DNA from: Pantoea stewartii subsp. stewartii
GTDB lineage: Bacteria; Pseudomonadota; Gammaproteobacteria; Enterobacterales; Enterobacteriaceae
Length of the DNA stretch: 64,000 nucleotides
Reading direction: 5' to 3'
NCBI RefSeq assembly: GCF_008801695.1
Contig: NZ_VZPF01000016.1
Coordinates: 1 to 64,000, forward strand
Numbering within the stretch: the stretch's first letter is position 1; each line of letters begins with the position of its first letter. Shown here piece by piece: positions 1 to 64,000 of this stretch. Both the position numbers and the translations under genes were made by a program. The notes beneath the pieces were generated by a model, which was not told the DNA's origin, did not search any database, and was given only the letters and a program-made list of their open reading frames with translations.

Positions 1-127
1 GACGTGGTTGCGTTACGTCATCGGTCATATACAGGACTGGCCGGTGAACCGGGTCCGCGATCTGCTGCCATGGAAGGTCGAGCTTCCCTCTGCCTGAACG
101 TCAATACGGTCTGAATGCGACGCTTAC
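1..127 (+). mobile_element. IS66-family insertion sequence, right end (partial)
   Basis: The window opens inside a mobile element. A transposase C-terminus ends at 97. About 20 bases later the sequence TGAATGCGACGCTTAC (112-127) reads in reverse complement as GTAAGCGTCGCATTCA. IS66-family terminal repeats begin with GTAAGCG, so base 127 is taken as the outer end of the element. The left end and the rest of the element lie outside the window. In E. coli aroG lies beyond ybgS on this side, so the element may sit between those genes, but this cannot be seen here. Confidence 0.75.
2..97 (+). CDS. IS66 family transposase, C-terminal fragment
   Basis: Frame 2 is open from the window edge to TGA at 95-97 and gives 31 residues containing IQDWPVNRVRDLLPWKVEL. 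The pattern of a helix, then WPVNR, then LLPW, is the usual end of IS66-family transposases (TnpC type, DDE fold). Only the extreme C-terminus is visible, so catalytic residues cannot be checked. The terminal inverted repeat 15-30 bases downstream supports the call. Confidence 0.75.
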   Translation, partial: TWLRYVIGHIQDWPVNRVRDLLPWKVELPSA

Positions 128-209
128 TTTTATTTCGCTCAGGTCGCTTTTTGTCTGAAACCTGACAGCGGGTTAGAGACAGCAAATATCATTGATTAAC
201 GGGAGCATA

Positions 210-563
210 ATGATGAATAAGTTTGCACTAATTTTTCTGACGGCAGCGATGACTCTGGGCAGCGGCGCAGCAATGGCTGCCAACGGAAACTCTAACCAGG
301 CTGCAGCAGCAGGTGCCGTTGCGGGCGGGGCGAATGAGAACCTGCCACCGAATAAAGTCGATAACAGCAAAATTAACAATACCGGTACTGAGATGTCGTC
401 TCCAACCCGAGACAGCACCTCCAGCAGCAAGCATATGACCGCGAACGAAATTGATCAGAACAGCCAGTGTAAAGATGGCAAATGTCCTGATATCAACAAA
501 AAAGTGCACACCAAAAAAGGTGGCGGCCACGTCAATACCAAAACTGACGGCACGACGCAGTAA
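210..563 (+). CDS. ybgS: YbgS-like secreted small protein
   Basis: This is a 117-residue protein of unknown function. The first 22 or so residues form a typical Sec signal peptide ending in AMAA, so the mature protein should be periplasmic. The mature part is rich in Asn, Ala, Ser and Gly. It ends with the conserved YbgS signature CKDGKCPDINKKV and a TKTDGTTQ terminus, closely matching E. coli YbgS. Two adjacent ATG codons (210, 213) follow a GGGAG ribosome site; either could be used. In E. coli ybgS neighbours zitB; here a two-component pair has come between them. A hairpin terminator follows. Confidence 0.85.
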   Translation: MMNKFALIFLTAAMTLGSGAAMAANGNSNQAAAAGAVAGGANENLPPNKVDNSKINNTGTEMSSPTRDSTSSSKHMTANEIDQNSQCKDGKCPDINKKVHTKKGGGHVNTKTDGTTQ

Positions 564-583
564 AGTATACTGTGTGCATTATG

Positions 584-609
584 AGGAGAGCCGCGGCTCT
601 CCTTTATTT
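584..609 (+). terminator. Rho-independent terminator after ybgS
   Basis: A perfect GC-rich stem (AGGAGAGCC paired with GGCTCTCCT) with a very short loop is followed by TTATTTT. It lies 21 bases after the ybgS stop and before the response-regulator gene. Confidence 0.75.
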
Positions 610-664
610 TATCCCGCTGCGACTTCCGCTATGCTGAGCCTGTGAAATTTACAGGGAAATGTTC

Positions 665-1249
665 ATGGCCTCACTGCTTCTGATTGACGATCATCCACTG
701 GTTGAAGTGGCGCTGGACGCGGCACTCTCGCAATCGCCTGTCCCCATTCAGCTTATTTCGGCCAGCAGCGAGCACGCCGCTCGCCCTTATCTCCAGCTTC
801 CTCCGGATATCATTGTGCTGGATATCGGCCTGCCCGATGGCGACGGACTGGAGATTCTGCGCCGCCTGAAAGTGCACTTACCCGATTGTCCTGTACTGAT
901 CTATTCTGCCCAGCAAAGCAGCCACTACATCCGGCGTGCGCAGGCGCTGGGGGCGGCGGGTTATGTGGTGAAAAGCCAGCGGATGGCGCATTTACTCAGT
1001 GCCATTCTTGCCGTACTGGGCGGCCAGTCAGCCTTTCCTGAAGGCCACAGCAGCGAACCCGAATTACCGTTAACCAGTAAAGAGCGCCAGGTGCTGGCGT
1101 TGCTGGCCAGCGGCCTGTCCAACCTGCAAATTGCCGAACAGTTGCATATCAGTAATAAAACCGTCAGTACGCATAAAAAGAATATTCTGGAAAAAACCGG
1201 CGCGCGTTCTGTTGTCGAGCTGGCCGATCTGTGGAAAGCACAGCAGTGA
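665..1249 (+). CDS. LuxR/NarL-type response regulator (EvgA/BvgA-like)
   Basis: A 194-residue transcription factor. The N-terminal receiver domain (about 1-120) has the acidic pair in LLIDDHP and the phospho-acceptor Asp in VLDIGLPDGDG. The C-terminal LuxR-type helix-turn-helix (about 135-190) has LTSKERQVLALLASGLSN and the recognition helix region ISNKTVSTHKKNI. Start: ATG 665 sits 7 bases after AGGGA; the ATG at 659 is only 1 base from it and is less likely. The stop codon overlaps the GTG start of the sensor kinase gene, so the two are co-transcribed and probably translationally coupled. Family knowledge suggests a partner of a BvgS-type kinase; the target genes are unknown. Confidence 0.9.
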   Translation: MASLLLIDDHPLVEVALDAALSQSPVPIQLISASSEHAARPYLQLPPDIIVLDIGLPDGDGLEILRRLKVHLPDCPVLIYSAQQSSHYIRRAQALGAAGYVVKSQRMAHLLSAILAVLGGQSAFPEGHSSEPELPLTSKERQVLALLASGLSNLQIAEQLHISNKTVSTHKKNILEKTGARSVVELADLWKAQQ

Positions 1250-4200
1250 TACGCTGGTTACTTCTCCTGCTCCTGCTGGCGCCGTTGGCCCAGGCCGACG
1301 TGCGTCCGGTCAGCAGTATCAATCTGCCTATGATGATGCCGGTAAAAGGTGCAGAGCTGATGCAGGGCAAAGTGGTGCGTGTGGGCCTGCTGGATGAGAA
1401 TACGGCGCCCTGGGCCATGCATGTGGGCAACGATCTGTACGGGATTGACGCCGATTATCTGGCGGCGCTGCACCAGTTAACCGGGGCGCAGTTCTCCCTT
1501 CACCTCTATGCCACCCAGCCGGCTCTGCTGAGCGCCCTGCAGGCGGGGCAGATTGATTTTGCGTTAGGCATGCTGGCCCCGCCCTTTCCCGCGGGCGCCG
1601 TTGCCAGCGACAGCTGGTTTAGCAGCCCGTTACGTATTTACCGTAATCAGCAGAACCAGCGTGCCGTCATGTTTAACAGTGATAATGCACAACTGGCGAT
1701 CAGCGAGCAAACCCTGGCACAGCTTCCGCCTGCGCTGGCTGCCCGCCACCACTGGCGCACCTACGGCAGCGATCTTCAGGCGCTCTACACGCTGCTCAAT
1801 CAGCAAAACGACTATGTGGTCGCCGATGAAACCAGCGCGGGATTTTTGCTGAGTCAGCTACAGCAGGGACAAATTTACCAAATCGCGTCGGGGATTGATG
1901 CCGGGCAACTGACTCTGCGCGCGGTTTCCCGCGATCCCGCGCTGATTGCGTGGCTGAATCAGAGCCTGCGCCAGTTACCCGCAGAGTTGATGAGCACGTT
2001 ACAGGCGCGCTGGAGCAGCAGCCTGCCGCGGTATCAGGACACACAAACGCTGATGCTGAGCGCCAGCGAGCGGGAATGGATAGCAGCCCATCCCCAGGTT
2101 ACCTACGCCGCTGAAGCCGATAACTATCCCTGGAGCTATCGCGACAGCAACGGCACGCCCCGCGGTTACGGTATCGATCTGCTCAATGCGGTCGCACAGA
2201 GCACCGGTTTACGTTTTACGCCGCACTGGGTCAGTAATCCGCAACAGGCGGCCACGCTGCTGGCACAGCATCAGGTGATGTTACAGCTGATGCAACCGCT
2301 TAACGGTGAAACCCAAAGCACCAGCCTGCCCGTCTGGCGGGCACTCTGGGGTATTTACAGCCGCCAGCCCGCAGCCGGCTCCCACTGGAGCGATCTGGCA
2401 GGCAAACGTATTGGTATCCTGCAGGATGATCTGGCCCAGCGCCTCGTTCCTGACACCATCCCGGTTCAACGCTTTGCGGATCGCAACAGCCTGTACGACG
2501 CGCTGGCTACCGGTCAGATTGACGCGCTGGTCGATAACGTCCTGTCTGCGCGCTGGCGCATTGCCAGCCGTAACGATCCCCACATTCATCTGGCTTTCGC
2601 GGCCAGCGATATCGCCTGGCCTGTGGCCATCGGAGTGGCACCTGATGAGCCTGTTCTGCGTGGGCTGCTGGATCGCGCGTTACAGCAGATTCCCGTCGAT
2701 ACGCAAAACCAGATGCGCGATCGCTGGTCAATGCCGCCCCAGCCCGGCAGCGTGGGCGCGATGCGCGTGCTGCCCGTCGCGGTGTTGGCGGCGGCAGGCG
2801 TTGCCATTGTCGTGTTACTGCTGTTACTGGCCCGGCGTTACTGGCAGCAACGGCGGGATCGCCAACAGCGCGAACAGGCGGAACACGCGAATGCCATGAA
2901 GAGCCAGTTTTTAGCGACGGTCAGCCATGAGCTGCGAACGCCGATGCAGGCGATCCTGGGGCTACTGGAGCTGGAAAAACAGCAAAGCAGCCGTGAAAAC
3001 CTGCAGCTTCTGTACCAGAGCGCGCAGTCCCTGATGACGTTGCTGAATGATTTGCAGGATCACGCGCGCATTGAAAACAACAGTTTCACCCTGTCGCCCC
3101 GCCCGCTGGCCCTGGCACCCTGGCTGGCGCAGCAGCGCCATTTCTATCATCCGCTGATGCGGCCGGATGGCCCGCATTTACAGGTAGAGGCCCTGACGCC
3201 GCTGCCTGACGCGGTGATGCTGGATGCGGACCGCCTGCAGCAGATCGTCAACAACTTAGTGACCAATGCCTTTAAATTCACCCGGCACGGCCTGATCCGC
3301 CTGACGCTGTCGGCTACAGACAAATTGCAGTTAACCGTCAGCGACAACGGCAGCGGGATTCCCCCTGAAGAACAGCCCAGACTGTTCGATCCCTGGTACC
3401 AGGCCCCGTCGGGCAAAGCGCTTTCCGTTCAGGGCAGTGGCCTGGGGCTGTTTATTTGTCGGGAAATGGTGCAGCGCATGGGCGGTGAGATTCACCTGCA
3501 TTCTCAGCCCGGCAAAGGCACCGAGGTCACACTTATCCTGCCGCTGATTCCCTGCAATAGCGTCACTGAGGGCGATCCGGCCACGCTGCCAGGTTTTCCG
3601 CAACTGCGCGTGGCCGTAGTGGATGATCATCCGACAAACCTGATCGTGATGCAGCAGCAGCTGGCGCGCTTTGCGATTCAGGCGGACTGTTTTGAGCAGG
3701 GCCGTGACCTGTTGCTGGCCGATGCCCGGCGCCCTTACGACCTGCTGTTTATCGATCAGATGATGCCGCGCCCGGACGGTATGCTCCTGCTGCGCGTGTT
3801 GCGTCGTCGCCAGCGTCAGCGAGGCGGAAGGCCGTTGCGGGTGCTGTGCTCTGCTGATGCGCAGTTACTGAATGTACAGACTGAGCCGCATGAACGGGTG
3901 CTGATTAAACCGGTACAGCTACAGGATATCAGCGACCTGCTGACCGCCTTCCATGACGATCCGCTGGCCGCGCTGGATAACAACCTGTGGACACTGGCGC
4001 AGCAAAACGAGAACTATCTTAGCCGACTGGGCAAAACCTTACGTGATACCGTGGAGAAAGACATGGCACAACTGCGCGCGGCCATTGCCAGCGGTGACGA
4101 AAGACAGTTAGCCGAGTCCGCGCATCGCCTGAAAGGAAGCTGGCTGCTGATTGGCATTGATGAGGGCGTAGCGCTTTGTCAGCAGTTGTCCGATCGCGCC

Positions 4201-4302
4201 AGACAGCATCACAACATCTCAGCAGAGTGGCAATTGCTGATATCATTGACCGAAAGATTACTACATAAACTGGACACGTATGGCACACACGCACTCTCAT
4301 AG
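1246..4302 (+). CDS. BvgS/EvgS-type hybrid sensor histidine kinase
   Basis: A protein of about 1018 residues carrying a full phosphorelay. Order: signal peptide (1-17), two periplasmic SBP_bac_3 (Venus flytrap) domains (about 40-255 and 270-500), one membrane helix (about 506-531), HisKA with the phospho-His in SHELRTP (about 561), HATPase with GSGLGLF (about 731), a receiver domain with its Asp in FIDQMMP (about 836), and an HPt domain with AHRLKGS (about 959). Unlike E. coli EvgS and Bordetella BvgS, no PAS domain separates the membrane helix from HisKA. Start GTG 1246 overlaps the regulator stop; GTG 1231 would add five residues before the signal peptide. The 3' end overlaps zitB by 23 bases. 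The ligand is unknown; flytrap domains of this class usually bind small organic molecules. Confidence 0.92.
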
Positions 4303-5302
4303 CGGTCAGGACACTAACCGTACGCGGCTGATGGCCGCGTTTGCCGTGACGGCACTCTTTATGGTGGCAGAAGTGATTGGCGGCTGGCTGTCGGGCTCGC
4401 TGGCGCTGCTGGCCGATGCCGGTCACATGCTGACCGATACCGCCGCCCTGTTAATGGCCTTACTGGCGGTTCAGTTTGCCAAACGCAAACCCAATGAACG
4501 TCATACCTTTGGCCTGCTACGTCTGACCACGCTGGCCGCGTTTGTAAACGCCCTCGCCTTAATCGGCATCACAATTTTGATTGTCTGGGAAGCGGTGGAA
4601 CGGTTTACCCATCCGCAACCCGTCACAGGCGGCCTGATGCTCGGCATTGCGATTGCCGGCTTGCTGGCGAATATCCTGTCTTTCTGGTTGCTGCATCACG
4701 GCAGTGAAGAAAAGAACCTGAATGTGCGGGCGGCTGCGCTGCACGTCATGGGGGATTTGCTTGGCTCGGTGGGCGCGATTGTCGCCGCGGTGATTATTCT
4801 GTTTACCAACTGGACGCCCATTGACCCCATCTTATCCATCGTCGTGTCGATGCTGGTGCTGCGTAGCGCCTGGTCGCTGCTGCGGGAAAGTTTACATGAG
4901 TTGCTGGAAGGCGCGCCTGCGTCGCTGGATGTGAAGAAACTGCGGCGCGATCTGAAGCGAAATATTCCCGAGGTGCGCGATGTTCATCATTTACATGTCT
5001 GGCAGGTGGGCGAGCAACCGATCTTAACGCTGCACGTCCAGGTCATTCCACCGCGCGATCATGATGGCCTGCTGCGCCGCATCCACACGTACCTGCATGA
5101 CCATTATCAGATTGAGCATGCTACGGTACAGATGGAGTTTCAGCCCTGCGTGGGCCCTGACTGTGAGCTGAACGGACAGGTCATTGAAGAGGGCCATCAT
5201 CATGGCGGGCATTCGGATCATGCTGCTGAAACGTCCCATCAGCACAGTGATCATTCACCTCACCACAGTGACCACGTTCATCATCACAGCCATCATCACT
5301 AA
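4280..5302 (+). CDS. zitB: Zinc transporter ZitB (cation diffusion facilitator)
   Basis: A 340-residue inner-membrane zinc/proton antiporter that exports Zn(II) from the cytoplasm. Six membrane helices are visible. The metal-site motifs are [11 protein letters not shown] in TM2 and [14 protein letters not shown] in TM5, and a cytoplasmic ferredoxin-like domain follows (about 205-290). The C-terminus is a long histidine-rich tail, longer than I recall for E. coli ZitB. The ATG at 4280 lies inside the end of the upstream kinase gene, so the two may be translationally coupled. The gene converges on pnuC, and the two reading frames overlap by 122 bases over the histidine tail. Confidence 0.92.
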
Positions 5303-6017
5303 GCCGAGAGCGCAGCGAACCCTGTTTGCGTGCGCTGATGATCCACATGCGTGAGCCGTTCAGCGCAATTAACGTCAGAATGGCGTACTCCAGCGACATC
5401 GCATACACCCCCTGACGGGCAAACACCATCACACTGATCACGTTGATGACCACCCACAAAAGCCAGTTTTCAACATACTTCCGCGTCATCAGCACCATTG
5501 CCACAATCGACAGCACCATCAGGCAGGCATCCCAGAAAGGGAAGGCGTCCGGCTGCAACGCCGGCATCGCCACCGTAAAACCCAGTGCATTCATCAGGGC
5601 CACCGCGGTACGGGTGAGAAAGGCAAACACCGGATCGATGTAGATCGTCATCAGCCCCACCGCTATAACGCAAACCGCCGCCCAGCCAATGGCCTTGGGC
5701 AGCGGGAGCCAGCGAATCGTTAACGCCGCCTGGTTATCAATGGTTTGTCGGCTCCAGGCGTACCAGCCATAAACGTTGGCCGCAAAAAAGAACAGCTGTA
5801 ACAGTAGGCTGGCATAGAGCTGAATCTGAAAAAATATCACCGCAAACAGCGTCACGTTTATCAGGCCGAACGCGTAGTTAGCGATTTTCTCCAGGCTGGC
5901 CAGCCAGATACATAACAGGCCCGCCAGGGTGCCAACGGCTTCAATCCAGGACAGATCGTACCCGGTCGCGCCCAACGGGATGTGAACTAAAATGTTTTGC
6001 GTGCTAAAAAAATCCAT
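5181..6017 (-). CDS. pnuC: Nicotinamide riboside transporter PnuC, with extended C-terminus
   Basis: An integral membrane protein that takes up nicotinamide riboside for NAD synthesis. Residues 1-236 align closely with E. coli PnuC from [14 protein letters not shown] to [15 protein letters not shown], with about seven membrane helices and the aromatic run [11 protein letters not shown] 6017 matches the E. coli start; an upstream in-frame GTG (6026) is unlikely. At 278 residues it is about 40 longer than E. coli PnuC (239). The extra Asp/His/Gly-rich tail is read antisense to the histidine-rich end of zitB and looks like loss of the original stop. It lies 25 bases downstream of nadA and is probably co-transcribed with it. 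Confidence 0.9.
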
Positions 6018-6042
6018 ATCAGGCACCTGTCAACGACGCGGA

Positions 6043-7104
6043 TTACGCGTTTCCTTTCACGTTATGTTTGAGGTCTGCTGCAAAGGATAGCATACGGTTT
6101 AGCGGCACCAGCGCGGCCTCGCGCAGCGCCGCGTCTACGTGGATCTCATGAGCCCGCCCACCCGACGTCAGCGCCTCGGCAATGGCCTGCAGTCCGTTCA
6201 TCGCCATCCAGGGACAGTGCGCACAGCTTCGGCAGGTTGCGCCCTCACCGGCGGTGGGGGCTTCCAGCAATATTTTGTCAGGAACCGCCTGCTGCATCTT
6301 GTAAAAGATGCCGCGATCGGTGGCGACGATCATCTGCGGATGTGGCAAGGTTTTTGCCGCCTGAATCAGCTGGCTGGTTGAGCCTACCGCATCGGCCAGA
6401 TCCACAATCGCCTGCGGCGATTCGGGATGAACCAGCACTGCCGCATCCGGATACAGCGCTTTCATCCGCTGCAGCGCCTGAGTTTTGAATTCGTCGTGGA
6501 CGATGCAGGCGCCCTGCCAGCATAACACGTCGGCCCCGCTTTTTTGCGTAACATAGCGCCCGAGATGCCGATCCGGTGCCCAGATGATTTTTTCCCCCAG
6601 GCTGTCCAGATGTTCAATCAGTTCGACGGCAATGCTGGAGGTGACAACCCAGTCGGCGCGCGCTTTTACCGCTGCAGAAGTATTGGCGTATACCACCACC
6701 GTCCGGTCAGGATGCGCATCACAGAAGGCCGTAAACGCCTCAATCGGGCAGCCCAGATCCAGCGAGCATTCGGCCTCCAGCGTCGGCATCAACACGGTTT
6801 TTTCCGGGCTGAGAATTTTGGCGGTTTCGCCCATAAAGCGCACGCCGGCCACCAGCAGCGTAGTGGCGGGATGCTGGCTGCCAAAACGCGCCATTTCGAG
6901 CGAGTCAGAGACGCAACCGCCGGTTTCTTCGGCTAAGGCCTGGATGTCCGGATCCGTGTAATAGTGCGCCACCATCACGGCGTTACGGGCTTTCAGCAGG
7001 GCTTTAATTTTTTCCCGGTAAAGCGTTTTTTGCTCGTCACTCAGCCGGGCGGGCTTAGGAGGAAAAGGATACACCGCATGTTCAGGATCAAAGATTGCGC
7101 TCAT
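6043..7104 (-). CDS. nadA: Quinolinate synthase NadA
   Basis: Condenses iminoaspartate with dihydroxyacetone phosphate to quinolinate, the second step of de novo NAD synthesis. At 353 residues it has the length of the E. coli type. Three conserved Cys that bind the [4Fe-4S] cluster are visible in [23 protein letters not shown] and [10 protein letters not shown]; the first motif [14 protein letters not shown] is also present. It is the first gene of nadA-pnuC. A NadR-type operator lies about 75 bases upstream, so the operon is probably repressed when NAD is plentiful. Confidence 0.97.
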
Positions 7105-7177
7105 GACACCGCTCTCGTTCTGTAAAATTAACGAAAATAGCCATTTCTGGCTTAACAGGACGTAAATACCGCCACCG

Positions 7178-7195
7178 TGTTTTATATGCTAAACA
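7178..7195 (-). promoter_or_regulatory. NadR operator upstream of nadA
   Basis: TGTTTTATATGCTAAACA matches the NadR box (TGTTTA, six bases, TAAACA) at 11 of 12 defined positions. It lies 74 bases upstream of the nadA start, where NadR sites occur in other enterobacteria. Confidence 0.8.
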
Positions 7196-7234
7196 CGATA
7201 GCGAAAAAGCAGCAGCCTGTCGCGTTTTATTTGG

Positions 7235-7744
7235 TCATGACGATGCAGAAAGCCCCACCAGGCCGGGCTGAGGGGCTTCCAGTTGAAGCAAAAAGGCTTT
7301 GACCGTCAGGCCACCGGCAAATCCCGTCAGTTTTCCATTGGCCCCAATGACCCGATGACACGGTGCCACAATGGACAACGGATTTCTGCCGTTAGCAGCA
7401 CCGACGGCACGTACCGCTGCCGGATGCCCAATCTGCTCGGCGATCTGGCGGTAACTGCGGGTTTCGCCAAACGGAATAGAAAGTAGCGCCTGCCAGACTT
7501 TTTTCTGAAATGCTGTGCCGTCCATATCCAGCGGTAAGTCAAAAACGCGGCGAGTGCCGGCAAAGTACTCACGTAACTGCGTTTCGGTTTCGCGTAAAAC
7601 AGGATGATTATCGTCGCGCTCACGCGGCGACAACCGGGGATGTCTGCGCACTTCGTCCTGCCATAAAATGGCCGCCAGACCGCGATCGCTGGCGATCAGC
7701 GTTAGTTCGCCCACCGGCGTTATCACAGGTTTGCAGTAATACAT
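7235..7744 (-). CDS. ogt: Methylated-DNA--[protein]-cysteine S-methyltransferase (Ogt)
   Basis: A 169-residue suicide enzyme that moves methyl or alkyl groups from O6-alkylguanine and O4-alkylthymine in DNA to its own cysteine. The active-site motif PCHRVIG is present, with the DNA-binding helix VRAVGAANGRNP before it. It resembles E. coli Ogt and the C-terminal half of Ada. It is divergent from an Ada-AlkA fusion gene that lacks this very domain, so the two together rebuild the Ada activities. A perfect inverted repeat lies in the shared promoter region. Confidence 0.95.
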   Translation of the reverse strand: MYYCKPVITPVGELTLIASDRGLAAILWQDEVRRHPRLSPRERDDNHPVLRETETQLREYFAGTRRVFDLPLDMDGTAFQKKVWQALLSIPFGETRSYRQIAEQIGHPAAVRAVGAANGRNPLSIVAPCHRVIGANGKLTGFAGGLTVKAFLLQLEAPQPGLVGLSASS

Positions 7745-7798
7745 GCTGTTCCCTCCATCACATTGCTGTCTGGCATTATCGCATTTTCGCCACGCGAA

Positions 7799-7853
7799 AC
7801 TGGCTGTTTTCGGTCATTACAATAAACTGTTGTGCTGTCCGAAAACAGCCAGT
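7799..7853. promoter_or_regulatory. Perfect 15-bp inverted repeat between ogt and ada-alkA
   Basis: ACTGGCTGTTTTCGG (7799-7813) and its exact reverse complement (7839-7853) are separated by 25 bases. The repeat is near the middle of the 158-base gap between two divergent DNA-repair genes, one of which has an Ada-type methyl-sensing domain and AraC helix-turn-helix. That makes it a good candidate operator for both genes. It does not resemble the E. coli Ada box as I recall it. Confidence 0.6.
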
Positions 7854-7902
7854 CAATACCTCATGCCCGCGCTACGCTGTCGCTCTTTGCCGGAGAAAAA
7901 CC

Positions 7903-9363
7903 ATGTTTGATTCAGATACCGCTTACCAGGCACTGACCTCGCGTGATACGCGCTTCGATGGTGTGTTTTTTGTCGGCGTGACCTCAACCGGCATTTACTG
8001 TCGCCCGATTTGCCCGGTGAAAGCGCCAATGCAGAAAAACTGTCTGTTCTTCAACAGCGCTGAGGCGGCAGAGAAAGCGCATTTTCGCCCTTGTCTGCGC
8101 TGTCGTCCGGAGCTGGCACCCGGCAACGCCCCCGTGGACAACGCCCACCGCGTGGCCGACCGACTGGTGCAGCGCATTGAAGAGGGCTTGCTGGAAGCCC
8201 ACAGCGGCCTGGATGCGATTGCTGCAGAGTTTGGCATCAGCGCCCGTCAGCTGCGGCGCATTGTGCAGCAGGAGCTGGGCGTCACGCCACTGGAGCTTAA
8301 ACAGATACGTCGTATGCTGCTGGCTAAGCAGCTTCTGACCGAAACCACGCTGCCGGTAACCGAGATCGCTTACGCCAGTGGATTTGGCAGCTTACGGCGC
8401 TTCAATGACGTGTTTCAGGCGCGCTATCGCATGACGCCGGGCGCACTGCGCAAAAGCAGCAACCTGTCGCCGCAACCTGCAACGGACACAATGCGGTTAC
8501 GCCTCAGCTATCGTCCACCTTACGACTGGCAGGCGATGCTGGACTTTTTACGCCTGCGGTTAATGAACGACATTGAAGCCGTTGATGGTGAAACCTACCG
8601 CCGGACGGTGGCGCTGGGCGAATACCGGGGTTGGGTCAGCATTTCGCATCTTCCGGCAAAGCAGGCGCTTCAGGTTGAATTCACCCGCTCTCTCACGCCT
8701 GTGCTGCCTGCCCTGCTGCGTCGGCTGCGTGACCTGTTTGACCTGAATGCTCAGCCACAGCGCATTGCCGAACACCTGCAACAGGATCCCCTGCTGGCGC
8801 AAAGTATTCAGGATTACCCCGGCCTGCGTGTCCCCGGAGCATTTGACAGTGTCGAAATGGGCGTACGCGCCATCCTGGGCCAGCAGGTCACCGTTAAAGC
8901 CGCCACGACGCTCAGCAGCCGCTTTGCTCAGGCATTTGGTGAACCCTGCACCACGCCGTTCCCTGATCTGTCGCGCTATTCTGCGCAACCCCAGCGCATT
9001 GCCCAGGCTACGGTCGATGAGATTGCCCGCCTGGGCATTGTCAGTGCGCGCGTCAGAGCGATTCTGGCCTTTGCGGCCGCCTGTAACGAGGGCAGCCTGC
9101 GTTTCAATGCGACGCTTTCGCCTGACGACATCATGGCGCGCCTGGTGGCCTTACCGGGCATTGGCCCCTGGACCGCCCACTACATTGCCATGCGGGCGCT
9201 GCGCTGGCCGGACGCCTTCCCGAAAGAGGATATCGCCGTGCGCAATAATCTGGGGGGATTAACACCCAAAGCGGCAGACGCGCGCTCACAGGTATGGCGT
9301 CCCTGGCGCAGCTACGCCGTGATGCATATCTGGAAAAGCCTGTCACCGGCCAGTGCGAAGTAA
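7903..9363 (+). CDS. alkA: Ada methyl-sensor / AraC HTH / AlkA DNA glycosylase fusion
   Basis: A 486-residue three-part protein. Residues 1-75 are an Ada-type zinc domain with four Cys (33, 37, 64, 67; motifs GIYCRPIC and CLRC), which in Ada takes methyl groups from phosphotriesters. Residues about 80-185 are an AraC helix-turn-helix domain. Residues about 195-486 are an AlkA-type 3-methyladenine DNA glycosylase with the helix-hairpin-helix LPGIGPWTAHYIAMRAL and the presumed catalytic Asp in KEDIAV. It combines damage sensing, transcription control and base excision. It lacks the Ogt domain of E. coli Ada; the divergent ogt supplies that. ATG 7903 follows GGAG; upstream in-frame codons overlap ogt and show no family similarity. 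Confidence 0.92.
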   Translation: MFDSDTAYQALTSRDTRFDGVFFVGVTSTGIYCRPICPVKAPMQKNCLFFNSAEAAEKAHFRPCLRCRPELAPGNAPVDNAHRVADRLVQRIEEGLLEAHSGLDAIAAEFGISARQLRRIVQQELGVTPLELKQIRRMLLAKQLLTETTLPVTEIAYASGFGSLRRFNDVFQARYRMTPGALRKSSNLSPQPATDTMRLRLSYRPPYDWQAMLDFLRLRLMNDIEAVDGETYRRTVALGEYRGWVSISHLPAKQALQVEFTRSLTPVLPALLRRLRDLFDLNAQPQRIAEHLQQDPLLAQSIQDYPGLRVPGAFDSVEMGVRAILGQQVTVKAATTLSSRFAQAFGEPCTTPFPDLSRYSAQPQRIAQATVDEIARLGIVSARVRAILAFAAACNEGSLRFNATLSPDDIMARLVALPGIGPWTAHYIAMRALRWPDAFPKEDIAVRNNLGGLTPKAADARSQVWRPWRSYAVMHIWKSLSPASAK

Positions 9364-9403
9364 GCAGCCCGTTGTCCTGAAAAGAAATATCACGCCTCGC
9401 CTC

Positions 9404-9430
9404 TAAACTCCTGGCCTGCTCAACCGATAA
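9404..9430 (+). promoter_or_regulatory. Sigma-28 (FliA) flagellar promoter
   Basis: TAAACTCC, an 11-base gap, then ACCGATAA fits the FliA consensus (TAAA, about 15 bases, GCCGATAA) with one mismatch in the -10 element. It lies 45 bases upstream of the chemoreceptor start, where such a promoter is expected. Confidence 0.75.
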
Positions 9431-9474
9431 CCAATTTGGCTTAACATCGTTGACATGGGCAGGAGGCAGAGGTC

Positions 9475-11310
9475 ATGGGGTTGCGGTTAGAAAATACAAA
9501 AATTTCGCACAAACTCAGTTTAGGATTTGGACTCGTTTTGCTGTTGGTGGTGGGATCGGGCTCGGTAAGCATCGCGCGTTTTAAAACTATCCATGACGTT
9601 TATGAACAGAGCAACCTGATTTACGACATTAATATTGACGTGTTTCAGGCTAAGGTTAACCGGTTGAAACTGCTGTATGGCGATGAGAAAGCGGGTAAAG
9701 TGATGGCGGATTATATCGCCCATGCCGCTCAGCTGACGCATGATGCCCAACAGTACCGATGGCTGCCCGAGGAGTAAACACAGCTCCAGGAGATCGCCAG
9801 CCAGCTCAGCCACTTTCAGGCCAGCATCAGCGCAATGACCCAGGCCATGCAGTCTCTGGCAGAAACGGGTAAGCAGCTCGATCAGCGCAACATGCAGAGC
9901 CAGTCAACGCTGTACGAAGCGTTGATTAAAACCCAGATGACCGATGCCAGTGCACTGTTTCAGCAACTGCTTGCAATCAGCCAGTTGCGCGATCAGCTTC
10001 AGTTACTCCGTTATGATCCCGCTCATGCCAGCGCGATTCAGTCTCAGCTCACACCGCAGGTCAACGCCATCCAGACCGCTCTCACCACTCTGTTACCGCA
10101 ATTACCTCCCGATGCTCAGACGCAGCTCAACGCGCTGTGGAATGCAACCCTTGAGGTTAAGCAACTCAGTGAACGTTACGCGGCAGGCTTTCTGGCCCTC
10201 AGTCAGGCGGAGAACGCGGTGAAGGTCGATGGCGATAAGAGCAGTGCTATCCTCAAAACGCTTCTGCAGCAGATGAAGGTAGAAAACAGCGACCTGACCA
10301 GGAGTTCTGTTAACCTGACGCTGTTGACGGTTGGCCTTGCTGTGCTGCTGGGCATGTTGATTGCCTGGCTGATTGGCCGACAGATTACTCATCCCGTCAG
10401 AAAGAATTTATGGCTGGCGGAGCGCATTGCTAAGGGCGATTTAAGCGCCGATATCAAACCGGCGGGCCGTGATGAGCTGGGCAAACTGGCTGGCGCGATG
10501 GGCGCGATGAATCAGCGTCTGCGGACAATGATTCTGGAGGTCCGCGACAGCATGCTCACGCTGTCGCAGGCGGCGAGCAGTATTAACAGCGACAACCACA
10601 CGCTCTCGTCCCGCACAGAACAGCAGTCCGCCGCCGTGGTGCAGACGGCTGCCAGCATGGAACAGTTAACCGTTACGGTGAAGCACAACGCAGATAACGC
10701 GCGCCACGCCAGCCAGATTGCTGCTGAAGCGTCTAAAACGGCGGAGCAAGGCGGTGCCGCCGTCACGGAAGTCGTGCAAACCATGGGCGATATTTCTGCC
10801 AGCTCGAAGAAAATCGCCGAGATCACGGCCGTTATCGACAGTATTGCTTTCCAGACCAATATCCTGGCTCTGAATGCCGCCGTGGAAGCGGCACGCGCTG
10901 GCGAGCATGGCCGGGGGTTTGCGGTCGTCGCCAGCGAAGTACGTAGCCTTTCGCAGCGCAGTGCGCAGGCGGCGAAGGATATCGATCAACTGATCAGCGC
11001 ATCGGTCAGCCAAATCGCGGAAGGCAATAACCGCGTTGCGCGCGCGGGCGAGAGAATGGGACAGGTGGTTCAGGCGATTTCCCGTGTGAATGACATCGTG
11101 GGTGAGATCTCTTCCGCCTCGGATGAGCAAAGCCGTGGCATTGAGCAGATTGCGCGTGCGGTCTCAGAACTGGACAGCACCACCCAGCAAAACGCCTCGC
11201 TGGTCTCTGCCTCTGCCCTTTCAGCCACCGCGCTGGAAGATCAGGCGCGCCGACTTGAAACGCTGGTCAAACAGTTTAGCCTGGAACCCGGTCAGACAGC
11301 CGCACGCTAA
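9475..11310 (+). pseudogene. Methyl-accepting chemotaxis protein, interrupted by an in-frame TAA
   Basis: The frame encodes a complete 611-codon chemoreceptor apart from TAA at 9775-9777 (codon 101). Before the stop: cytoplasmic N-terminus, TM1 (about 12-32) and the first helix of an all-helical ligand domain. After it: the rest of the ligand domain, TM2 (LTLLTVGLAVLLGMLIAWLIG, about 281-301), a HAMP domain, and the signalling hairpin with AFQTNILALNAAVEAARAGE. Reading in the same frame across the stop is seamless, so a single base change explains it. It has a FliA promoter and a terminator. Without readthrough only a 100-residue fragment is made, or the part from ATG 9835 if internally initiated. 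Real pseudogene or sequencing error are both possible. Confidence 0.88.
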
Positions 11311-11335
11311 TCCGGCTGACGTATTACGCCCTATA

Positions 11336-11358
11336 AGCGCCTGTCGGGCGCTTTTTTT
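11336..11358 (+). terminator. Rho-independent terminator after the chemoreceptor gene
   Basis: Perfect stem AGCGCC/GGCGCT with loop TGTCG, followed by a run of seven T, 26 bases after the stop codon. Confidence 0.9.
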
Positions 11359-11589
11359 ATGGCAGATGATTAGATCCGCCTGCGTGACGCCCGCTCGACG
11401 GCACGCTGCCGGACAGGAACAGTGCGGACGCGGGGTGTTGGGCCCTGACGGGAGTACGACAGATTTTGCGGGCCCCGTGGGCCTCGCCCTGCGGGTGATG
11501 CTGACGCATCAGCCTGAATCGCAACGCGATTCAGTCGAACCTGCTGCAGGTTCTCATCATGCACGCTTGACTGTACTGCCCCATAAACG
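11359..11589. repeat. Hairpin-dense intergenic element
   Basis: No convincing gene lies here. From 11471 to 11553 there is a row of short inverted repeats almost without gaps: GGCCC/GGGCC (11471-11483), CGCCC/GGGTG with one G-T pair (11485-11497), TGATGC/GCATCA (11496-11511), CTGAATCGC/GCGATTCAG (11514-11534) and GAACCTGC/GCAGGTTC (11537-11553). The last two are perfect 9- and 8-bp stems with loops of three and one bases. A 64-codon minus-strand frame (11370-11564) crosses the element but its Arg-rich product looks like nothing I know. The element sits between the chemoreceptor terminator and the tRNA-Lys terminator. Confidence 0.6.
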
Positions 11590-11615
11590 AAAAGCGCGCC
11601 CGTGGGCGCGCTTTT
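11590..11615 (-). terminator. Terminator of the tRNA-Lys operon
   Basis: A 12-bp perfect stem (AAAAGCGCGCCC with GGGCGCGCTTTT) with a minimal loop. It lies 6 bases beyond the 3' end of the second tRNA-Lys in transcription order. Confidence 0.85.
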
Positions 11616-11621
11616 CTGTAT

Positions 11622-11697
11622 TGGTGGGTCGTGCAGGATTCGAACCTGCGACCAATTGATTAAAAGTCAACTGCTCTACCAACTGAGCTAACGACCC
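11622..11697 (-). tRNA. tRNA-Lys (TTT)
   Basis: 76 bases with encoded CCA. The reverse complement starts GGGTCGTTAGCTCAG, has anticodon TTT in ACTTTTAAT, a GGTTCGAATCC T-arm and ends GACCCACCA. It is identical to the second copy 54 bases upstream. In E. coli a lys/val tRNA cluster also lies beside cpoB; the Val genes are missing here. Confidence 0.98.
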
Positions 11698-11751
11698 GCT
11701 CGGGGCTTACAACCGCTCAAACACATGTATGCATGCTGCCTGAGAATAAGA

Positions 11752-11827
11752 TGGTGGGTCGTGCAGGATTCGAACCTGCGACCAATTGATTAAAAGTCAA
11801 CTGCTCTACCAACTGAGCTAACGACCC
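11752..11827 (-). tRNA. tRNA-Lys (TTT)
   Basis: 76 bases with encoded CCA, identical to the other tRNA-Lys copy. It is the promoter-proximal gene of the pair. Its leader contains a perfect 8-bp hairpin (GACACATT/AATGTGTC, 11844-11862), which may take part in 5' processing. Confidence 0.98.
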
Positions 11828-11878
11828 ATCTTCAGGCTTGCCAGACACATTTGCAATGTGTCCCGGCAACGGCGGCAT

Positions 11879-11906
11879 ATATTACTGATTTACCGAGGTA
11901 GCGCAA
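11879..11906 (-). promoter_or_regulatory. Promoter of the tRNA-Lys pair
   Basis: On the minus strand TTGCGC, a 16-base gap, then TAATAT lies about 50 bases upstream of the first tRNA-Lys. GCCGCC follows shortly after, a GC-rich discriminator typical of stringently controlled tRNA promoters. Confidence 0.55.
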
Positions 11907-11993
11907 CCCTTATTTTCTGTTAAGGGGTTCAATTGCCTACCTTTCATGCGGCAAGACCAGAAATCCATCGATATCCGGTCAAACCTGCACAAA

Positions 11994-12800
11994 TTACATA
12001 CCAGACAAGCGTTTTTGTGCCTGCTTAGCAGATTCGGTGTTCGGGTAAAGTTTGATCACCTGCTGATAAACGGCTTTGGCTTTTGCCGTGTCGTTTTTCT
12101 CTTGCATGATCACGCCAACCTTAAACAACGCTTCAGCCGCCTTGGGGGATTTTGGATACTGCTTCACCACCGTGGCGTAATAATACGCTGCGTCGTCTTT
12201 TTTACCTTTGTTATAAAACAGCTGCCCCAGCCAGTAATTGGCATTCGGCTGATACGTCGAGTCCGGGTAACGCTTCACCCACGCCTGCAGCGCAGTGATG
12301 GCCTGATCGTACTGTTTTTTCTCCAGAATGAGCGCAACAGCAGCATTGTAATCGCTGTTAGCATCGCCACTCTGAACAGGCGCACTGCTGCCGGCCGCGG
12401 CCGCACCTGCATCGTTGCCCGCTGTCGCAGCGCCCGTAGCCGCATTGTCACCGGCACCCGCGGCAGGCTGACTGGCATTGCTGCTGTTATTGCTGCTCAG
12501 ACTGTCGATCTGTTGATAGATCTGCTTCTGGCGCTCAATAACCTGATTCAGCTGATAGGTATTTTGCTGGATTTCCCCACGCAATGAGTCGATATCCCGC
12601 TGGTTATCACTCATCTGCTGCTGCAGTTGCTGCATCAGCTGTGCCTGGGCATTGGAGATTCTTTCGAGACTGGTGACACGGTCTTCGACCGAGCCGGAGC
12701 CAACGCTACTGATTGACGCTTGGGCATGAGCGGCCCAGGGGGCCGCTACGCCAATCAGTAACGACAGACTCAACAGGTGATGTCTGAAGTTACTAACCAT
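11994..12800 (-). CDS. cpoB: Cell division coordinator CpoB
   Basis: A 268-residue periplasmic protein that links PBP1B peptidoglycan synthesis with Tol-driven outer-membrane constriction. A signal peptide ends near AAHA. A coiled-coil trimerisation segment with many Gln follows (about 35-100), then a low-complexity Ala/Gly/Asn linker, then tetratricopeptide repeats (about 145-268; YWLGQLFYNKGKKDDAAYYY and similar). It is the last gene of the tol-pal run, 9 bases after pal. Confidence 0.95.
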   Translation of the reverse strand: MVSNFRHHLLSLSLLIGVAAPWAAHAQASISSVGSGSVEDRVTSLERISNAQAQLMQQLQQQMSDNQRDIDSLRGEIQQNTYQLNQVIERQKQIYQQIDSLSSNNSSNASQPAAGAGDNAATGAATAGNDAGAAAAGSSAPVQSGDANSDYNAAVALILEKKQYDQAITALQAWVKRYPDSTYQPNANYWLGQLFYNKGKKDDAAYYYATVVKQYPKSPKAAEALFKVGVIMQEKNDTAKAKAVYQQVIKLYPNTESAKQAQKRLSGM

Positions 12801-12809
12801 GTGATTCTC

Positions 12810-13331
12810 TTAGTAGACCAGTACGGCACGACGGTTTTTAGCGTAAGCCGCTTCGTCGTGGCCCAGAACAGCTGGTTTCTCTTTACCGTAAGATACGATA
12901 GACATCTGATCCGCAGACACGCCTTTACCTTGCAGGTACATCTTAACGGCGTTAGCACGACGCTCGCCCAGGGCGATGTTGTACTCTGGCGTACCGCGCT
13001 CATCCGCATGACCTTCAATGGTCACTTTGTAAGACGGGTTGCTACGCAGGAAGTTAGCGTGCTGATCCAGCATCTGAGCGTAGTCAGGCTGAACATCGTA
13101 TTTGTCCAGACCGAAGTAAACGATGTTGTTCTGTTGCAGCTGTTGCATCTGCAGACGCGCCTGCTCATCAGAAGACATGTTGCCGTTGTTCATACCAGAG
13201 TTAGCACCGTAAGCGCCGTCAGCACCTGCGCCAGACTGGTCGTTGTTGTTATTTTTGTGTGAGCTACACGCCGCAACTGCCATGATTGGCAGAGCCAGCA
13301 TTAAACCCTTCAGTACTTTGTTCAGTTGCAT
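12810..13331 (-). CDS. pal: Peptidoglycan-associated lipoprotein Pal
   Basis: A 173-residue outer-membrane lipoprotein. The lipobox is AVAACSS, with lipidation at the Cys near residue 22. A Asn/Gly-rich linker follows, then an OmpA-like peptidoglycan-binding domain with [24 protein letters not shown] and GERRANAV. It anchors the outer membrane to peptidoglycan and binds TolB and TolA. The linker is unusually rich in Asn and Gly. It lies downstream of tolB in the same operon. Confidence 0.98.
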
Positions 13332-13383
13332 TTGAAAATTCCCATTATTGTTTATTTTTTTGTAATGTCAGAAAGCTCAGACA

Positions 13384-14679
13384 TTACAGGTACGGCGACC
13401 AGGCAGGAAATTTGACCTGTCCATCAGTTGCCGGAAGACGCGCTTTGAAACGACCGTCGGTTGAAACCAACTGCAACACAGAACCCATGCCCTGAGTCGA
13501 GCTGTAGATTACCATGGTGCCGTTTGGAGCCAGGCTCGGCGTTTCATCCAGGAACGTGTCCGTTAACGTTTGAACGGCTCCCGTTACCAGATCCTGTTTG
13601 GCGACGTGTTGAGCACCGCCACTGGTGCTAATCATCACCATTGATTTTCCATCACTGGCTACATCCGCATCCTGGTTCTGAGCGCCTTCCCAGGTAATGC
13701 GCTGTGATGCACCACCATTGATGCTGATTTTGTAGATCTGCGGCGCACCGGCCTGGTCAGAGGTATACGCCAGCGTCTGGCTGTCCGGGAACCAGGTTGG
13801 TTCAGTGCTGTTATAGCGACCATCTGTAATCTGACGAATCTGCCCGGAGGCCAGGTCCATAACATAGAGATTCAGACTACCGGTTTTAGACAGGGCGAAG
13901 GCCAGCTTGGTGCCGTCCGGTGAGAAGGCTGGCGCACCATTGTGACGCGGGAATGAAGCGACCTGACGAACAGAGCCGTTAGACAAGGTCTGAATCACCA
14001 GCGCTGACTTGCCGCTTTCAAAGGTTACATACGCCAGTTTGCTGCCATCGGGCGACCAGGCAGGCGACATCAGCGGTTGCGGTGAACGGTGCACGACAAA
14101 CTGGTTGTAACCGTCGTAATCGGCAACGCGCAGTTCATACGGGAACTGACCGCCGTTGGTCTGTACCACATAGGCGATACGGGTACGGAACGCCCCTTTA
14201 ATGCCAGTCAGTTTCTGGAACGCCTCATCACTGACGGTGTGCGCCGCATAGCGCAGCCACTGTTTTGTAATTTTATAGGAGTTTTGCGCCAGCACGGTGC
14301 CTGGTGCACCTGCGGTATCCACCAGCTGGTAGGACACCTGATAGCTGCCATCAGCATTCGGCTGAATCTGTCCAACAACCACGGCATCAATACCCAGTGC
14401 GCTCCATGCAGCAGGCTGCACTTCCTGAGCACTGGTCGGCTGCTGCGGCAGACGTGAACGATCAAGCGGGTTAAATTTACCGCTGTTACGCAGGTCAGCT
14501 GCGACGATACCACCGATATCTTCCGGTGCCGCGCCTGGGCCAGACCATTTAAACGGAATCACACCGATAGGGCGCGCGCTGTTGACGCCCTGGGTGATTT
14601 CAATGCGAACCTCTGCATGCAGCACCGCTGCCCACAGCAGGATAAAAAAGCCTAACGTTACGCGAAGAGCTTGCTTCAT
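13384..14679 (-). CDS. tolB: Tol-Pal system protein TolB
   Basis: A 431-residue periplasmic beta-propeller that passes signals between TolA and Pal. Signal peptide [22 protein letters not shown] is followed by the TolB box ([10 protein letters not shown]), an N-terminal alpha/beta domain (about 25-165), and a six-bladed propeller with repeated [11 protein letters not shown]-type blades. ATG 14679 follows AGGGAG at good distance; in-frame codons further upstream lack a ribosome site. It follows tolA after a 115-base gap, longer than the other gaps in the operon. Confidence 0.98.
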
Positions 14680-14794
14680 TTTATCTCCCTTATCTGAACC
14701 TGAGTCCGCGATAATTGGCACTGTTCCTGAAAACCACGAGTACAACTAGAGTACGGCAAGCTAACCATAGATCAACCTGCCGCAGGTTACTGCA

Positions 14795-16090
14795 TTATTG
14801 CGGTCTGAAACGCATCGGGGCGTTTTTAAACACTTCGTACACCGCTTGTGAAGGCGGTTTCGGAATATGTGCCTGCTTCGCCGCCGCAATGGCGGCCTGG
14901 CACAGCGCCGGATCGCCGCCTTCTGATTTAACGTCAATCAGCATGCCATCAGGAGCAAGTTTAATACGTAAGTCACAGCTTTTGCCGCTATACAGGTCCG
15001 CATCGTAGAAACGGCTCTGAATTGCGCTGGTGATCTGCCCAAGATACGCATTCACATCTGCGCCAGAAGCACCCGCCTTCTTCTGATTACCCTGCCCTGC
15101 TGCTCCACCCGACGCGCCGCTTTTCGGTGCATTCTTACCGGACGCTAAGCCGCCCAGCAGGTCATCGACGTCGCTGTCATTGGCGGCATCAGCGGCCGCT
15201 TTCGCTTTCGCCTCGGCTTTTGCCTTCGCATCCGCTTTTGCTTTGGCAGCAGCTTCCGCTTTCGCTTTGGCGGCGGCGTCCGCTTTTTCTTTGGCGGCCT
15301 TTTCTTTCGCTGCGGCGGCTGCTTTCTCTTTCGCTTCCTGGGCGGCTGCGGCTTTCGCTTCCGCTGCGGCTTTGGCTTCAGCCGCTTTCGCTTCTTTCGC
15401 GGCTTCCGCTTTAGCCTGTTTCGCCGCTTCGGCCTTAGCTTGTTTTGCGGCTTCGGCAGCCTCAGCTTTCGCCTGCTGCTCGGCCTGCTTCTTCGCTTCT
15501 GCGGCTGCGGCTTTCGCCTCTTGCTCAGCCTGCTTCTTCGCCTCTGCTGCGGCCTTCTTCGCCTCTTCCTGCGCCTTCATCTTTGCGTCTGCCGCGGCTT
15601 TCGCCTGTGCATCCGCTTCCGCTTTCGCATCGGCTTTGGCTTTCGCCGCGGCCGCTTCGGCGGCTTTCTGTTGCGCCTCGGCCTGTTTCGCTGCGGCTTC
15701 GGCTGCCTTCTGCTGTTCAGCCTGCGCTTTCGCCTGCTGTTTCGCGTCTTCCTGTGCCTGCAGTCGCTCTTTTTCCAGCTCTTTCAGCCGCTGCTGTTCA
15801 GCCGCTTGTTTCTGCTGAAGCTCTTCGGCCTGCTGCTGGGCCTGTTTCTGGCGCTGCTGCTCCGCACGCTGACTGTCGCTTTGCTGATTCTGCTGACGGT
15901 TATACTGTTCAACCACCGCACCGGGATCGACCATGACCGCTTCTATATCGCTACCGCCACCGCCGCCGCTGGCCTCAATGTGCTCATTAAACGAGCTCCA
16001 TATCAGCAGGGCGATCAGCACGATATGCAGAATCACCGAAATGATTATCGCGCGCTTTAACTTTTCGTTTTGCTCGGTTGCCTTCGACAC
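14795..16090 (-). CDS. tolA: Tol-Pal system energy-transducing protein TolA
   Basis: A 431-residue inner-membrane protein that spans the periplasm. It has an N-terminal membrane helix (about 13-34) with the SHLS-like motif SVILH, a Gly linker, a very long Ala/Lys/Glu helix (about 75-310) and a C-terminal globular domain ending in PSQAVYEVFKNAPMRFRP. It passes TolQR energy to Pal and is used by group A colicins and filamentous phages. The start is GTG, as in E. coli. The coding strand is strongly repetitive (GCx-AAA), which makes long open shadows on the other strand. It follows tolR after 26 bases. Confidence 0.97.
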   Translation of the reverse strand: MSKATEQNEKLKRAIIISVILHIVLIALLIWSSFNEHIEASGGGGGSDIEAVMVDPGAVVEQYNRQQNQQSDSQRAEQQRQKQAQQQAEELQQKQAAEQQRLKELEKERLQAQEDAKQQAKAQAEQQKAAEAAAKQAEAQQKAAEAAAAKAKADAKAEADAQAKAAADAKMKAQEEAKKAAAEAKKQAEQEAKAAAAEAKKQAEQQAKAEAAEAAKQAKAEAAKQAKAEAAKEAKAAEAKAAAEAKAAAAQEAKEKAAAAAKEKAAKEKADAAAKAKAEAAAKAKADAKAKAEAKAKAAADAANDSDVDDLLGGLASGKNAPKSGASGGAAGQGNQKKAGASGADVNAYLGQITSAIQSRFYDADLYSGKSCDLRIKLAPDGMLIDVKSEGGDPALCQAAIAAAKQAHIPKPPSQAVYEVFKNAPMRFRPQ

Positions 16091-16116
16091 ACTCGTTTCC
16101 CAAAAACGGTTCGACT

Positions 16117-16548
16117 TTAAATCGGCTGCGTCATCAAACCGACAGATTTAACCCCTGCCTGATGCAGCAGGTTCAGCGCCTTGATGATTTCATCATAAGG
16201 TACCTCTTTGGCACCACCGATCAAAAAGACGGTTTTCGGATTGGCTTCCAGACGACGTTGCGCTTCGCTAATCACCTGTTCTGGCGGCAACTGCGGCAAA
16301 CGATCGTGATCGACGACCATGCTGTATTGTCCCACGCCGGACACTTCAACAATCACGGGTGGGTTATCATCACTGGAAACCGTCTTAGAATCTGTTGCAT
16401 CGGGCAAATCCACTTCCACGCTTTGCGTGATGATGGGGGCCGTTGCCATAAAGATCAGCAGCAGCACCAGCAAAACGTCCAGCAGTGGAACGATGTTAAT
16501 TTCCGACTTTAGCTCGCGGCGACCGCGACCACGCACTCGGGCCATCAT
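16117..16548 (-). CDS. tolR: Tol-Pal system protein TolR
   Basis: A 143-residue ExbD/TolR-family subunit of the proton-driven TolQR motor. One membrane helix (NIVPLLDVLLVLLLIFMA) carries the conserved proton-bearing Asp; a periplasmic domain follows. It lies 10 bases after tolQ. Confidence 0.98.
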   Translation of the reverse strand: MMARVRGRGRRELKSEINIVPLLDVLLVLLLIFMATAPIITQSVEVDLPDATDSKTVSSDDNPPVIVEVSGVGQYSMVVDHDRLPQLPPEQVISEAQRRLEANPKTVFLIGGAKEVPYDEIIKALNLLHQAGVKSVGLMTQPI

Positions 16549-16558
16549 TTACCTCTGT

Positions 16559-17646
<1,088 letters not shown>

Positions 17647-17827
17647 TCTACATCCCGGCCTCGTTTTAAACGTTGCTACTATACGCAAGACAATTAGGGT
17701 TGGGAATGGGCTGTCAGAGCCAGGAGAAAATAATTATCAGTTGGTTACAACCGGACGTCATTAATGGAGGTTTCTTGACCAGACGCTGAAGTAAACTCAC
17801 GCGCCTGGGGTGAAGGGTGACAGGTCG

Positions 17828-18121
17828 TCAGCGATAAAAATGACTCAGCGCCCAGAAGAGTACCAGTAAGGCGGGCAATGGCGCAAAGAACGCACGCCAG
17901 CGTAAACGGCGCGGACGGAATCCGCTGCCGTGAATAACCCCCGTGCAGACCGCCCAAATCAGTACGATGCCCTGCCATAGCAGGATGCCTTCCGGGCGGG
18001 TTGCATAGCGCGCGGGGTCCCATAACAGGCAGCCGGCCAGCCATAAGGCGAGTATCAGAGAAAGGGCCCGGAGCGGGCCCTTATCCATCAGGCGATAACC
18101 TGTCTGAATGCCTGTGCGCAT
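17828..18121 (-). CDS. ybgE: Cyd operon protein YbgE
   Basis: A 97-residue inner-membrane protein of the cyd operon with unclear function. Three membrane helices are visible and the conserved MDKGPLRALS and CTGVIHGSGFRPR match E. coli YbgE. The ATG overlaps the cydX stop as TAATG. The length equals that of E. coli. A longer frame starting inside cydX is not used. Confidence 0.9.
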   Translation of the reverse strand: MRTGIQTGYRLMDKGPLRALSLILALWLAGCLLWDPARYATRPEGILLWQGIVLIWAVCTGVIHGSGFRPRRLRWRAFFAPLPALLVLFWALSHFYR

Positions 18122-18234
18122 TACGACTGGCGTTCCGCGTCGGCGCTGTCTTCGATATGTTCTATCGCCAGCGCGGTGATGATGCCAAAGGCACAGGCCA
18201 GCAGGGTGCCGAGAATCCAGGCAAAATACCACAT
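18121..18234 (-). CDS. cydX: Cytochrome bd-I oxidase subunit CydX
   Basis: A 37-residue single-helix subunit that stabilises the haem groups of cytochrome bd. It begins MWYFAWILGTLLACAFG, nearly identical to E. coli CydX, and ends in an acidic tail. AGGAGA lies 8 bases upstream. It follows cydB by 15 bases and overlaps ybgE. Confidence 0.95.
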   Translation of the reverse strand: MWYFAWILGTLLACAFGIITALAIEHIEDSADAERQS

Positions 18235-18249
18235 ATGTCGTCTCCTTTA

Positions 18250-19389
18250 TTAATAGAGTGCGTTACTGTTGCGCTCAACATGTTCTTTAGTGATACGACC
18301 AAACATTTTCCAGTAACACCAACTGGTATAGAGCAGAATAACCGGCACAAAAATTATCGCCGCGAAGGTCATTATTTCCAGCGTCAGCAAACTGGAGGTG
18401 GCGTCCCACATGGTCAGGCTGGTGCCGGGAACGGTACTGGACGGCATAATGAACGGAAACATCGCGATGCCGGCGGTCATAATGACGCAGGCCAGCGTCA
18501 GCGATGAGCAGAGAAACGCCAAGCCGCCCTTCTCTCCGCGCGAACACATTACGGTCAGTAAGGGCAACACCACGCCCAGAAGCGGGAATAACCACAACAC
18601 AGGATGCTGCTGGAAATTCACCATCCAGGCCCCCGCTTCGCGCACCACGGTTTTCCCCAGGGGATTAGAAGCAGCGAAGTGATCAAGCGTGCTGGTCACC
18701 ACATAGCCGTCAATACCGTACCTTACCCAGACGCCAGCCAGCGCGAAACACGCCATCATCACTAGCGCGGCAATCTGCGCCGTGATGCGTGAACGCAGGT
18801 GCAGTTCGCCCGTGGTGCGCATTTGCAGATAGGTCGCACCCTGCGTCAGTATCATGGCAACGCTCACCACACCGGCCAGTAGCGCAAAGGGGTTCAGCAA
18901 CTGGAAAAAGTTTCCGGTGTAATACAGCCGCATGTACTCGTCGGCATGAAAAGGCACGCCCTGCAGCAGATTGCCAAAGGCGACGCCGATCACCAGCGGC
19001 GGGACAAAGCTGCCGATAAAAATGCCCCAGTCCCAGGCACCGCGCCAGCGTGCATCTTCGATTTTTGAGCGATAGTCAAAGCCTACCGGACGGAAGTACA
19101 ACGAGGCCAGCACCAGAATCATCGCCACGTAGAAGCCGGAAAACGCGGCGGCGTACACCATCGGCCAGGCGGCAAACAGTGCGCCACCGGCGGTGATCAA
19201 CCAGACCTGATTGCCGTCCCAGTGCGGCGCGATAGAATTGATCATCACACGACGCTCGGTATCGGTCCGGCCTAATACGTGCGTCAGCATCCCGACGCCC
19301 ATATCGAAACCATCGGTGACGGCAAAGCCCACCAGCAGAATGCCGATTAGCAGCCACCAGACAAAGCGCAGAACTTCATAATCAAACAT
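18250..19389 (-). CDS. cydB: Cytochrome bd-I ubiquinol oxidase subunit II
   Basis: A 379-residue membrane subunit with about nine helices. The N-terminus MFDYEVLRFVWWLLIGILLV and the motif APHWDGNQVWLITAGGALFA are typical of CydB. With CydA it oxidises quinol and reduces oxygen to water under low oxygen. It lies 11 bases after cydA. Confidence 0.98.
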   Translation of the reverse strand: MFDYEVLRFVWWLLIGILLVGFAVTDGFDMGVGMLTHVLGRTDTERRVMINSIAPHWDGNQVWLITAGGALFAAWPMVYAAAFSGFYVAMILVLASLYFRPVGFDYRSKIEDARWRGAWDWGIFIGSFVPPLVIGVAFGNLLQGVPFHADEYMRLYYTGNFFQLLNPFALLAGVVSVAMILTQGATYLQMRTTGELHLRSRITAQIAALVMMACFALAGVWVRYGIDGYVVTSTLDHFAASNPLGKTVVREAGAWMVNFQQHPVLWLFPLLGVVLPLLTVMCSRGEKGGLAFLCSSLTLACVIMTAGIAMFPFIMPSSTVPGTSLTMWDATSSLLTLEIMTFAAIIFVPVILLYTSWCYWKMFGRITKEHVERNSNALY

Positions 19390-19400
19390 GGGGCTTCTCC

Positions 19401-20972
19401 TTATCCACGCACCGGCTGAGCGTTTTTAACGATCTGTTCATGGTGATAGCGCCCTGTTTTCAGGCTGCTGGGCCCCAGACGCGCGAACTTAAACATCAGG
19501 TACATCTCGGCCACCAGAAACAGGGTATACAGTCCGCAAATCAGTATCATTGAGAACAGGACATCGCCCACGGTCAGCGTGGAGTTCGCAATCGCGGTGG
19601 GCAGGACTTCCCCAATCGCCCAGGGCTGACGACCGTACTCCGCCACAAACCAGCCCGCTTCTACCGCAATCCACGGCAGCGGAATGCCGTACAGTGCGGC
19701 TTTGAGTAACCAGCGCTGTTGACCAATGCGATTTCGAATCACACTCCAGAATGACAGTGCAATGACGCCGAGCAGCAGCACGCCGCAAAGCACCATGATA
19801 CGGAACGCAAAGTAGAGCGGTGCGACGCGAGGAATCGAATCCTGCGTGGCCTGTTTAATCTGCGCTTCACTGGCATCCGACACGTTCGCGGTATAGCGTT
19901 TTAACAGCAGACCATAACCCAGGTCTTTTTTGCTGTGGTTAAAGGCATCGCGGACGGCCGGATCGGTATTGCCCTGTCGCAGTTCATCCAGCAGCGCGTA
20001 AGCCTTCATACCGTTACGAATTCGCACTTCGTGTTGCGCCAGCAGTTCTTTTAGTCCGGTCACCGGCGTATCGGTCGACCGCGTGGCAATGAGCCCTAAG
20101 AGATAAGGGATCTGGATCGCATACTTGTTGTGCTGTGCTGACTGATCGGGCACGCCAAAGAGCGTAAAGGCGGCCGGTGCCGGTTGGGTTTCCCATTCCG
20201 CTTCAATAGCGGCCAGCTTGGTTTTCTGTACGTCGCCCATCTCGTAACCGGATTCGTCACCCAGCACAATCACCGACAGCACCGCCGCCATGCCGAAACT
20301 GGCCGCGATAGCAAAAGAGCGTTTTGCAAACGCCATGTCACGGCCTTTCAGTAAATACCAGGCGCTGATCCCTAAAATAAACATGGCTCCTGTGGTATAG
20401 CCTGCCGCCACGGTATGCACGAATTTCACCTGCGCAACCGGGTTTAATACCAGCTCAGAGAAGCTCACCATCTCCATGCGCATGGTTTCAAAGTTAAACT
20501 CAGAGGCGATGGGGTTTTGCATCCAGCCATTCGCTACCAGAATCCACAGTGCCGACATATTCGAACCGATTGCGACCAGCCAGGTCACCGCCAGATGCTG
20601 CACTTTACCCAAGCGATCCCAGCCGAAAAAGAACAGGCCCACAAAGGTGGATTCCAGGAAGAAAGCCATTAAGCCTTCAATAGCGAGCGGCGCACCAAAA
20701 ATATCGCCAACATAATGAGAATAATAAGACCAGTTGGTGCCGAACTGAAATTCCATTGTCAGTCCGGTGGCCACGCCCAGGGCAAAGTTAATACCAAACA
20801 ACTTGCCCCAGAACTTCGTCATATCTTTATAGATTTGTTTACCACTCAGGACGTATACCGTTTCCATGATGGCCAGTAAAAACGCCATACCGAGCGTTAA
20901 TGGCACAAACAGGAAATGGTACATCGCCGTTAAGGCAAACTGTAAACGCGACAGTTCGACGATATCTAGCAT
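19401..20972 (-). CDS. cydA: Cytochrome bd-I ubiquinol oxidase subunit I
   Basis: A 523-residue subunit carrying haems b558, b595 and d. The haem ligands His19 (in [14 protein letters not shown]) and His186 (in [14 protein letters not shown]) are recognisable. The Q-loop that binds quinol is of the long E. coli type, and [14 protein letters not shown] is conserved. It is the first gene of cydABX-ybgE. A long AT-rich region upstream probably holds the oxygen-responsive promoters. Confidence 0.98.
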
Positions 20973-21676
20973 AAAAACTCCTTGCTCCTCGCATGAACGC
21001 CTGAGCCGTGTGGGCCGAATAAGCGTCAGGAACGACTGATTATTGATTCCAGTTTTATCATCGGCAGGTCATAACGCTGTGCGGCCTGAGATGAGGGAGT
21101 AGCGGTTAATCTAACCTGGTTAAACATCAACGCAGCGGCGTGGTTCAAACGCTTAACGGGGGATAAATAAAAATTGATGCTTTCCCGTATTTGAACAAAC
21201 GTTTGTTTATTTTTTTAAAAGGCTGGATTGATGCAGCGCAATTTAAGCGCTTAACGGTAGGCTTTGCTAGCGGTAAAGTTTGTTATATATAAGGGGAAGT
21301 TGATCTGGAATAATGAAGCAAAGATAGAAATATGTTCTTAAGCGTTCTTTGTTAAAAAATTGTCTCTTATTAATTTTTAATTATAAAGAAATTTAACTTT
21401 GCTCCCTTTTTAATAACTTAACGATCCGCGACGACGATGCGGTGGGCTGAATTCATCATAGCAAATAAACGGGGCAATACTTAAATTAATTTAATGGTTA
21501 TTTTACGTTCTTATTCAATATCTAAAAACGGGCCTGAGGGCAGCGTATTTTTTAAGTGAGTGACAGGCAATCATCCTGCCTGCAATCCGCCCTGCCCGTC
21601 CGGCCAGCGCCCTTTTTTCACTACCCACGTTCGTGACCGGCCTTGTGGCTGTGCGGCAATGTTTTGCCAGCCATAA
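20973..21676. promoter_or_regulatory. Long AT-rich upstream region of cydA, no gene
   Basis: About 700 bases without a believable gene between the sucD terminator and cydA. It is AT-rich from 21290 to 21540, as expected for the ArcA/FNR-controlled cydA promoters of enterobacteria, though I cannot assign exact sites. It contains a 14-bp palindrome AACAAACGTTTGTT (21194-21207) and two copies of CGCTTAACGG (21150-21159, 21248-21257). In E. coli the mngR, mngA and mngB genes occupy this interval; no trace of them is visible. Confidence 0.5.
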
Positions 21677-21702
21677 AAAAAGCCACCCGAAGGTGGCTTT
21701 TT
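21677..21702 (-). terminator. Terminator of the sdh-suc operon
   Basis: Stem GCCACC/GGTGGC with tetraloop CGAA, extended by A-T pairs. On the minus strand it ends in a T run, 12 bases after the sucD stop. Confidence 0.92.
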
Positions 21703-21714
21703 CAGTGGATGCGA

Positions 21715-22590
21715 TTACTTCGCTGGCAGAACGGCTTTAACAGCATCACCGATGTCAGCCAGGCTGCGTACGGTTTTCACGCCCGCCGCTTCCAGTGCAG
21801 CAAACTTCTCGTCTGCCGTACCTTTACCGCCGGCGATGATGGCGCCTGCATGGCCCATACGTTTGCCTTTCGGCGCGGTCACGCCTGCGATGTAGCCCAC
21901 AACCGGCTTGGTCACGTGATCTTTGATAAAGGCAGCCGCTTCTTCTTCCGCGCTGCCCCCGATTTCACCGATCATAACGATCGCTTCAGTCTGTGGATCG
22001 TCCTGGAACATTTTCAGGATGTCGATGAAGTTAGAACCCGGGATCGGGTCACCACCAATACCGACACAGGTAGACTGGCCGTAACCGATATCGGTAGTCT
22101 GCTTAACGGCTTCATACGTCAGCGTACCTGAACGCGATACGATACCGACGCGGCCTGGCTGATGAATGTGGCCCGGCATGATACCGATCTTACATTCGCC
22201 TGGGGTGATCACACCCGGGCAGTTTGGCCCGATCATGCGAACGCCCGCTTCATCCAGCTTCATTTTCACGGTCAGCATATCCAGCGTCGGGATGCCTTCG
22301 GTGATGGTGATGATCAGCTTGATGCCGGCATCGATCGCTTCCAGGATACCGTCTTTACAGAACGGAGCCGGAACGTAGATGACGGTTGCCGTTGCGCCAG
22401 TGGCTTCAACCGCTTCACGCACGGTGTTAAACACCGGCAGGCCCAGATGAGTGGTGCCGCCTTTGCCTGGCGTCACACCGCCGACCAGCTGCGTGCCGTA
22501 AGCCAGCGCCTGCTCAGAGTGGAACGTCCCTTGTCCGCCGGTGAAACCCTGGCAAATGACTTTGGTGTTTTTGTCGATCAAAATGGACAT
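21715..22590 (-). CDS. sucD: Succinate--CoA ligase [ADP-forming] subunit alpha
   Basis: A 291-residue alpha subunit. The N-terminal CoA-binding Rossmann domain has [12 protein letters not shown]. The active-site His that is phosphorylated lies in [10 protein letters not shown]. With SucC it converts succinyl-CoA to succinate with nucleotide triphosphate formation. The ATG overlaps the sucC stop (TAATG). It is the last gene of the operon. Confidence 0.98.
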
Positions 22591-23756
22591 TATTTACCCT
22601 CCGCAGCAGCAACAACACGCTGTGCCGCGTCTGTCAGACTGGTTGCTGCAATGATGTTCAGACCACTGTCCGCCAGTTTCTTAGCGCCCAGCTCAGCGTT
22701 GTTACCTTCCAGACGTACCACAACCGGTACGTTCACACCCACTTCTGCCACTGCACCGATGATGCCGTCTGCGATCAGGTCGCAACGCACGATGCCGCCG
22801 AAGATGTTAACGAAAACCGCTTTCACGGCATCGTCAGACAGGATGATTTTGAAGGCTTCCGTTACGCGCTCTTTAGTCGCGCCACCTCCGACATCCAGGA
22901 AGTTTGCTGGCTGACCGCCGTGGTGCTTAACGATGTCCATGGTGCCCATCGCCAGGCCTGCGCCGTTAACCATACAACCGATGTTGCCTTCCAGCGCAAC
23001 ATAGTTCAGTTCCCACTGCGTTGCGTGTGCTTCACGTGGGTCTTCCTGGCTTGGATCGCGCATTTCACGCAGCTCTGGCTGACGGAACAGGGCATTGCCA
23101 TCGGCACCCAGTTTGCCATCCAGACAGATCAGATCGCCCTGTTTGGTGATGACCAGCGGGTTGATCTCAACCATCGCCAGGTCACGTTCCAGGAACATGG
23201 TCGCCAGACCCATGAAAATTTTGGTGAACTGGCTGACTTGCTTGCCGGTCAGGCCCAGTTTGAACGCCAACTCACGGCCCTGATAAGGCTGAGGACCGGT
23301 CAGCGGATCAAGCGCCATTTTGTGGATCAGGTGCGGGGTTTCTTCCGCCACTTTCTCGATTTCCACGCCACCTTCGGTTGACGCCATGAAGATCACGCGA
23401 CGCGTTGCACGGTCTACCACGGCACCCAGATACAGCTCCTGATCGATGTCGGTCGCCGCTTCAACCAGAATCTGGTTTACCGGCTGGCCATTGGCGTCAG
23501 TTTGGTAGGTCACCAGACGTTTACCCAGCCAGTTTTCAGCGAAAGCACGGATGTCTTCTTTACTGTTAACTACCTTCACACCGCCCGCTTTACCGCGGCC
23601 ACCGGCATGAACCTGACATTTAACTACCCACGGGCCTGCACCGATTTTCGATGCCGCTTCTTCTGCTTCACGTGGTGTAGTACAGGCGTAGCCGGTCGGT
23701 GCTGGCATGCCATACCGTGCAAACAGCTGTTTAGCCTGGTATTCGTGTAAGTTCAT
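22590..23756 (-). CDS. sucC: Succinate--CoA ligase [ADP-forming] subunit beta
   Basis: A 388-residue beta subunit with an ATP-grasp fold starting [18 protein letters not shown]. The Gly-rich loop [13 protein letters not shown] and the C-terminal motif [15 protein letters not shown] are conserved. It lies about 70 bases after sucB. Confidence 0.98.
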
Positions 23757-23824
23757 GATGTTCTATCCATTCAGATCTGAAAAGAGTATTGAGGTTGGGC
23801 ACGCAGCGCGTGCCCAGTGATGAA

Positions 23825-25048
23825 TCAGACATCCAGCAGCAGACGCGCCGGATCTTCCAGCATCTCTTTCACTGCGACCAGATAGCCGACAGATTCACGA
23901 CCATCGATCAAACGGTGATCATAAGAGAGCGCCAGGTACATCATTGGCAGGATCACAACCTGACCATTCACCGCCATAGGACGATCTTTAATGGCGTGCA
24001 TGCCCAGGATTGCGCTCTGTGGCGGGTTGATGATTGGCGTTGACATCAGTGAACCAAACACACCACCGTTGGTGATGGTGAAGTTACCGCCCGTCAGATC
24101 GTCAACCGTCAGCTTGCCGTCACGGCCTTTTACTGCCAGTTCTTTAATTTTCTTCTCGATGTCAGCCATGCTCAGCGCATCCACATCACGCAGAACAGGG
24201 GTCACCAGGCCGCGTGGGGTAGAAACGGCGATGCTGACATCAAAGTAGTTGTGGTAAACCACGTCTTCGCCATCAATTGAGGCGTTGACTTCAGGGTAAC
24301 GCTTCAGCGCTTCCACCACGGCTTTAATGTAGAACGACATAAAGCCCAGACGCACACCGTGACGCTTCTCGAACGCTTCGCCGTACTGCTTACGCAGATC
24401 CATAATCGGCTTCATGTTGATTTCGTTGAAGGTTGTCAACATGGCGGTGCTGTTCTTGGCTTCCAGCAGACGTTCCGCCACGCGCTTACGCAGGCGCGTC
24501 ATTGGCACACGTTTTTCGCTGCGGTTAGCCACAGGCTGCTGGGCAGGCTGCGCGTCAGATGCCGGTGCCGCGGCTTTGTCTGCCTGCGGTTTGTTCGCCA
24601 GATGTTTTTCAACATCTTCGCGCGTTAAACGTCCACCCACGCCGGTGCCTTTGATCTGTGAGGCATCAAGGTTGTGTTCGGCAATCAGACGACGAATCGC
24701 CGGGCTCAGCGCATCGTTGCTCTCTTCTTCCAGAGAAGCGGTCTGACGCTGGGCTGGTGTGGATTCGTTGCTGTCGACTTTCGCACTGCTTTCTTTGCCA
24801 GCGCTGTTGCCTTCTTTCAGGCGGCCGAGAATCTGACGAGAGGTAACGGTTGCCCCTTCCTCTTCCAGTACGGCTTCCAGCACGCCGTCCGCAGACGCCG
24901 GCACTTCCAGAACCACTTTGTCGGTTTCAATTTCGACGATGACTTCATCGCGACTGACTGCATCGCCTGGTTTCTTGTGCCAGGTTGCTACTGTGGCATC
25001 TGCAACCGATTCAGGCAGGTCGGGAACGAGAATATCTACGCTACTCAT
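23825..25048 (-). CDS. sucB: Dihydrolipoyllysine succinyltransferase (2-oxoglutarate dehydrogenase E2)
   Basis: A 407-residue core enzyme of the 2-oxoglutarate dehydrogenase complex. One lipoyl domain (1-80) has the lipoylated Lys in [11 protein letters not shown]. An E1/E3-binding domain follows (about 110-150; [15 protein letters not shown]), then the catalytic domain with [13 protein letters not shown] near the end. The two linkers are rich in Ala, Ser, Pro and Gln. It lies 15 bases after sucA. Confidence 0.98.
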
Positions 25049-25063
25049 TATCTTTCCTTTTAA

Positions 25064-27871
25064 TTAATTGACGTTCAGTGCGTCATTAACCAGGTCTTGC
25101 TGCTGTTGTTGATGTACGGACATATAACCCACGGCCGGTGAAGCCGATGCCGGGCGACCTGCATAACGCAGCGTTGCACCAAACGGTACCACATCACGGA
25201 AATGGTGCTGGCTACAGTACCAGGCACCCTGGTTCAGTGGCTCTTCCTGACACCAGACAAAATCCTGTACGTGGGAATACGCTTTTAACGCTTCCTGTAC
25301 CGCCTGATGCGGGAACGGGTAAAGTTGTTCGATACGCACGATAGCGACATCGGTTTTTTCGTCTTTACGACGCTGTTCCAGCAGATCGTAGTAGACCTTA
25401 CCGGAGCACAGCACGACGCGCTTGATGCCTTGCGGATCCAGATCGTCAATTTCGCCAATCGCTGGCTGGAAGCTGCCGTTTGCCAGTTCATCCAGCGAGG
25501 AAATCGCCAGAGGATGACGCAACAGCGACTTCGGTGACATCACTACCAGCGGACGGCGCATACCGCGCAGCGCCTGACGACGCAGCATGTGGTAAACCTG
25601 AGCCGGTGTTGAGGGTACGCAGACCTGCATGTTCTGCTCAGCGCAGAGCTGCAGATAACGTTCCAGACGGGCGGAGGAGTGCTCAGGGCCCTGACCTTCA
25701 TAGCCGTGTGGCAGCAGCATCACCAGGCCACACATACGGCCCCATTTTTGCTCGCCGGAGCTGATGAACTGGTCAATCACCACCTGCGCACCGTTAGCAA
25801 AATCGCCGAACTGCGCTTCCCAAATGGTCAGCACGCGCGGCTCTGCGGTGGCATAACCGTATTCAAAGGCCAGCACGGCTTCTTCAGACAGGACGGAGTC
25901 CCAGACTTTGAATTCACCTTGACTGTTATGAATATGGTGTAGTGGCGTGTAGGTTGAACCGTTGGTCTGATTGTGGATTACGGCATGACGGTGGAAGAAG
26001 GTGCCACGGCCGGAGTCTTCACCCGACAAACGTACCGGAATGCCTTCATCGACCAGCGTGGCGTACGCCAGATTTTCAGCCCCGCCCCAGTCAAACGCTT
26101 TCTCGCCTTCGGCCATTAGCTTACGATCATTATAGATCTTGGCGACGCGAGACTGGACTTCAATCTCTTCAGGGATCTGGCTGATACGCAGCGCCAGCTC
26201 CTTCAGACGCTTCATGTCCACCTGAGCCGGATAGGGTTCATCCCACTCGTGATTCAGATACGGTGACCACGTGAAGGAGTGCAGGCTCATCGGACGCCAT
26301 TCTGGCACCACGCATTCGCCGGCATCCAGCGCATCACGGTACAGATTGACCATCTCGGTGGCATCTTCCTGCGACGCGACACCTTCGCTTTCCAGACGAT
26401 CGGCGTAGATTTTACGCGGTGTGGGATGCTTTTTGATTTTCTGGTACATCAACGGCTGCGTGGCGCTTGGCTCATCCGCTTCGTTGTGACCATGGCGGCG
26501 ATAGCACACCAAATCGATAAACACATCGCGTTTAAAGGTATTGCGATAGTCCAGCGCCAGTCGGGTCACAAAGGCCACCGCTTCCGGATCGTCCGCATTG
26601 ACGTGGAAAATCGGTGCCAGCACCATTTTACCAATGTCAGTACAGTACGGTGTAGAACGCGCGTCTTTCGGATTCGAGGTGGTGAAACCCACCTGGTTGT
26701 TGATCACGATACGCACGGTGCCACCGACTTCATAGCCGCGGGCCTGAGACATGTTCAGGGTTTCCTGCACCACGCCCTGACCAATGACCGCCGCATCACC
26801 GTGAATAGTGATGGGCAGCACTTTGTTGCTGACCGGTTCAGCCAGACGATCCAGACGGGCACGCACCGACCCCATGACCACCGGGCTGACAATTTCCAGG
26901 TGAGACGGGTTAAAGGCCAGCGCCAGGTGTACCAGACCGCCTTCGGTTTCGATATCCGATGAGAAGCCCATGTGATATTTCACATCACCGGTGCCCAGGT
27001 GTTCTTTATGTTTGCCTGAGAACTCGTCGAACAGATCCTGTGGCTTTTTACCCAGCACGTTAATCAGAACGTTGAGACGGCCACGGTGCGCCATCCCCAG
27101 CACCACTTCGCGGGTGCCGCTTTTACCTGCATGACGAATCATCTCACGCAGCATAGGCACCAGTGCATCACCGCCTTCCAGCGAGAAGCGTTTGGCACCC
27201 GGGAATTTTGCGCCCAGATATTTTTCAAGGCCTTCTGCCGCAGTCAGCTCTTTCAGGAAACCTTTTTTCTCTTCACCGCTGAACGAACAGTGGCCAGCAC
27301 CGGATTCGAGACGCTGCTGAATCCAGCGTTTCTCTTCGGTGTTGTTGATGTGCATGTACTCTGCACCAATCGAACCACAGTAAGTCTGCTTCAGCGCCTC
27401 GAACAGATCGGCCAGCTTCATGGTTTCTTTGCCAATAGCAAAAGAACCTACGTTAAAGCTTTCCTGAAAATCGGCGTCGGTCAGATCGTGAAAAGCAGGG
27501 TCGAGATCGGCAACACGGTCCTGTTTCCACAGGCCAAGCGGATCCAGGTTTGCTTCCTGATGGCCGCGAAAACGAAACGCGTTGATCAGTTGCAGCACTT
27601 TCACTTGCTTGGAGTTGGTTGCCGGATCGGTGACTGAGGAGGTGTAACGAGATGCGTCTTTCGCCAGGCGACGGAAATATTCGCGGGTCGCGGAGTGGAA
27701 CTGCTCGGGTTTCACTCCCGTGCCTGGTAACTGTTGGAACATCGAGCGCCACACTGCATCCACAGAGTCAGGATCGGTCAGGAAATCCTCATAGAGTTGC
27801 TCTATGTAAGACTGATTCGCGCCGGCCAGCCAGGAGGAGTCCAGCCAGGGCTTCATCGCGCTGTTCTGCAT
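25064..27871 (-). CDS. sucA: 2-oxoglutarate dehydrogenase E1 component
   Basis: A 935-residue thiamine-diphosphate enzyme that decarboxylates 2-oxoglutarate and passes succinyl to SucB. The N-terminus LDSSWLAGANQSYIEQLYEDF, the motif GMAHRGRLNVLINVLGK and HGDAAVIGQGVVQE are conserved. Length equals the usual E. coli type. It follows sdhB after about 200 bases that contain a hairpin, and heads the sucABCD part of the joint sdh-suc transcription unit. Confidence 0.98.
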   Translation of the reverse strand: MQNSAMKPWLDSSWLAGANQSYIEQLYEDFLTDPDSVDAVWRSMFQQLPGTGVKPEQFHSATREYFRRLAKDASRYTSSVTDPATNSKQVKVLQLINAFRFRGHQEANLDPLGLWKQDRVADLDPAFHDLTDADFQESFNVGSFAIGKETMKLADLFEALKQTYCGSIGAEYMHINNTEEKRWIQQRLESGAGHCSFSGEEKKGFLKELTAAEGLEKYLGAKFPGAKRFSLEGGDALVPMLREMIRHAGKSGTREVVLGMAHRGRLNVLINVLGKKPQDLFDEFSGKHKEHLGTGDVKYHMGFSSDIETEGGLVHLALAFNPSHLEIVSPVVMGSVRARLDRLAEPVSNKVLPITIHGDAAVIGQGVVQETLNMSQARGYEVGGTVRIVINNQVGFTTSNPKDARSTPYCTDIGKMVLAPIFHVNADDPEAVAFVTRLALDYRNTFKRDVFIDLVCYRRHGHNEADEPSATQPLMYQKIKKHPTPRKIYADRLESEGVASQEDATEMVNLYRDALDAGECVVPEWRPMSLHSFTWSPYLNHEWDEPYPAQVDMKRLKELALRISQIPEEIEVQSRVAKIYNDRKLMAEGEKAFDWGGAENLAYATLVDEGIPVRLSGEDSGRGTFFHRHAVIHNQTNGSTYTPLHHIHNSQGEFKVWDSVLSEEAVLAFEYGYATAEPRVLTIWEAQFGDFANGAQVVIDQFISSGEQKWGRMCGLVMLLPHGYEGQGPEHSSARLERYLQLCAEQNMQVCVPSTPAQVYHMLRRQALRGMRRPLVVMSPKSLLRHPLAISSLDELANGSFQPAIGEIDDLDPQGIKRVVLCSGKVYYDLLEQRRKDEKTDVAIVRIEQLYPFPHQAVQEALKAYSHVQDFVWCQEEPLNQGAWYCSQHHFRDVVPFGATLRYAGRPASASPAVGYMSVHQQQQQDLVNDALNVN

Positions 27872-28042
27872 TGTGATCCCTTAAGCAATGTTATGCTTTA
27901 TTGAGGTTTCATTTGTTGCCGCTTTCGCGGTTTGCCGTAGTGAGTTCAGCGATACGAGCACTGTGCGCAGCGCGCGCCCGGCCCGTAAGGGAACCTTTGT
28001 AAACGTGGTCGGAACCGCGTTTAAAGAGGCTTCCGTAAAACA

Positions 28043-28063
28043 CCGGGAACCTGAGGTTCCCGG
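28043..28063 (-). terminator. Hairpin between sdhB and sucA
   Basis: Perfect 9-bp stem CCGGGAACC/GGTTCCCGG with loop TGA, 8 bases after the sdhB stop. On the minus strand only a weak T stretch (TGTTTTA) follows, so it may be a partial terminator or an mRNA-stabilising structure that sets the sdh to suc ratio. Confidence 0.55.
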
Positions 28064-28071
28064 CTGTATCA

Positions 28072-28788
28072 CTATGCCCCACGTTGCAGCAGCATCGACT
28101 TGATATGGCCGATGGCGCGCGTGGGGTTAAGACCTTTAGGACACACGCTGACACAGTTCATGATGCTGTGGCAGCGGAACACGCTGAATGCATCGCTCAG
28201 ATTATCCAGACGCGCATCGGTTTCGGTGTCGCGACTGTCAATAATGAAGCGGTATGCCGCCAGCAGACCCGCAGGCCCGATGAACTTATCGGGATTCCAC
28301 CAGAACGACGGGCATGAGGTTGAGCAACAGGCGCAGAGAATACACTCATACAGGCCGTCCAGATGCTCACGCTCGCCCGGCGTCTGCAGATGCTCACGCG
28401 CAGGTGGGTTTTCACCGTTGTTTAACAAGAAAGGCTTAATTTTCTCATACTGAGTATAAAACTGACTCATGTCTACCACGAGGTCGCGCACCACAGGCAG
28501 GCCAGGCAGAGGACGAATCACAATCTTCTGCTTACCGTTGCCTAAGGCGGAAACCGGCGTAATGCAGGCCAGGCCGTTTTTACCGTTCATGTTCAGGCCA
28601 TCTGATCCGCACACGCCTTCACGGCACGAGCGACGGAAAGCCAGCGTAGGATCCTTTTCTTTTAAACGGATCAACGCGTCCAGCAGCATCATGTCACGGC
28701 CATCTTCCGCTTCCAGGCTGTAATCCTGCATGCGCGGTTTATCATCGACGTCCGGGTTATAACGATAGATCGAAAATTCTAGTCTCAT
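28072..28788 (-). CDS. sdhB: Succinate dehydrogenase iron-sulfur subunit
   Basis: A 238-residue electron-transfer subunit with three clusters: [2Fe-2S] Cys in CREGVCGSDGLNMNG, then CILCACCSTSCPS and CHSIMNCVSVCPKGLNP for the [4Fe-4S] and [3Fe-4S] clusters. It takes electrons from SdhA FAD to ubiquinone in the SdhCD anchor. It lies 14 bases after sdhA. Confidence 0.98.
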   Translation of the reverse strand: MRLEFSIYRYNPDVDDKPRMQDYSLEAEDGRDMMLLDALIRLKEKDPTLAFRRSCREGVCGSDGLNMNGKNGLACITPVSALGNGKQKIVIRPLPGLPVVRDLVVDMSQFYTQYEKIKPFLLNNGENPPAREHLQTPGEREHLDGLYECILCACCSTSCPSFWWNPDKFIGPAGLLAAYRFIIDSRDTETDARLDNLSDAFSVFRCHSIMNCVSVCPKGLNPTRAIGHIKSMLLQRGA

Positions 28789-28802
28789 GATGATCTCCGC
28801 AA

Positions 28803-30569
28803 TTAATAGGTACGCGCTTTTGGCGGGAAGGCCGCACGCAGTTTCGGTTGCATGTTCACCTCACGGCGCGTCATGCTTTCCGTTTGCGGAACATAGAGGC
28901 TATGGCACAGCCAGTTCGCATCATCACGTTCCGGATAGTCGAAGCGGCTGTGTGCACCACGGCTTTCTGTACGGAAGTTAGCCGCAACCGCTGTGGCATA
29001 GGCGGTTTCCATCAGGTTATCCAGCTCAAGGCACTCGATACGCTGTGTATTGAAGTCGGGTGAACGGTCATCCAGACGCGCAGACTTCAGGCGCTCACGA
29101 ATCACTTTCAGCTCTTCAAGACCTTCACGCATGGCATCACCTTCGCGGAAGACCGAGAAGTTGTTCTGCATGCAGCGTTGCAACGCTTTACGGATTTCAA
29201 CCGGATCTTCACCCGTGGTGTTGTTCTCCCAGCGATTGAAGCGCGCCATGGCAGCATCGATGTTTTCCTGACTGGCTTCGCGCAGTTCACCCTGCTCTTC
29301 CAGACATTCAAGCAGATGAACACCCGCCGCGCGACCAAAGACCACCAGGTCCAGCAATGAGTTTCCGCCCAGACGGTTCGCGCCGTGAACAGATACGCAG
29401 GCGATTTCACCCACAGCGAACAGGCCCGGAATCACTTCATCTTCGCCCTGCGCATTCACGCGCAGCGCCTGGCCGGTCACTTTGGTCGGTACGCCGCCCA
29501 TCATGTAGTGACAGGTTGGGATAACAGGAATCGGCTCTTTAATCGGGTCAACGTGCGCAAAGGTACGGGACAGTTCCAGGATTCCCGGCAGACGTGACTC
29601 CAGCACTTCGGCACCCAGATGGTCAAGTTTCAGCTTGATGTGCGGGCCCCATGGACCATCACAGCCTCGGCCTTCACGAATTTCCACCATCATAGAACGG
29701 GCCACCACGTCACGACCTGCCAGGTCTTTGGCGTTTGGCGCATAGCGCTCCATGAAGCGTTCACCGTGTTTGTTCAGCAGATAGCCGCCTTCACCGCGGC
29801 AGCCCTCGGTGACCAGCACACCCGCACCTGCGATACCGGTTGGGTGGAACTGCCACATTTCCATGTCCTGCACCGGTACACCTGCGCGCAGCGCCATGCC
29901 AACACCGTCGCCAGTGTTAATGTGGGCATTGGTCGTCGACTGATAGATACGTCCTGCACCACCGGTCGCCAGAATGGTCGCCTTGGCTTTGAAGTAGACG
30001 GTTTCACCGGTTTCCATGCATATAGCGGTACAACCCACAATCGCATCGTCGTCATTCTTGACCAGATCCAGTGCATACCATTCGGAGAAGATGGTGGTTT
30101 TGTTTTTCAGGTTCTGCTGATACAGCGTATGCAGCAGGGCATGGCCAGTACGGTCAGCTGCCGCGGCAGTACGCGCCGCCTGCTCACCACCGAAGTTTTT
30201 TGACTGACCACCAAACGGACGCTGATAAACGCGGCCGTCATCAAGACGGGAGAAAGGTAAGCCCATGTGTTCCAGTTCCAGAATCGCTTCCGGACCGACG
30301 TGGCACATGTATTCAATCGCGTCCTGGTCGCCGATATAGTCGGAGCCTTTGACGGTGTCATACATATGCCATTCCCAGTTATCGTCATGGGTATTGCCCA
30401 GCGCAACGGTAATACCGCCCTGCGCGGATACCGTATGAGAACGGGTTGGGAACACTTTGGACAGCAGGGCGCACGTCTGGCCCGACTGGGAGATTTGCAG
30501 TGCCGCGCGCATACCCGCGCCACCTGCGCCGATCACCACGGCATCAAATTCTCTGACTGGTAACTTCAT
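28803..30569 (-). CDS. sdhA: Succinate dehydrogenase flavoprotein subunit
   Basis: A 588-residue subunit that oxidises succinate to fumarate. The Rossmann motif [15 protein letters not shown] and the His that carries FAD in [10 protein letters not shown] are visible. Catalytic-region motifs [15 protein letters not shown] and [14 protein letters not shown] are conserved. It starts directly after the sdhD stop. Confidence 0.98.
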
Positions 30570-30917
30570 TTACACACCCCACACCACAACAAACCCATAA
30601 ATTGCATATGACAACAGTGCCACCACGATAACCAGCTGTAACAGCAAACGCGCCGCCAGCGATTTCACGTAGTCCGTTAAGACCTGCCACATACCAATCC
30701 AGCCGTGGATCAGGATGGAAAACAGCGTCAGGAGCGTGAACACTTTTGTAAATGCTGAGGCAAAGAAGCCACGCCAGATGTCATACGTCAGCGTGTCTGT
30801 CATCACCACGAAACCGAGCATGTAGATGATGTAAAGCGTAATAAGGATTGCCGACGCGCGCAGCAACAGCCAGTCCTGAATGCCATTGCGACCCAACGCG
30901 GATGCATTGCTTACCAT
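30570..30917 (-). CDS. sdhD: Succinate dehydrogenase membrane anchor subunit
   Basis: A 115-residue anchor with three membrane helices that helps bind haem b and ubiquinone. It starts [21 protein letters not shown], as in E. coli. The haem-ligand His is probably in [15 protein letters not shown]. It overlaps sdhC by 7 bases. Confidence 0.97.
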
Positions 30918-31300
30918 ACGAGGACTCCTGCTAAGATTGAAAGCACGACAGTAATACCAAATGTCACCTGCGCAGAACGCTTACCTGCTTCGAGCGTTTC
31001 CGCCAGATAACCAAAATCCATTAACATATGACGTATCCCGCCCACCGTATGATAGGCCAACGCGGTCAGAATGCCCCACATGATAAACTTCACAAAGAAG
31101 CCGCTCATGATAGATGCCGCGTGCTGAAAACCTTCAGGAGAGGAGAGAGAAAGACCGAGAAGCCACAACAGGATGCCGAGAGCAACCAGAGTGATGACGC
31201 CGGAGACACGGTGGAGAATGGACGATATTGCAGTAACGGGAAACCGGATCGTCGAGAGATCCAAGTTGACAGGTCTTTGTTTTTTCACGGTTTTGCCCAC
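30911..31300 (-). CDS. sdhC: Succinate dehydrogenase cytochrome b556 subunit
   Basis: A 129-residue anchor with three membrane helices. [28 protein letters not shown] (quinone site) and [16 protein letters not shown] (haem ligand region) are conserved. GTG 31300 gives exactly the E. coli length; the longer upstream frame has no family similarity. It is the first gene of sdhCDAB-sucABCD and is divergent from gltA. Confidence 0.95.
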
Positions 31301-31925
31301 ACAGCTCTTTTTTATTTTGCTTCCTCCGGAAGACAGGCCCAAACCCGAAAAAAAGGTTCAGTCTTAATCCGTCACCAAAATAGCAACATCCAGTGTTAAA
31401 TGACGTGGTACAAACGCTGGGTGGCTCCTGGTGTCAGGGTGTTCCGGAGACCTGGCCGGAAGTATAGGACGATCACATTCTGATTACAATTCCCCTACAA
31501 ACTCTTTGGAGAATTTTCGATGGAACAGTGATCCCACTCACGTTTTTCACAATTCATACAAATTTAATTATCTGATTTGACAATAGTTCAACAATTCAGT
31601 TACAAACTAGTCCGATAAAATCCTATGATGCACAAAAGTTATGGGGATACACTTTCTCCTAAGCTGAAGTTATGTAACATTGTCGGTAACCGCTTTAAAT
31701 ACCATCAGGTTATTGGTTACAAAGAAGTTATGTCCTGACCGGATCTTTAACAACCGCGATATGCACATGTCACGGCTTTACATTTCCAGTGGAACGCGCC
31801 TCTCACTCTGTACCCTTCACTGCTTATAATGCAGAGTGACACCGTGAAGTACTGCCAAATTGCAACATGCACGCGTTTCAGGTGTCGAAAGATCCTTACC
31901 TGCCTAAGGCGCTATGGAGACGAAA
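31301..31925. promoter_or_regulatory. Divergent sdhC-gltA control region
   Basis: About 625 AT-rich bases without a gene. A TATAAT at 31825-31830 is a fair -10 element for gltA, about 95 bases before its start; a good -35 is not seen. AAGTTATG occurs three times in the same direction (31636-31643, 31667-31674, 31725-31732). In E. coli this region is controlled by ArcA and CRP; I cannot place their sites with confidence. Confidence 0.5.
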
Positions 31926-33209
31926 ATGACAGATAAAAAAGTGACGCTAACCCTATCAGATGAAACGTCCATTGAACTGGGTGTACTGCAAGGCACGCTG
32001 GGCCAGGATGTCGTCGATGTCCGTCAACTGGGTTCCAACGGCCTGTTTACCTTCGATCCTGGTTTCACGTCTACAGCGTCCTGCGAATCAAAAATCACCT
32101 TTATCGATGGTGATGAAGGCATTCTGCTTCACCGCGGCTTCCCTATTGACCAACTGGCTACCCACTCTAACTACCTGGAAGTGTGCTACATCCTGTTAAA
32201 TGGTGAAGCCCCCACGAAAGCCCAGTTTGAAGAGTTTAAACAAACGGTTACGCGCCACACGATGATTCATGAGCAGATTACCCGTCTGTTCCACGGTTTC
32301 CGTCGTGATTCACACCCGATGGCGGTGATGTGCGGCGTGACCGGCGCACTGGCTGCGTTTTATCACGATTCGCTGGATGTAAACATCGAGCGCCACCGTG
32401 AAATCGCCGCTTTCCGTCTGCTGTCGAAAATGCCTACCATGGCAGCGATGTGTTACAAGTATTCAATCGGTCAGCCGTTCGTCTATCCCCGTAACGACCT
32501 CTCCTATGCCGGTAACTTCCTGCACATGATGTTTGCAACACCGTGTGAAGAATACAAGGTTAACCCTGTGCTTGAACGCGCCATGGATCGCATTCTGATT
32601 CTGCACGCCGATCATGAACAGAACGCCTCGACCTCTACCGTACGTACCGCTGGCTCGTCAGGCGCTAACCCGTTTGCCTGTATCGCGGCCGGTATTGCCT
32701 CCCTGTGGGGACCCGCACACGGCGGCGCGAACGAAGCCTGTCTGCGTATGCTGGAAGAGATCAGCACCGTCGAGCACATTCCTGAGTTTGTGCGCCGTGC
32801 TAAAGACAAAAATGACTCTTTCCGCCTGATGGGCTTTGGTCACCGTGTTTATAAAAACTATGACCCGCGCGCGACCGTTATGCGTGAAACCTGCCATGAA
32901 GTGCTGAACGAACTGGGCATGAAAGACGATCTGCTGGAAGTGGCGCTGGAACTGGAACACATTGCGCTGAACGACCCGTACTTCATCGAGCGCAAACTCT
33001 ATCCAAACGTGGATTTCTACTCCGGTATCATCCTGAAAGCCATGGGCATCCCTTCGTCCATGTTTACCGTGATTTTCGCCATGGCGCGTACCGTTGGCTG
33101 GATCGCGCACTGGAAAGAAATGCACGACGAAGGCATGAAAATTGCCCGTCCGCGTCAGCTGTATACCGGTTACACCGAACGCGAGTTCAGCTCGAAGCTG
33201 GATAAATAA
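31926..33209 (+). CDS. gltA: Citrate synthase (type II)
   Basis: A 427-residue enzyme that makes citrate from oxaloacetate and acetyl-CoA. It is the NADH-inhibited hexameric type. Catalytic motifs [23 protein letters not shown] and [12 protein letters not shown] are present. ATG 31926 follows GGAG at 6 bases and gives the same length as E. coli; an ATG 12 bases upstream overlaps the ribosome site. A strong terminator follows. Confidence 0.98.
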
Positions 33210-33238
33210 GCTGTCCGGCAACGGGCGGTAAGGCGAAA

Positions 33239-33275
33239 AGCGGTGGTGTCCTTACGGGCACCGCCGCTTTTTTTT
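33239..33275 (+). terminator. Terminator after gltA
   Basis: Stem AGCGGTGGTG/CACCGCCGCT (10 bp, one G-T pair) with a 10-base loop, then eight T. It lies 29 bases after gltA, and converges on the GNAT gene. Confidence 0.92.
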
Positions 33276-33289
33276 ACTGACGCCGCCGG

Positions 33290-33877
33290 TCAGCGTGAGC
33301 GAATCTTAGTGAGAGGATGAACGGCGGACGTTTGAGATGCCCGAAAGGCCTGCCATTCTTCTCGCGTCACTTCCCATAATTGCGAGTCATGTGTGCCTGA
33401 AACGTACTGTTTTTTCTCGGTGCGGATACAGCGCATCCCACTGTTGACAGAAATATTCACAGATCGCTGATTCAGTGCCGCTTTTGGCGTTCTCAGCAGC
33501 GGTTTTTTCAGATCGGTAAACCAGTAATCCGTCACGGCCAGGCAGGCTTCTGTCATATAGCCCTGCCCCTGCCACTCCGGTACCAACCAGAAGCCCCGGT
33601 TATTATCCGGCGTCTCCATCAGGCAAATAACGCCAATCAGTTGCTGTTCCGCCGTTTTAGGCCGCAATGTCCAGTACCAGCCCGTCCCGGCCGCGACCGC
33701 CGGTAAGGCGACATTGGCAATATAGTCTCGTGCCCCGCCCTCGGGATAAGGCCAGGGCACCGAATCGATCAGGTAGCGTACAATTTCCCAGCGCGGAAAC
33801 GCGATCTGCATGGCATCGGCATCCTTTAGCGACAGGGGTTTTAAGCGCAGCCTTTCCGTCACAATCTCAGGTGTCAT
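33290..33877 (-). CDS. GNAT family N-acetyltransferase (RimJ/RimL-like)
   Basis: A 195-residue acetyl-CoA-dependent acetyltransferase. The N-terminal TERLRLKPLSLKDAD and the acetyl-CoA loop VPEWQGQGYMTEA are typical of the Acetyltransf_3 group that modifies N-terminal amines or small molecules. The C-terminal part (RTEKKQYVSGTHDSQLWEVTREEW) resembles YjcK/YdaF-like proteins. The substrate is unknown. It stands between gltA and nei. Confidence 0.85.
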   Translation of the reverse strand: MTPEIVTERLRLKPLSLKDADAMQIAFPRWEIVRYLIDSVPWPYPEGGARDYIANVALPAVAAGTGWYWTLRPKTAEQQLIGVICLMETPDNNRGFWLVPEWQGQGYMTEACLAVTDYWFTDLKKPLLRTPKAALNQRSVNISVNSGMRCIRTEKKQYVSGTHDSQLWEVTREEWQAFRASQTSAVHPLTKIRSR

Positions 33878-33971
33878 GATGATTCCTTATGCTGTGAAGA
33901 AAACCGGGTGACGATATCCTTCGTTGACGAGTGACATTGCCCGCGTGCAACGGCGGGACAGGCCAGCGTTT

Positions 33972-34760
33972 TTATCTCTGACAGCCAGGGCACCAGTAAA
34001 ACGGTCGGGCGGACAGGACGCCCTTTTCGATTACTTCACCGCAGCGGCGACATGTCTTGCCCTGGCGGTGGAACACTTCAAACCGAAATGCCGCTTCGCT
34101 GTGGTATTTTTTCATGGTGCCGCGCATGCGATAGGCATGACGCGGCACAGACAACAGCGCTTCGCAGAAAGCCGTCAGTTGCGCCTCACTCAGCGACTGT
34201 GCGTTATGCCGGGGAAGCAACTGGGCCAGCCAGAGGATCTCAGCACGTAAATAGTTGCCCAGTCCGGCCAGAAAAGCCTGATCCAGTAACAGTCCGCTGA
34301 ACCGGCGGCGACAGAAACGCGGCGAGCACAGCCGTTCCCTGACCGCGTCTACGGTCAACTCCGCATTCAGTACATCCGGCCCGATGCGGTTGAGAAACGG
34401 ATGACGGGCAAGCGTTTCCGCATTCAGGAGTTCAATATCCGACGCGCTGTAAAGCAATATCGCCTGATTGGCCGTCGCGAGACGCACACGTAACTGCCGT
34501 TTTGTCTCGGGCTGCATGTCTGGCGGGACGATGCGCCAGACGCCGTACAGCTGATTGTGCGAATACAGCGTCAGGCCGTTACTGAAATGGGTCAGCAACG
34601 CTTTACCGCGCGTCTCCATCGACGCCACCTGTTCTCCCAGCAATGCGGGCTCATAGGTCTTCAATTCTGGAAACGCAAACCAGACGTCGGTCAGGGGCTG
34701 GCCGACGACGGCCACTTCAAGCTGATCCGCCACGCGGCGAATCTCCGGTCCTTCAGGCAT
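33972..34760 (-). CDS. nei: Endonuclease VIII (Nei)
   Basis: A 262-residue DNA glycosylase/AP lyase that removes oxidised pyrimidines. The catalytic residues Pro2 and Glu3 come in MPEGPEIRR, so ATG 34760 must be the start, not the GTG one codon upstream, because Pro must follow the removed Met. The helix-two-turn-helix region [12 protein letters not shown] and the C-terminal zinc finger ([11 protein letters not shown] and FYWCPGCQR) are intact. It lies 11 bases after pcp. Confidence 0.97.
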
Positions 34761-34771
34761 CACTCGTCCTC

Positions 34772-35419
34772 TTAATGCGTTGCGCCACCCACTTCCTTCA
34801 CATCCTGAGCGGTGGTCAGGGTCGTTTGTACGGCAATTTTCAGCGCCTCAATAACGGTTGCGGCGGTCATACTGGGTGCACCTGGGTGATGCACCGCCTG
34901 TTCAGGCAGGTAGGGAATATGGATGAAACCGCCCCGTGCCGGGCTGCCGTTGCTTTCAAGCCAGTGCAACAGGCCATACATTACCCGGTTACAGGTAAAG
35001 GTCCCTGCGGTTTGCGACACCGATGCCGGAATGCCCGCTTCCCGCACCGCGGCCACAATGGCTTTGATCGGCAGGCGTGAAAAATATCCGGCCGGGCCAT
35101 CCTGAACGATGGGTTCGTCCACGGGTTGCCTGCCCGCATTATCCGGGATGCGCGCATCATCCACATTAATACCAATTCGCTCTACCGTGATATCGCTGCG
35201 ACCGCCTGCCTGCCCGACAGCGATAACGGCATCGGGCCTGATCGTTTCCAGCGCCTGATACAGCACGTCCAGCACCTCGCTGAATACGACGGGCAACTGG
35301 CGCGTCACGATGCGTGCGCCAGCAATAGTCTGGCCTTCAAGGGCACTGACCGCCTGCCAGGAGGGATTAATGGATTCGCCGCCAAAGGGCTCAAATGCCG
35401 TCATTAATACCGTTTTCAT
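34772..35419 (-). CDS. pcp: Pyrrolidone-carboxylate peptidase (pyroglutamyl-peptidase I)
   Basis: A 215-residue cysteine peptidase that removes N-terminal pyroglutamate from peptides. The start is MTAFEPFGG-like. The catalytic Glu (ERIGIN), Cys ([13 protein letters not shown]) and His ([10 protein letters not shown]) are visible. It is 6 bases downstream of the DUF979 gene and in line with the pxp genes that use pyroglutamate (5-oxoproline), so it probably feeds that pathway. Confidence 0.97.
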
Positions 35420-35425
35420 GCTGCC

Positions 35426-36442
35426 TCACAAAAACATCAGGAAGTAGAGTAAGAAAATGTTAACAATTAACAGTAGCACACCGGTTGGCACCTGAGCTTT
35501 GATGACCGCGTTGCGATCCGGTAACTCCAGCAAGGCAGCAGGCACAATGTTGAAGTTTGCTGCCATCGGCGTCATTAACGTACCGCAGTAGCCGGAAAAC
35601 ATCCCGATTGCCGCCATGACCGCCGGGTTACCGCCATGCTGTAACACCAGAATGGGAATGCCGATGCCCGCGGTAATAATCGGGAACGCCGCGAACGCAT
35701 TCCCCATCACCATGGTGAGCAGCGCCATCCCTGCCGCGTAAACCGTGACCGCAATGAAGCGGTTATCCACGGCAAGATAATGTTCGGTGAGATGAGAGAT
35801 CGCGCCACCGACGCCCGCGGCCGTAAACAGTAGCCCCAGGGTTGCCAGGATTTGCGGCAGGAGAAACGCCCAGCCGATGCAGTCCAGCAAACGTCGGGTT
35901 TCCTGCATCGACTGCACTGGGGTTTCACGCGTCATTTTCATGGCGATCAGCCAGCCCAGCAGACAGCCTACGGCCATGGAGAACAGCGTAATCAGGGTGG
36001 AATGGTTGCCCGCGCCGAACACCCACGTTTGCAGACCGGGAAGGTTATTAAACGCTAACACACCGATCACTGTCACGACGGGGATCGCCAGGGCTGGCAG
36101 GAAAAGTTTGTTGCCCAGACGCTGGGCACTGGCCTGTTTTTCCGCCTCACTGCGCTGGTGATAGCGGCCCATTTTTACCCCACCACAACCGGCAAGGCTC
36201 CCCATGATAACCACCGCTAAGCCCACGCTAATTTGCAACGTACGTGTGCCGCTTTCGGCAGAGCCCATCAGTTGGGTCATCAGAGCGGTTGTCCAGTCAC
36301 CCACCAGAAAAATCAGGCCATAGAGTCCCCAAAATAAGCCAGTGGTGAAACGGCGCGGATTTGCGCTGTCGCGCCAGGATAAAACCGCGACAACCAGCAG
36401 AATCAGGCCAGCCAGCCACATCAGATACTGTTGCTGAATCAT
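35426..36442 (-). CDS. DUF979 membrane protein, probable transporter subunit
   Basis: A 338-residue membrane protein with about nine helices and the conserved polar stretches GNAFAAFPIITAGIGIP and GYCGTLMTPMAANFNIVPAA. ATG 36442 follows AAAGGAGAG and overlaps the DUF969 stop (ATGA), so both are made together. DUF969-DUF979 pairs occur next to pcp and 5-oxoprolinase genes in many bacteria. The role in moving pyroglutamate or its peptides is inferred from this context only. Confidence 0.85.
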   Translation of the reverse strand: MIQQQYLMWLAGLILLVVAVLSWRDSANPRRFTTGLFWGLYGLIFLVGDWTTALMTQLMGSAESGTRTLQISVGLAVVIMGSLAGCGGVKMGRYHQRSEAEKQASAQRLGNKLFLPALAIPVVTVIGVLAFNNLPGLQTWVFGAGNHSTLITLFSMAVGCLLGWLIAMKMTRETPVQSMQETRRLLDCIGWAFLLPQILATLGLLFTAAGVGGAISHLTEHYLAVDNRFIAVTVYAAGMALLTMVMGNAFAAFPIITAGIGIPILVLQHGGNPAVMAAIGMFSGYCGTLMTPMAANFNIVPAALLELPDRNAVIKAQVPTGVLLLIVNIFLLYFLMFL

Positions 36443-37170
36443 GACGGCTCTCCTTTGGCTTTCATGGCCTCGCTGTTGATGACGCGCAGTTCTCGTGCCA
36501 GCTGGCGGTCCAGCCTGATCAGGCGGGCAGAATGAATCAGAAAGGCTGAGAGCGCCGTGGGAATACCCCACAGGGCAATATGCAGTGGCTCAGTCTGGAT
36601 ACCGGCGGACTCCTGCATAAAATTATGCATAAAAATAATGGCGCCAAAGGCGACAAAGATATCCTCGCCAAAGAACAGCCCGACGTTGTCGGTGGCAGCG
36701 GACATGGCACGCAGGCGATGACGGACCTCGGGCGGTAGGGCCCCGTAGCGGTTTTCGCTGGCCCCCTCGGCCATCGGCGCAAGTAGCGGGCGCACCATTT
36801 GCGGATGACCGCCGAGACTGGTCAGCCCGAGGGCCGCAGTCACCTCACGCACAAACAGATAGACAATGAGCAACCGTCCCGCCGTCGCCGTTTTGATCTG
36901 GGCAATCCACGCCTGCGCGCGCTGTTTCAGACCATGGCGTTCCAGTAAGCCAATAACCGCCAGCGGCAGCAGCAGGATCAACGGCAGGTTGCGGGTATTC
37001 AGAAATCCCTCACCCAGCTTTTGTAAAATATCGCCCAACGGCATCAGGGCAGCGATACCGGTGACGAAGCCTGAAACAATGACCACCAGCACCGGATTAA
37101 AACGCAAAACGAAGCCAACGACGATGGCAGCAATGCCCAGCAGCGGCCAGAGATTTACTACGCTGTCCAT
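36439..37170 (-). CDS. DUF969 membrane protein, probable transporter subunit
   Basis: A 243-residue membrane protein with about six helices. VNLWPLLGIAAIVVGFVLRF, RNLPLILLLPLAVIGLLERHG and ATDNVGLFFGEDIFVAFGA are the family's conserved parts. It is translationally coupled with the DUF979 gene and follows pxpA after 57 bases. Confidence 0.85.
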   Translation of the reverse strand: MDSVVNLWPLLGIAAIVVGFVLRFNPVLVVIVSGFVTGIAALMPLGDILQKLGEGFLNTRNLPLILLLPLAVIGLLERHGLKQRAQAWIAQIKTATAGRLLIVYLFVREVTAALGLTSLGGHPQMVRPLLAPMAEGASENRYGALPPEVRHRLRAMSAATDNVGLFFGEDIFVAFGAIIFMHNFMQESAGIQTEPLHIALWGIPTALSAFLIHSARLIRLDRQLARELRVINSEAMKAKGEPS

Positions 37171-37227
37171 ACTTTTCCCCTCGTGAAATAGTAAGCCCGA
37201 GACGTTCAGGCTGGTTATGCCGTTTTT

Positions 37228-37965
37228 TTATTGACTGGTGACGGTGATAGCATGGCTGGCAAAGCTGGCACGCAGACGTTGCGCAAACGTCAGTGCATGC
37301 GCCCCGTCACCATGCAGGCAGACGGTTTCTGCGTTCACCTGAACCGCCTCACCGGTCACACTGATGACCTGCCCCTGTCGCACCATCATCAGGGTTTGCT
37401 GAATCGCCTGGTCTTCCTCTTCAATCAATGCGCCGGGCTGGCCACGGGGCACCAGCGCGCCGCTGCTGAGATAGCCGCGATCGGCAAACACCTCCTCCCG
37501 GGTTTTCAGGCCGTGATGGGCCGCCGCGCGAATCAACTCACTGTTAGCCAGCCCCACCATGATCAGCCGGGCATCGACGGCTTTGACGGCTCGCGCAATC
37601 GCCTCGGCCAGCGTGGCATCCGCCGCCGCCTGGTTATACAACATACCGTGAGGCTTAACGTGAACAAGCGACTGCCCTTCGCTCTCCGCCAGACTTTTGA
37701 GCGCACCAACCTGATAGATGATGTGCGCATAGACAGTTTCCGGCGGCAGTTGCATCGCACTGCGGCCAAAGTTTTCACGATCGGGAAAGCTGGGATGCGC
37801 GCCAATCGCCACGCCAAATTCGCTGGCCCAGCGAATGGCCTGCAACATCATCTGCGCGTCGCCTGCGTGAAAGCCGCAGGCGATGTTGGCGGAACTCACC
37901 AACTGCAACAGGGCACGATCGCTGCTGCTCCCCTCGCCCAGATCGGCGTTTAAATCAATTTTCAT
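37228..37965 (-). CDS. pxpA: 5-oxoprolinase subunit PxpA (LamB/YcsF family)
   Basis: A 245-residue subunit of the ATP-dependent 5-oxoprolinase, which opens pyroglutamate to glutamate. [36 protein letters not shown] and [10 protein letters not shown] are conserved. ATG 37965 overlaps the pxpC end by 11 bases; the longer frame upstream is antisense noise inside pxpC. The order pxpB-pxpC-pxpA matches E. coli. Confidence 0.97.
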
Positions 37966-38887
37966 TTGCCAGTCCCCAGGCCATTTGCCCCAATACATGC
38001 TGCTGCTGTCGCGTTGCCGCCAGCGCCTCTTCGGGCGTACAGGGCATAAAATGAATCGGCTCGCCCAAGCGAATCTGCGCCAGATGATAAAGATCGCATT
38101 CAATGACGCAGGCGATACGTGGATAGCCGCCGGTGGTCTGTGCATCCGCCAGCAGGACGATAGGCTGACCGTTTCCAGGCACCTGAATGACGCCGGGCAC
38201 CAGACCATGCGATAACAACTCGCGCGGCACGTCGCGTTGCAAAGCAGGGCCCTGCAAACGGTAGCCCATGCGATTACTTTGAGGGTTCAGCTTCCAGGCT
38301 GCTCGCCAGAACGCCTGTTGTGACGCTTCGCTGAATTCGTGGTATTCCGGTCCGGGTAACGCCCGAATACGATTACCCCAGAGCAACTGGCGCACGCCTT
38401 TTTTGCTCGTGAAGTGCTGTTGCGGTTTGCCCAGCGGAATGCCGTCGCCGTCCTGCAGCGTCCGCCCCTCAAAGCCGCCAAAACCGGCCTTAATGTCGGT
38501 GCTGCATGAGCCCAGCACTGGCGGAATAGCGAATCCACCGTGCACAGCCAGGTAGCTGCGCATGCCGTGAATCGGTTTCTTCAACACCAGGACCTGCCCT
38601 TTTTTTACCGGTAAACGCCAGCCTGTCCAGACAGGCTTGCCATCCAGTTCGGCCTGACAACCCGCTCCCGTTAGTGCAAACCACCCATCCCGACGGAATT
38701 CCGCTTTGAACTGTCCGAGGACAATTTCCAGCACGGCGCTGCCCGGCGGATTGCCTGCCAGCAGATTGGCTGTGATCATGGCGGGTTGATCCAGGACACC
38801 ACTGACGCCGATGCCATACTGTCGCCAGTGATAGCGTCCGAAATCCTGAATGCTGGTTGCCAGACCCGCGCGAAGAATGTTTAACAT
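37955..38887 (-). CDS. pxpC: 5-oxoprolinase subunit PxpC
   Basis: A 310-residue subunit (biotin-dependent carboxyltransferase C-like fold; E. coli YbgK). It starts [18 protein letters not shown], with conserved [34 protein letters not shown] and [15 protein letters not shown]. It overlaps both neighbours in the pxp operon. Confidence 0.96.
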
Positions 38888-39540
38888 ATCCCTTCCTTTT
38901 GCGGCACAAACCGGACATTGTCACCCGGACGAAGTAAGGTTGGCGGCTGCTGGCTGGATGTGAAAAGCGCGACCTGCGTCCTGCCAATCAACTGCCAGCC
39001 GCCTGGTGAGACCAGCGGATAAACACCGGTCTGGCTGCCGCCGATGCCCACCGATCCAGCCGGAACCGCAACGCGCGGTTCGGCGCGGCGCGGCATATGC
39101 AGGCGCGCATCCAGGCCGGCCAGGTAAGGAAAGCCGGGCTGAAAACCAATAAAGAAAACCGCGTAATCCGTGCTGCTGTGTAACGCGACGACCTGCTTTT
39201 CCGTCATGCCGGCGTGGTCGGCCACCTGACGCAAATCCGGCCCCGCCTCGCCCCCATAGATGACCGGTATGGTCACAAGGCGCGACTCTGTGTCCTGCGC
39301 CTCACTTTCCTGCCACCACTGTTCAAGTTGCGCCGTCGCCTGTCGGGCATCTCTGGGCGGCTCCCGTAACAGCAGCGTCAGGTTGTTCATGCCGGGAATC
39401 ACTTCCCGGGTCGCGTCGTGTGACTGCAAACGCTGGCACAGATGCCAGATTCGCTGCTGACTGGCCAGCGAAACGGGCGGAGACAACTCCAGTACCACCG
39501 CGCGCTCGCCCAGCATATAGCATCGTGTTTTTTGCAACAC
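38881..39540 (-). CDS. pxpB: 5-oxoprolinase subunit PxpB
   Basis: A 219-residue subunit (E. coli YbgJ, KipI-like). Conserved [13 protein letters not shown] and [16 protein letters not shown] are present. It is the first gene of the pxpB-pxpC-pxpA-DUF969-DUF979-pcp-nei run; a promoter should lie in the roughly 150-base gap to ybgI. Confidence 0.96.
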
Positions 39541-39692
39541 GTACCTCCTGGTAAACAGCTTTGCGGCGCTCAGACAGGATTCTGGCGCGCAAAAGCCAAA
39601 TGTGTTTTACAACCCAGGAAGGTAGTTATGCGAAAGTGACGGTAATGTGTCAACAGGTTTGGGTTCTGCGCAGATGGCAGAACCCAGGGGGA

Positions 39693-40436
39693 TCAGGCGG
39701 GATTGGGAATATCAATAAACGTGACATCCAGGCCATGATGCTCCGCCAGCCATTCACCCAACGCCCGAATACCCGCGCGTTCGGTGGCATGGTGGCCTGC
39801 GGCGAAAAAGTGCAGGCCTTGTTCACGGGCGCTGTGAATGGTTTGCTCAGAGACCTCGCCCGTAATAAAGGCATCTACGCCAAAGGCGGCCGCATTATCT
39901 ATAAATCCCTGACCGCCGCCACTGCACCAGGCAACACGACGGATCGCTGCTGGCGCATTATCACCACAGTGAAGCGGCTCCCGTCCCAGCACATCAGTAA
40001 TACGCTGTGCCAACGCATGGCCGCTCACAGGCTGAGTCAGTCCGCCCCAGGGTACCAGCGGCATAATCTCGCCCATCACGTTAATACCCAGCAGCTTAGC
40101 CAACTGCGCGTTATTGCCCAGCTCAGGGTGCGCATCCAGCGGCAGGTGCCAGCCGTAGAGGTTAATATCGTTTGCCAGTAGCGTGCGCAGACGCTGACGT
40201 TTCATGCCTTTAATCACCGCCGGTTCACTTTTCCAGAAATAACCGTGATGTACCAGCACCGCATCGGCTTTGCGCGCCACCGCTTCATCCAGCAGCGCCT
40301 GGCAGGCGGTCACGCCGGTAACGATCGTTTTCACTTCAGGTCGGCCTTCGACCTGTAGCCCGTTTGGCGCATAATCGCTGAAGGTATGGGTTGCCAGCTG
40401 ATCGTTAACGATTTTTTCTAACGCATAGTGATTCAT
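39693..40436 (-). CDS. ybgI: Nif3-like dinuclear metal protein YbgI
   Basis: A 247-residue Nif3/DUF34 protein with likely metal ligands in VLVHHGYFWKSE, GWHLPLDAHPELGNN and HFFAAGHHATE. The family forms hexameric rings with a two-metal site; its best-supported role is as a GTP cyclohydrolase I type 2 homolog or metal-handling protein, not settled. It lies 17 bases after phrB. Confidence 0.94.
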   Translation of the reverse strand: MNHYALEKIVNDQLATHTFSDYAPNGLQVEGRPEVKTIVTGVTACQALLDEAVARKADAVLVHHGYFWKSEPAVIKGMKRQRLRTLLANDINLYGWHLPLDAHPELGNNAQLAKLLGINVMGEIMPLVPWGGLTQPVSGHALAQRITDVLGREPLHCGDNAPAAIRRVAWCSGGGQGFIDNAAAFGVDAFITGEVSEQTIHSAREQGLHFFAAGHHATERAGIRALGEWLAEHHGLDVTFIDIPNPA

Positions 40437-40453
40437 TTCTGCTCCTTGCCACC

Positions 40454-41881
40454 TCAGGCCGCATTTTTTGCGCGCTCGAAGGCGTCGAGTGTCTTTTTAC
40501 GTGCGTCCTTATGTTCCACGATCGGTGTTGGATAATCGAGTGTCTTGTTGTTTTTCCGCGCCCATTCGTGCGGCTGATGAATCGCACTGTCCGGCACGTC
40601 TTTCAGTTCGGGCAGGTAGTGACGAATAAAATCACCCTGTTCATCGAAACGCTCACTTTGCGTCGTAGGGTTAAAAATGCGGAAATACGGTGCGGCATCG
40701 GTCCCCGTGGACGCCGCCCACTGCCAGCCGCCGTTATTGGCGGCCAGGTCGCCATCGATAAGCTGCTGCATGAAATAGCGCTCGCCTTGGCGCCAGTCGA
40801 TTAACAGATCCTTTACCAGAAAACTGGCCGTGATCATGCGAAGCCGGTTATGCATCCAGCCGGTCTGCAGCATCTGTCGCATGGCGGCATCGACGATGGG
40901 ATAACCGGTTTTCCCGGCTTTCCAGGCGTCAAAATGCGCCTCGTTTCGTTGCCACGCGACATGACGCGTCCAGTGGACAAAAGGCTGATGCTTACACAGT
41001 CGGGGAAACGCAACGATGAGATGGCGATAGAACTCACGCCAGATGAGTTCATTGATCCAGACGGCCGCCGGGCTGCCTTCCAGCGCCCCCGGATGTTCAT
41101 GCAACACCCGATGCAGACACTGGCGCGGTGAAAGCACGCCGATGGTCAGGTAAGCCGATAACCGGCTGGTGCTGTCGCGCGCAGGCAGGTCACGCTGCTT
41201 TGGGTAATCCAGCACGGCATGTTGCGCAAACGCACGTAGCCGCTTAATCGCCGCCTGTTCACCGGCCGGAAACAGCGCATCATCAACCTCAGCATGGTCG
41301 TAATCAAACGGCGAAATCGCTTCTGGTGTGTTCAGGGGCGCGCCATCCCGGGCTTTAGGCGCCGGGACACACTCAGGCAACCCCTGCTGCAGGCGACGAA
41401 TAAAGGCTTTTCTGAACGGAGTAAACACTTTGTACATCTCACCATCGCCGGTCTGGATACTGCCGGGCGACAAAAGTACGCTGTCATCAAACCCCTGACA
41501 GATCACGTCCGCTTCATCTAACCGCTTTTCCGCCTGCGCATCGCGCTGACGTTCGTTAAATTCGTACTGGTAGTTATAAAACAGTTGATCAACGTTTTGC
41601 TGTTCACAAAACGTGACGAGAAAATCCACGCTGGCAGCGAAATCATCATACTGATGAACATGCAGCGGGATGCCTTTTTCGGCCAGTGATGCCTGCAGGC
41701 TGCAGAGATTCTGGTGAATAAACGCGGCCTGCCGGGGGGCCATATCGTGTTGCTGCCACTGTCCCGGCGTGGCAATAAACAGTGCTATGACACGGGCATC
41801 TGACTTGCTGCAGGCGGCATGCAGCGCAAGGTTATCATTGATGCGCAGGTCATTACGGAACCAGACAAGATGGGTCGTCAT
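40454..41881 (-). CDS. phrB: Deoxyribodipyrimidine photolyase
   Basis: A 475-residue CPD photolyase with FAD and a methenyltetrahydrofolate antenna. The N-terminal MTTHLVWFRNDLRINDN alpha/beta domain is followed by the helical FAD domain with TSRLSAYLTIGVLSPRQC, WINELIWREFYRHL, MRQMLQTGWMHNRLRM and DGDLAANNGGWQW. ATG 41881 lies 4 bases from GGGAG; the ATG just before it is only 1 base away. It is 12 bases after ybgA. Confidence 0.96.
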   Translation of the reverse strand: MTTHLVWFRNDLRINDNLALHAACSKSDARVIALFIATPGQWQQHDMAPRQAAFIHQNLCSLQASLAEKGIPLHVHQYDDFAASVDFLVTFCEQQNVDQLFYNYQYEFNERQRDAQAEKRLDEADVICQGFDDSVLLSPGSIQTGDGEMYKVFTPFRKAFIRRLQQGLPECVPAPKARDGAPLNTPEAISPFDYDHAEVDDALFPAGEQAAIKRLRAFAQHAVLDYPKQRDLPARDSTSRLSAYLTIGVLSPRQCLHRVLHEHPGALEGSPAAVWINELIWREFYRHLIVAFPRLCKHQPFVHWTRHVAWQRNEAHFDAWKAGKTGYPIVDAAMRQMLQTGWMHNRLRMITASFLVKDLLIDWRQGERYFMQQLIDGDLAANNGGWQWAASTGTDAAPYFRIFNPTTQSERFDEQGDFIRHYLPELKDVPDSAIHQPHEWARKNNKTLDYPTPIVEHKDARKKTLDAFERAKNAA

Positions 41882-41893
41882 CATGCTCCCGAC

Positions 41894-42853
41894 TCATTGT
41901 CCGTAGCGCAGGCGCAGCGCTTCCGGGTAAGGATCGAAGTAGCGCTGCTGCGTCAGCCACGGATGAGGATATTCAGCCATGTAGTGCTTAAGAATCGTAA
42001 TCGGCGCCAGTAACGGTTGCGTGCCCTGACGGTAACAATCAATCAGTGACGTCAGTTCTCTACGTTGCGGCGAACTCAGTTGACTGCGGAAATAACCCTG
42101 AACATGCATCAACACATTGGTGTGGTTAGTGCGCGAGGCCGGTTGTGACATCAGATCCATAAGGCGGTTGCGGTACTCGAAGGCAAACGCCTCCAGTGAC
42201 TCCCACTGGTTCATCGAGGCAACAAAGGGGCCCAGTTCACGGTATTTTTTTTGCGAATGCGCCAGCAGTAACAATTTATACTGGCTGTGGAAGGCAATCA
42301 GGCCATGACGGGTCAGCCCCTTTTTCCACATTTCATGAAACTCGTGCAGCGCGCAAATCCGGCCGATAAAGTTTTCACGTAATGTCGGATCGTTCAGACG
42401 CCCGTCTTCTTCGAGCGGTAACCAGGGCATTTCACGTTGCAGAAAACGGGTAAATATACCGGTTCCCGCTTTACGGTTATTATTGGTAGCGGGCTCGTAG
42501 ATACGCACGCGCTCCATCCCGCAACTGGGTGATTTTGCACACAGTATGTAGCCGCACAGGTGATGCAGCGATTTCACGCGTTTTTCGGACCAGTCGCGCA
42601 TCTTATCGGTGATGTCATCGCCGCCCTCTTTGCTGAAGCAAAGGTGCAGTTCATCGTCGTCGCTCTGCTTAACTAAGCGCAGCGCCGGGCGCGGCGTGGG
42701 CAGCCCAATCGCCATTTCAGGGCAAACGGGTTCGAAACGAACAAAAGGCGTCAGTTGCTCAGTGGCGAACGCGAGCCGCTTGTGGCCGCCATCAAATCTG
42801 ACGCTCTCACCAAGCAGGCAAGCGCTGATCCCAACGGGAATTTTTTCGCTCAT
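41894..42853 (-). CDS. ybgA: YbgA (DUF523 plus DUF1722)
   Basis: A 319-residue two-domain protein. DUF523 (about 1-155) carries conserved Cys in GISACLLGESVRFDGGHK, VCPEMAIGLPTPRP and SPSCG. DUF1722 (about 190-305) has FHSQYKLLLLAHSQ and YRQGTQPLLAPITILKHY. The biochemical role is unknown. The gene is first in ybgA-phrB, which links it to light repair. Upstream, ACTTGTA occurs twice 19 bases apart. Confidence 0.93.
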   Translation of the reverse strand: MSEKIPVGISACLLGESVRFDGGHKRLAFATEQLTPFVRFEPVCPEMAIGLPTPRPALRLVKQSDDDELHLCFSKEGGDDITDKMRDWSEKRVKSLHHLCGYILCAKSPSCGMERVRIYEPATNNNRKAGTGIFTRFLQREMPWLPLEEDGRLNDPTLRENFIGRICALHEFHEMWKKGLTRHGLIAFHSQYKLLLLAHSQKKYRELGPFVASMNQWESLEAFAFEYRNRLMDLMSQPASRTNHTNVLMHVQGYFRSQLSSPQRRELTSLIDCYRQGTQPLLAPITILKHYMAEYPHPWLTQQRYFDPYPEALRLRYGQ

Positions 42854-42879
42854 ACTTGTACAACCTCCGAAAACTTGTA
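42854..42879 (-). promoter_or_regulatory. ACTTGTA direct repeats upstream of ybgA-phrB
   Basis: ACTTGTA at 42854-42860 and 42873-42879 are 19 bases apart; the first is part of the palindrome TTGTACAA (42856-42863). They overlap the ribosome site of ybgA. The pattern could be an operator of a MerR-type light regulator, as known for other photolyase operons, but this is a guess. Confidence 0.3.
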
Positions 42880-42986
42880 GAGGTTTAAGTGTAGCGTAAA
42901 ACGACCGGGATGGTACAGATTCTGTGTAGCAAAAGTGAACGCCGCGAAGCCTTTCAGATGACCAGCCCGTGGTCTTTTTTAACGGT

Positions 42987-43457
42987 TTATTCTCCCACTG
43001 CCACGCTGACCAGCCAGCGCCGAATCACCTTTTCATCCTCAGGCGTGACACCCGAAAGCAGGCTGGCCTCAACCGACTGAACCGCTACTTTGCACTGCGC
43101 GAGAACCTCACGCCCGGCGTCAGCAATCTCAATCACCTGAATTCTGCCGTGCACCGCATGCGGACGACGACAAATCATTCCGGCCCGCTCCAGATTCGCC
43201 ACAATGACGCTCATCGTCTGTGGCGTCAGCAGCGACAGACGCGCAAGGTCGGCACCCGATGCGCCGGGATAGGCCGCAAGCATGGTCAGCACCGAAAATT
43301 GCGGCAACGTGACGCCTTTATCCTTCAGCGCATTTTCCATTCTGATTTTATGAGCCGCATGGGCCTGCCGCAGCAGATAACCAATATGGCCTGACTCACC
43401 GCGTTTTCCTTCACCGGGTTCGGGGATGGTGGTGCTCTGCAGATCTGACTTGCGCAT
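42987..43457 (-). CDS. MarR family transcriptional regulator
   Basis: A 156-residue winged-helix regulator. The DNA-binding part (about 45-110) includes VTLPQFSVLTMLAAYPGASGADLARL and a recognition helix TPQTMSVIVANLERAGM; the wing has HAVHGRIQVIEI. It is divergent from an AhpD-like gene with only 58 bases between the start codons. A large inverted repeat in that gap is the likely operator. It probably represses both genes until a ligand or oxidation releases it. Confidence 0.92.
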   Translation of the reverse strand: MRKSDLQSTTIPEPGEGKRGESGHIGYLLRQAHAAHKIRMENALKDKGVTLPQFSVLTMLAAYPGASGADLARLSLLTPQTMSVIVANLERAGMICRRPHAVHGRIQVIEIADAGREVLAQCKVAVQSVEASLLSGVTPEDEKVIRRWLVSVAVGE

Positions 43458-43499
43458 AATATAAGAGTTCCATATATTGTTGTTCGAATTCTTATATTA
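43457..43499. promoter_or_regulatory. Inverted-repeat operator between marR-like and AhpD-like genes
   Basis: TAATATAAGAGTTC (43457-43470) and GAATTCTTATATTA (43486-43499) are 14-base arms with one mismatch and a 15-base spacer. They fill the short divergent promoter region, so a regulator bound there would block both promoters. Confidence 0.6.
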
Positions 43500-43515
43500 A
43501 CAGATGAGGTATATC

Positions 43516-43986
43516 GTGACATCACTTAATCACCGTCGCAGCGACTGGTCTTCGTTCGAACATACCGCACCCGATGTGGTGGCAGCCTTAGCGATGCTGG
43601 GCAAAGCCGTTGACGATTCCGGGCTGGAAAAATCGCTCACTGAGCTGATCAAACTGCGCGCTTCACAGCTGAATGCGTGCGCTTTTTGCCTCCAGTACCA
43701 TCTCAATCTGGCGCGTAAGACCGATTTGAGCCCGGTAAAAATGGATCTGGTCGCAGTATGGCGCGAAGCCGGTATCTATTCGGAGCGGGAATGTGCGGCG
43801 CTGGCCTGGACAGAGGCCCTGACCTTAATGGCGCAGCAGCCGGTTTCTGATGCGGTGTATGCTGAGGTCAGCCGCGTCTTCGATAAACAGGAAATCGCGT
43901 TTCTTACCTCGGCTGTTGCCCCGATCAATGCCTGGAACTGTATCGCAGGCGCGCTGCAGTTTGCCCCGCCGGTGCCTAAACGCTAG
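43516..43986 (+). CDS. AhpD-like carboxymuconolactone decarboxylase family protein
   Basis: A 156-residue alkylhydroperoxidase-like protein. The motif LIKLRASQLNACAFCLQYHLNLAR has the redox CxxC and the His of the AhpD active site. Such proteins reduce peroxides or act on small aldehydes and lactones; the substrate is unknown. GTG 43516 follows TGAGG at 6 bases and is preferred to ATG 43504, which overlaps that ribosome site. Divergent from a MarR regulator. Confidence 0.87.
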   Translation: MTSLNHRRSDWSSFEHTAPDVVAALAMLGKAVDDSGLEKSLTELIKLRASQLNACAFCLQYHLNLARKTDLSPVKMDLVAVWREAGIYSERECAALAWTEALTLMAQQPVSDAVYAEVSRVFDKQEIAFLTSAVAPINAWNCIAGALQFAPPVPKR

Positions 43987-44356
43987 CGGTCTGCCGTCAG
44001 TGCTTCTGCCTGTGGGCGATATTGCAGCGGGTTCTGAAGCGCGTAAAGTGCGGTGCCCGTCGGGGCCGCCGGTCAGATAATAAGGAAGGGTTGCCCGTGA
44101 ACGGGCACTGGCGGACGGGGCGGCTTGCCCGGACACTGAGAAGGTTTCCTGCTTCACTGGCGCAAAGCTAAGGCGCAACTAAGCTGCGTGACGGAACGAA
44201 CAGGGAAAAAAGAGGCGCTGTGTCGCCCTTAACACCGTGCCACAGCACACTGCAGGTGAAAAACAGATAAGCACGTCTGAGAAAACGCTGGCAATCCCCG
44301 CTGTAGGGATGTGTCCCCAGGCCTGCGCGGCGTAAAATCAACCGCACAGCAGGGAC
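43987..44356. other. Intergenic region without recognisable gene
   Basis: About 370 bases between the AhpD-like gene and the ybfA remnant. I see no gene. A short perfect hairpin TGCCCGT/ACGGGCA lies at 44092-44107, without a T run. Confidence 0.4.
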
Positions 44357-44557
44357 TTACCAGAAAATACCCGCCGCTGCTTCAGACTGCGCCAGCCAGA
44401 CCGGTTTGGCGCTGGTTTTGCACCACATCCGATGCAGGTAGCTTTAGAAGCGCGCCCGATCCTGACGAAACAGCATAACCGGCAGAGCGAGCAGACCTGA
44501 GAGGATGACCAGCGTTCGGCGCAAAATAATTTTGTGAAGTGGATAGGTGCGGTACAT
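44357..44557 (-). pseudogene. ybfA: ybfA, interrupted by a premature TAA
   Basis: The minus-strand frame from ATG 44557 (AGGAGG at 5 bases) reads MYRTYPLHKIILRRTLVILS, then ALPVMLFRQDRARF, then TAA at 44446-44444 (codon 38), then SYLHRMWCKTSAKPVW to TAA at 44357. This follows E. coli YbfA (68 residues) along its full length; E. coli has Tyr where the stop stands. A TAC or TAT to TAA change explains it. YbfA is a small inner-membrane protein of unknown role found next to kdpFABC. As it stands only a 37-residue fragment with one membrane helix would be made. Confidence 0.82.
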
Positions 44558-44813
44558 AGCAGCCTCCTGAGTAAAAAAACGTCATAAATGTGATCTGTGT
44601 CTAATATTACGCCGGGTTGGATGATTTTACTACTCATCTGACCACTAAATTTGCGTCTTTTTTGTTCTGCACGGGTAAGTTTACCTGGCCGTTATACCCA
44701 GGTTAATTATGAGTTACAGAGGTGATCCTTCAACGGATTTCATGGCAACACGGACGAACGCCAGAAAAGTTGATACAGTGTGTTTTCCCTTTTCAGGCAA
44801 TGGCAGGATTGGT
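44558..44813. promoter_or_regulatory. Region between ybfA and kdpE, probable kdp deletion junction
   Basis: In E. coli kdpF, kdpA, kdpB, kdpC and kdpD lie here. Only about 255 bases remain and none of the six frames resembles a Kdp protein. The part near 44640-44700 is AT-rich with an inverted repeat ACCTGG/CCAGGT (44683-44703, 9-base spacer) and may be a left-over of the kdpF promoter. Confidence 0.5.
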
Positions 44814-45488
44814 GTGACCACGGTTTTAATCATTGAAGATGAGAAAGAAATTCGCCGCTTCGTGCGCCTCGCGCTGGAAAGTGAAGGCCTGAAGGTTTTC
44901 GATGCTGAGACGCTGCAACGTGGGCTGATCGAAGCCGCCACGCGAAAGCCCGATTTAGTCATCCTTGATCTGGGTTTACCTGATGGCGACGGCAAGACGT
45001 TTATTGGTGAACTCCGCCAGTGGAGCACGCTGCCAGTTATTGTTCTCTCTGCCCGTACTGACGAGCAGGACAAAATTGACGCACTGGATGCTGGTGCCGA
45101 TGATTACCTGACTAAACCTTTTGGGATTGGTGAACTGCTGGCGCGTGTTCGGGTCGCCCTGCGGCGTCATGCCGGGAAGCACCCCGATCCGAAGGTCAGC
45201 TTCGCCGACGTGGTCGTCGATATTGCCGCACGCCGCGTGCTGCGCGCGGGCGAAGAGGTTCACCTTACGCCCATCGAGTTTCGTTTGCTGACCACATTAC
45301 TGAATAACGCGGGGAAAGTTCTGACGCAGCGTCAGCTGCTGAATCAGGTCTGGGGACCCAACGCTGTCGAACACAGCCATTATCTGCGCATTTATATGGG
45401 CCATCTGCGGCAAAAGCTTGAAGCCAATCCGACCCAACCCGTTCACCTGCTGACGGAAACCGGTATCGGCTACCGGTTCATGCCATAA
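44814..45488 (+). CDS. kdpE: KdpE response regulator, without its operon
   Basis: A 224-residue OmpR-family regulator. The receiver domain has the phospho-Asp in LVILDLGLPDGDGK; the winged helix includes HLTPIEFRLLTTLLNNAGKV and the strongly conserved VEHSHYLRIYMGHLRQKLE. It is very close to E. coli KdpE over its whole length. GTG 44814 follows AGGA at 5 bases; an in-frame ATG 105 bases upstream would add an unrelated extension. KdpD, the sensor, and the KdpFABC potassium pump are absent from the window. Without them it may be idle or phosphorylated by another kinase. Confidence 0.93.
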   Translation: MTTVLIIEDEKEIRRFVRLALESEGLKVFDAETLQRGLIEAATRKPDLVILDLGLPDGDGKTFIGELRQWSTLPVIVLSARTDEQDKIDALDAGADDYLTKPFGIGELLARVRVALRRHAGKHPDPKVSFADVVVDIAARRVLRAGEEVHLTPIEFRLLTTLLNNAGKVLTQRQLLNQVWGPNAVEHSHYLRIYMGHLRQKLEANPTQPVHLLTETGIGYRFMP

Positions 45489-45514
45489 AAAAAAGCGCCA
45501 GCGGCGCTTTTTTT
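45487..45514. terminator. Bidirectional terminator between kdpE and pgm
   Basis: GCGCC/GGCGC stem with loop AGC, flanked by eight A on one side and T on the other, so it can stop transcription of both kdpE (plus) and pgm (minus). Confidence 0.9.
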
Positions 45515-45528
45515 ATTTAACAGATTTA

Positions 45529-47169
45529 TCAGGCGTTTTTCAGCACTTCACTGACAATCTCGACGGCTTCTTTCTCGATCTGCGCACGGTGCTCTGCGCC
45601 CAGGAAGCTTTCACAGTAGATCTTATACGCGTCTTCGGTGCCCGATGGACGCGCAGCGAACCAGCCGTTTTCCGTCATGACTTTCAGTCCACCGATAGAC
45701 GCGCCGTTACCGGGAGCGGCCGTTAAGCGTGCGGTAATCGGATCGCCCGCCAGCGTATCTGCACTGACCATTTCAGGTGACAGCTTCGACAATGCGGCTT
45801 TCTGCGCCGATGTTGCCGGTGCCTGCAGACGGTTGTAGCTTGGCGCACCGAAGCGTGCAGCCAGTTCATCATAGTGTTGCTGCGGGTTCTTACCCGTTAC
45901 GGCCGTAATTTCTGCCGCCAGCAGACACAGGATGATCCCGTCTTTGTCGGTTGACCAGGGTGTGCCGTCGAAGCGCAGGAATGACGCACCCGCACTTTCT
46001 TCGCCGCCAAAACCAAAGCTGCCATCAAACAGGCCATCCACGAACCATTTAAAGCCCACCGGGACTTCTACCAGCTTGCGGCCAATATCGTCTACGACCC
46101 GGTCAATCATCGCACTGGACACGAGGGTTTTACCCACGGCAACGTCCTGACCCCACTGCGGACGGTGCTGGAACAAATAGTTGATCGCAACGGCCAGATA
46201 ATGGTTCGGATTCATGAGCCCGGCAGGGGTAACAATGCCGTGACGGTCATAATCCGGATCGTTTCCGAAGGCCAGATCGAATTTGTCTTTGTAGGCCAGC
46301 AGCCCCGCCATGGCGCATTCGGACGAACAGTCCATGCGCACCACACCATCTTTATCAAGGTGCATAAAGCGGAAAGTCTGGTCGACAGCGTCATTCACCA
46401 GCGTCAGATCCAGCTTGTAGTGCTCAGCGATACGCTGCCAGTAAGCGATCCCGGAACCGCCAAGCGGATCGACACCAATCTTCAGACCCGCTTTCTGAAT
46501 CGCAGGAATGTCGATGATCTGTGACAGACCTTCCACGTAAGGCTGAATCAGATCTTTTTCATGGATGTGTCCGCTGGCCCAGGCCTGATCCAGTGACAGA
46601 CGTTTAACGTCTTTAAGGCCGTCTTTCAACAGCTGATTCGCGCGGTCTTCCACCACTTTGGTGACGTTGGTATCTGCCGGCCCACCGTTTGGCGGATTGT
46701 ATTTAATGCCGCCATCTTCCGGGGGATTGTGCGACGGCGTAATCACAATGCCATCCGCCAGTGGGCCGCCGGATTTGTTGTGTTCAAGGATAGCGTTCGA
46801 AATCGCAGGCGTTGGCGTATAACCGTTATCCTGCTGAACAATCACATCAACCCCGTTTGCGGTCAGCACGGACAGCACGGACAGCAGCGCGGGCTCAGAC
46901 AGCGCGTGCGTATCTTTACCCACATAGCACGGGCCGGTAATATCGTTCTTTTTACGCTCTTCCGCAATCGCCTGCGCAATCGCCAGAATGTGCTTTTCGT
47001 TAAAGCTGTGACGTCCTGCGCTACCGCGATGGCCTGATGTGCCAAATTTCACCGCATGTTCTGGATTCGCCACATCGGGCTGCAGGACATAATATTGTGA
47101 AGTTAATTGTGCAACGTTAATCAAATCGCTCTGCTGGGCAGGCTGCCCGGCACGGGGGTGATTGGCCAT
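45529..47169 (-). CDS. pgm: Phosphoglucomutase
   Basis: A 546-residue alpha-D-phosphohexomutase that interconverts glucose 1- and 6-phosphate. The active-site Ser is in [17 protein letters not shown], the Mg loop is [12 protein letters not shown] and the sugar loop is GGEESAG. It follows seqA after 25 bases, as in E. coli. Confidence 0.98.
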
Positions 47170-47194
47170 TGGCGCTTCTCCCTGACGCTTCAGT

Positions 47195-47746
47195 TTAAAT
47201 GGTGCCGCAAACTTTCTCAGCCAGTTCCGATGGGAACTGCATCGACAGCATAATGTGTTCGATCATGCTGCGTTTACGACCGGTATTGGTATTCGTAATG
47301 ACCCAGTACGGCGTGCCGGGCACATGCTTCGGCTTGGTATGGGTGCCGCTTTGCAGCAGCGTGTGCTCATCGCCTGCAAAATAGATGCGCGTACGGCCCT
47401 GCATGGAGGTGGTCGCCTCAGCAAACGCGGCCGTATCCAGACGATAGAGCGTTGACAAGATTAGCATAAAGCGATTTACCGCCCGCTTCTGCTCTGCATA
47501 TTCATCAGAAAGCAGCAACTCGCGCACCGCACGAACACGATCCTGAGGGCGTGACTCATTCCCTGCCGACTGTGCCGTTTTAGACGGCTGCGAGGCGGCA
47601 ACAGGCTGTGTTTCGGTCGCGGTGGCTGTCTGACCCGCAGTAAACTTCAGCATACGGCGCAGAATATCGGATGCGCTTTCGCCAATATGTTGCGTGTGGC
47701 TGGCAATATAACGGTAGAGCTCTTCGTCAACTTCGATCGTTTTCAT
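47195..47746 (-). CDS. seqA: Replication initiation negative regulator SeqA
   Basis: A 183-residue protein that binds hemimethylated GATC sites and delays re-initiation at oriC. The N-terminal multimerisation helix pair starts [18 protein letters not shown]; a variable Ala/Gln/Thr linker follows (about 38-65); the C-terminal DNA-binding domain has [15 protein letters not shown]. It is divergent from ybfF. Confidence 0.98.
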
Positions 47747-47996
47747 CTTATTCCGTACGGTTTTGACTCACGACAGAACCCGCGATTTTCTGAAAATCCA
47801 GAGGTAAACACCGGGGTTTCAGGCCGTGTGCAGGTTCTAACATGAAGATTATAAAGTTAAATTCAGACAGGCTGATAGCATTCAAACGGTTTAGGGGCAA
47901 AAGTCAGAATATGTCCTAATGCCACCGGAAGCAGCGCACCTGAAAAGGTGAAACCATGATAACCTAAGCGCAGGTCTCACACTTAAGAACTTTGCT

Positions 47997-48761
47997 ATGA
48001 TTTTGAATGCCCGTCTGCAAACTGAACAATCTTCTGCTGATTCCACACCCGTTCTGCTCATTCACGGTTTGTTTGGCAGTCTTGATAACCTCGGCGTTCT
48101 GGCGCGCGGTCTGAAAGATGACCATCCGCTTATCCAGGTTGATGTGCGTAATCATGGCTTATCTCCGCGCGCTGACGAGATGACCTACCAGGTTATGGCC
48201 CAGGATATGCTGGACACGCTTGATGCGCAGGGCATTGAGCGCCTTTCCGTCATTGGTCACTCCATGGGCGGTAAAATTGCCATGACGATGAGCGCCCTGG
48301 CCCCTGAGCGGATAGAACAGATGGTGATGATCGACATTGCGCCCGTCGACTATCAGACGCGCCGCCACGACGAAATTTTTGCCGCGATCCGAGCCGTCAC
48401 CGACGCGGGCGTGACGCTGCGCAGTGAGGCGGCCGAAATTATGCGTCTTCATCTTAATGAAGAAGGTGTGATTCAGTTCATCCTGAAATCGTTCAGTAGC
48501 GGTGAATGGCGCTTTAACGTTCCAGCGCTCTGGGACAACTATGCGTATATCACGGGTTGGGAAACGGTGCCCGCGTGGCCGCACCCGGCGTTGTTCATTC
48601 GCGGTGGTGACTCCCCTTATCTGGACAATCAGTACCGTGATGCGATACTGCAACAGTTTCCCGCCGCGCAGGCGCACGTGATTGGCGGTGCAGGTCACTG
48701 GGTCCACGCCGAAAAACCTGATGCTGTTTTACGCAGCATTCGCCGGTTTTTTGCACGATAA
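47997..48761 (+). CDS. ybfF: Alpha/beta hydrolase YbfF (acyl esterase)
   Basis: A 254-residue esterase. HGLFGSLDNLGVLAR forms the oxyanion loop, the nucleophile Ser is in GHSMGGKIA, and the catalytic His is in GAGHWVHAEKP. The E. coli protein has esterase activity on short acyl and palmitoyl-CoA esters; the in vivo substrate is not known. Confidence 0.95.
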   Translation: MILNARLQTEQSSADSTPVLLIHGLFGSLDNLGVLARGLKDDHPLIQVDVRNHGLSPRADEMTYQVMAQDMLDTLDAQGIERLSVIGHSMGGKIAMTMSALAPERIEQMVMIDIAPVDYQTRRHDEIFAAIRAVTDAGVTLRSEAAEIMRLHLNEEGVIQFILKSFSSGEWRFNVPALWDNYAYITGWETVPAWPHPALFIRGGDSPYLDNQYRDAILQQFPAAQAHVIGGAGHWVHAEKPDAVLRSIRRFFAR

Positions 48762-48923
48762 ATCCGCTTAACTGGCTGTAAAAGTTTAGGATTGGCGTCC
48801 ATGGTTAGCCTGGAGTATGATGGCGCGCTAAATTTTTGCCGTGGGCGCGTATCCACGGTAAAGCCAGTAATTTAATCTGCGCAGCGGAACGATCCGTGTG
48901 CGCCCATTCAGTTGTACTAAGCC

Positions 48924-49199
48924 ATGGCAAAAGAAAACACTGACCGCACGACGCTCGATCTGTTCGCTAACGAGCGTCGCCCTGGTCGCCCTAAAACCAG
49001 TCCGCTTACGCGTGATGAACAGCTGCGTATCAATAAACGCAATCAACTGAAACGTGACAAAGGGCGCGGGCTTCGCCGTGTCGAACTCAAAATGAACAGC
49101 CAGGCTGTAGAAGCGCTTAATACGCTGGCTGAACAGCGTAATCTCAGCCGCAGTGAATTAATTGAACAAATGCTGCTGGCGCAACTCAAACTGGACTAA
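48924..49199 (+). CDS. ybfE: YbfE family ribbon-helix-helix protein
   Basis: A 91-residue basic protein. The C-terminal half (RRVELKMNSQAVEALNTLAE and LSRSELIEQMLL) is a ribbon-helix-helix DNA-binding fold; the N-terminal half is rich in Arg, Lys and Asn. In E. coli it is reported as LexA-regulated; I do not see a convincing LexA box here. An inverted repeat CCGTGG/CCACGG lies upstream near 48839-48858. Confidence 0.9.
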   Translation: MAKENTDRTTLDLFANERRPGRPKTSPLTRDEQLRINKRNQLKRDKGRGLRRVELKMNSQAVEALNTLAEQRNLSRSELIEQMLLAQLKLD

Positions 49200-49330
49200 C
49201 GCACGTAAACCGCACACAGAAACAAATGTCGCGGCTTTACAAGTTCCGCCCTTTTGCGTGGTCTGCTATCATTTGCTGAATATGCTCAGGCATTCATTCT
49301 ATCATCAGGATTTAAGAGGTTATTTTGCCC

Positions 49331-49861
49331 ATGGCAATCGTAGGCATCTTCTTTGGCAGCGATACCGGTAACACCGAAAACATTGCAAAAATGATCCAGA
49401 AACAACTGGGCAAAGACGTTGCAGAGGTTCACGACATCGCGAAAAGCACTAAAGAAGATCTGGAAGCCTTTGACATCCTGCTGCTGGGTATTCCGACCTG
49501 GTACTATGGTGAAGCACAGTGCGACTGGGATGACTTTTTCCCGACGCTGGAAGAGATCGACTTCAACGGTAAGCTGGTGGCGCTGTTCGGTTGTGGCGAT
49601 CAGGAAGACTACGCCGAGTACTTCTGTGACGCGATGGGCACCATTCGTGACATCATCGAACCTAACGGTGCCATTATCGTGGGCCACTGGCCAACCGAGG
49701 GCTACCACTTCGAGGCCTCAAAAGGTCTGGCAGACGATAACCACTTCCTGGGCCTGGCGATTGATGAAGATCGCCAGCCAGAACTGACGAACGAACGCGT
49801 CGACAAATGGGTTAAGCAGATCTTCGATGAACTGCAACTCAAAGAAATTATCGAAGCGTGA
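49331..49861 (+). CDS. fldA: Flavodoxin FldA
   Basis: A 176-residue long-chain flavodoxin that carries electrons with FMN, for example to pyruvate formate-lyase activase, IspG, IspH and methionine synthase. The phosphate loop GSDTGNTENIA and the FMN-stacking PTWYYGEAQCDWDDF and GCGDQEDYAEYFCD are conserved. ATG 49331 matches E. coli. An in-frame TTG (49325) lies 5 bases from AGAGG, while ATG 49331 lies 11 bases away, so a TTG start adding two residues is possible. Confidence 0.97.
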   Translation: MAIVGIFFGSDTGNTENIAKMIQKQLGKDVAEVHDIAKSTKEDLEAFDILLLGIPTWYYGEAQCDWDDFFPTLEEIDFNGKLVALFGCGDQEDYAEYFCDAMGTIRDIIEPNGAIIVGHWPTEGYHFEASKGLADDNHFLGLAIDEDRQPELTNERVDKWVKQIFDELQLKEIIEA

Positions 49862-49935
49862 TAGCCGTGAGCGCAGTGTGGGCGCTGGTCCACACTGCAT
49901 CAATGGCTTTTCCTATAAAAATAATAGCTACATTT

Positions 49936-49965
49936 TTGTAACTTTCCGCATTTAGTCTGTAGAAT
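49936..49965 (+). promoter_or_regulatory. Probable fur promoter
   Basis: TTGTAA, an 18-base gap, then TAGAAT. It lies in the fldA-fur gap and would give a long leader that includes a short reading frame before fur. Confidence 0.5.
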
Positions 49966-50003
49966 ACCCGCATCGATCATCTGCTTATTTCCCTGGAATT
50001 GAG

Positions 50004-50174
50004 ATGACACAACGCGAAATGGTAGCCAGCCCGCCCTCCATGCTTTGTACCGCGAACATCGCCACGGTTTCATCGCAGGCAGCATCGGTTTTCATTTCAG
50101 CGCATCAGTTCTATAATGAGACGCAAATGAGAATGGCGGTCGATCGACATACAGGCTACATGCCACAAGAGTGA
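50004..50174 (+). CDS. Leader peptide upstream of fur (uof-like)
   Basis: A 56-codon frame with a GGA ribosome site ends 24 bases before the fur start. In E. coli fur is translationally coupled to a leader peptide (uof), which is how the small RNA RyhB controls fur. I cannot show sequence similarity to E. coli Uof; position and ribosome site are the only support. AATGAGA, AAATGAG and GAATGG in its 3' part (50113-50136) recall a degenerate Fur box. Confidence 0.35.
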   Translation: MTQREMVASPPSMLCTANIATVSSQAASVFISAHQFYNETQMRMAVDRHTGYMPQE

Positions 50175-50198
50175 CCAAAGTAACAGGACAATATCCGC

Positions 50199-50642
50199 AT
50201 GACTGACAACAACACCGCATTAAAGAAGGCTGGCCTGAAAGTCACCCTGCCCAGACTCAAAATTCTGGAAGTGCTTCAGGAACCTGCATGCCATCACGTC
50301 AGCGCGGAAGATCTGTATAAACGCCTGATTGATATGGGCGAAGAGATTGGACTGGCCACGGTTTACCGTGTACTGAACCAGTTCGACGATGCCGGCATTG
50401 TGACCCGCCACAACTTTGAAGGCGGTAAATCGGTGTTTGAGCTGACGCAGCAGCACCATCACGATCACCTGATCTGTCTGGATTGCGGTAAAGTCATTGA
50501 ATTTAGTGATGAGTCTATTGAAACGCGTCAGCGTGATATCGCGACACGTCACGGTATTAAGCTCACCAACCACAGCCTGTACCTGTATGGTCACTGTGCC
50601 CTGGGCGATTGCCACGAAGACGAAACACTGCACGACAAGTAA
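50199..50642 (+). CDS. fur: Ferric uptake regulator Fur
   Basis: A 147-residue Fe(II)-dependent repressor of iron uptake. The winged helix (about 1-83) includes VTLPRLKILEVLQEP and GLATVYRVLNQFDDAGIV. The metal-binding and dimer part has HHHDHLICLDCGKVIEF and YGHCALGDCHEDE. A strong terminator follows. Confidence 0.98.
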   Translation: MTDNNTALKKAGLKVTLPRLKILEVLQEPACHHVSAEDLYKRLIDMGEEIGLATVYRVLNQFDDAGIVTRHNFEGGKSVFELTQQHHHDHLICLDCGKVIEFSDESIETRQRDIATRHGIKLTNHSLYLYGHCALGDCHEDETLHDK

Positions 50643-50648
50643 CGTTTG

Positions 50649-51098
50649 TCAGACGGTAAAGAAAAAGCCGATGCCTGCATCGGCTTTTTTGTGCCTGTCA
50701 GTCACGCCACCAGCGTTTCCTGCAGGTAGCGCCAGCGGGGCACCGAGGTGTGAGCAGTCCAGAATCGCAACGGAAATGCGGCTTTTATTTTCCCCATTCA
50801 TCATCTGCACTTCCCGATACTGAATGGTGACCTCGTTAGCGTGCTCTGACAGGATCACATGTTCGCTGGTCGCGATGCGCATCCCTTCCCGTGCGCCCTG
50901 TAAGCGGCGAAAGAGTTCTTCAACCTCATTGAGGTTCAGCATCTTGCCCTGTGGCGTGACCATCTGGAAGTCGGGATGAAAATGAGAAAGCAGCAGATGA
51001 AAGCTGTCACCACTGTCACGGCTGTGGTTAAAAATATGTTCAATGAGTTGATGTAAGACGACAACGCTGTGTTTGGCTTCATGTGCGAAAACTGTCAT
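50649..51098 (-). CDS. DUF4440 (NTF2-like) protein with frameshifted C-terminus
   Basis: A 149-residue NTF2/SnoaL-like protein; function unknown. HFHPDFQMVTPQGKMLNLNEV and HANEVTIQYREVQMM are typical. ATG 51098 follows AGGAAA. The last part is abnormal. After ISVAILDCS the +1 frame reads SVPRWRYLQETLVA and stops at 50702, which fits the usual family ending (WRxLxETL). One extra base near 50747-50756 (CAC for AC) explains it. The present frame instead runs on through the fur terminator and ends in a Gly/Ala-rich tail. Either a recent frameshift or a sequence error. Confidence 0.8.
   Translation of the reverse strand: MTVFAHEAKHSVVVLHQLIEHIFNHSRDSGDSFHLLLSHFHPDFQMVTPQGKMLNLNEVEELFRRLQGAREGMRIATSEHVILSEHANEVTIQYREVQMMNGENKSRISVAILDCSHLGAPLALPAGNAGGVTDRHKKADAGIGFFFTV
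50662..50690 (+). terminator. Terminator after fur
   Basis: GCCGATG/CATCGGC stem with loop CCTG, with A-T extension and a run of six T, 20 bases after fur. Confidence 0.92.
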
Positions 51099-51274
51099 TT
51101 TTTTCCTTTTTAACCCCAAACAAAGACTACAGAGGGTTAGCGTACCTGAAAAAAAATAATTCACACTGGGAAAGTTATTAAAAAAATTAAACTGAGAGCG
51201 ATTCCACAGAAGTAAAATTAATCGAATTAAACGGGTTCAGGACAAATGTCGGCGCTAAAAAAAATCCACCCAAT

Positions 51275-51299
51275 AAAAAAGGGCGATTGCTCGCCCTTT
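51275..51299 (-). terminator. Terminator of glnS
   Basis: Stem AAAGGGCGA/TCGCCCTTT with loop TTGC; on the minus strand it ends in a T run. It lies 31 bases after the glnS stop. Confidence 0.9.
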
Positions 51300-51329
51300 A
51301 CCGATCATCTGATGACCATGCGGCGTAAA

Positions 51330-52997
51330 TTATTCGCCGTTTTTCGCCCAGGTATCGCGCAGACCAACAGTACGGTTAAACACTAACTGCGACGGTGTTG
51401 AATACACACTGTCAGCGCAGAAATAGCCTTCACGTTCGAACTGATAAGGCGCACTGGCTTCTGCGTCACGCAGACCGGGTTCAACGAAGCCGTGTTTAAT
51501 CGCCAGCGAATCCGGATTGATTGTCGTCAGAAAATCATCCGCCGCACCCGGATTCGGGACGCTGAACAGACGGTCATACAGACGGAATTCTGCCGGTAGC
51601 GCATGTTCAGCAGAGACCCAGTGGATAACCCCTTTGACTTTACGGCCATCAGCGGGATCTTTACTCAGCGTATCGACGTCACAGGTGCAGTAGATGCAGG
51701 TGATATTGCCTTCTTCATCTTTCGCGGTCCGTTCCGCACGGATGACATAGGCATTACGCAGACGCACTTCTTTACCCAGCACCAGGCGCTTATATTGCTT
51801 ATTCGCCTCTTCGCGGAAGTCGGCACGATCGATCCAGATCTCGCGGCTAAAGGGAACATCGCGTGTGCCCATTTCCGGTTTGTTAGGATGATTTGGCATG
51901 CTGAGCACTTCATTGTGCCCGGCAGGCAGGTTTTCCAGCACAATTTTCACCGGATCCAGCACCGCCATCGCCCGCGGCGCATTTTCGTTGAGATCGTCGC
52001 GGATACAGGATTCCAGCGAAGCCATTTCAACGATGTTGTCCTGCTTCGTGATACCAATGCGGCGGCAGAACTCACGAATGGAGGCCGCGGTGTAACCACG
52101 ACGACGCAAACCCGACACGGTTAACATGCGCGGATCGTCCCAGCCTTCAACATGCTTCTCGCTGACCAACTGCGTCAGTTTGCGTTTTGACATCACCGCA
52201 TACTCCAGATTCAGGCGCGAAAACTCATACTGACGCGGATGAACAGGAATAGTAATGTTATCCAGCACCCAGTCATACAGGCGGCGGTTGTCCTGGAATT
52301 CCAGCGTGCAAAGGGAGTGCGTAATGCCTTCCAGCGCATCCGAAATGCAGTGAGTAAAGTCGTACATCGGGTAGATGCACCACTTATTGCCGGTTTGATG
52401 ATGCTCGGCAAACTTGATGCGGTACAGCACCGGATCGCGCATGACGATAAAGCTGGAGGCCATGTCGATTTTCGCGCGCAGACAGGCTTTGCCCTCTGCG
52501 AACTCGCCATTGCGCATTTTTTCAAACAGCGCGAGGTTCTCTTCCACACTGCGGTCGCGGTAAGGGCTGTTTTTACCCGGTGCCGTTAAGGTACCGCGGT
52601 ATTCACGAATTTCGTCTGGCGTCAGTTCATCAACGTAGGCCAGGCCTTTGTTGATCAGTTCAACGGCATAGTGATAAAGCTGGTCGAAATAGTCAGATGA
52701 ATAACGAACCTCGCCGCTCCAGGTAAAACCCAGCCACTGCACGTCACGCTTAATGGATTCGACGAACTCCATATCCTCTTTGACCGGATTGGTATCGTCA
52801 AAACGCAGATTGCACTCGCCCTGATAATCTTGTGCAATACCGAAATTCAGGCAGATTGATTTAGCATGGCCGATATGCAGATAACCATTTGGCTCTGGCG
52901 GAAAACGGGTATGCACACTGCTGTGCTTACCGCTCGCCAAATCCTCGTCAATAATCTGACGAATAAAGTTCGTTGGGCGGGCTTCAGCCTCACTCAT
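51330..52997 (-). CDS. glnS: Glutamine--tRNA ligase
   Basis: A 555-residue class I aminoacyl-tRNA synthetase. The HIGH motif is in [15 protein letters not shown] and the KMSKS-like motif in [11 protein letters not shown]. The C-terminal beta-barrels that read the anticodon end near [12 protein letters not shown]. Three tRNA-Gln genes lie 9 kb away in this window. Confidence 0.98.
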
Positions 52998-53103
52998 CTC
53001 AAAATCCTCAACGCATAGAATGGGTGGTTTATACCACGTAATATCCGGGTATGATCCACAAAGCGTTGCAGAGAAACAACCGTTTGTTGGGCGATTAAAA
53101 TAA

Positions 53104-53131
53104 AAAAGGCAGGAATCGCTTCCTGCCTTTT
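53104..53131 (-). terminator. Terminator of nagE
   Basis: Stem AAGGCAGGAA/TTCCTGCCTT with loop TCGC, followed on the minus strand by a T run, 18 bases after nagE. Confidence 0.92.
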
Positions 53132-53148
53132 GTTGAGGATATAGGGAA

Positions 53149-55182
53149 TTAGCCTTTTACTTCATACAGCGGGGTTTCACCGGCGATGACCTGGCCCTGC
53201 GCCAGCAGCGTTAAACCGGCGAAGTCTTCAATATTGCTGACCACCACCGGACTGATCATTGAGCGGGCATGGGCGTTAAGATAGTCCAGATCCATCTCCA
53301 GCACCGGCTGGCCTGCTGTGACCTGTGCACCATCTTCCACTAAACGGGTAAAGCCCTGACCGTCCAGCGCCACGGTATCCAGCCCCATGTGCACGACGAT
53401 CTCTACCCCGTTTTCACTTTCCAGACAGAAAGCATGGTTCGTGTTGAAAATTTTCACCACCGTACCGGCAACAGGCGCAACGACGCGCTTGTCGCTCGGC
53501 TTAATCGCCACGCCATCACCCACGGCTTTACTGGCGAAAGCCTCATCCGGCACCGCATCCAGTGCGATAACCTCACCGCTCACTGGGGCCATCAGCGTTG
53601 CGATAACGCGTTTTTCACTGTTCAGGACGGCCTGGGGTTTGGCCTCGTTAGCGGGGGCTGGCGCACTGCCACTGCTGGCTGCGCCAGCAACCGGGCCTTT
53701 CACCAGCACTTTTTTCATGGCCGTGGCGATACTTTCCGCCTGGGTACCCACGATAATCTGGACACTTTGCTTGTTGAGGCGAATCACACCCGACGCGCCC
53801 AGCCGTTTTGCCACACCTTCGTTAACCTGGCCCGCATCTTTCACGTTCAGACGTAAACGGGTAATACAGGCATCAATGGCGGTAAGGTTGTCTGAACCGC
53901 CCACCGCGCCGATGTAGCGGCGTGCCAGTGATTCCGTGGCGCTTTCACCATTATCAGTGGTATCAACGTTCACGTCATAACCGTCCGCTTCATCCCCCGC
54001 TACCGCCAGTTCACGACCTGGGGTCATCAGGTTGAATTTTTTGATGGTAAAGCGGAAGACCAGATAATAAATCACGAAGAACACCAGGCCCTGCGGAATC
54101 AGCATGTACCAGTGCGTCGCCAGGGGATTACGGGTAGAGAGCACCATATCCACTAATCCCGCACTGAAGCCAAAGCCGGCAATCCAGTGCATGCTGGCAG
54201 CGATAAAGACCGAGATGCCGGTCAGTACAGCATGGATGACATACAGTACCGGTGCCACGAACATAAAGGAGAATTCCAGCGGTTCGGTGATACCGGTAAA
54301 GAATGCTGCGAAAGCGGCCGCCAGCATGATACCGCCCACTTTTGCCCGGTTTTCAGGGCGAGCGCAATGGTAAATTGCCAGCGCCGCGCCCGGCAAACCG
54401 AACATCATAATTGGGAAGAAACCCGCCTGATAGCGGCCAGTGATGCCCGGGATAGCAGTGCCATTTGCCAGCGACTGCGCACCGCCGAGGAATTTAGGGA
54501 TATCGTTAATGCCTGCTACGTCGAACCAGAAAACGGAGTTCAGCGCATGATGTAAGCCAACCGGAATAAGCAAACGGTTAAAGAAGGCGTAAACACCCGC
54601 ACCAACCGATCCCAGTTTCTGAATATGCTCACCGAAGCTCACCAGACCATTAAAGATGACAGGCCAGATGTACATCAGGATAAATGCCACCAGAATCATC
54701 AGGAAGGACACCAGAATAGGCACCAGCCGACGCCCGCTAAAGAATGAGAACGCTTTGGGCAGTTCTACATGGCTAAAACGGTTATAGACTTCTGCGGACA
54801 GCACGCCTACCAGAATACCGACAAACTGGTTGCTGATTTTTCCAAACGCCGCCGGCACGTCCGCCACCGGGATCTTCTGGATCATGGCTACAGCAGCCGG
54901 TGAACACAGCGTAGTGACGACCAGGAAGCCCACAAAGCCGGTCAGTGCAGCCGCACCGTCTTTATCTTTTGACATGCCGTATGCAACGCCAATGGCGAAC
55001 AGCACCGACATATTTTCGATGATCGCGCCACCGGATTTAATTAACAACGCGGCAAAGGCATTGCCTGCACCCCAGCTGTCAGGATCGATCCAGTACCCTA
55101 TTCCCATTAAAATTGCTGCTGCGGGCAGCGTAGCGACCGGCACCATCAGGGCCCGCCCCACACGTTGTAAGTAACTTAACAT
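53149..55182 (-). CDS. nagE: PTS N-acetylglucosamine transporter EIICBA
   Basis: A 677-residue three-domain permease that imports and phosphorylates N-acetylglucosamine. EIIC (about 1-370) has about ten membrane segments; EIIB (about 405-480) carries the phospho-Cys in [17 protein letters not shown] (about 525-675) carries the phospho-His in [17 protein letters not shown] 55182 follows GGGGAAAAGG. It is divergent from nagBACD and shares its control region. Confidence 0.98.
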
Positions 55183-55261
55183 TGACCTTTTCCCCATTGA
55201 AACTGACTTATTGCATGGCTGCCGCTTAATGTTGTTATGTCAGAAGCCCGCTTCTGACGGC

Positions 55262-55288
55262 ATTACACTCAGTGCTGAGGAGTGTAAT
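55262..55288. promoter_or_regulatory. Perfect inverted repeat in the nagE-nagB region
   Basis: ATTACACTC and its exact reverse complement GAGTGTAAT with a 9-base spacer, 80 bases upstream of nagE. It could be an operator or the hairpin of the nagE leader. Confidence 0.45.
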
Positions 55289-55293
55289 AACAA

Positions 55294-55316
55294 ATTAATT
55301 CGCTCTACAAATTAAT
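55294..55316. promoter_or_regulatory. NagC operator candidate
   Basis: ATTAATT, a 9-base spacer, then AATTAAT: AT-rich arms with a spacing like that of NagC sites, which lie between nagE and nagB in E. coli and allow loop repression. CAAATTAAT also occurs twice in the same direction (55291, 55308). Confidence 0.55.
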
Positions 55317-55326
55317 AGCAGCCATT

Positions 55327-55342
55327 TGTGACAAAAATCACC
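55327..55342. promoter_or_regulatory. CRP site
   Basis: TGTGACAAAAATCACC matches the CRP consensus (TGTGA, six bases, TCACA) in nine of ten positions. CRP activates nagE and nagB in E. coli from a similar place. Confidence 0.75.
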
Positions 55343-55499
55343 AAAAATTGATTTTTAACGTCGACATGACTGGCTATGAACGCCCACTTATTTTATGATG
55401 CGAAATATCGAGACGCGCGTTTCCTTCCCGTTCGCCTGTCCTCACCGGCAACATGGCTTTGCTGCGCGTCGAATCCTTCACTCACATTTGAGGTGCAAC

Positions 55500-56300
55500 A
55501 TGAGACTGATTCCTTTATCTACTCCCACTCAGGTCGGCAAATGGGCAGCGCGCCATATAGTGAACCGTATTAATGCGTTTAATCCCAGCGCTGACAAGCC
55601 CTTTATTCTGGGACTGCCTACGGGCGGTACGCCTCTGGAAGCGTACAAGCACCTGATCGATATGCACAAAGCGGGCCAGGTTAGCTTCAGACATGTCATT
55701 ACCTTCAACATGGATGAATATGTCGGGCTGCCGAAAGAGCATCCGGAAAGCTACCACAGCTTTATGCATCGTAATTTCTTTGACCACGTTGATATTCAAC
55801 CCGAAAACATCAATTTGCTGAATGGTAATGCGCCCGATATTGACGCAGAATGTCGCCGTTATGAAGATAAAATTCGGTCTCTGGGCAAAATCCACCTGTT
55901 CATGGGCGGCGTCGGTAATGATGGCCATATCGCCTTTAACGAACCCGCGTCGTCATTATCTTCACGCACTCGTATCAAAACGCTGACTCACGACACACGT
56001 GTGGCAAATTCACGCTTTTTTAACGGTGATGTTGATCAGGTGCCGAAATATGCCCTGACCGTTGGCGTGGGCACACTGCTGGACGCTGAAGAAGTGATGA
56101 TTCTGGTTACTGGTCACGTTAAAGCACAGGCGTTGCAGGCTGCCGTGGAAGGAAACGTGAACCACATGTGGACAATTAGTTGCCTGCAACTCCATCCTAA
56201 ATCCGTGGTGGTCTGCGACGAGCCCGCGACCATGGAGTTGAAAGTTAAAACGGTGAAGTACTTCCGTGAAATGGAAGCGGAAAATATGCAGGGCGTTTAA
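55500..56300 (+). CDS. nagB: Glucosamine-6-phosphate deaminase
   Basis: A 266-residue enzyme that converts glucosamine 6-phosphate to fructose 6-phosphate and ammonia. Start [19 protein letters not shown]; the catalytic Asp is in NMDEYVGLP, further active-site residues in [14 protein letters not shown]. Length equals E. coli NagB. First gene of nagBACD. Confidence 0.98.
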
Positions 56301-56360
56301 TACCGTTATTACGTCACCTGCTGTCAGATGCACGAGCGGCAGGTAAGCCGGGAGAAGAAG

Positions 56361-57509
56361 ATGTACGCATTAGTCAATGGCCGAATCTACAGCGGCTACG
56401 AAATTCTGGATCACCATGCCGTGGTGATCGCTGACGGACGCATTGAACGGGTTTGCCCTGTTACTGCCTTGCCGTCAGGCATTGAACAGCAGGACGTAAG
56501 CGGCGCCATTATCGCGCCCGGCTTTATCGACCTGCAGCTTAACGGCTGTGGCGGCGTCCAGTTTAATGACGATATAGACGCCATCAGCGTGGAAACGCTG
56601 GAAACCATGCATCGCGCCAATGTGAAATCGGGCTGTACCAGCTTTCTGCCTACGCTGATTACCAGCAGTGACGCACTGATGGTGCGCGCGGTGGAAACAA
56701 TGCGCGCCTTTTTGCAGAAGTATCCTCACGTTATGCTGGGCTTACATCTGGAAGGCCCCTGGCTGAGTGTGGCGAAAAAGGGCACACATAACCCTGCCCT
56801 GATCCGTGAGCCCGATGCGCAGATGGTGCAATTCCTTTGCGACAACGCAGACGTGATCAGCAAAGTTACGCTGGCACCCGAAGTGGTGGGCAGCGCGGTG
56901 ATTCGCCAACTGAGCGAAGCGGGTATCGTGGTCTCAGCCGGACATTCCAGTGCCACTTATGAAGAGGCAAAAGCGGGGTTTGCGGCGGGCATTACGTTCG
57001 CCACGCACCTCTATAATGCGATGCCTGCCTTTGCCGGACGTGAGCCCGGCCTCATCGGTGCGCTGTTTGATGCGCCTGATGTATACTGCGGCATTATTGC
57101 AGATGGTTTACATGTCCATTACGCTAACGTCCGCAATGCTAAACGCATCAAAGGTGACAAACTGGTGTTGGTCACCGACGCGACAGCACCGGCGGGCGCT
57201 GCTATCGATAAGTTTATTTTTGCTGGTAAAACAATCTATTATTGTAACGGGTTGTGCGTGGATGAGCAGGGCACGCTAAGCGGTTCAGCACTGACAATGA
57301 TTGAAGCCGTACAAAACTGCGTTGAGCATGCGGGCATTGCGTTGGATGAAGCCCTGCGCATGGCATCACTTTATCCCGCACAGGCAATGGGCGTTGAAAA
57401 ACAGTCAGGTACGATTCAGGCAGGGAAACTCGCCAACCTGACGGTTTTTACACGCGACTTTAAAATTATTAAGACGTTAGTCAATGGAGATAACGTCCTG
57501 AGCGAGTAA
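56361..57509 (+). CDS. nagA: N-acetylglucosamine-6-phosphate deacetylase
   Basis: A 382-residue metal-dependent amidohydrolase. [42 protein letters not shown] and VTDATAPAG hold the metal and substrate residues. ATG 56361 follows GGAGAAGAAG. It removes acetate to form glucosamine 6-phosphate for NagB. Confidence 0.98.
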
Positions 57510-57516
57510 GCACTGA

Positions 57517-58737
57517 ATGACCACTGGCGGCCAGACTCAAATTGGAAATGTCGATCTTGTCAAACAACTGAATAGCGCGGCCGTCTACCGGTTAATCGAC
57601 CAGCAAGGGCCGATTTCACGTATTCAGATTGCGGATTTAAGCCAACTTGCTCCCGCCAGTGTCACCAAAATTACACGTCAGCTTATTGAGCGCGGTTTGA
57701 TTAAAGAAGTGGACCAGCAGGCGTCCACTGGCGGTCGCCGCGCCATTTCTATCGTGACGGAAACCCTCCACTTTCACACCATCGGTGTGCGCCTTGGCCG
57801 CAATGATGCCACGCTAACCCTGTTCGATTTAAGCGGTAAATCCCTGGCTCAGCAGGATTATCCCCTGCCCCAGCGCACGCAGGAAGCACTCGAACAGGCG
57901 TTGTTCGATGCCATTGCGCATTTTATCCAGCAGAGTGAAGCGAAAATTCGCGAGCTAATCGCGATTTCCGTGATTTTGCCCGGCCTCGTTGATCCGCTTA
58001 ATGGCGTAATCCGCTACATGCCGCATATTCATGTGAATCAGTGGCCGCTGGTTGCTAATCTAAAGCACCGGTTTAACGTCACCAGTTTTGTGGGCCATGA
58101 TATTCGCAGCCTGGCGCTGGCTGAGCACTATTTTGGCGCAACGCGCGATTGTGCCGACTCGATATTAGTGCGCCTGCATCGGGGAACCGGCGCAGGCATT
58201 ATCGCCAACGGGCAGATTTTTTTGGGCAGTAATGGCAATGTCGGTGAAATCGGTCATATTCAGGTCGATCCCCTGGGGGAACGCTGCCACTGTGGCAACT
58301 TTGGCTGTCTTGAAACCATTGCGGCAAACAGCGCCATTGAACATCGTGTAAGCGAGCTACTGAATAAAGGCTACCCGAGCATCCTGACTCAGGCGGCGTG
58401 CCAGATGCAGCATATCTGCCAGGCCGCCAATCAGGGCGATGCGTTAGCCTGCGAAGTTGTCGAGCATGTGGGGCGTTATCTGGGTAAGGCGATTGCGATT
58501 GCGATCAACCTGTTTAACCCGCAAAAAATCGTGCTGGCAGGCGAGATCACCGAAGCAGAACGTGTCTTGCTACCCGCGATTGAAAGTTGCATTAATACGC
58601 AGGCACTGGCGGCCTTTCGTAAAAATCTGCCTGTGGTGCGTTCACAACTCGATCATCGCTCGGCGATCGGCGCCTTTGCGCTGGCGAAACGAGCGATGTT
58701 AAACGGCATCCTGCTGCAACATCTTTTGGAAGACTAA
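57517..58737 (+). CDS. nagC: N-acetylglucosamine repressor NagC
   Basis: A 406-residue ROK-family regulator. The N-terminal winged helix has RIQIADLSQLAPASVTKITR; the sugar-binding ROK domain has the zinc motif CHCGNFGCLE. It represses nagE and nagBACD until GlcNAc-6-phosphate binds. It is 7 bases after nagA. Confidence 0.97.
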   Translation: MTTGGQTQIGNVDLVKQLNSAAVYRLIDQQGPISRIQIADLSQLAPASVTKITRQLIERGLIKEVDQQASTGGRRAISIVTETLHFHTIGVRLGRNDATLTLFDLSGKSLAQQDYPLPQRTQEALEQALFDAIAHFIQQSEAKIRELIAISVILPGLVDPLNGVIRYMPHIHVNQWPLVANLKHRFNVTSFVGHDIRSLALAEHYFGATRDCADSILVRLHRGTGAGIIANGQIFLGSNGNVGEIGHIQVDPLGERCHCGNFGCLETIAANSAIEHRVSELLNKGYPSILTQAACQMQHICQAANQGDALACEVVEHVGRYLGKAIAIAINLFNPQKIVLAGEITEAERVLLPAIESCINTQALAAFRKNLPVVRSQLDHRSAIGAFALAKRAMLNGILLQHLLED

Positions 58738-58777
58738 GCGCAGCCGGTTTTCTGACAGCGCGCATCGGAACACATTT

Positions 58778-59530
58778 ATGACGATTAAAAATGTAATTTG
58801 TGACATTGATGGCGTGCTGATGCACGACAATACCGCGGTGCCCGGTGCAAAAGAGTTTTTGCAGCGCATTCTGGCTAAAGATATGCCATTAGTGGTGCTG
58901 ACCAACTACCCTTCCCAGACGGCGCGGGACTTAGCCAATCGCTTCTCCTCCGCGGGCATCGACATACCGGATTCGGTGTTTTACACCTCAGCCATGGCGA
59001 CCGCTGACTTTCTGCGTCGTCAGGAAGGCAAAAAAGCCTATGTCATTGGTGAGGGTGCGCTGGTGCACGAACTCTACAAAGCGGGCTTTACCATCACTGA
59101 CGTTAAGCCGGACTTTGTCATCGTGGGCGAAACCCGGTCGTTTAACTGGGACATGATGCATAAGGCGGCTTTCTTTGTGGCAAACGGGGCGCGTTTCATT
59201 GCCACCAACCCCGACACGCACGCCAGGGGATTCGTGCCCGCCTGCGGTGCCTTGTGTGCCGGTATTGAAAAGATCTCCGGTCGCAGGCCGTTTTATGTCG
59301 GCAAACCCAGCCCGTATATCATGCGTGCCGCGCTGAATAAAATGCAGGCGCACTCAGAGGACACGGTGATCGTGGGTGACAACCTTCGCACCGATATTCT
59401 GGCCGGTTTTCAGGCCGGACTGGAAACCATTCTTGTCCTGTCTGGGGTGTCAACCCTGAGCGATATTGACGCGATGCCTTTCCGTCCTGACTGGATTTTC
59501 CCTTCCGTGGCCGATATCGATCTCTTCTAA
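58778..59530 (+). CDS. nagD: HAD-family nucleotidase NagD
   Basis: A 250-residue phosphatase of the HAD IIA class; E. coli NagD acts on UMP and other nucleotides. The nucleophile Asp is in CDIDGVLMHDN and the C-terminal motif is VGDNLRTDILAGFQAG. It is the last nag gene, 40 bases after nagC. Confidence 0.96.
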   Translation: MTIKNVICDIDGVLMHDNTAVPGAKEFLQRILAKDMPLVVLTNYPSQTARDLANRFSSAGIDIPDSVFYTSAMATADFLRRQEGKKAYVIGEGALVHELYKAGFTITDVKPDFVIVGETRSFNWDMMHKAAFFVANGARFIATNPDTHARGFVPACGALCAGIEKISGRRPFYVGKPSPYIMRAALNKMQAHSEDTVIVGDNLRTDILAGFQAGLETILVLSGVSTLSDIDAMPFRPDWIFPSVADIDLF

Positions 59531-59834
59531 ACGTTCAGCTTATGATGCACTGCCGCCTCAGGCAGTGTATCCCCCTTCGTTGCCCCTCTCTGCTGGCTTG
59601 AGATCGTTCAAAAAACACCCCAAAATCACTTTTCATTGCCGATTCATCAATAAAAAGACACCTTCATTAGATAAAATTCAACATCCAGGGTTATTCAACA
59701 ACCTTTTTATCAGTGAAACACGATTCCTCTTGCATTGTGTACCTGAAATAACGCATTTTCTTATACATCACGCAGCGAACGGCTGCCGGACAAACGTAAA
59801 ATTACATCGCCGCAGGTGAGTTCAGGAGTCAGAT
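59531..59834. promoter_or_regulatory. Gap between nagD and asnB
   Basis: About 300 bases without a gene. A hairpin CACTGCC/GGCAGTG (59548-59567) follows nagD but has no T run, so termination there would be weak. The rest is AT-rich and should hold the asnB promoter, which I cannot place. Confidence 0.4.
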
Positions 59835-61502
59835 ATGTGTTCTATTTTTGGTGTGCTGGATCTGAAAAGCGATCCCGTTGAGTTACGTAAAAAAGCATTG
59901 GAAAGCTCACGCTTAATGCGTCACCGTGGGCCGGACTGGTCAGGTGTGTATGCTGACGACCACGCGATCCTTGCTCACGAACGTCTCTCAATTGTCGACG
60001 TCAACAACGGTGCACAGCCACTGTATAACGCCGATCACACTCACGTTCTGGCCGTCAACGGTGAAATCTACAACCATCAAGCCCTGCGCGCAGAGTTAAG
60101 CGATCGTTATAGTTTCCAGACCGGTTCGGACTGCGAAGTCATTCTGGCGCTGTATCAGGAAAAAGGCGTCGATTTCCTGGACGAGTTGCAGGGCATGTTT
60201 GCCTTTATCCTGTACGACACCGTGAAGCAAACGTATCTGATTGGTCGCGACCATATCGGTATCATTCCGCTGTATATGGGCAACGATGAGCACGGCAACC
60301 TGTTTGTGGCGTCTGAAATGAAGGCGCTGGTGCCGGTTTGCCGCACCATTAAAGAATTCCCACCGGGAAGCTACCTTTCCAGTACTGACGGTGAAATTCG
60401 TCGTTACTGGCAGCGTGACTGGATGGAATACAAAAACGTTGAAAACAACGTGACAGACGCGGCTGGCCTGAAACATGCGCTGGAAGAGTCGGTAAAAAGT
60501 CATCTGATGTCAGACGTTCCTTATGGCGTGCTGCTGTCTGGCGGTCTGGATTCTTCTATTATTTCAGCCGTGACCAAGCGTTTTGCCGCTAAGCGCGTTG
60601 AAGATCAGGACAAAAGCGATGCCTGGTGGCCACAGCTGCACTCTTTTGCCGTCGGTCTGGAAGGCTCACCGGATCTGAAAGCAGCCAAACTGGTTGCCGA
60701 GCACCTGGGTACGGTTCACCATGAAATCCACTTCACGGTGCAGGAAGGTCTGGATGCTATTCGTGACGTGATCTACCACATTGAGACCTACGATGTGACC
60801 ACCATTCGTGCCTCCACGCCGATGTACCTGATGTCGCGTAAGATCAAAGCGATGGGCATTAAAATGGTGCTGTCAGGCGAAGGCGCAGATGAAGTCTTCG
60901 GTGGCTACCTCTATTTCCATAAAGCGCCTGATGCCAAAGAATTCCATGAAGAGAACGTGCGTAAGCTGCTGGCTCTGCACATGTTTGACTGTGCTCGCGC
61001 CAACAAAGCGATGTCCGCCTGGGGCGTAGAAGCGCGCGTGCCGTTCCTGGATAAGAAATTCCTGGATGTCGCCATGCGTATCAACCCACAGGACAAGATG
61101 TGCGGCAGCAACGGTAAAATGGAAAAACACATTCTGCGCGAATGTTTCTCTTCCTATCTGCCGGAAAGCGTTGCCTGGCGTCAGAAAGAGCAGTTCTCTG
61201 ACGGCGTAGGTTACAGCTGGATTGACACGCTGAAAGAAGTAGCGGCTAAGCAGATTAGCGATCAGCAACTGGCGACGGCGCATTTCCGCTTCCCGTATAA
61301 CACGCCGGGTTCGAAAGAAGCGTATCTCTATCGCGAAATTTTCGAAGAACTGTTCCCACTGCCAAGTGCTGCCGAGTGCGTGCCAGGTGGGCCGTCTGTT
61401 GCCTGTTCGTCGGCAAAAGCGATTGAGTGGGATGAAGCCTTCAAAAACATGGACGATCCTTCAGGACGTGCCGTGGGCGTGCACCAGTCCGCTTACAAAT
61501 AA
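59835..61502 (+). CDS. asnB: Asparagine synthase B (glutamine-hydrolysing)
   Basis: A 555-residue enzyme. The mature N-terminal Cys2 in MCSIFGVLD is the glutaminase nucleophile, with the glutaminase domain to about 205. The synthetase domain has the ATP loop LLSGGLDSSIIS and GEGADEVFGGYLYF. Start ATG follows CAGGAG. Confidence 0.98.
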   Translation: MCSIFGVLDLKSDPVELRKKALESSRLMRHRGPDWSGVYADDHAILAHERLSIVDVNNGAQPLYNADHTHVLAVNGEIYNHQALRAELSDRYSFQTGSDCEVILALYQEKGVDFLDELQGMFAFILYDTVKQTYLIGRDHIGIIPLYMGNDEHGNLFVASEMKALVPVCRTIKEFPPGSYLSSTDGEIRRYWQRDWMEYKNVENNVTDAAGLKHALEESVKSHLMSDVPYGVLLSGGLDSSIISAVTKRFAAKRVEDQDKSDAWWPQLHSFAVGLEGSPDLKAAKLVAEHLGTVHHEIHFTVQEGLDAIRDVIYHIETYDVTTIRASTPMYLMSRKIKAMGIKMVLSGEGADEVFGGYLYFHKAPDAKEFHEENVRKLLALHMFDCARANKAMSAWGVEARVPFLDKKFLDVAMRINPQDKMCGSNGKMEKHILRECFSSYLPESVAWRQKEQFSDGVGYSWIDTLKEVAAKQISDQQLATAHFRFPYNTPGSKEAYLYREIFEELFPLPSAAECVPGGPSVACSSAKAIEWDEAFKNMDDPSGRAVGVHQSAYK

Positions 61503-61522
61503 GTGCTATACTGAGTGAACAG

Positions 61523-61547
61523 ATGGGCCAGTAATGGCCCATTTTTT
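61523..61547 (+). terminator. Terminator of asnB
   Basis: Stem ATGGGCC/GGCCCAT with a 6-base loop and a T run, 20 bases after asnB. Confidence 0.92.
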
Positions 61548-61651
61548 GTGGAGTTGCCGTTGTATTCACTGAAAAATTGCCGAATAAAGCACCACCCTGG
61601 TTATAAGCCAGACAAACAGGCGTTTGAAGGCAAAAAACGGCAAAAAACTTG

Positions 61652-61680
61652 TTGACGCTGTGTAGTCAACTCCGCATAAT
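61652..61680 (+). promoter_or_regulatory. Promoter of the met-leu-gln tRNA cluster
   Basis: TTGACG, a 17-base gap, CATAAT, and then the GC-rich discriminator GCGCCCC, as in stringently controlled tRNA promoters. It is 40 bases before the first tRNA. Confidence 0.85.
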
Positions 61681-61719
61681 GCGCCCCGCAACGCCGATGA
61701 AGGTTGCGCGAAAAAAGAT

Positions 61720-61796
61720 GGCTACGTAGCTCAGCTGGTTAGAGCACAGCACTCATAATGCTGGGGTCACAGGTTCGATTCCCGTCGTAGCCACCA
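61720..61796 (+). tRNA. tRNA-Met (CAT), elongator type
   Basis: 77 bases with encoded CCA; starts GGCTACGTAGCTCAG, anticodon CAT in CTCATAATG. First gene of a six-tRNA cluster matching E. coli metT-leuW-glnU-glnW-metU-glnV, with glnX missing. Confidence 0.98.
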
Positions 61797-61806
61797 TCTT
61801 TTTTTT

Positions 61807-61891
61807 GCGGGAGTGGCGAAATTGGTAGACGCACCAGATTTAGGTTCTGGCGCCGCAAGGTGTGCGAGTTCAAGTCTCGCCTCCCGCACCA
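61807..61891 (+). tRNA. tRNA-Leu (TAG)
   Basis: 85 bases with encoded CCA and a long variable arm; anticodon TAG in ATTTAGGTT. It corresponds to E. coli leuW. Confidence 0.97.
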
Positions 61892-61913
61892 TTTCACGAG
61901 TCGGCAGCATGGA

Positions 61914-61988
61914 TGGGGTATCGCCAAGCGGTAAGGCACCGGTTTTTGATACCGGCATTCCCTGGTTCGAATCCAGGTACCCCAGCCA
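61914..61988 (+). tRNA. tRNA-Gln (TTG)
   Basis: 75 bases with encoded CCA; anticodon TTG in TTTTTGATA. Near-identical to the next tRNA-Gln copy except for one acceptor-stem pair. Confidence 0.97.
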
Positions 61989-62022
61989 ATTTCGATGTAT
62001 CTCGCGGCTGCGAGTGGACGAA

Positions 62023-62097
62023 TGGGATATCGCCAAGCGGTAAGGCACCGGTTTTTGATACCGGCATTCCCTGGTTCGAATCCAGGTATCCCAGCCA
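62023..62097 (+). tRNA. tRNA-Gln (TTG)
   Basis: 75 bases with encoded CCA; same anticodon as the previous copy. The acceptor stem differs (TGGGATA...TATCCCA in place of TGGGGTA...TACCCCA), a compensated pair. Confidence 0.97.
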
Positions 62098-62119
62098 TCA
62101 TCGAAAGGTAATACAATTT

Positions 62120-62196
62120 GGCTACGTAGCTCAGCTGGTTAGAGCACAGCACTCATAATGCTGGGGTCACAGGTTCGATTCCCGTCGTAGCCACCA
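62120..62196 (+). tRNA. tRNA-Met (CAT), elongator type
   Basis: 77 bases, identical to the first tRNA-Met in the cluster. Corresponds to E. coli metU. Confidence 0.98.
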
Positions 62197-62202
62197 TTTT
62201 CT

Positions 62203-62277
62203 TGGGGTGTCGCCAAGCGGTAAGGCACTGGTTTCTGATACCAGCATTCCGGGGTTCGAATCCCTGCACCCCAGCCA
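62203..62277 (+). tRNA. tRNA-Gln (CTG)
   Basis: 75 bases with encoded CCA; anticodon CTG in GTTTCTGATA. Last gene of the cluster; corresponds to E. coli glnV. Confidence 0.97.
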
Positions 62278-62285
62278 AATTAAGC

Positions 62286-62313
62286 AAAAAAGCCCGCAAT
62301 AGCGGGCTTTTTT
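62286..62313 (+). terminator. Terminator of the tRNA cluster
   Basis: GCCCGC/GCGGGC stem with loop AATA flanked by six A and six T, 8 bases after the last tRNA. Confidence 0.95.
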
Positions 62314-62370
62314 GTTTCTGGCTTCCGGCTCATGACCACGCGTCAGATCCATGCGACGCGTGGCTGAGGC

Positions 62371-63543
62371 TTACAAGCCTAACGCATAGCGCAAGACCTG
62401 ACGTTTCAGCACGCCGGAATGCTCAGCGGCGATCAATCCCAGATTGCGTACCAGCTTTAACGGGCCGACGCGGTTGCTAAACGTAAAATAGAACAGATCC
62501 ATCCCGCTCTGCATCAGCAGATTATCGTGGCGGCGCTGGCGCTGATAACGTAACAGCACCCGTTCCGACGACCAGGTTTCAGCATTGTCACGCGCAGCAA
62601 TTAATACATCCATCAACGCATCAATGTCACGATATCCCAGATTCACGCCCTGCCCTGCCAGAGGATTAATGGTGTGCGCCGCATCGCCGACCAGCGCCAG
62701 CCCCGGCAGAACATAACGCGCGGCATGTCGACGCACCAGGGGAAAGCCACCGGCTGCATGCACATGAAAACGGCCCAGTCGGGCCGGAAAGTGATGGGCG
62801 ATCTCTTTCTCCAGCTGTGCAACGGGCATGGCCTGTAACTGTCGGATACGGGCGGCGGCGTCATACCATACCAGCGAGGCATGATGACCGAACAGCGGCA
62901 GGAAAGCGCGTGGACCGTCGGGCGTAAAGTGCTGCCAGGTCGCATCGCCAGCCGGATGCTCGCAGGTGACGCTGATCAGTAAGCAGGACTGTGCGTAACT
63001 CCAGCCGTGAATCCCAATACCCGCCATCTGTCGCACCTGTGAACTTGCGCCATCTGCCCCCACCACTAATTTTGCGGTTACGGTCGTGCCATTGCTTAAT
63101 GACAGCGTCCAGCCCGCATTACAGGGCTGAAGATCCTCCATCGTCGCCGGGCACAGCAAGGTGATCCCTCGCTGCGTCATCTCTTCCCACAGCGCACGTT
63201 GCAGCACCGTGTTCTCCACCATATAACCCAGTTCAGGCAAACCCAGCGACTCCGCATCGAAACTGACCTGCGCCGTCTGCCACTCCCAGGTTTCCAGTTT
63301 GCGGTAAGGCGCACAGCGCATCGCCTCCACCCGCTGCCAGACGTTCAGTTGTTTCAGGAGCGCCACCGACGAGGAGCCGACAGCGGAAATGCGCACGTCC
63401 GGCAGGCTGTCGGGATCGAAAGGTGGCGGGGTTGCCCGCTCAATCACCGCCACCCGGAAGCGGTGCTGCGCTAAACCACAGGCCAGCGCCGCTCCGACCA
63501 TGCCGCCGCCGACAATCACCACATCAAACTGGTTATCCTGCAT
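62371..63543 (-). CDS. ubiF: 3-demethoxyubiquinol 3-hydroxylase UbiF
   Basis: A 390-residue FAD monooxygenase that carries out the C6 (3-demethoxy) hydroxylation of ubiquinone synthesis. The dinucleotide motif VVIVGGGMVGAALACGL and the FAD motif LVGDAAHTINPLAGQGVNLG are present. ATG 63543 gives the expected N-terminus; longer upstream codons have no similarity. It is divergent from miaB, as in E. coli. Confidence 0.96.
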   Translation of the reverse strand: MQDNQFDVVIVGGGMVGAALACGLAQHRFRVAVIERATPPPFDPDSLPDVRISAVGSSSVALLKQLNVWQRVEAMRCAPYRKLETWEWQTAQVSFDAESLGLPELGYMVENTVLQRALWEEMTQRGITLLCPATMEDLQPCNAGWTLSLSNGTTVTAKLVVGADGASSQVRQMAGIGIHGWSYAQSCLLISVTCEHPAGDATWQHFTPDGPRAFLPLFGHHASLVWYDAAARIRQLQAMPVAQLEKEIAHHFPARLGRFHVHAAGGFPLVRRHAARYVLPGLALVGDAAHTINPLAGQGVNLGYRDIDALMDVLIAARDNAETWSSERVLLRYQRQRRHDNLLMQSGMDLFYFTFSNRVGPLKLVRNLGLIAAEHSGVLKRQVLRYALGL

Positions 63544-63711
63544 CACTTGTATCCCTCTCTTAGGCCGCCACTTTTCAGCGCGGTGGTATTCCTGCAAAGT
63601 GTACCGGAAAAATGAGGCACGATCAGAAAAGCCCTCAGGCTGGTCACATCCGCAGCAAAGCATTACAATACGCGCCCAGCACTTCACTGCACTGATTTAA
63701 TGGCTAGCTCG

Positions 63712-64000
63712 ATGACAAAAAAACTGCATATCAAAACCTGGGGATGTCAGATGAATGAGTACGATTCATCTAAGATGTCTGACCTGCTGAACAGCACGCA
63801 CGGCTATACCCTGACAGAGGAAGCCGAAGAGGCGGATATTCTGCTGCTCAACACCTGCTCAATCCGCGAGAAAGCGCAGGAGAAGGTTTTCCACCAGTTG
63901 GGGCGCTGGAAAAAACTCAAAGAGCGCAACCCGGATTTGATCATCGGTGTTGGCGGCTGCGTCGCGTCGCAGGAAGGGGATCATATTCGCCAGCGTGCGC
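63712..64000 (+). CDS. miaB: tRNA-2-methylthio-N6-dimethylallyladenosine synthase MiaB (N-terminal part)
   Basis: The first 96 residues of a radical-SAM methylthiotransferase that modifies A37 of tRNAs reading UNN codons. The three Cys of the auxiliary cluster are in [26 protein letters not shown] and [14 protein letters not shown] 63712 matches the E. coli start; an in-frame ATG at 63700 is also possible. The gene runs off the window end before the radical-SAM CxxxCxxC motif. Confidence 0.97.

Follow-up and report, generated by a model that had tools for sequence, protein, structure and literature searches.

The Ada box of Escherichia coli has the form AAT-N6-GCAA, according to the available portions of two reports (PMC3788762 and PMC4437013). 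In the portion available, the latter describes how F114 of E. coli Ada contacts A/T pairs in the B box and identifies the C-terminal methyltransferase domain of Ada as the RNA polymerase contact, at least at ada, with alkA differing (PMC4437013). The Cada2 box of Caulobacter, as presented in the available text, consists of a B box (GCAA), a 3-bp A+T-rich spacer, and an X box (CGG) (PMC10957082). Fusions of Ada to AlkA are known from mycobacteria, as a pair with OGT (PMC7432924), and from Xanthomonas and Ralstonia (PMC518961 and PMC1839093); the accessible portions of these papers describe no operator for the fusions, and that of PMC7432924 contains no mention of a promoter, binding site, Ada box, upstream, consensus, or operator. 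Within the scope of open-license PubMed Central, no literature was found on the half-site motif presented here, and the string TGTCCGAAAAC occurs in three open-license papers that are unrelated by title.

The locus lies in a 64-kb stretch of DNA, referred to here as the window, in which ogt (minus strand) and ada-alkA (plus strand) diverge from start codons 158 bases apart (ATG at 7744 and 7903, respectively). As the preliminary description had stated, this divergent region contains a perfect 15-bp inverted repeat with a 25-base gap, formed by ACTGGCTGTTTTCGG at positions 7799 to 7813 and its exact reverse complement at 7839 to 7853. A chance origin had been judged very unlikely, and the shuffles agreed: a perfect 15-bp repeat arose in 0 of 5,000 shuffles of the 158-bp region, the mean number of such repeats across 40 dinucleotide shuffles of the window was 0, and the window itself contained no second one with a spacer of 0 to 60. 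The conserved unit was an 18-bp half-site that extends 3 bases further inward than each arm and takes the form TG(A/T)CCGAAAACAGCCAGT (read toward the gene, TGN-CCG-N6-GCNA-GT). It is directional, and each copy is oriented toward its own gene (Table 1). From these sequence comparisons, the repeat is very probably two opposed activator half-sites (TGNCCGAAAACNGCNAGT) for the neighboring Ada-AlkA protein, a variant Ada box that would activate both genes. On the 3' side of ada-alkA, a gene for a methyl-accepting chemotaxis protein was present as two ORFs in the same frame (9475 to 9777 and 9835 to 11310) split by a stop codon, which may reflect a pseudogene or a sequence error.

Table 1. Features of the ogt/ada-alkA divergent region, in window positions
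Feature	Position	Strand	Basis
ogt, methylated-DNA--protein-cysteine methyltransferase, 169 aa	7235..7744	-	ORF; Pfam PF01035, PF02870; NCBIfam TIGR00589 above cutoff
ogt ribosome-binding-like site, GGAGGGA	7750..7756	-	letters checked; assigned by eye
Putative ogt promoter -10 hexamer, GATAAT, 18 nt past left half-site	7775..7780	-	A2/T6 at +18, 50/53 dereplicated loci
Left half-site, TGACCGAAAACAGCCAGT, toward ogt, includes arm 7799-7813	7799..7816	-	sequence and comparison
A+T-rich spacer separating the 18-bp half-sites	7817..7835	.	sequence, genus loci
TAAACTG at dyad center, in 55/60 genus loci	7823..7829		within spacer 7817..7835
Right half-site, TGTCCGAAAACAGCCAGT, toward ada-alkA, includes arm 7839-7853	7836..7853	+	sequence and comparison
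Putative ada-alkA promoter -10, weak, TACGCT, 19 nt past right half-site	7873..7878	+	A2/T6 at +19, 50/53 dereplicated loci, 16/16 single-site orthologues
ada-alkA ribosome-binding-like GGAG	7892..7895	+	sequence; assigned by eye
ada-alkA, 486 aa: Ada metal-binding, AraC-type helix-turn-helix, and AlkA glycosylase domains; likely regulator	7903..9363	+	Pfam PF02805, PF12833/PF00165, PF06029, PF00730; alignment to E. coli Ada structures

Conservation of the arms in relatives with the same gene pair had been proposed beforehand as a check on the repeat. Regions between ogt and ada-alkA were compared for 80 loci (60 from the genus and 20 from other genera of the family), with duplicates of other loci dropped (L009 to L024, L050, and L086). 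The best half-site was sought in each direction and was considered recognizable when at least 13 of its 18 letters matched. Both half-sites were recognizable in 78 of the 80 regions; the exceptions, in which both genes were present, were a locus whose left half-site carries a 4-bp deletion (L027) and one whose right half-site was lost (L100). In an alignment of 52 genus rows, from which seven had been dropped (six with insertions and one from another genus), the two arms averaged 0.97 and 0.93 identity to the window, compared with 0.77 for the spacer and 0.56 outside the repeat. The distance between the centers of the 18-mers was 37 in 73 of the 78 loci, 38 in 2, 39 in 2, and 29 in 1, a constancy that is suggestive, as an indication rather than a test, of both sites lying on one face of the helix.

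The Ada-AlkA fusion was found in 60 of 61 genus genomes, and the only genome without it measured 1.4 Mb. Public records containing the dyad numbered 13, belonging to Pantoea (12 records) and Izhakiella australiensis (1 record). The exact dyad was present in just 3 of 392 sampled family genomes, a sample with few members of the genus and many genomes without the fusion; in a comparable family sample, the fusion was detected at an E value of 1e-60 or better in 48 of 391 genomes. In two small genus genomes (L083 and L084), ada-alkA was broken or decayed, with matches in pieces interrupted by stops, and ogt and both half-sites were still recognizable.

Positions of -10-like hexamers were counted in 53 dereplicated loci. 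Nine loci were removed before this count (L055, L060, L061, L065, L066, L070, L083, L098, and L100), eight of which had -10-like hexamers at +18 and +19, with L100 as the exception. An A2/T6 hexamer was located at +18 from the half-site on the ogt side and at +19 on the ada-alkA side, each in 50 of the 53 loci. The runner-up, at 28 of 53, was offset +10 on the ogt side, where the mean score under approximate -10 weights was much lower, and other offsets (8 to 31) reached no more than 7 of 53. The ada-side hexamer is itself weak. On each side, the best -35 match with a spacer of 16 to 18 agreed at three of six letters at most in 76 of 77 loci, and scanning for the consensus revealed no sigma-70 promoter, as would follow if an activator substituted for the -35. 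Given the fixed -10 distance, each half-site would span roughly -49 to -32, where class II activators bind.

A central promoter for ada-alkA was also considered, with TAAACTG, whose distance from the left arm is constant, as the -10 and CTGGCT as the -35; it was set aside in favor of the outer -10s, which are conserved on either side of the dyad as well as in single-site orthologues. The TAAACTG center, like the A+T-rich centers in other genera, is left unaccounted for by the operator reading. Six genus loci (L055, L060, L061, L065, L066, and L070) carried an insert of approximately 80 to 195 bp directly past the ada-side -10, which leaves both half-sites and both -10s intact and would lengthen the ada-alkA leader. 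Several of these inserts appear to resemble enterobacterial ERIC repeats.

The promoter geometry bears on the direction of regulation. The dyad bound by Ada-AlkA could act mainly as a repressor or autoregulatory operator, the unmethylated protein keeping both promoters down and methylation releasing it. The half-sites lie at the -35 regions, where bound protein could block polymerase, and unmethylated E. coli Ada in high amounts negatively regulates the ada promoter, according to the available part of PMC4437013. The lack of a recognizable -35 nevertheless fits dependence on an activator better, and repression needs neither the constant distance nor the constant direction to the -10, which also hold in single-site promoters. 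Repression as the main role thus appears improbable.

Ada-AlkA orthologues from more distant relatives carried one half-site. Family orthologues with 44 to 48% identity had no adjoining ogt match in the five loci with two-sided flanks. One TGTCCGA(A/T)(A/T)(C/T)(C/T)CGC site was found in 16 of 19 family upstream regions (orthologues of 36 to 48% identity), with a -10 at +19 in all 16, a set that includes near-copies; TGTCCGA was absent from the other three (L118, L124, and L125). Across the class, the fusion was present in 38 of 370 genomes, and 29 loci besides the window's own were examined. In 28 of these 29, an ogt match lay downstream on the same strand, spaced as would suit an ada-alkA-ogt operon. 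The best half-site match comprised at least 11 of 18 letters in 23 of the 29 and was weaker in 6, and the -10 of the 23 scored sites was at +18 in 8 and at +19 in 11 (19 of 23 together). Upstream DNA was left out for G162, for family matches to the AlkA part only (G379, G322, and G035), and for 8 of the 37 class matches other than that in the genome of the window. At several class-wide loci (L190 to L193, L203, L207, and others), the -10 ends only approximately 7 to 10 nt before the start codon, and the ada-alkA message may be leaderless.

In a tree of 65 proteins, all 31 from dyad-bearing loci fell on one side of a fully supported branch. The dyad is probably derived, with the caveat that the root of this tree is a midpoint. 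It probably arose once ogt had come to occupy a divergent position upstream of ada-alkA, with an additional half-site evolving to serve ogt.

The preliminary description had attributed an AraC-type helix-turn-helix to the neighboring protein. This domain (PF12833, 6e-24) follows the metal-binding domain (PF02805, 3.4e-29), and residues 4 to 138 of Ada-AlkA aligned with E. coli Ada N-terminal structures. In an alignment of 84 proteins (30 of the 60 from the genus, 20 from dyad-bearing other genera, 5 from single-site loci, and 29 class-wide), the metal-binding cysteines 38, 42, 69, and 72 in E. coli Ada numbering, including sensor Cys38, were kept in all 84. Phenylalanine 114, a B-box residue in E. 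coli Ada, was replaced by Arg in all 84 orthologues, and the half-site letters corresponding to the A/T pairs that it contacts are no longer A/T throughout. The residues of the window protein at DNA contact positions R45, R71, F114, H115, and R118 were K, R, R, Q, and R. Lysine replaced Arg45 in 29 of 30 genus proteins, with variation elsewhere; His115 corresponded to Gln within the dyad lineage and to Gln, His, or Tyr in other proteins; the five single-site proteins had Lys in place of Arg71; and Arg118 was mostly Arg. Five genus genomes (G401, G402, G404, G428, and G436) encoded a second Ada-type protein besides the fusion, with 34 to 36% identity over residues 5 to 173.

An exact search of 370 class genomes with the commonest class form, TGTCCGAAAA(C/T)GGCNAG, returned 11 matches. 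Nine of these 11 exact matches (TGTCCGAAAAYGGCNAG) were directly upstream of ada-alkA, including one fusion cut by a contig end; the other two were inside unrelated reading frames, and the reversed control gave 4 matches. Because the pattern was partly drawn from the same loci, this count tests specificity rather than discovery. The regions of ada, alkA, aidB, and ogt in E. coli yielded no half-site match above 12 of 18.

The site might instead be recognized by a regulator unrelated to Ada-AlkA, whether a different AraC-type protein or a stress regulator, that controls the alkylation repair genes, as comparison reveals a site and not the protein that binds it. The nine ada-alkA promoters among the 11 exact matches, which include loci with a different gene order, speak against this, as does the fact that the site follows ada-alkA, whose product has a sensor and DNA-binding domain of known autoregulatory type. 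We regard control by an unrelated protein as unlikely, to the same degree as repression.

Further targets of Ada-AlkA were sought by looking for the arms elsewhere in the genome of the window. Only the two arms themselves matched with fewer than two mismatches, and at up to two mismatches there were 17 matches, versus 26 in the reversed control. The half-site at up to three mismatches gave 80 matches (78 besides the arms), the same number as the reversed control (80), so a wider regulon was not supported. Candidate targets among the 78 were rejected, as 29 of 30 examined lie in a stop-free frame of at least 100 codons. A sequence common to two other genera, TGTTCGAAAACGGCGAGT, resembled an ogt promoter and was likewise rejected, as it lies in a biotin-carboxylase-like reading frame. 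In eight relatives, a looser pattern had about as many matches as its control among the matches listed; in the three single-site genomes whose matches were all covered, the sole zero-mismatch match was the ada-alkA promoter. The regulon at this locus is apparently just ogt and ada-alkA.

Comparison of the two arms within each locus, from which L100 and L027 were left out, bears on whether the repeat acts as RNA. The arms were identical to each other in 15 of 78 loci and unequal in 63, which indicates no conserved hairpin. Some letters were side specific, with position 10 being A/G in 28 of 78 loci and position 15 being C/G in 39 of 78. At position 12, both arms had G in five loci and C in four, and they were unequal in 12 of 78, such that change in the two arms is only partly concerted. 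Exact identity of the arms is not the conserved feature; the 18-bp half-site is.

An attenuator, terminator, or leader structure formed by the repeat is accordingly very improbable. The strand does fold at -40.7 kcal/mol (z score of -5.3 versus shuffles), as any 15-bp perfect repeat would. Besides the unequal arms with their side-specific letters, distant orthologues carry one arm only, neither arm is transcribed if the -10 assignments are right, no Rfam match was obtained, and no terminator-like site was found at 7700 to 7920. Intergenic perfect inverted repeats are often mobile or palindromic elements, but this one is a single copy in its genome at zero to one mismatch and recurs at this location in 78 of 80 relatives, and chance was excluded by the shuffles, so that either origin is hardly credible.

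Comparison lent good support to the proposed role of the repeat as an Ada-AlkA-linked operator serving both genes, and it established the conservation of the half-site, its direction, its -10 distance, and its tie to ada-alkA through the single sites before that gene. The preliminary description was supported in its suggestion that the element serves both genes, and it needs amendment in that there are two directional sites, one per promoter, instead of a single palindromic operator. We infer the remaining steps, namely, binding by Ada-AlkA, its methyl dependence, activation, induction, and class II contacts. Upon alkylation damage, Ada-AlkA would accept on Cys33 (equivalent to Cys38 in E. coli Ada) a methyl group from a phosphotriester in DNA, and this transfer would raise its affinity for DNA. 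The metal domain would read the CCG box, and the first helix-turn-helix would read the GCCA box. One molecule per half-site would overlap the missing -35 and recruit sigma-70 RNA polymerase in the class II manner, as at E. coli alkA; an alkA-like site position is expected of Ada-AlkA because it lacks the C-terminal methyltransferase domain. The O6-methylguanine transferase encoded by ogt and the autoregulated sensor/glycosylase encoded by ada-alkA would be induced together.

A broader and more tentative view is that the gammaproteobacterial Ada-AlkA proteins constitute a lineage that has a DNA recognition code of its own (TGTCCGA-N4-GGC-N-AG, with Arg for F114), always acting from a class II, alkA-like position as fusions without the ada-type polymerase contact domain. 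The doubled site in the lineage of the window would then be a coupled switch, with ogt and ada-alkA fired together from one 80-bp module. Two Ada-AlkA molecules, one per half-site, would make joint use of the A+T-rich center, to which, at a guess, the alpha subunits of the polymerase would dock. This wider scheme is somewhat less likely than not.

If the activator reading is correct, the locus provides a testable operator for an Ada-AlkA fusion, for which none is named in the portions of the literature available on the fusion. The adaptive response would be extended to a variant recognition code, in which F114 is Arg throughout the aligned fusions and the site has changed alongside. The pair would also be a natural example of divergent, coinduced genes built from one activator site, and the regulon would become predictable from sequence.

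The preliminary description had called the repeat unlike the E. coli Ada box, which is correct for the letters and incorrect for the layout. The A box AAT was absent and CCG-N6-GC was present in 156 of 158 half-sites; the B box GCAA was also absent, with GCCA in both window half-sites and GCCA or GCGA in most relatives (GCTA-like forms also occur). If CCG is taken as the counterpart of the A box and GC as that of the B box, the 3-6-4 arrangement of a 3-bp box, a 6-bp gap, and a GC-led box is retained (CCG-N6-GCCA versus AAT-N6-GCAA). The box ends 20 nt before the -10 at ogt and 21 nt before that at ada-alkA, similar to the 22 nt, counted by eye, between the box and TATGCT at E. coli alkA, which we take to be the -10 there. 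As in E. coli, the element precedes an Ada-type sensor gene and alkylation repair genes, at a fixed position upstream of the -10 (50 of 53 loci on each side and 16 of 16 single-site loci), and the regulator has the same metal-binding cysteines. Unlike in E. coli, three of the five contact residues differ in the window protein (R45, F114, and H115 to K, R, and Q), the sites form an inverted pair common to two divergent genes, and AlkA rather than the methyltransferase domain is the fusion partner in the regulator. The arms, unequal in 63 of 78 loci and with no terminator-like site at 7700 to 7920, do not place the repeat among terminators or attenuators. The Cada2 box, as presented in the available text of PMC10957082, is likewise a variant Ada-type site in which a CGG/CCG element replaces AAT. 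It differs in having GCAA, which neither half-site contains in either direction, and a spacing of 3 instead of 6, and Cada2 is activated at a methyltransferase domain cysteine that Ada-AlkA lacks. According to the accessible portions of the reports, Xanthomonas and Ralstonia have the same protein fusion (PMC518961 and PMC1839093), and the mycobacterial Ada-AlkA/OGT pair shares both the fusion and the partner enzyme with the locus presented here (PMC7432924).
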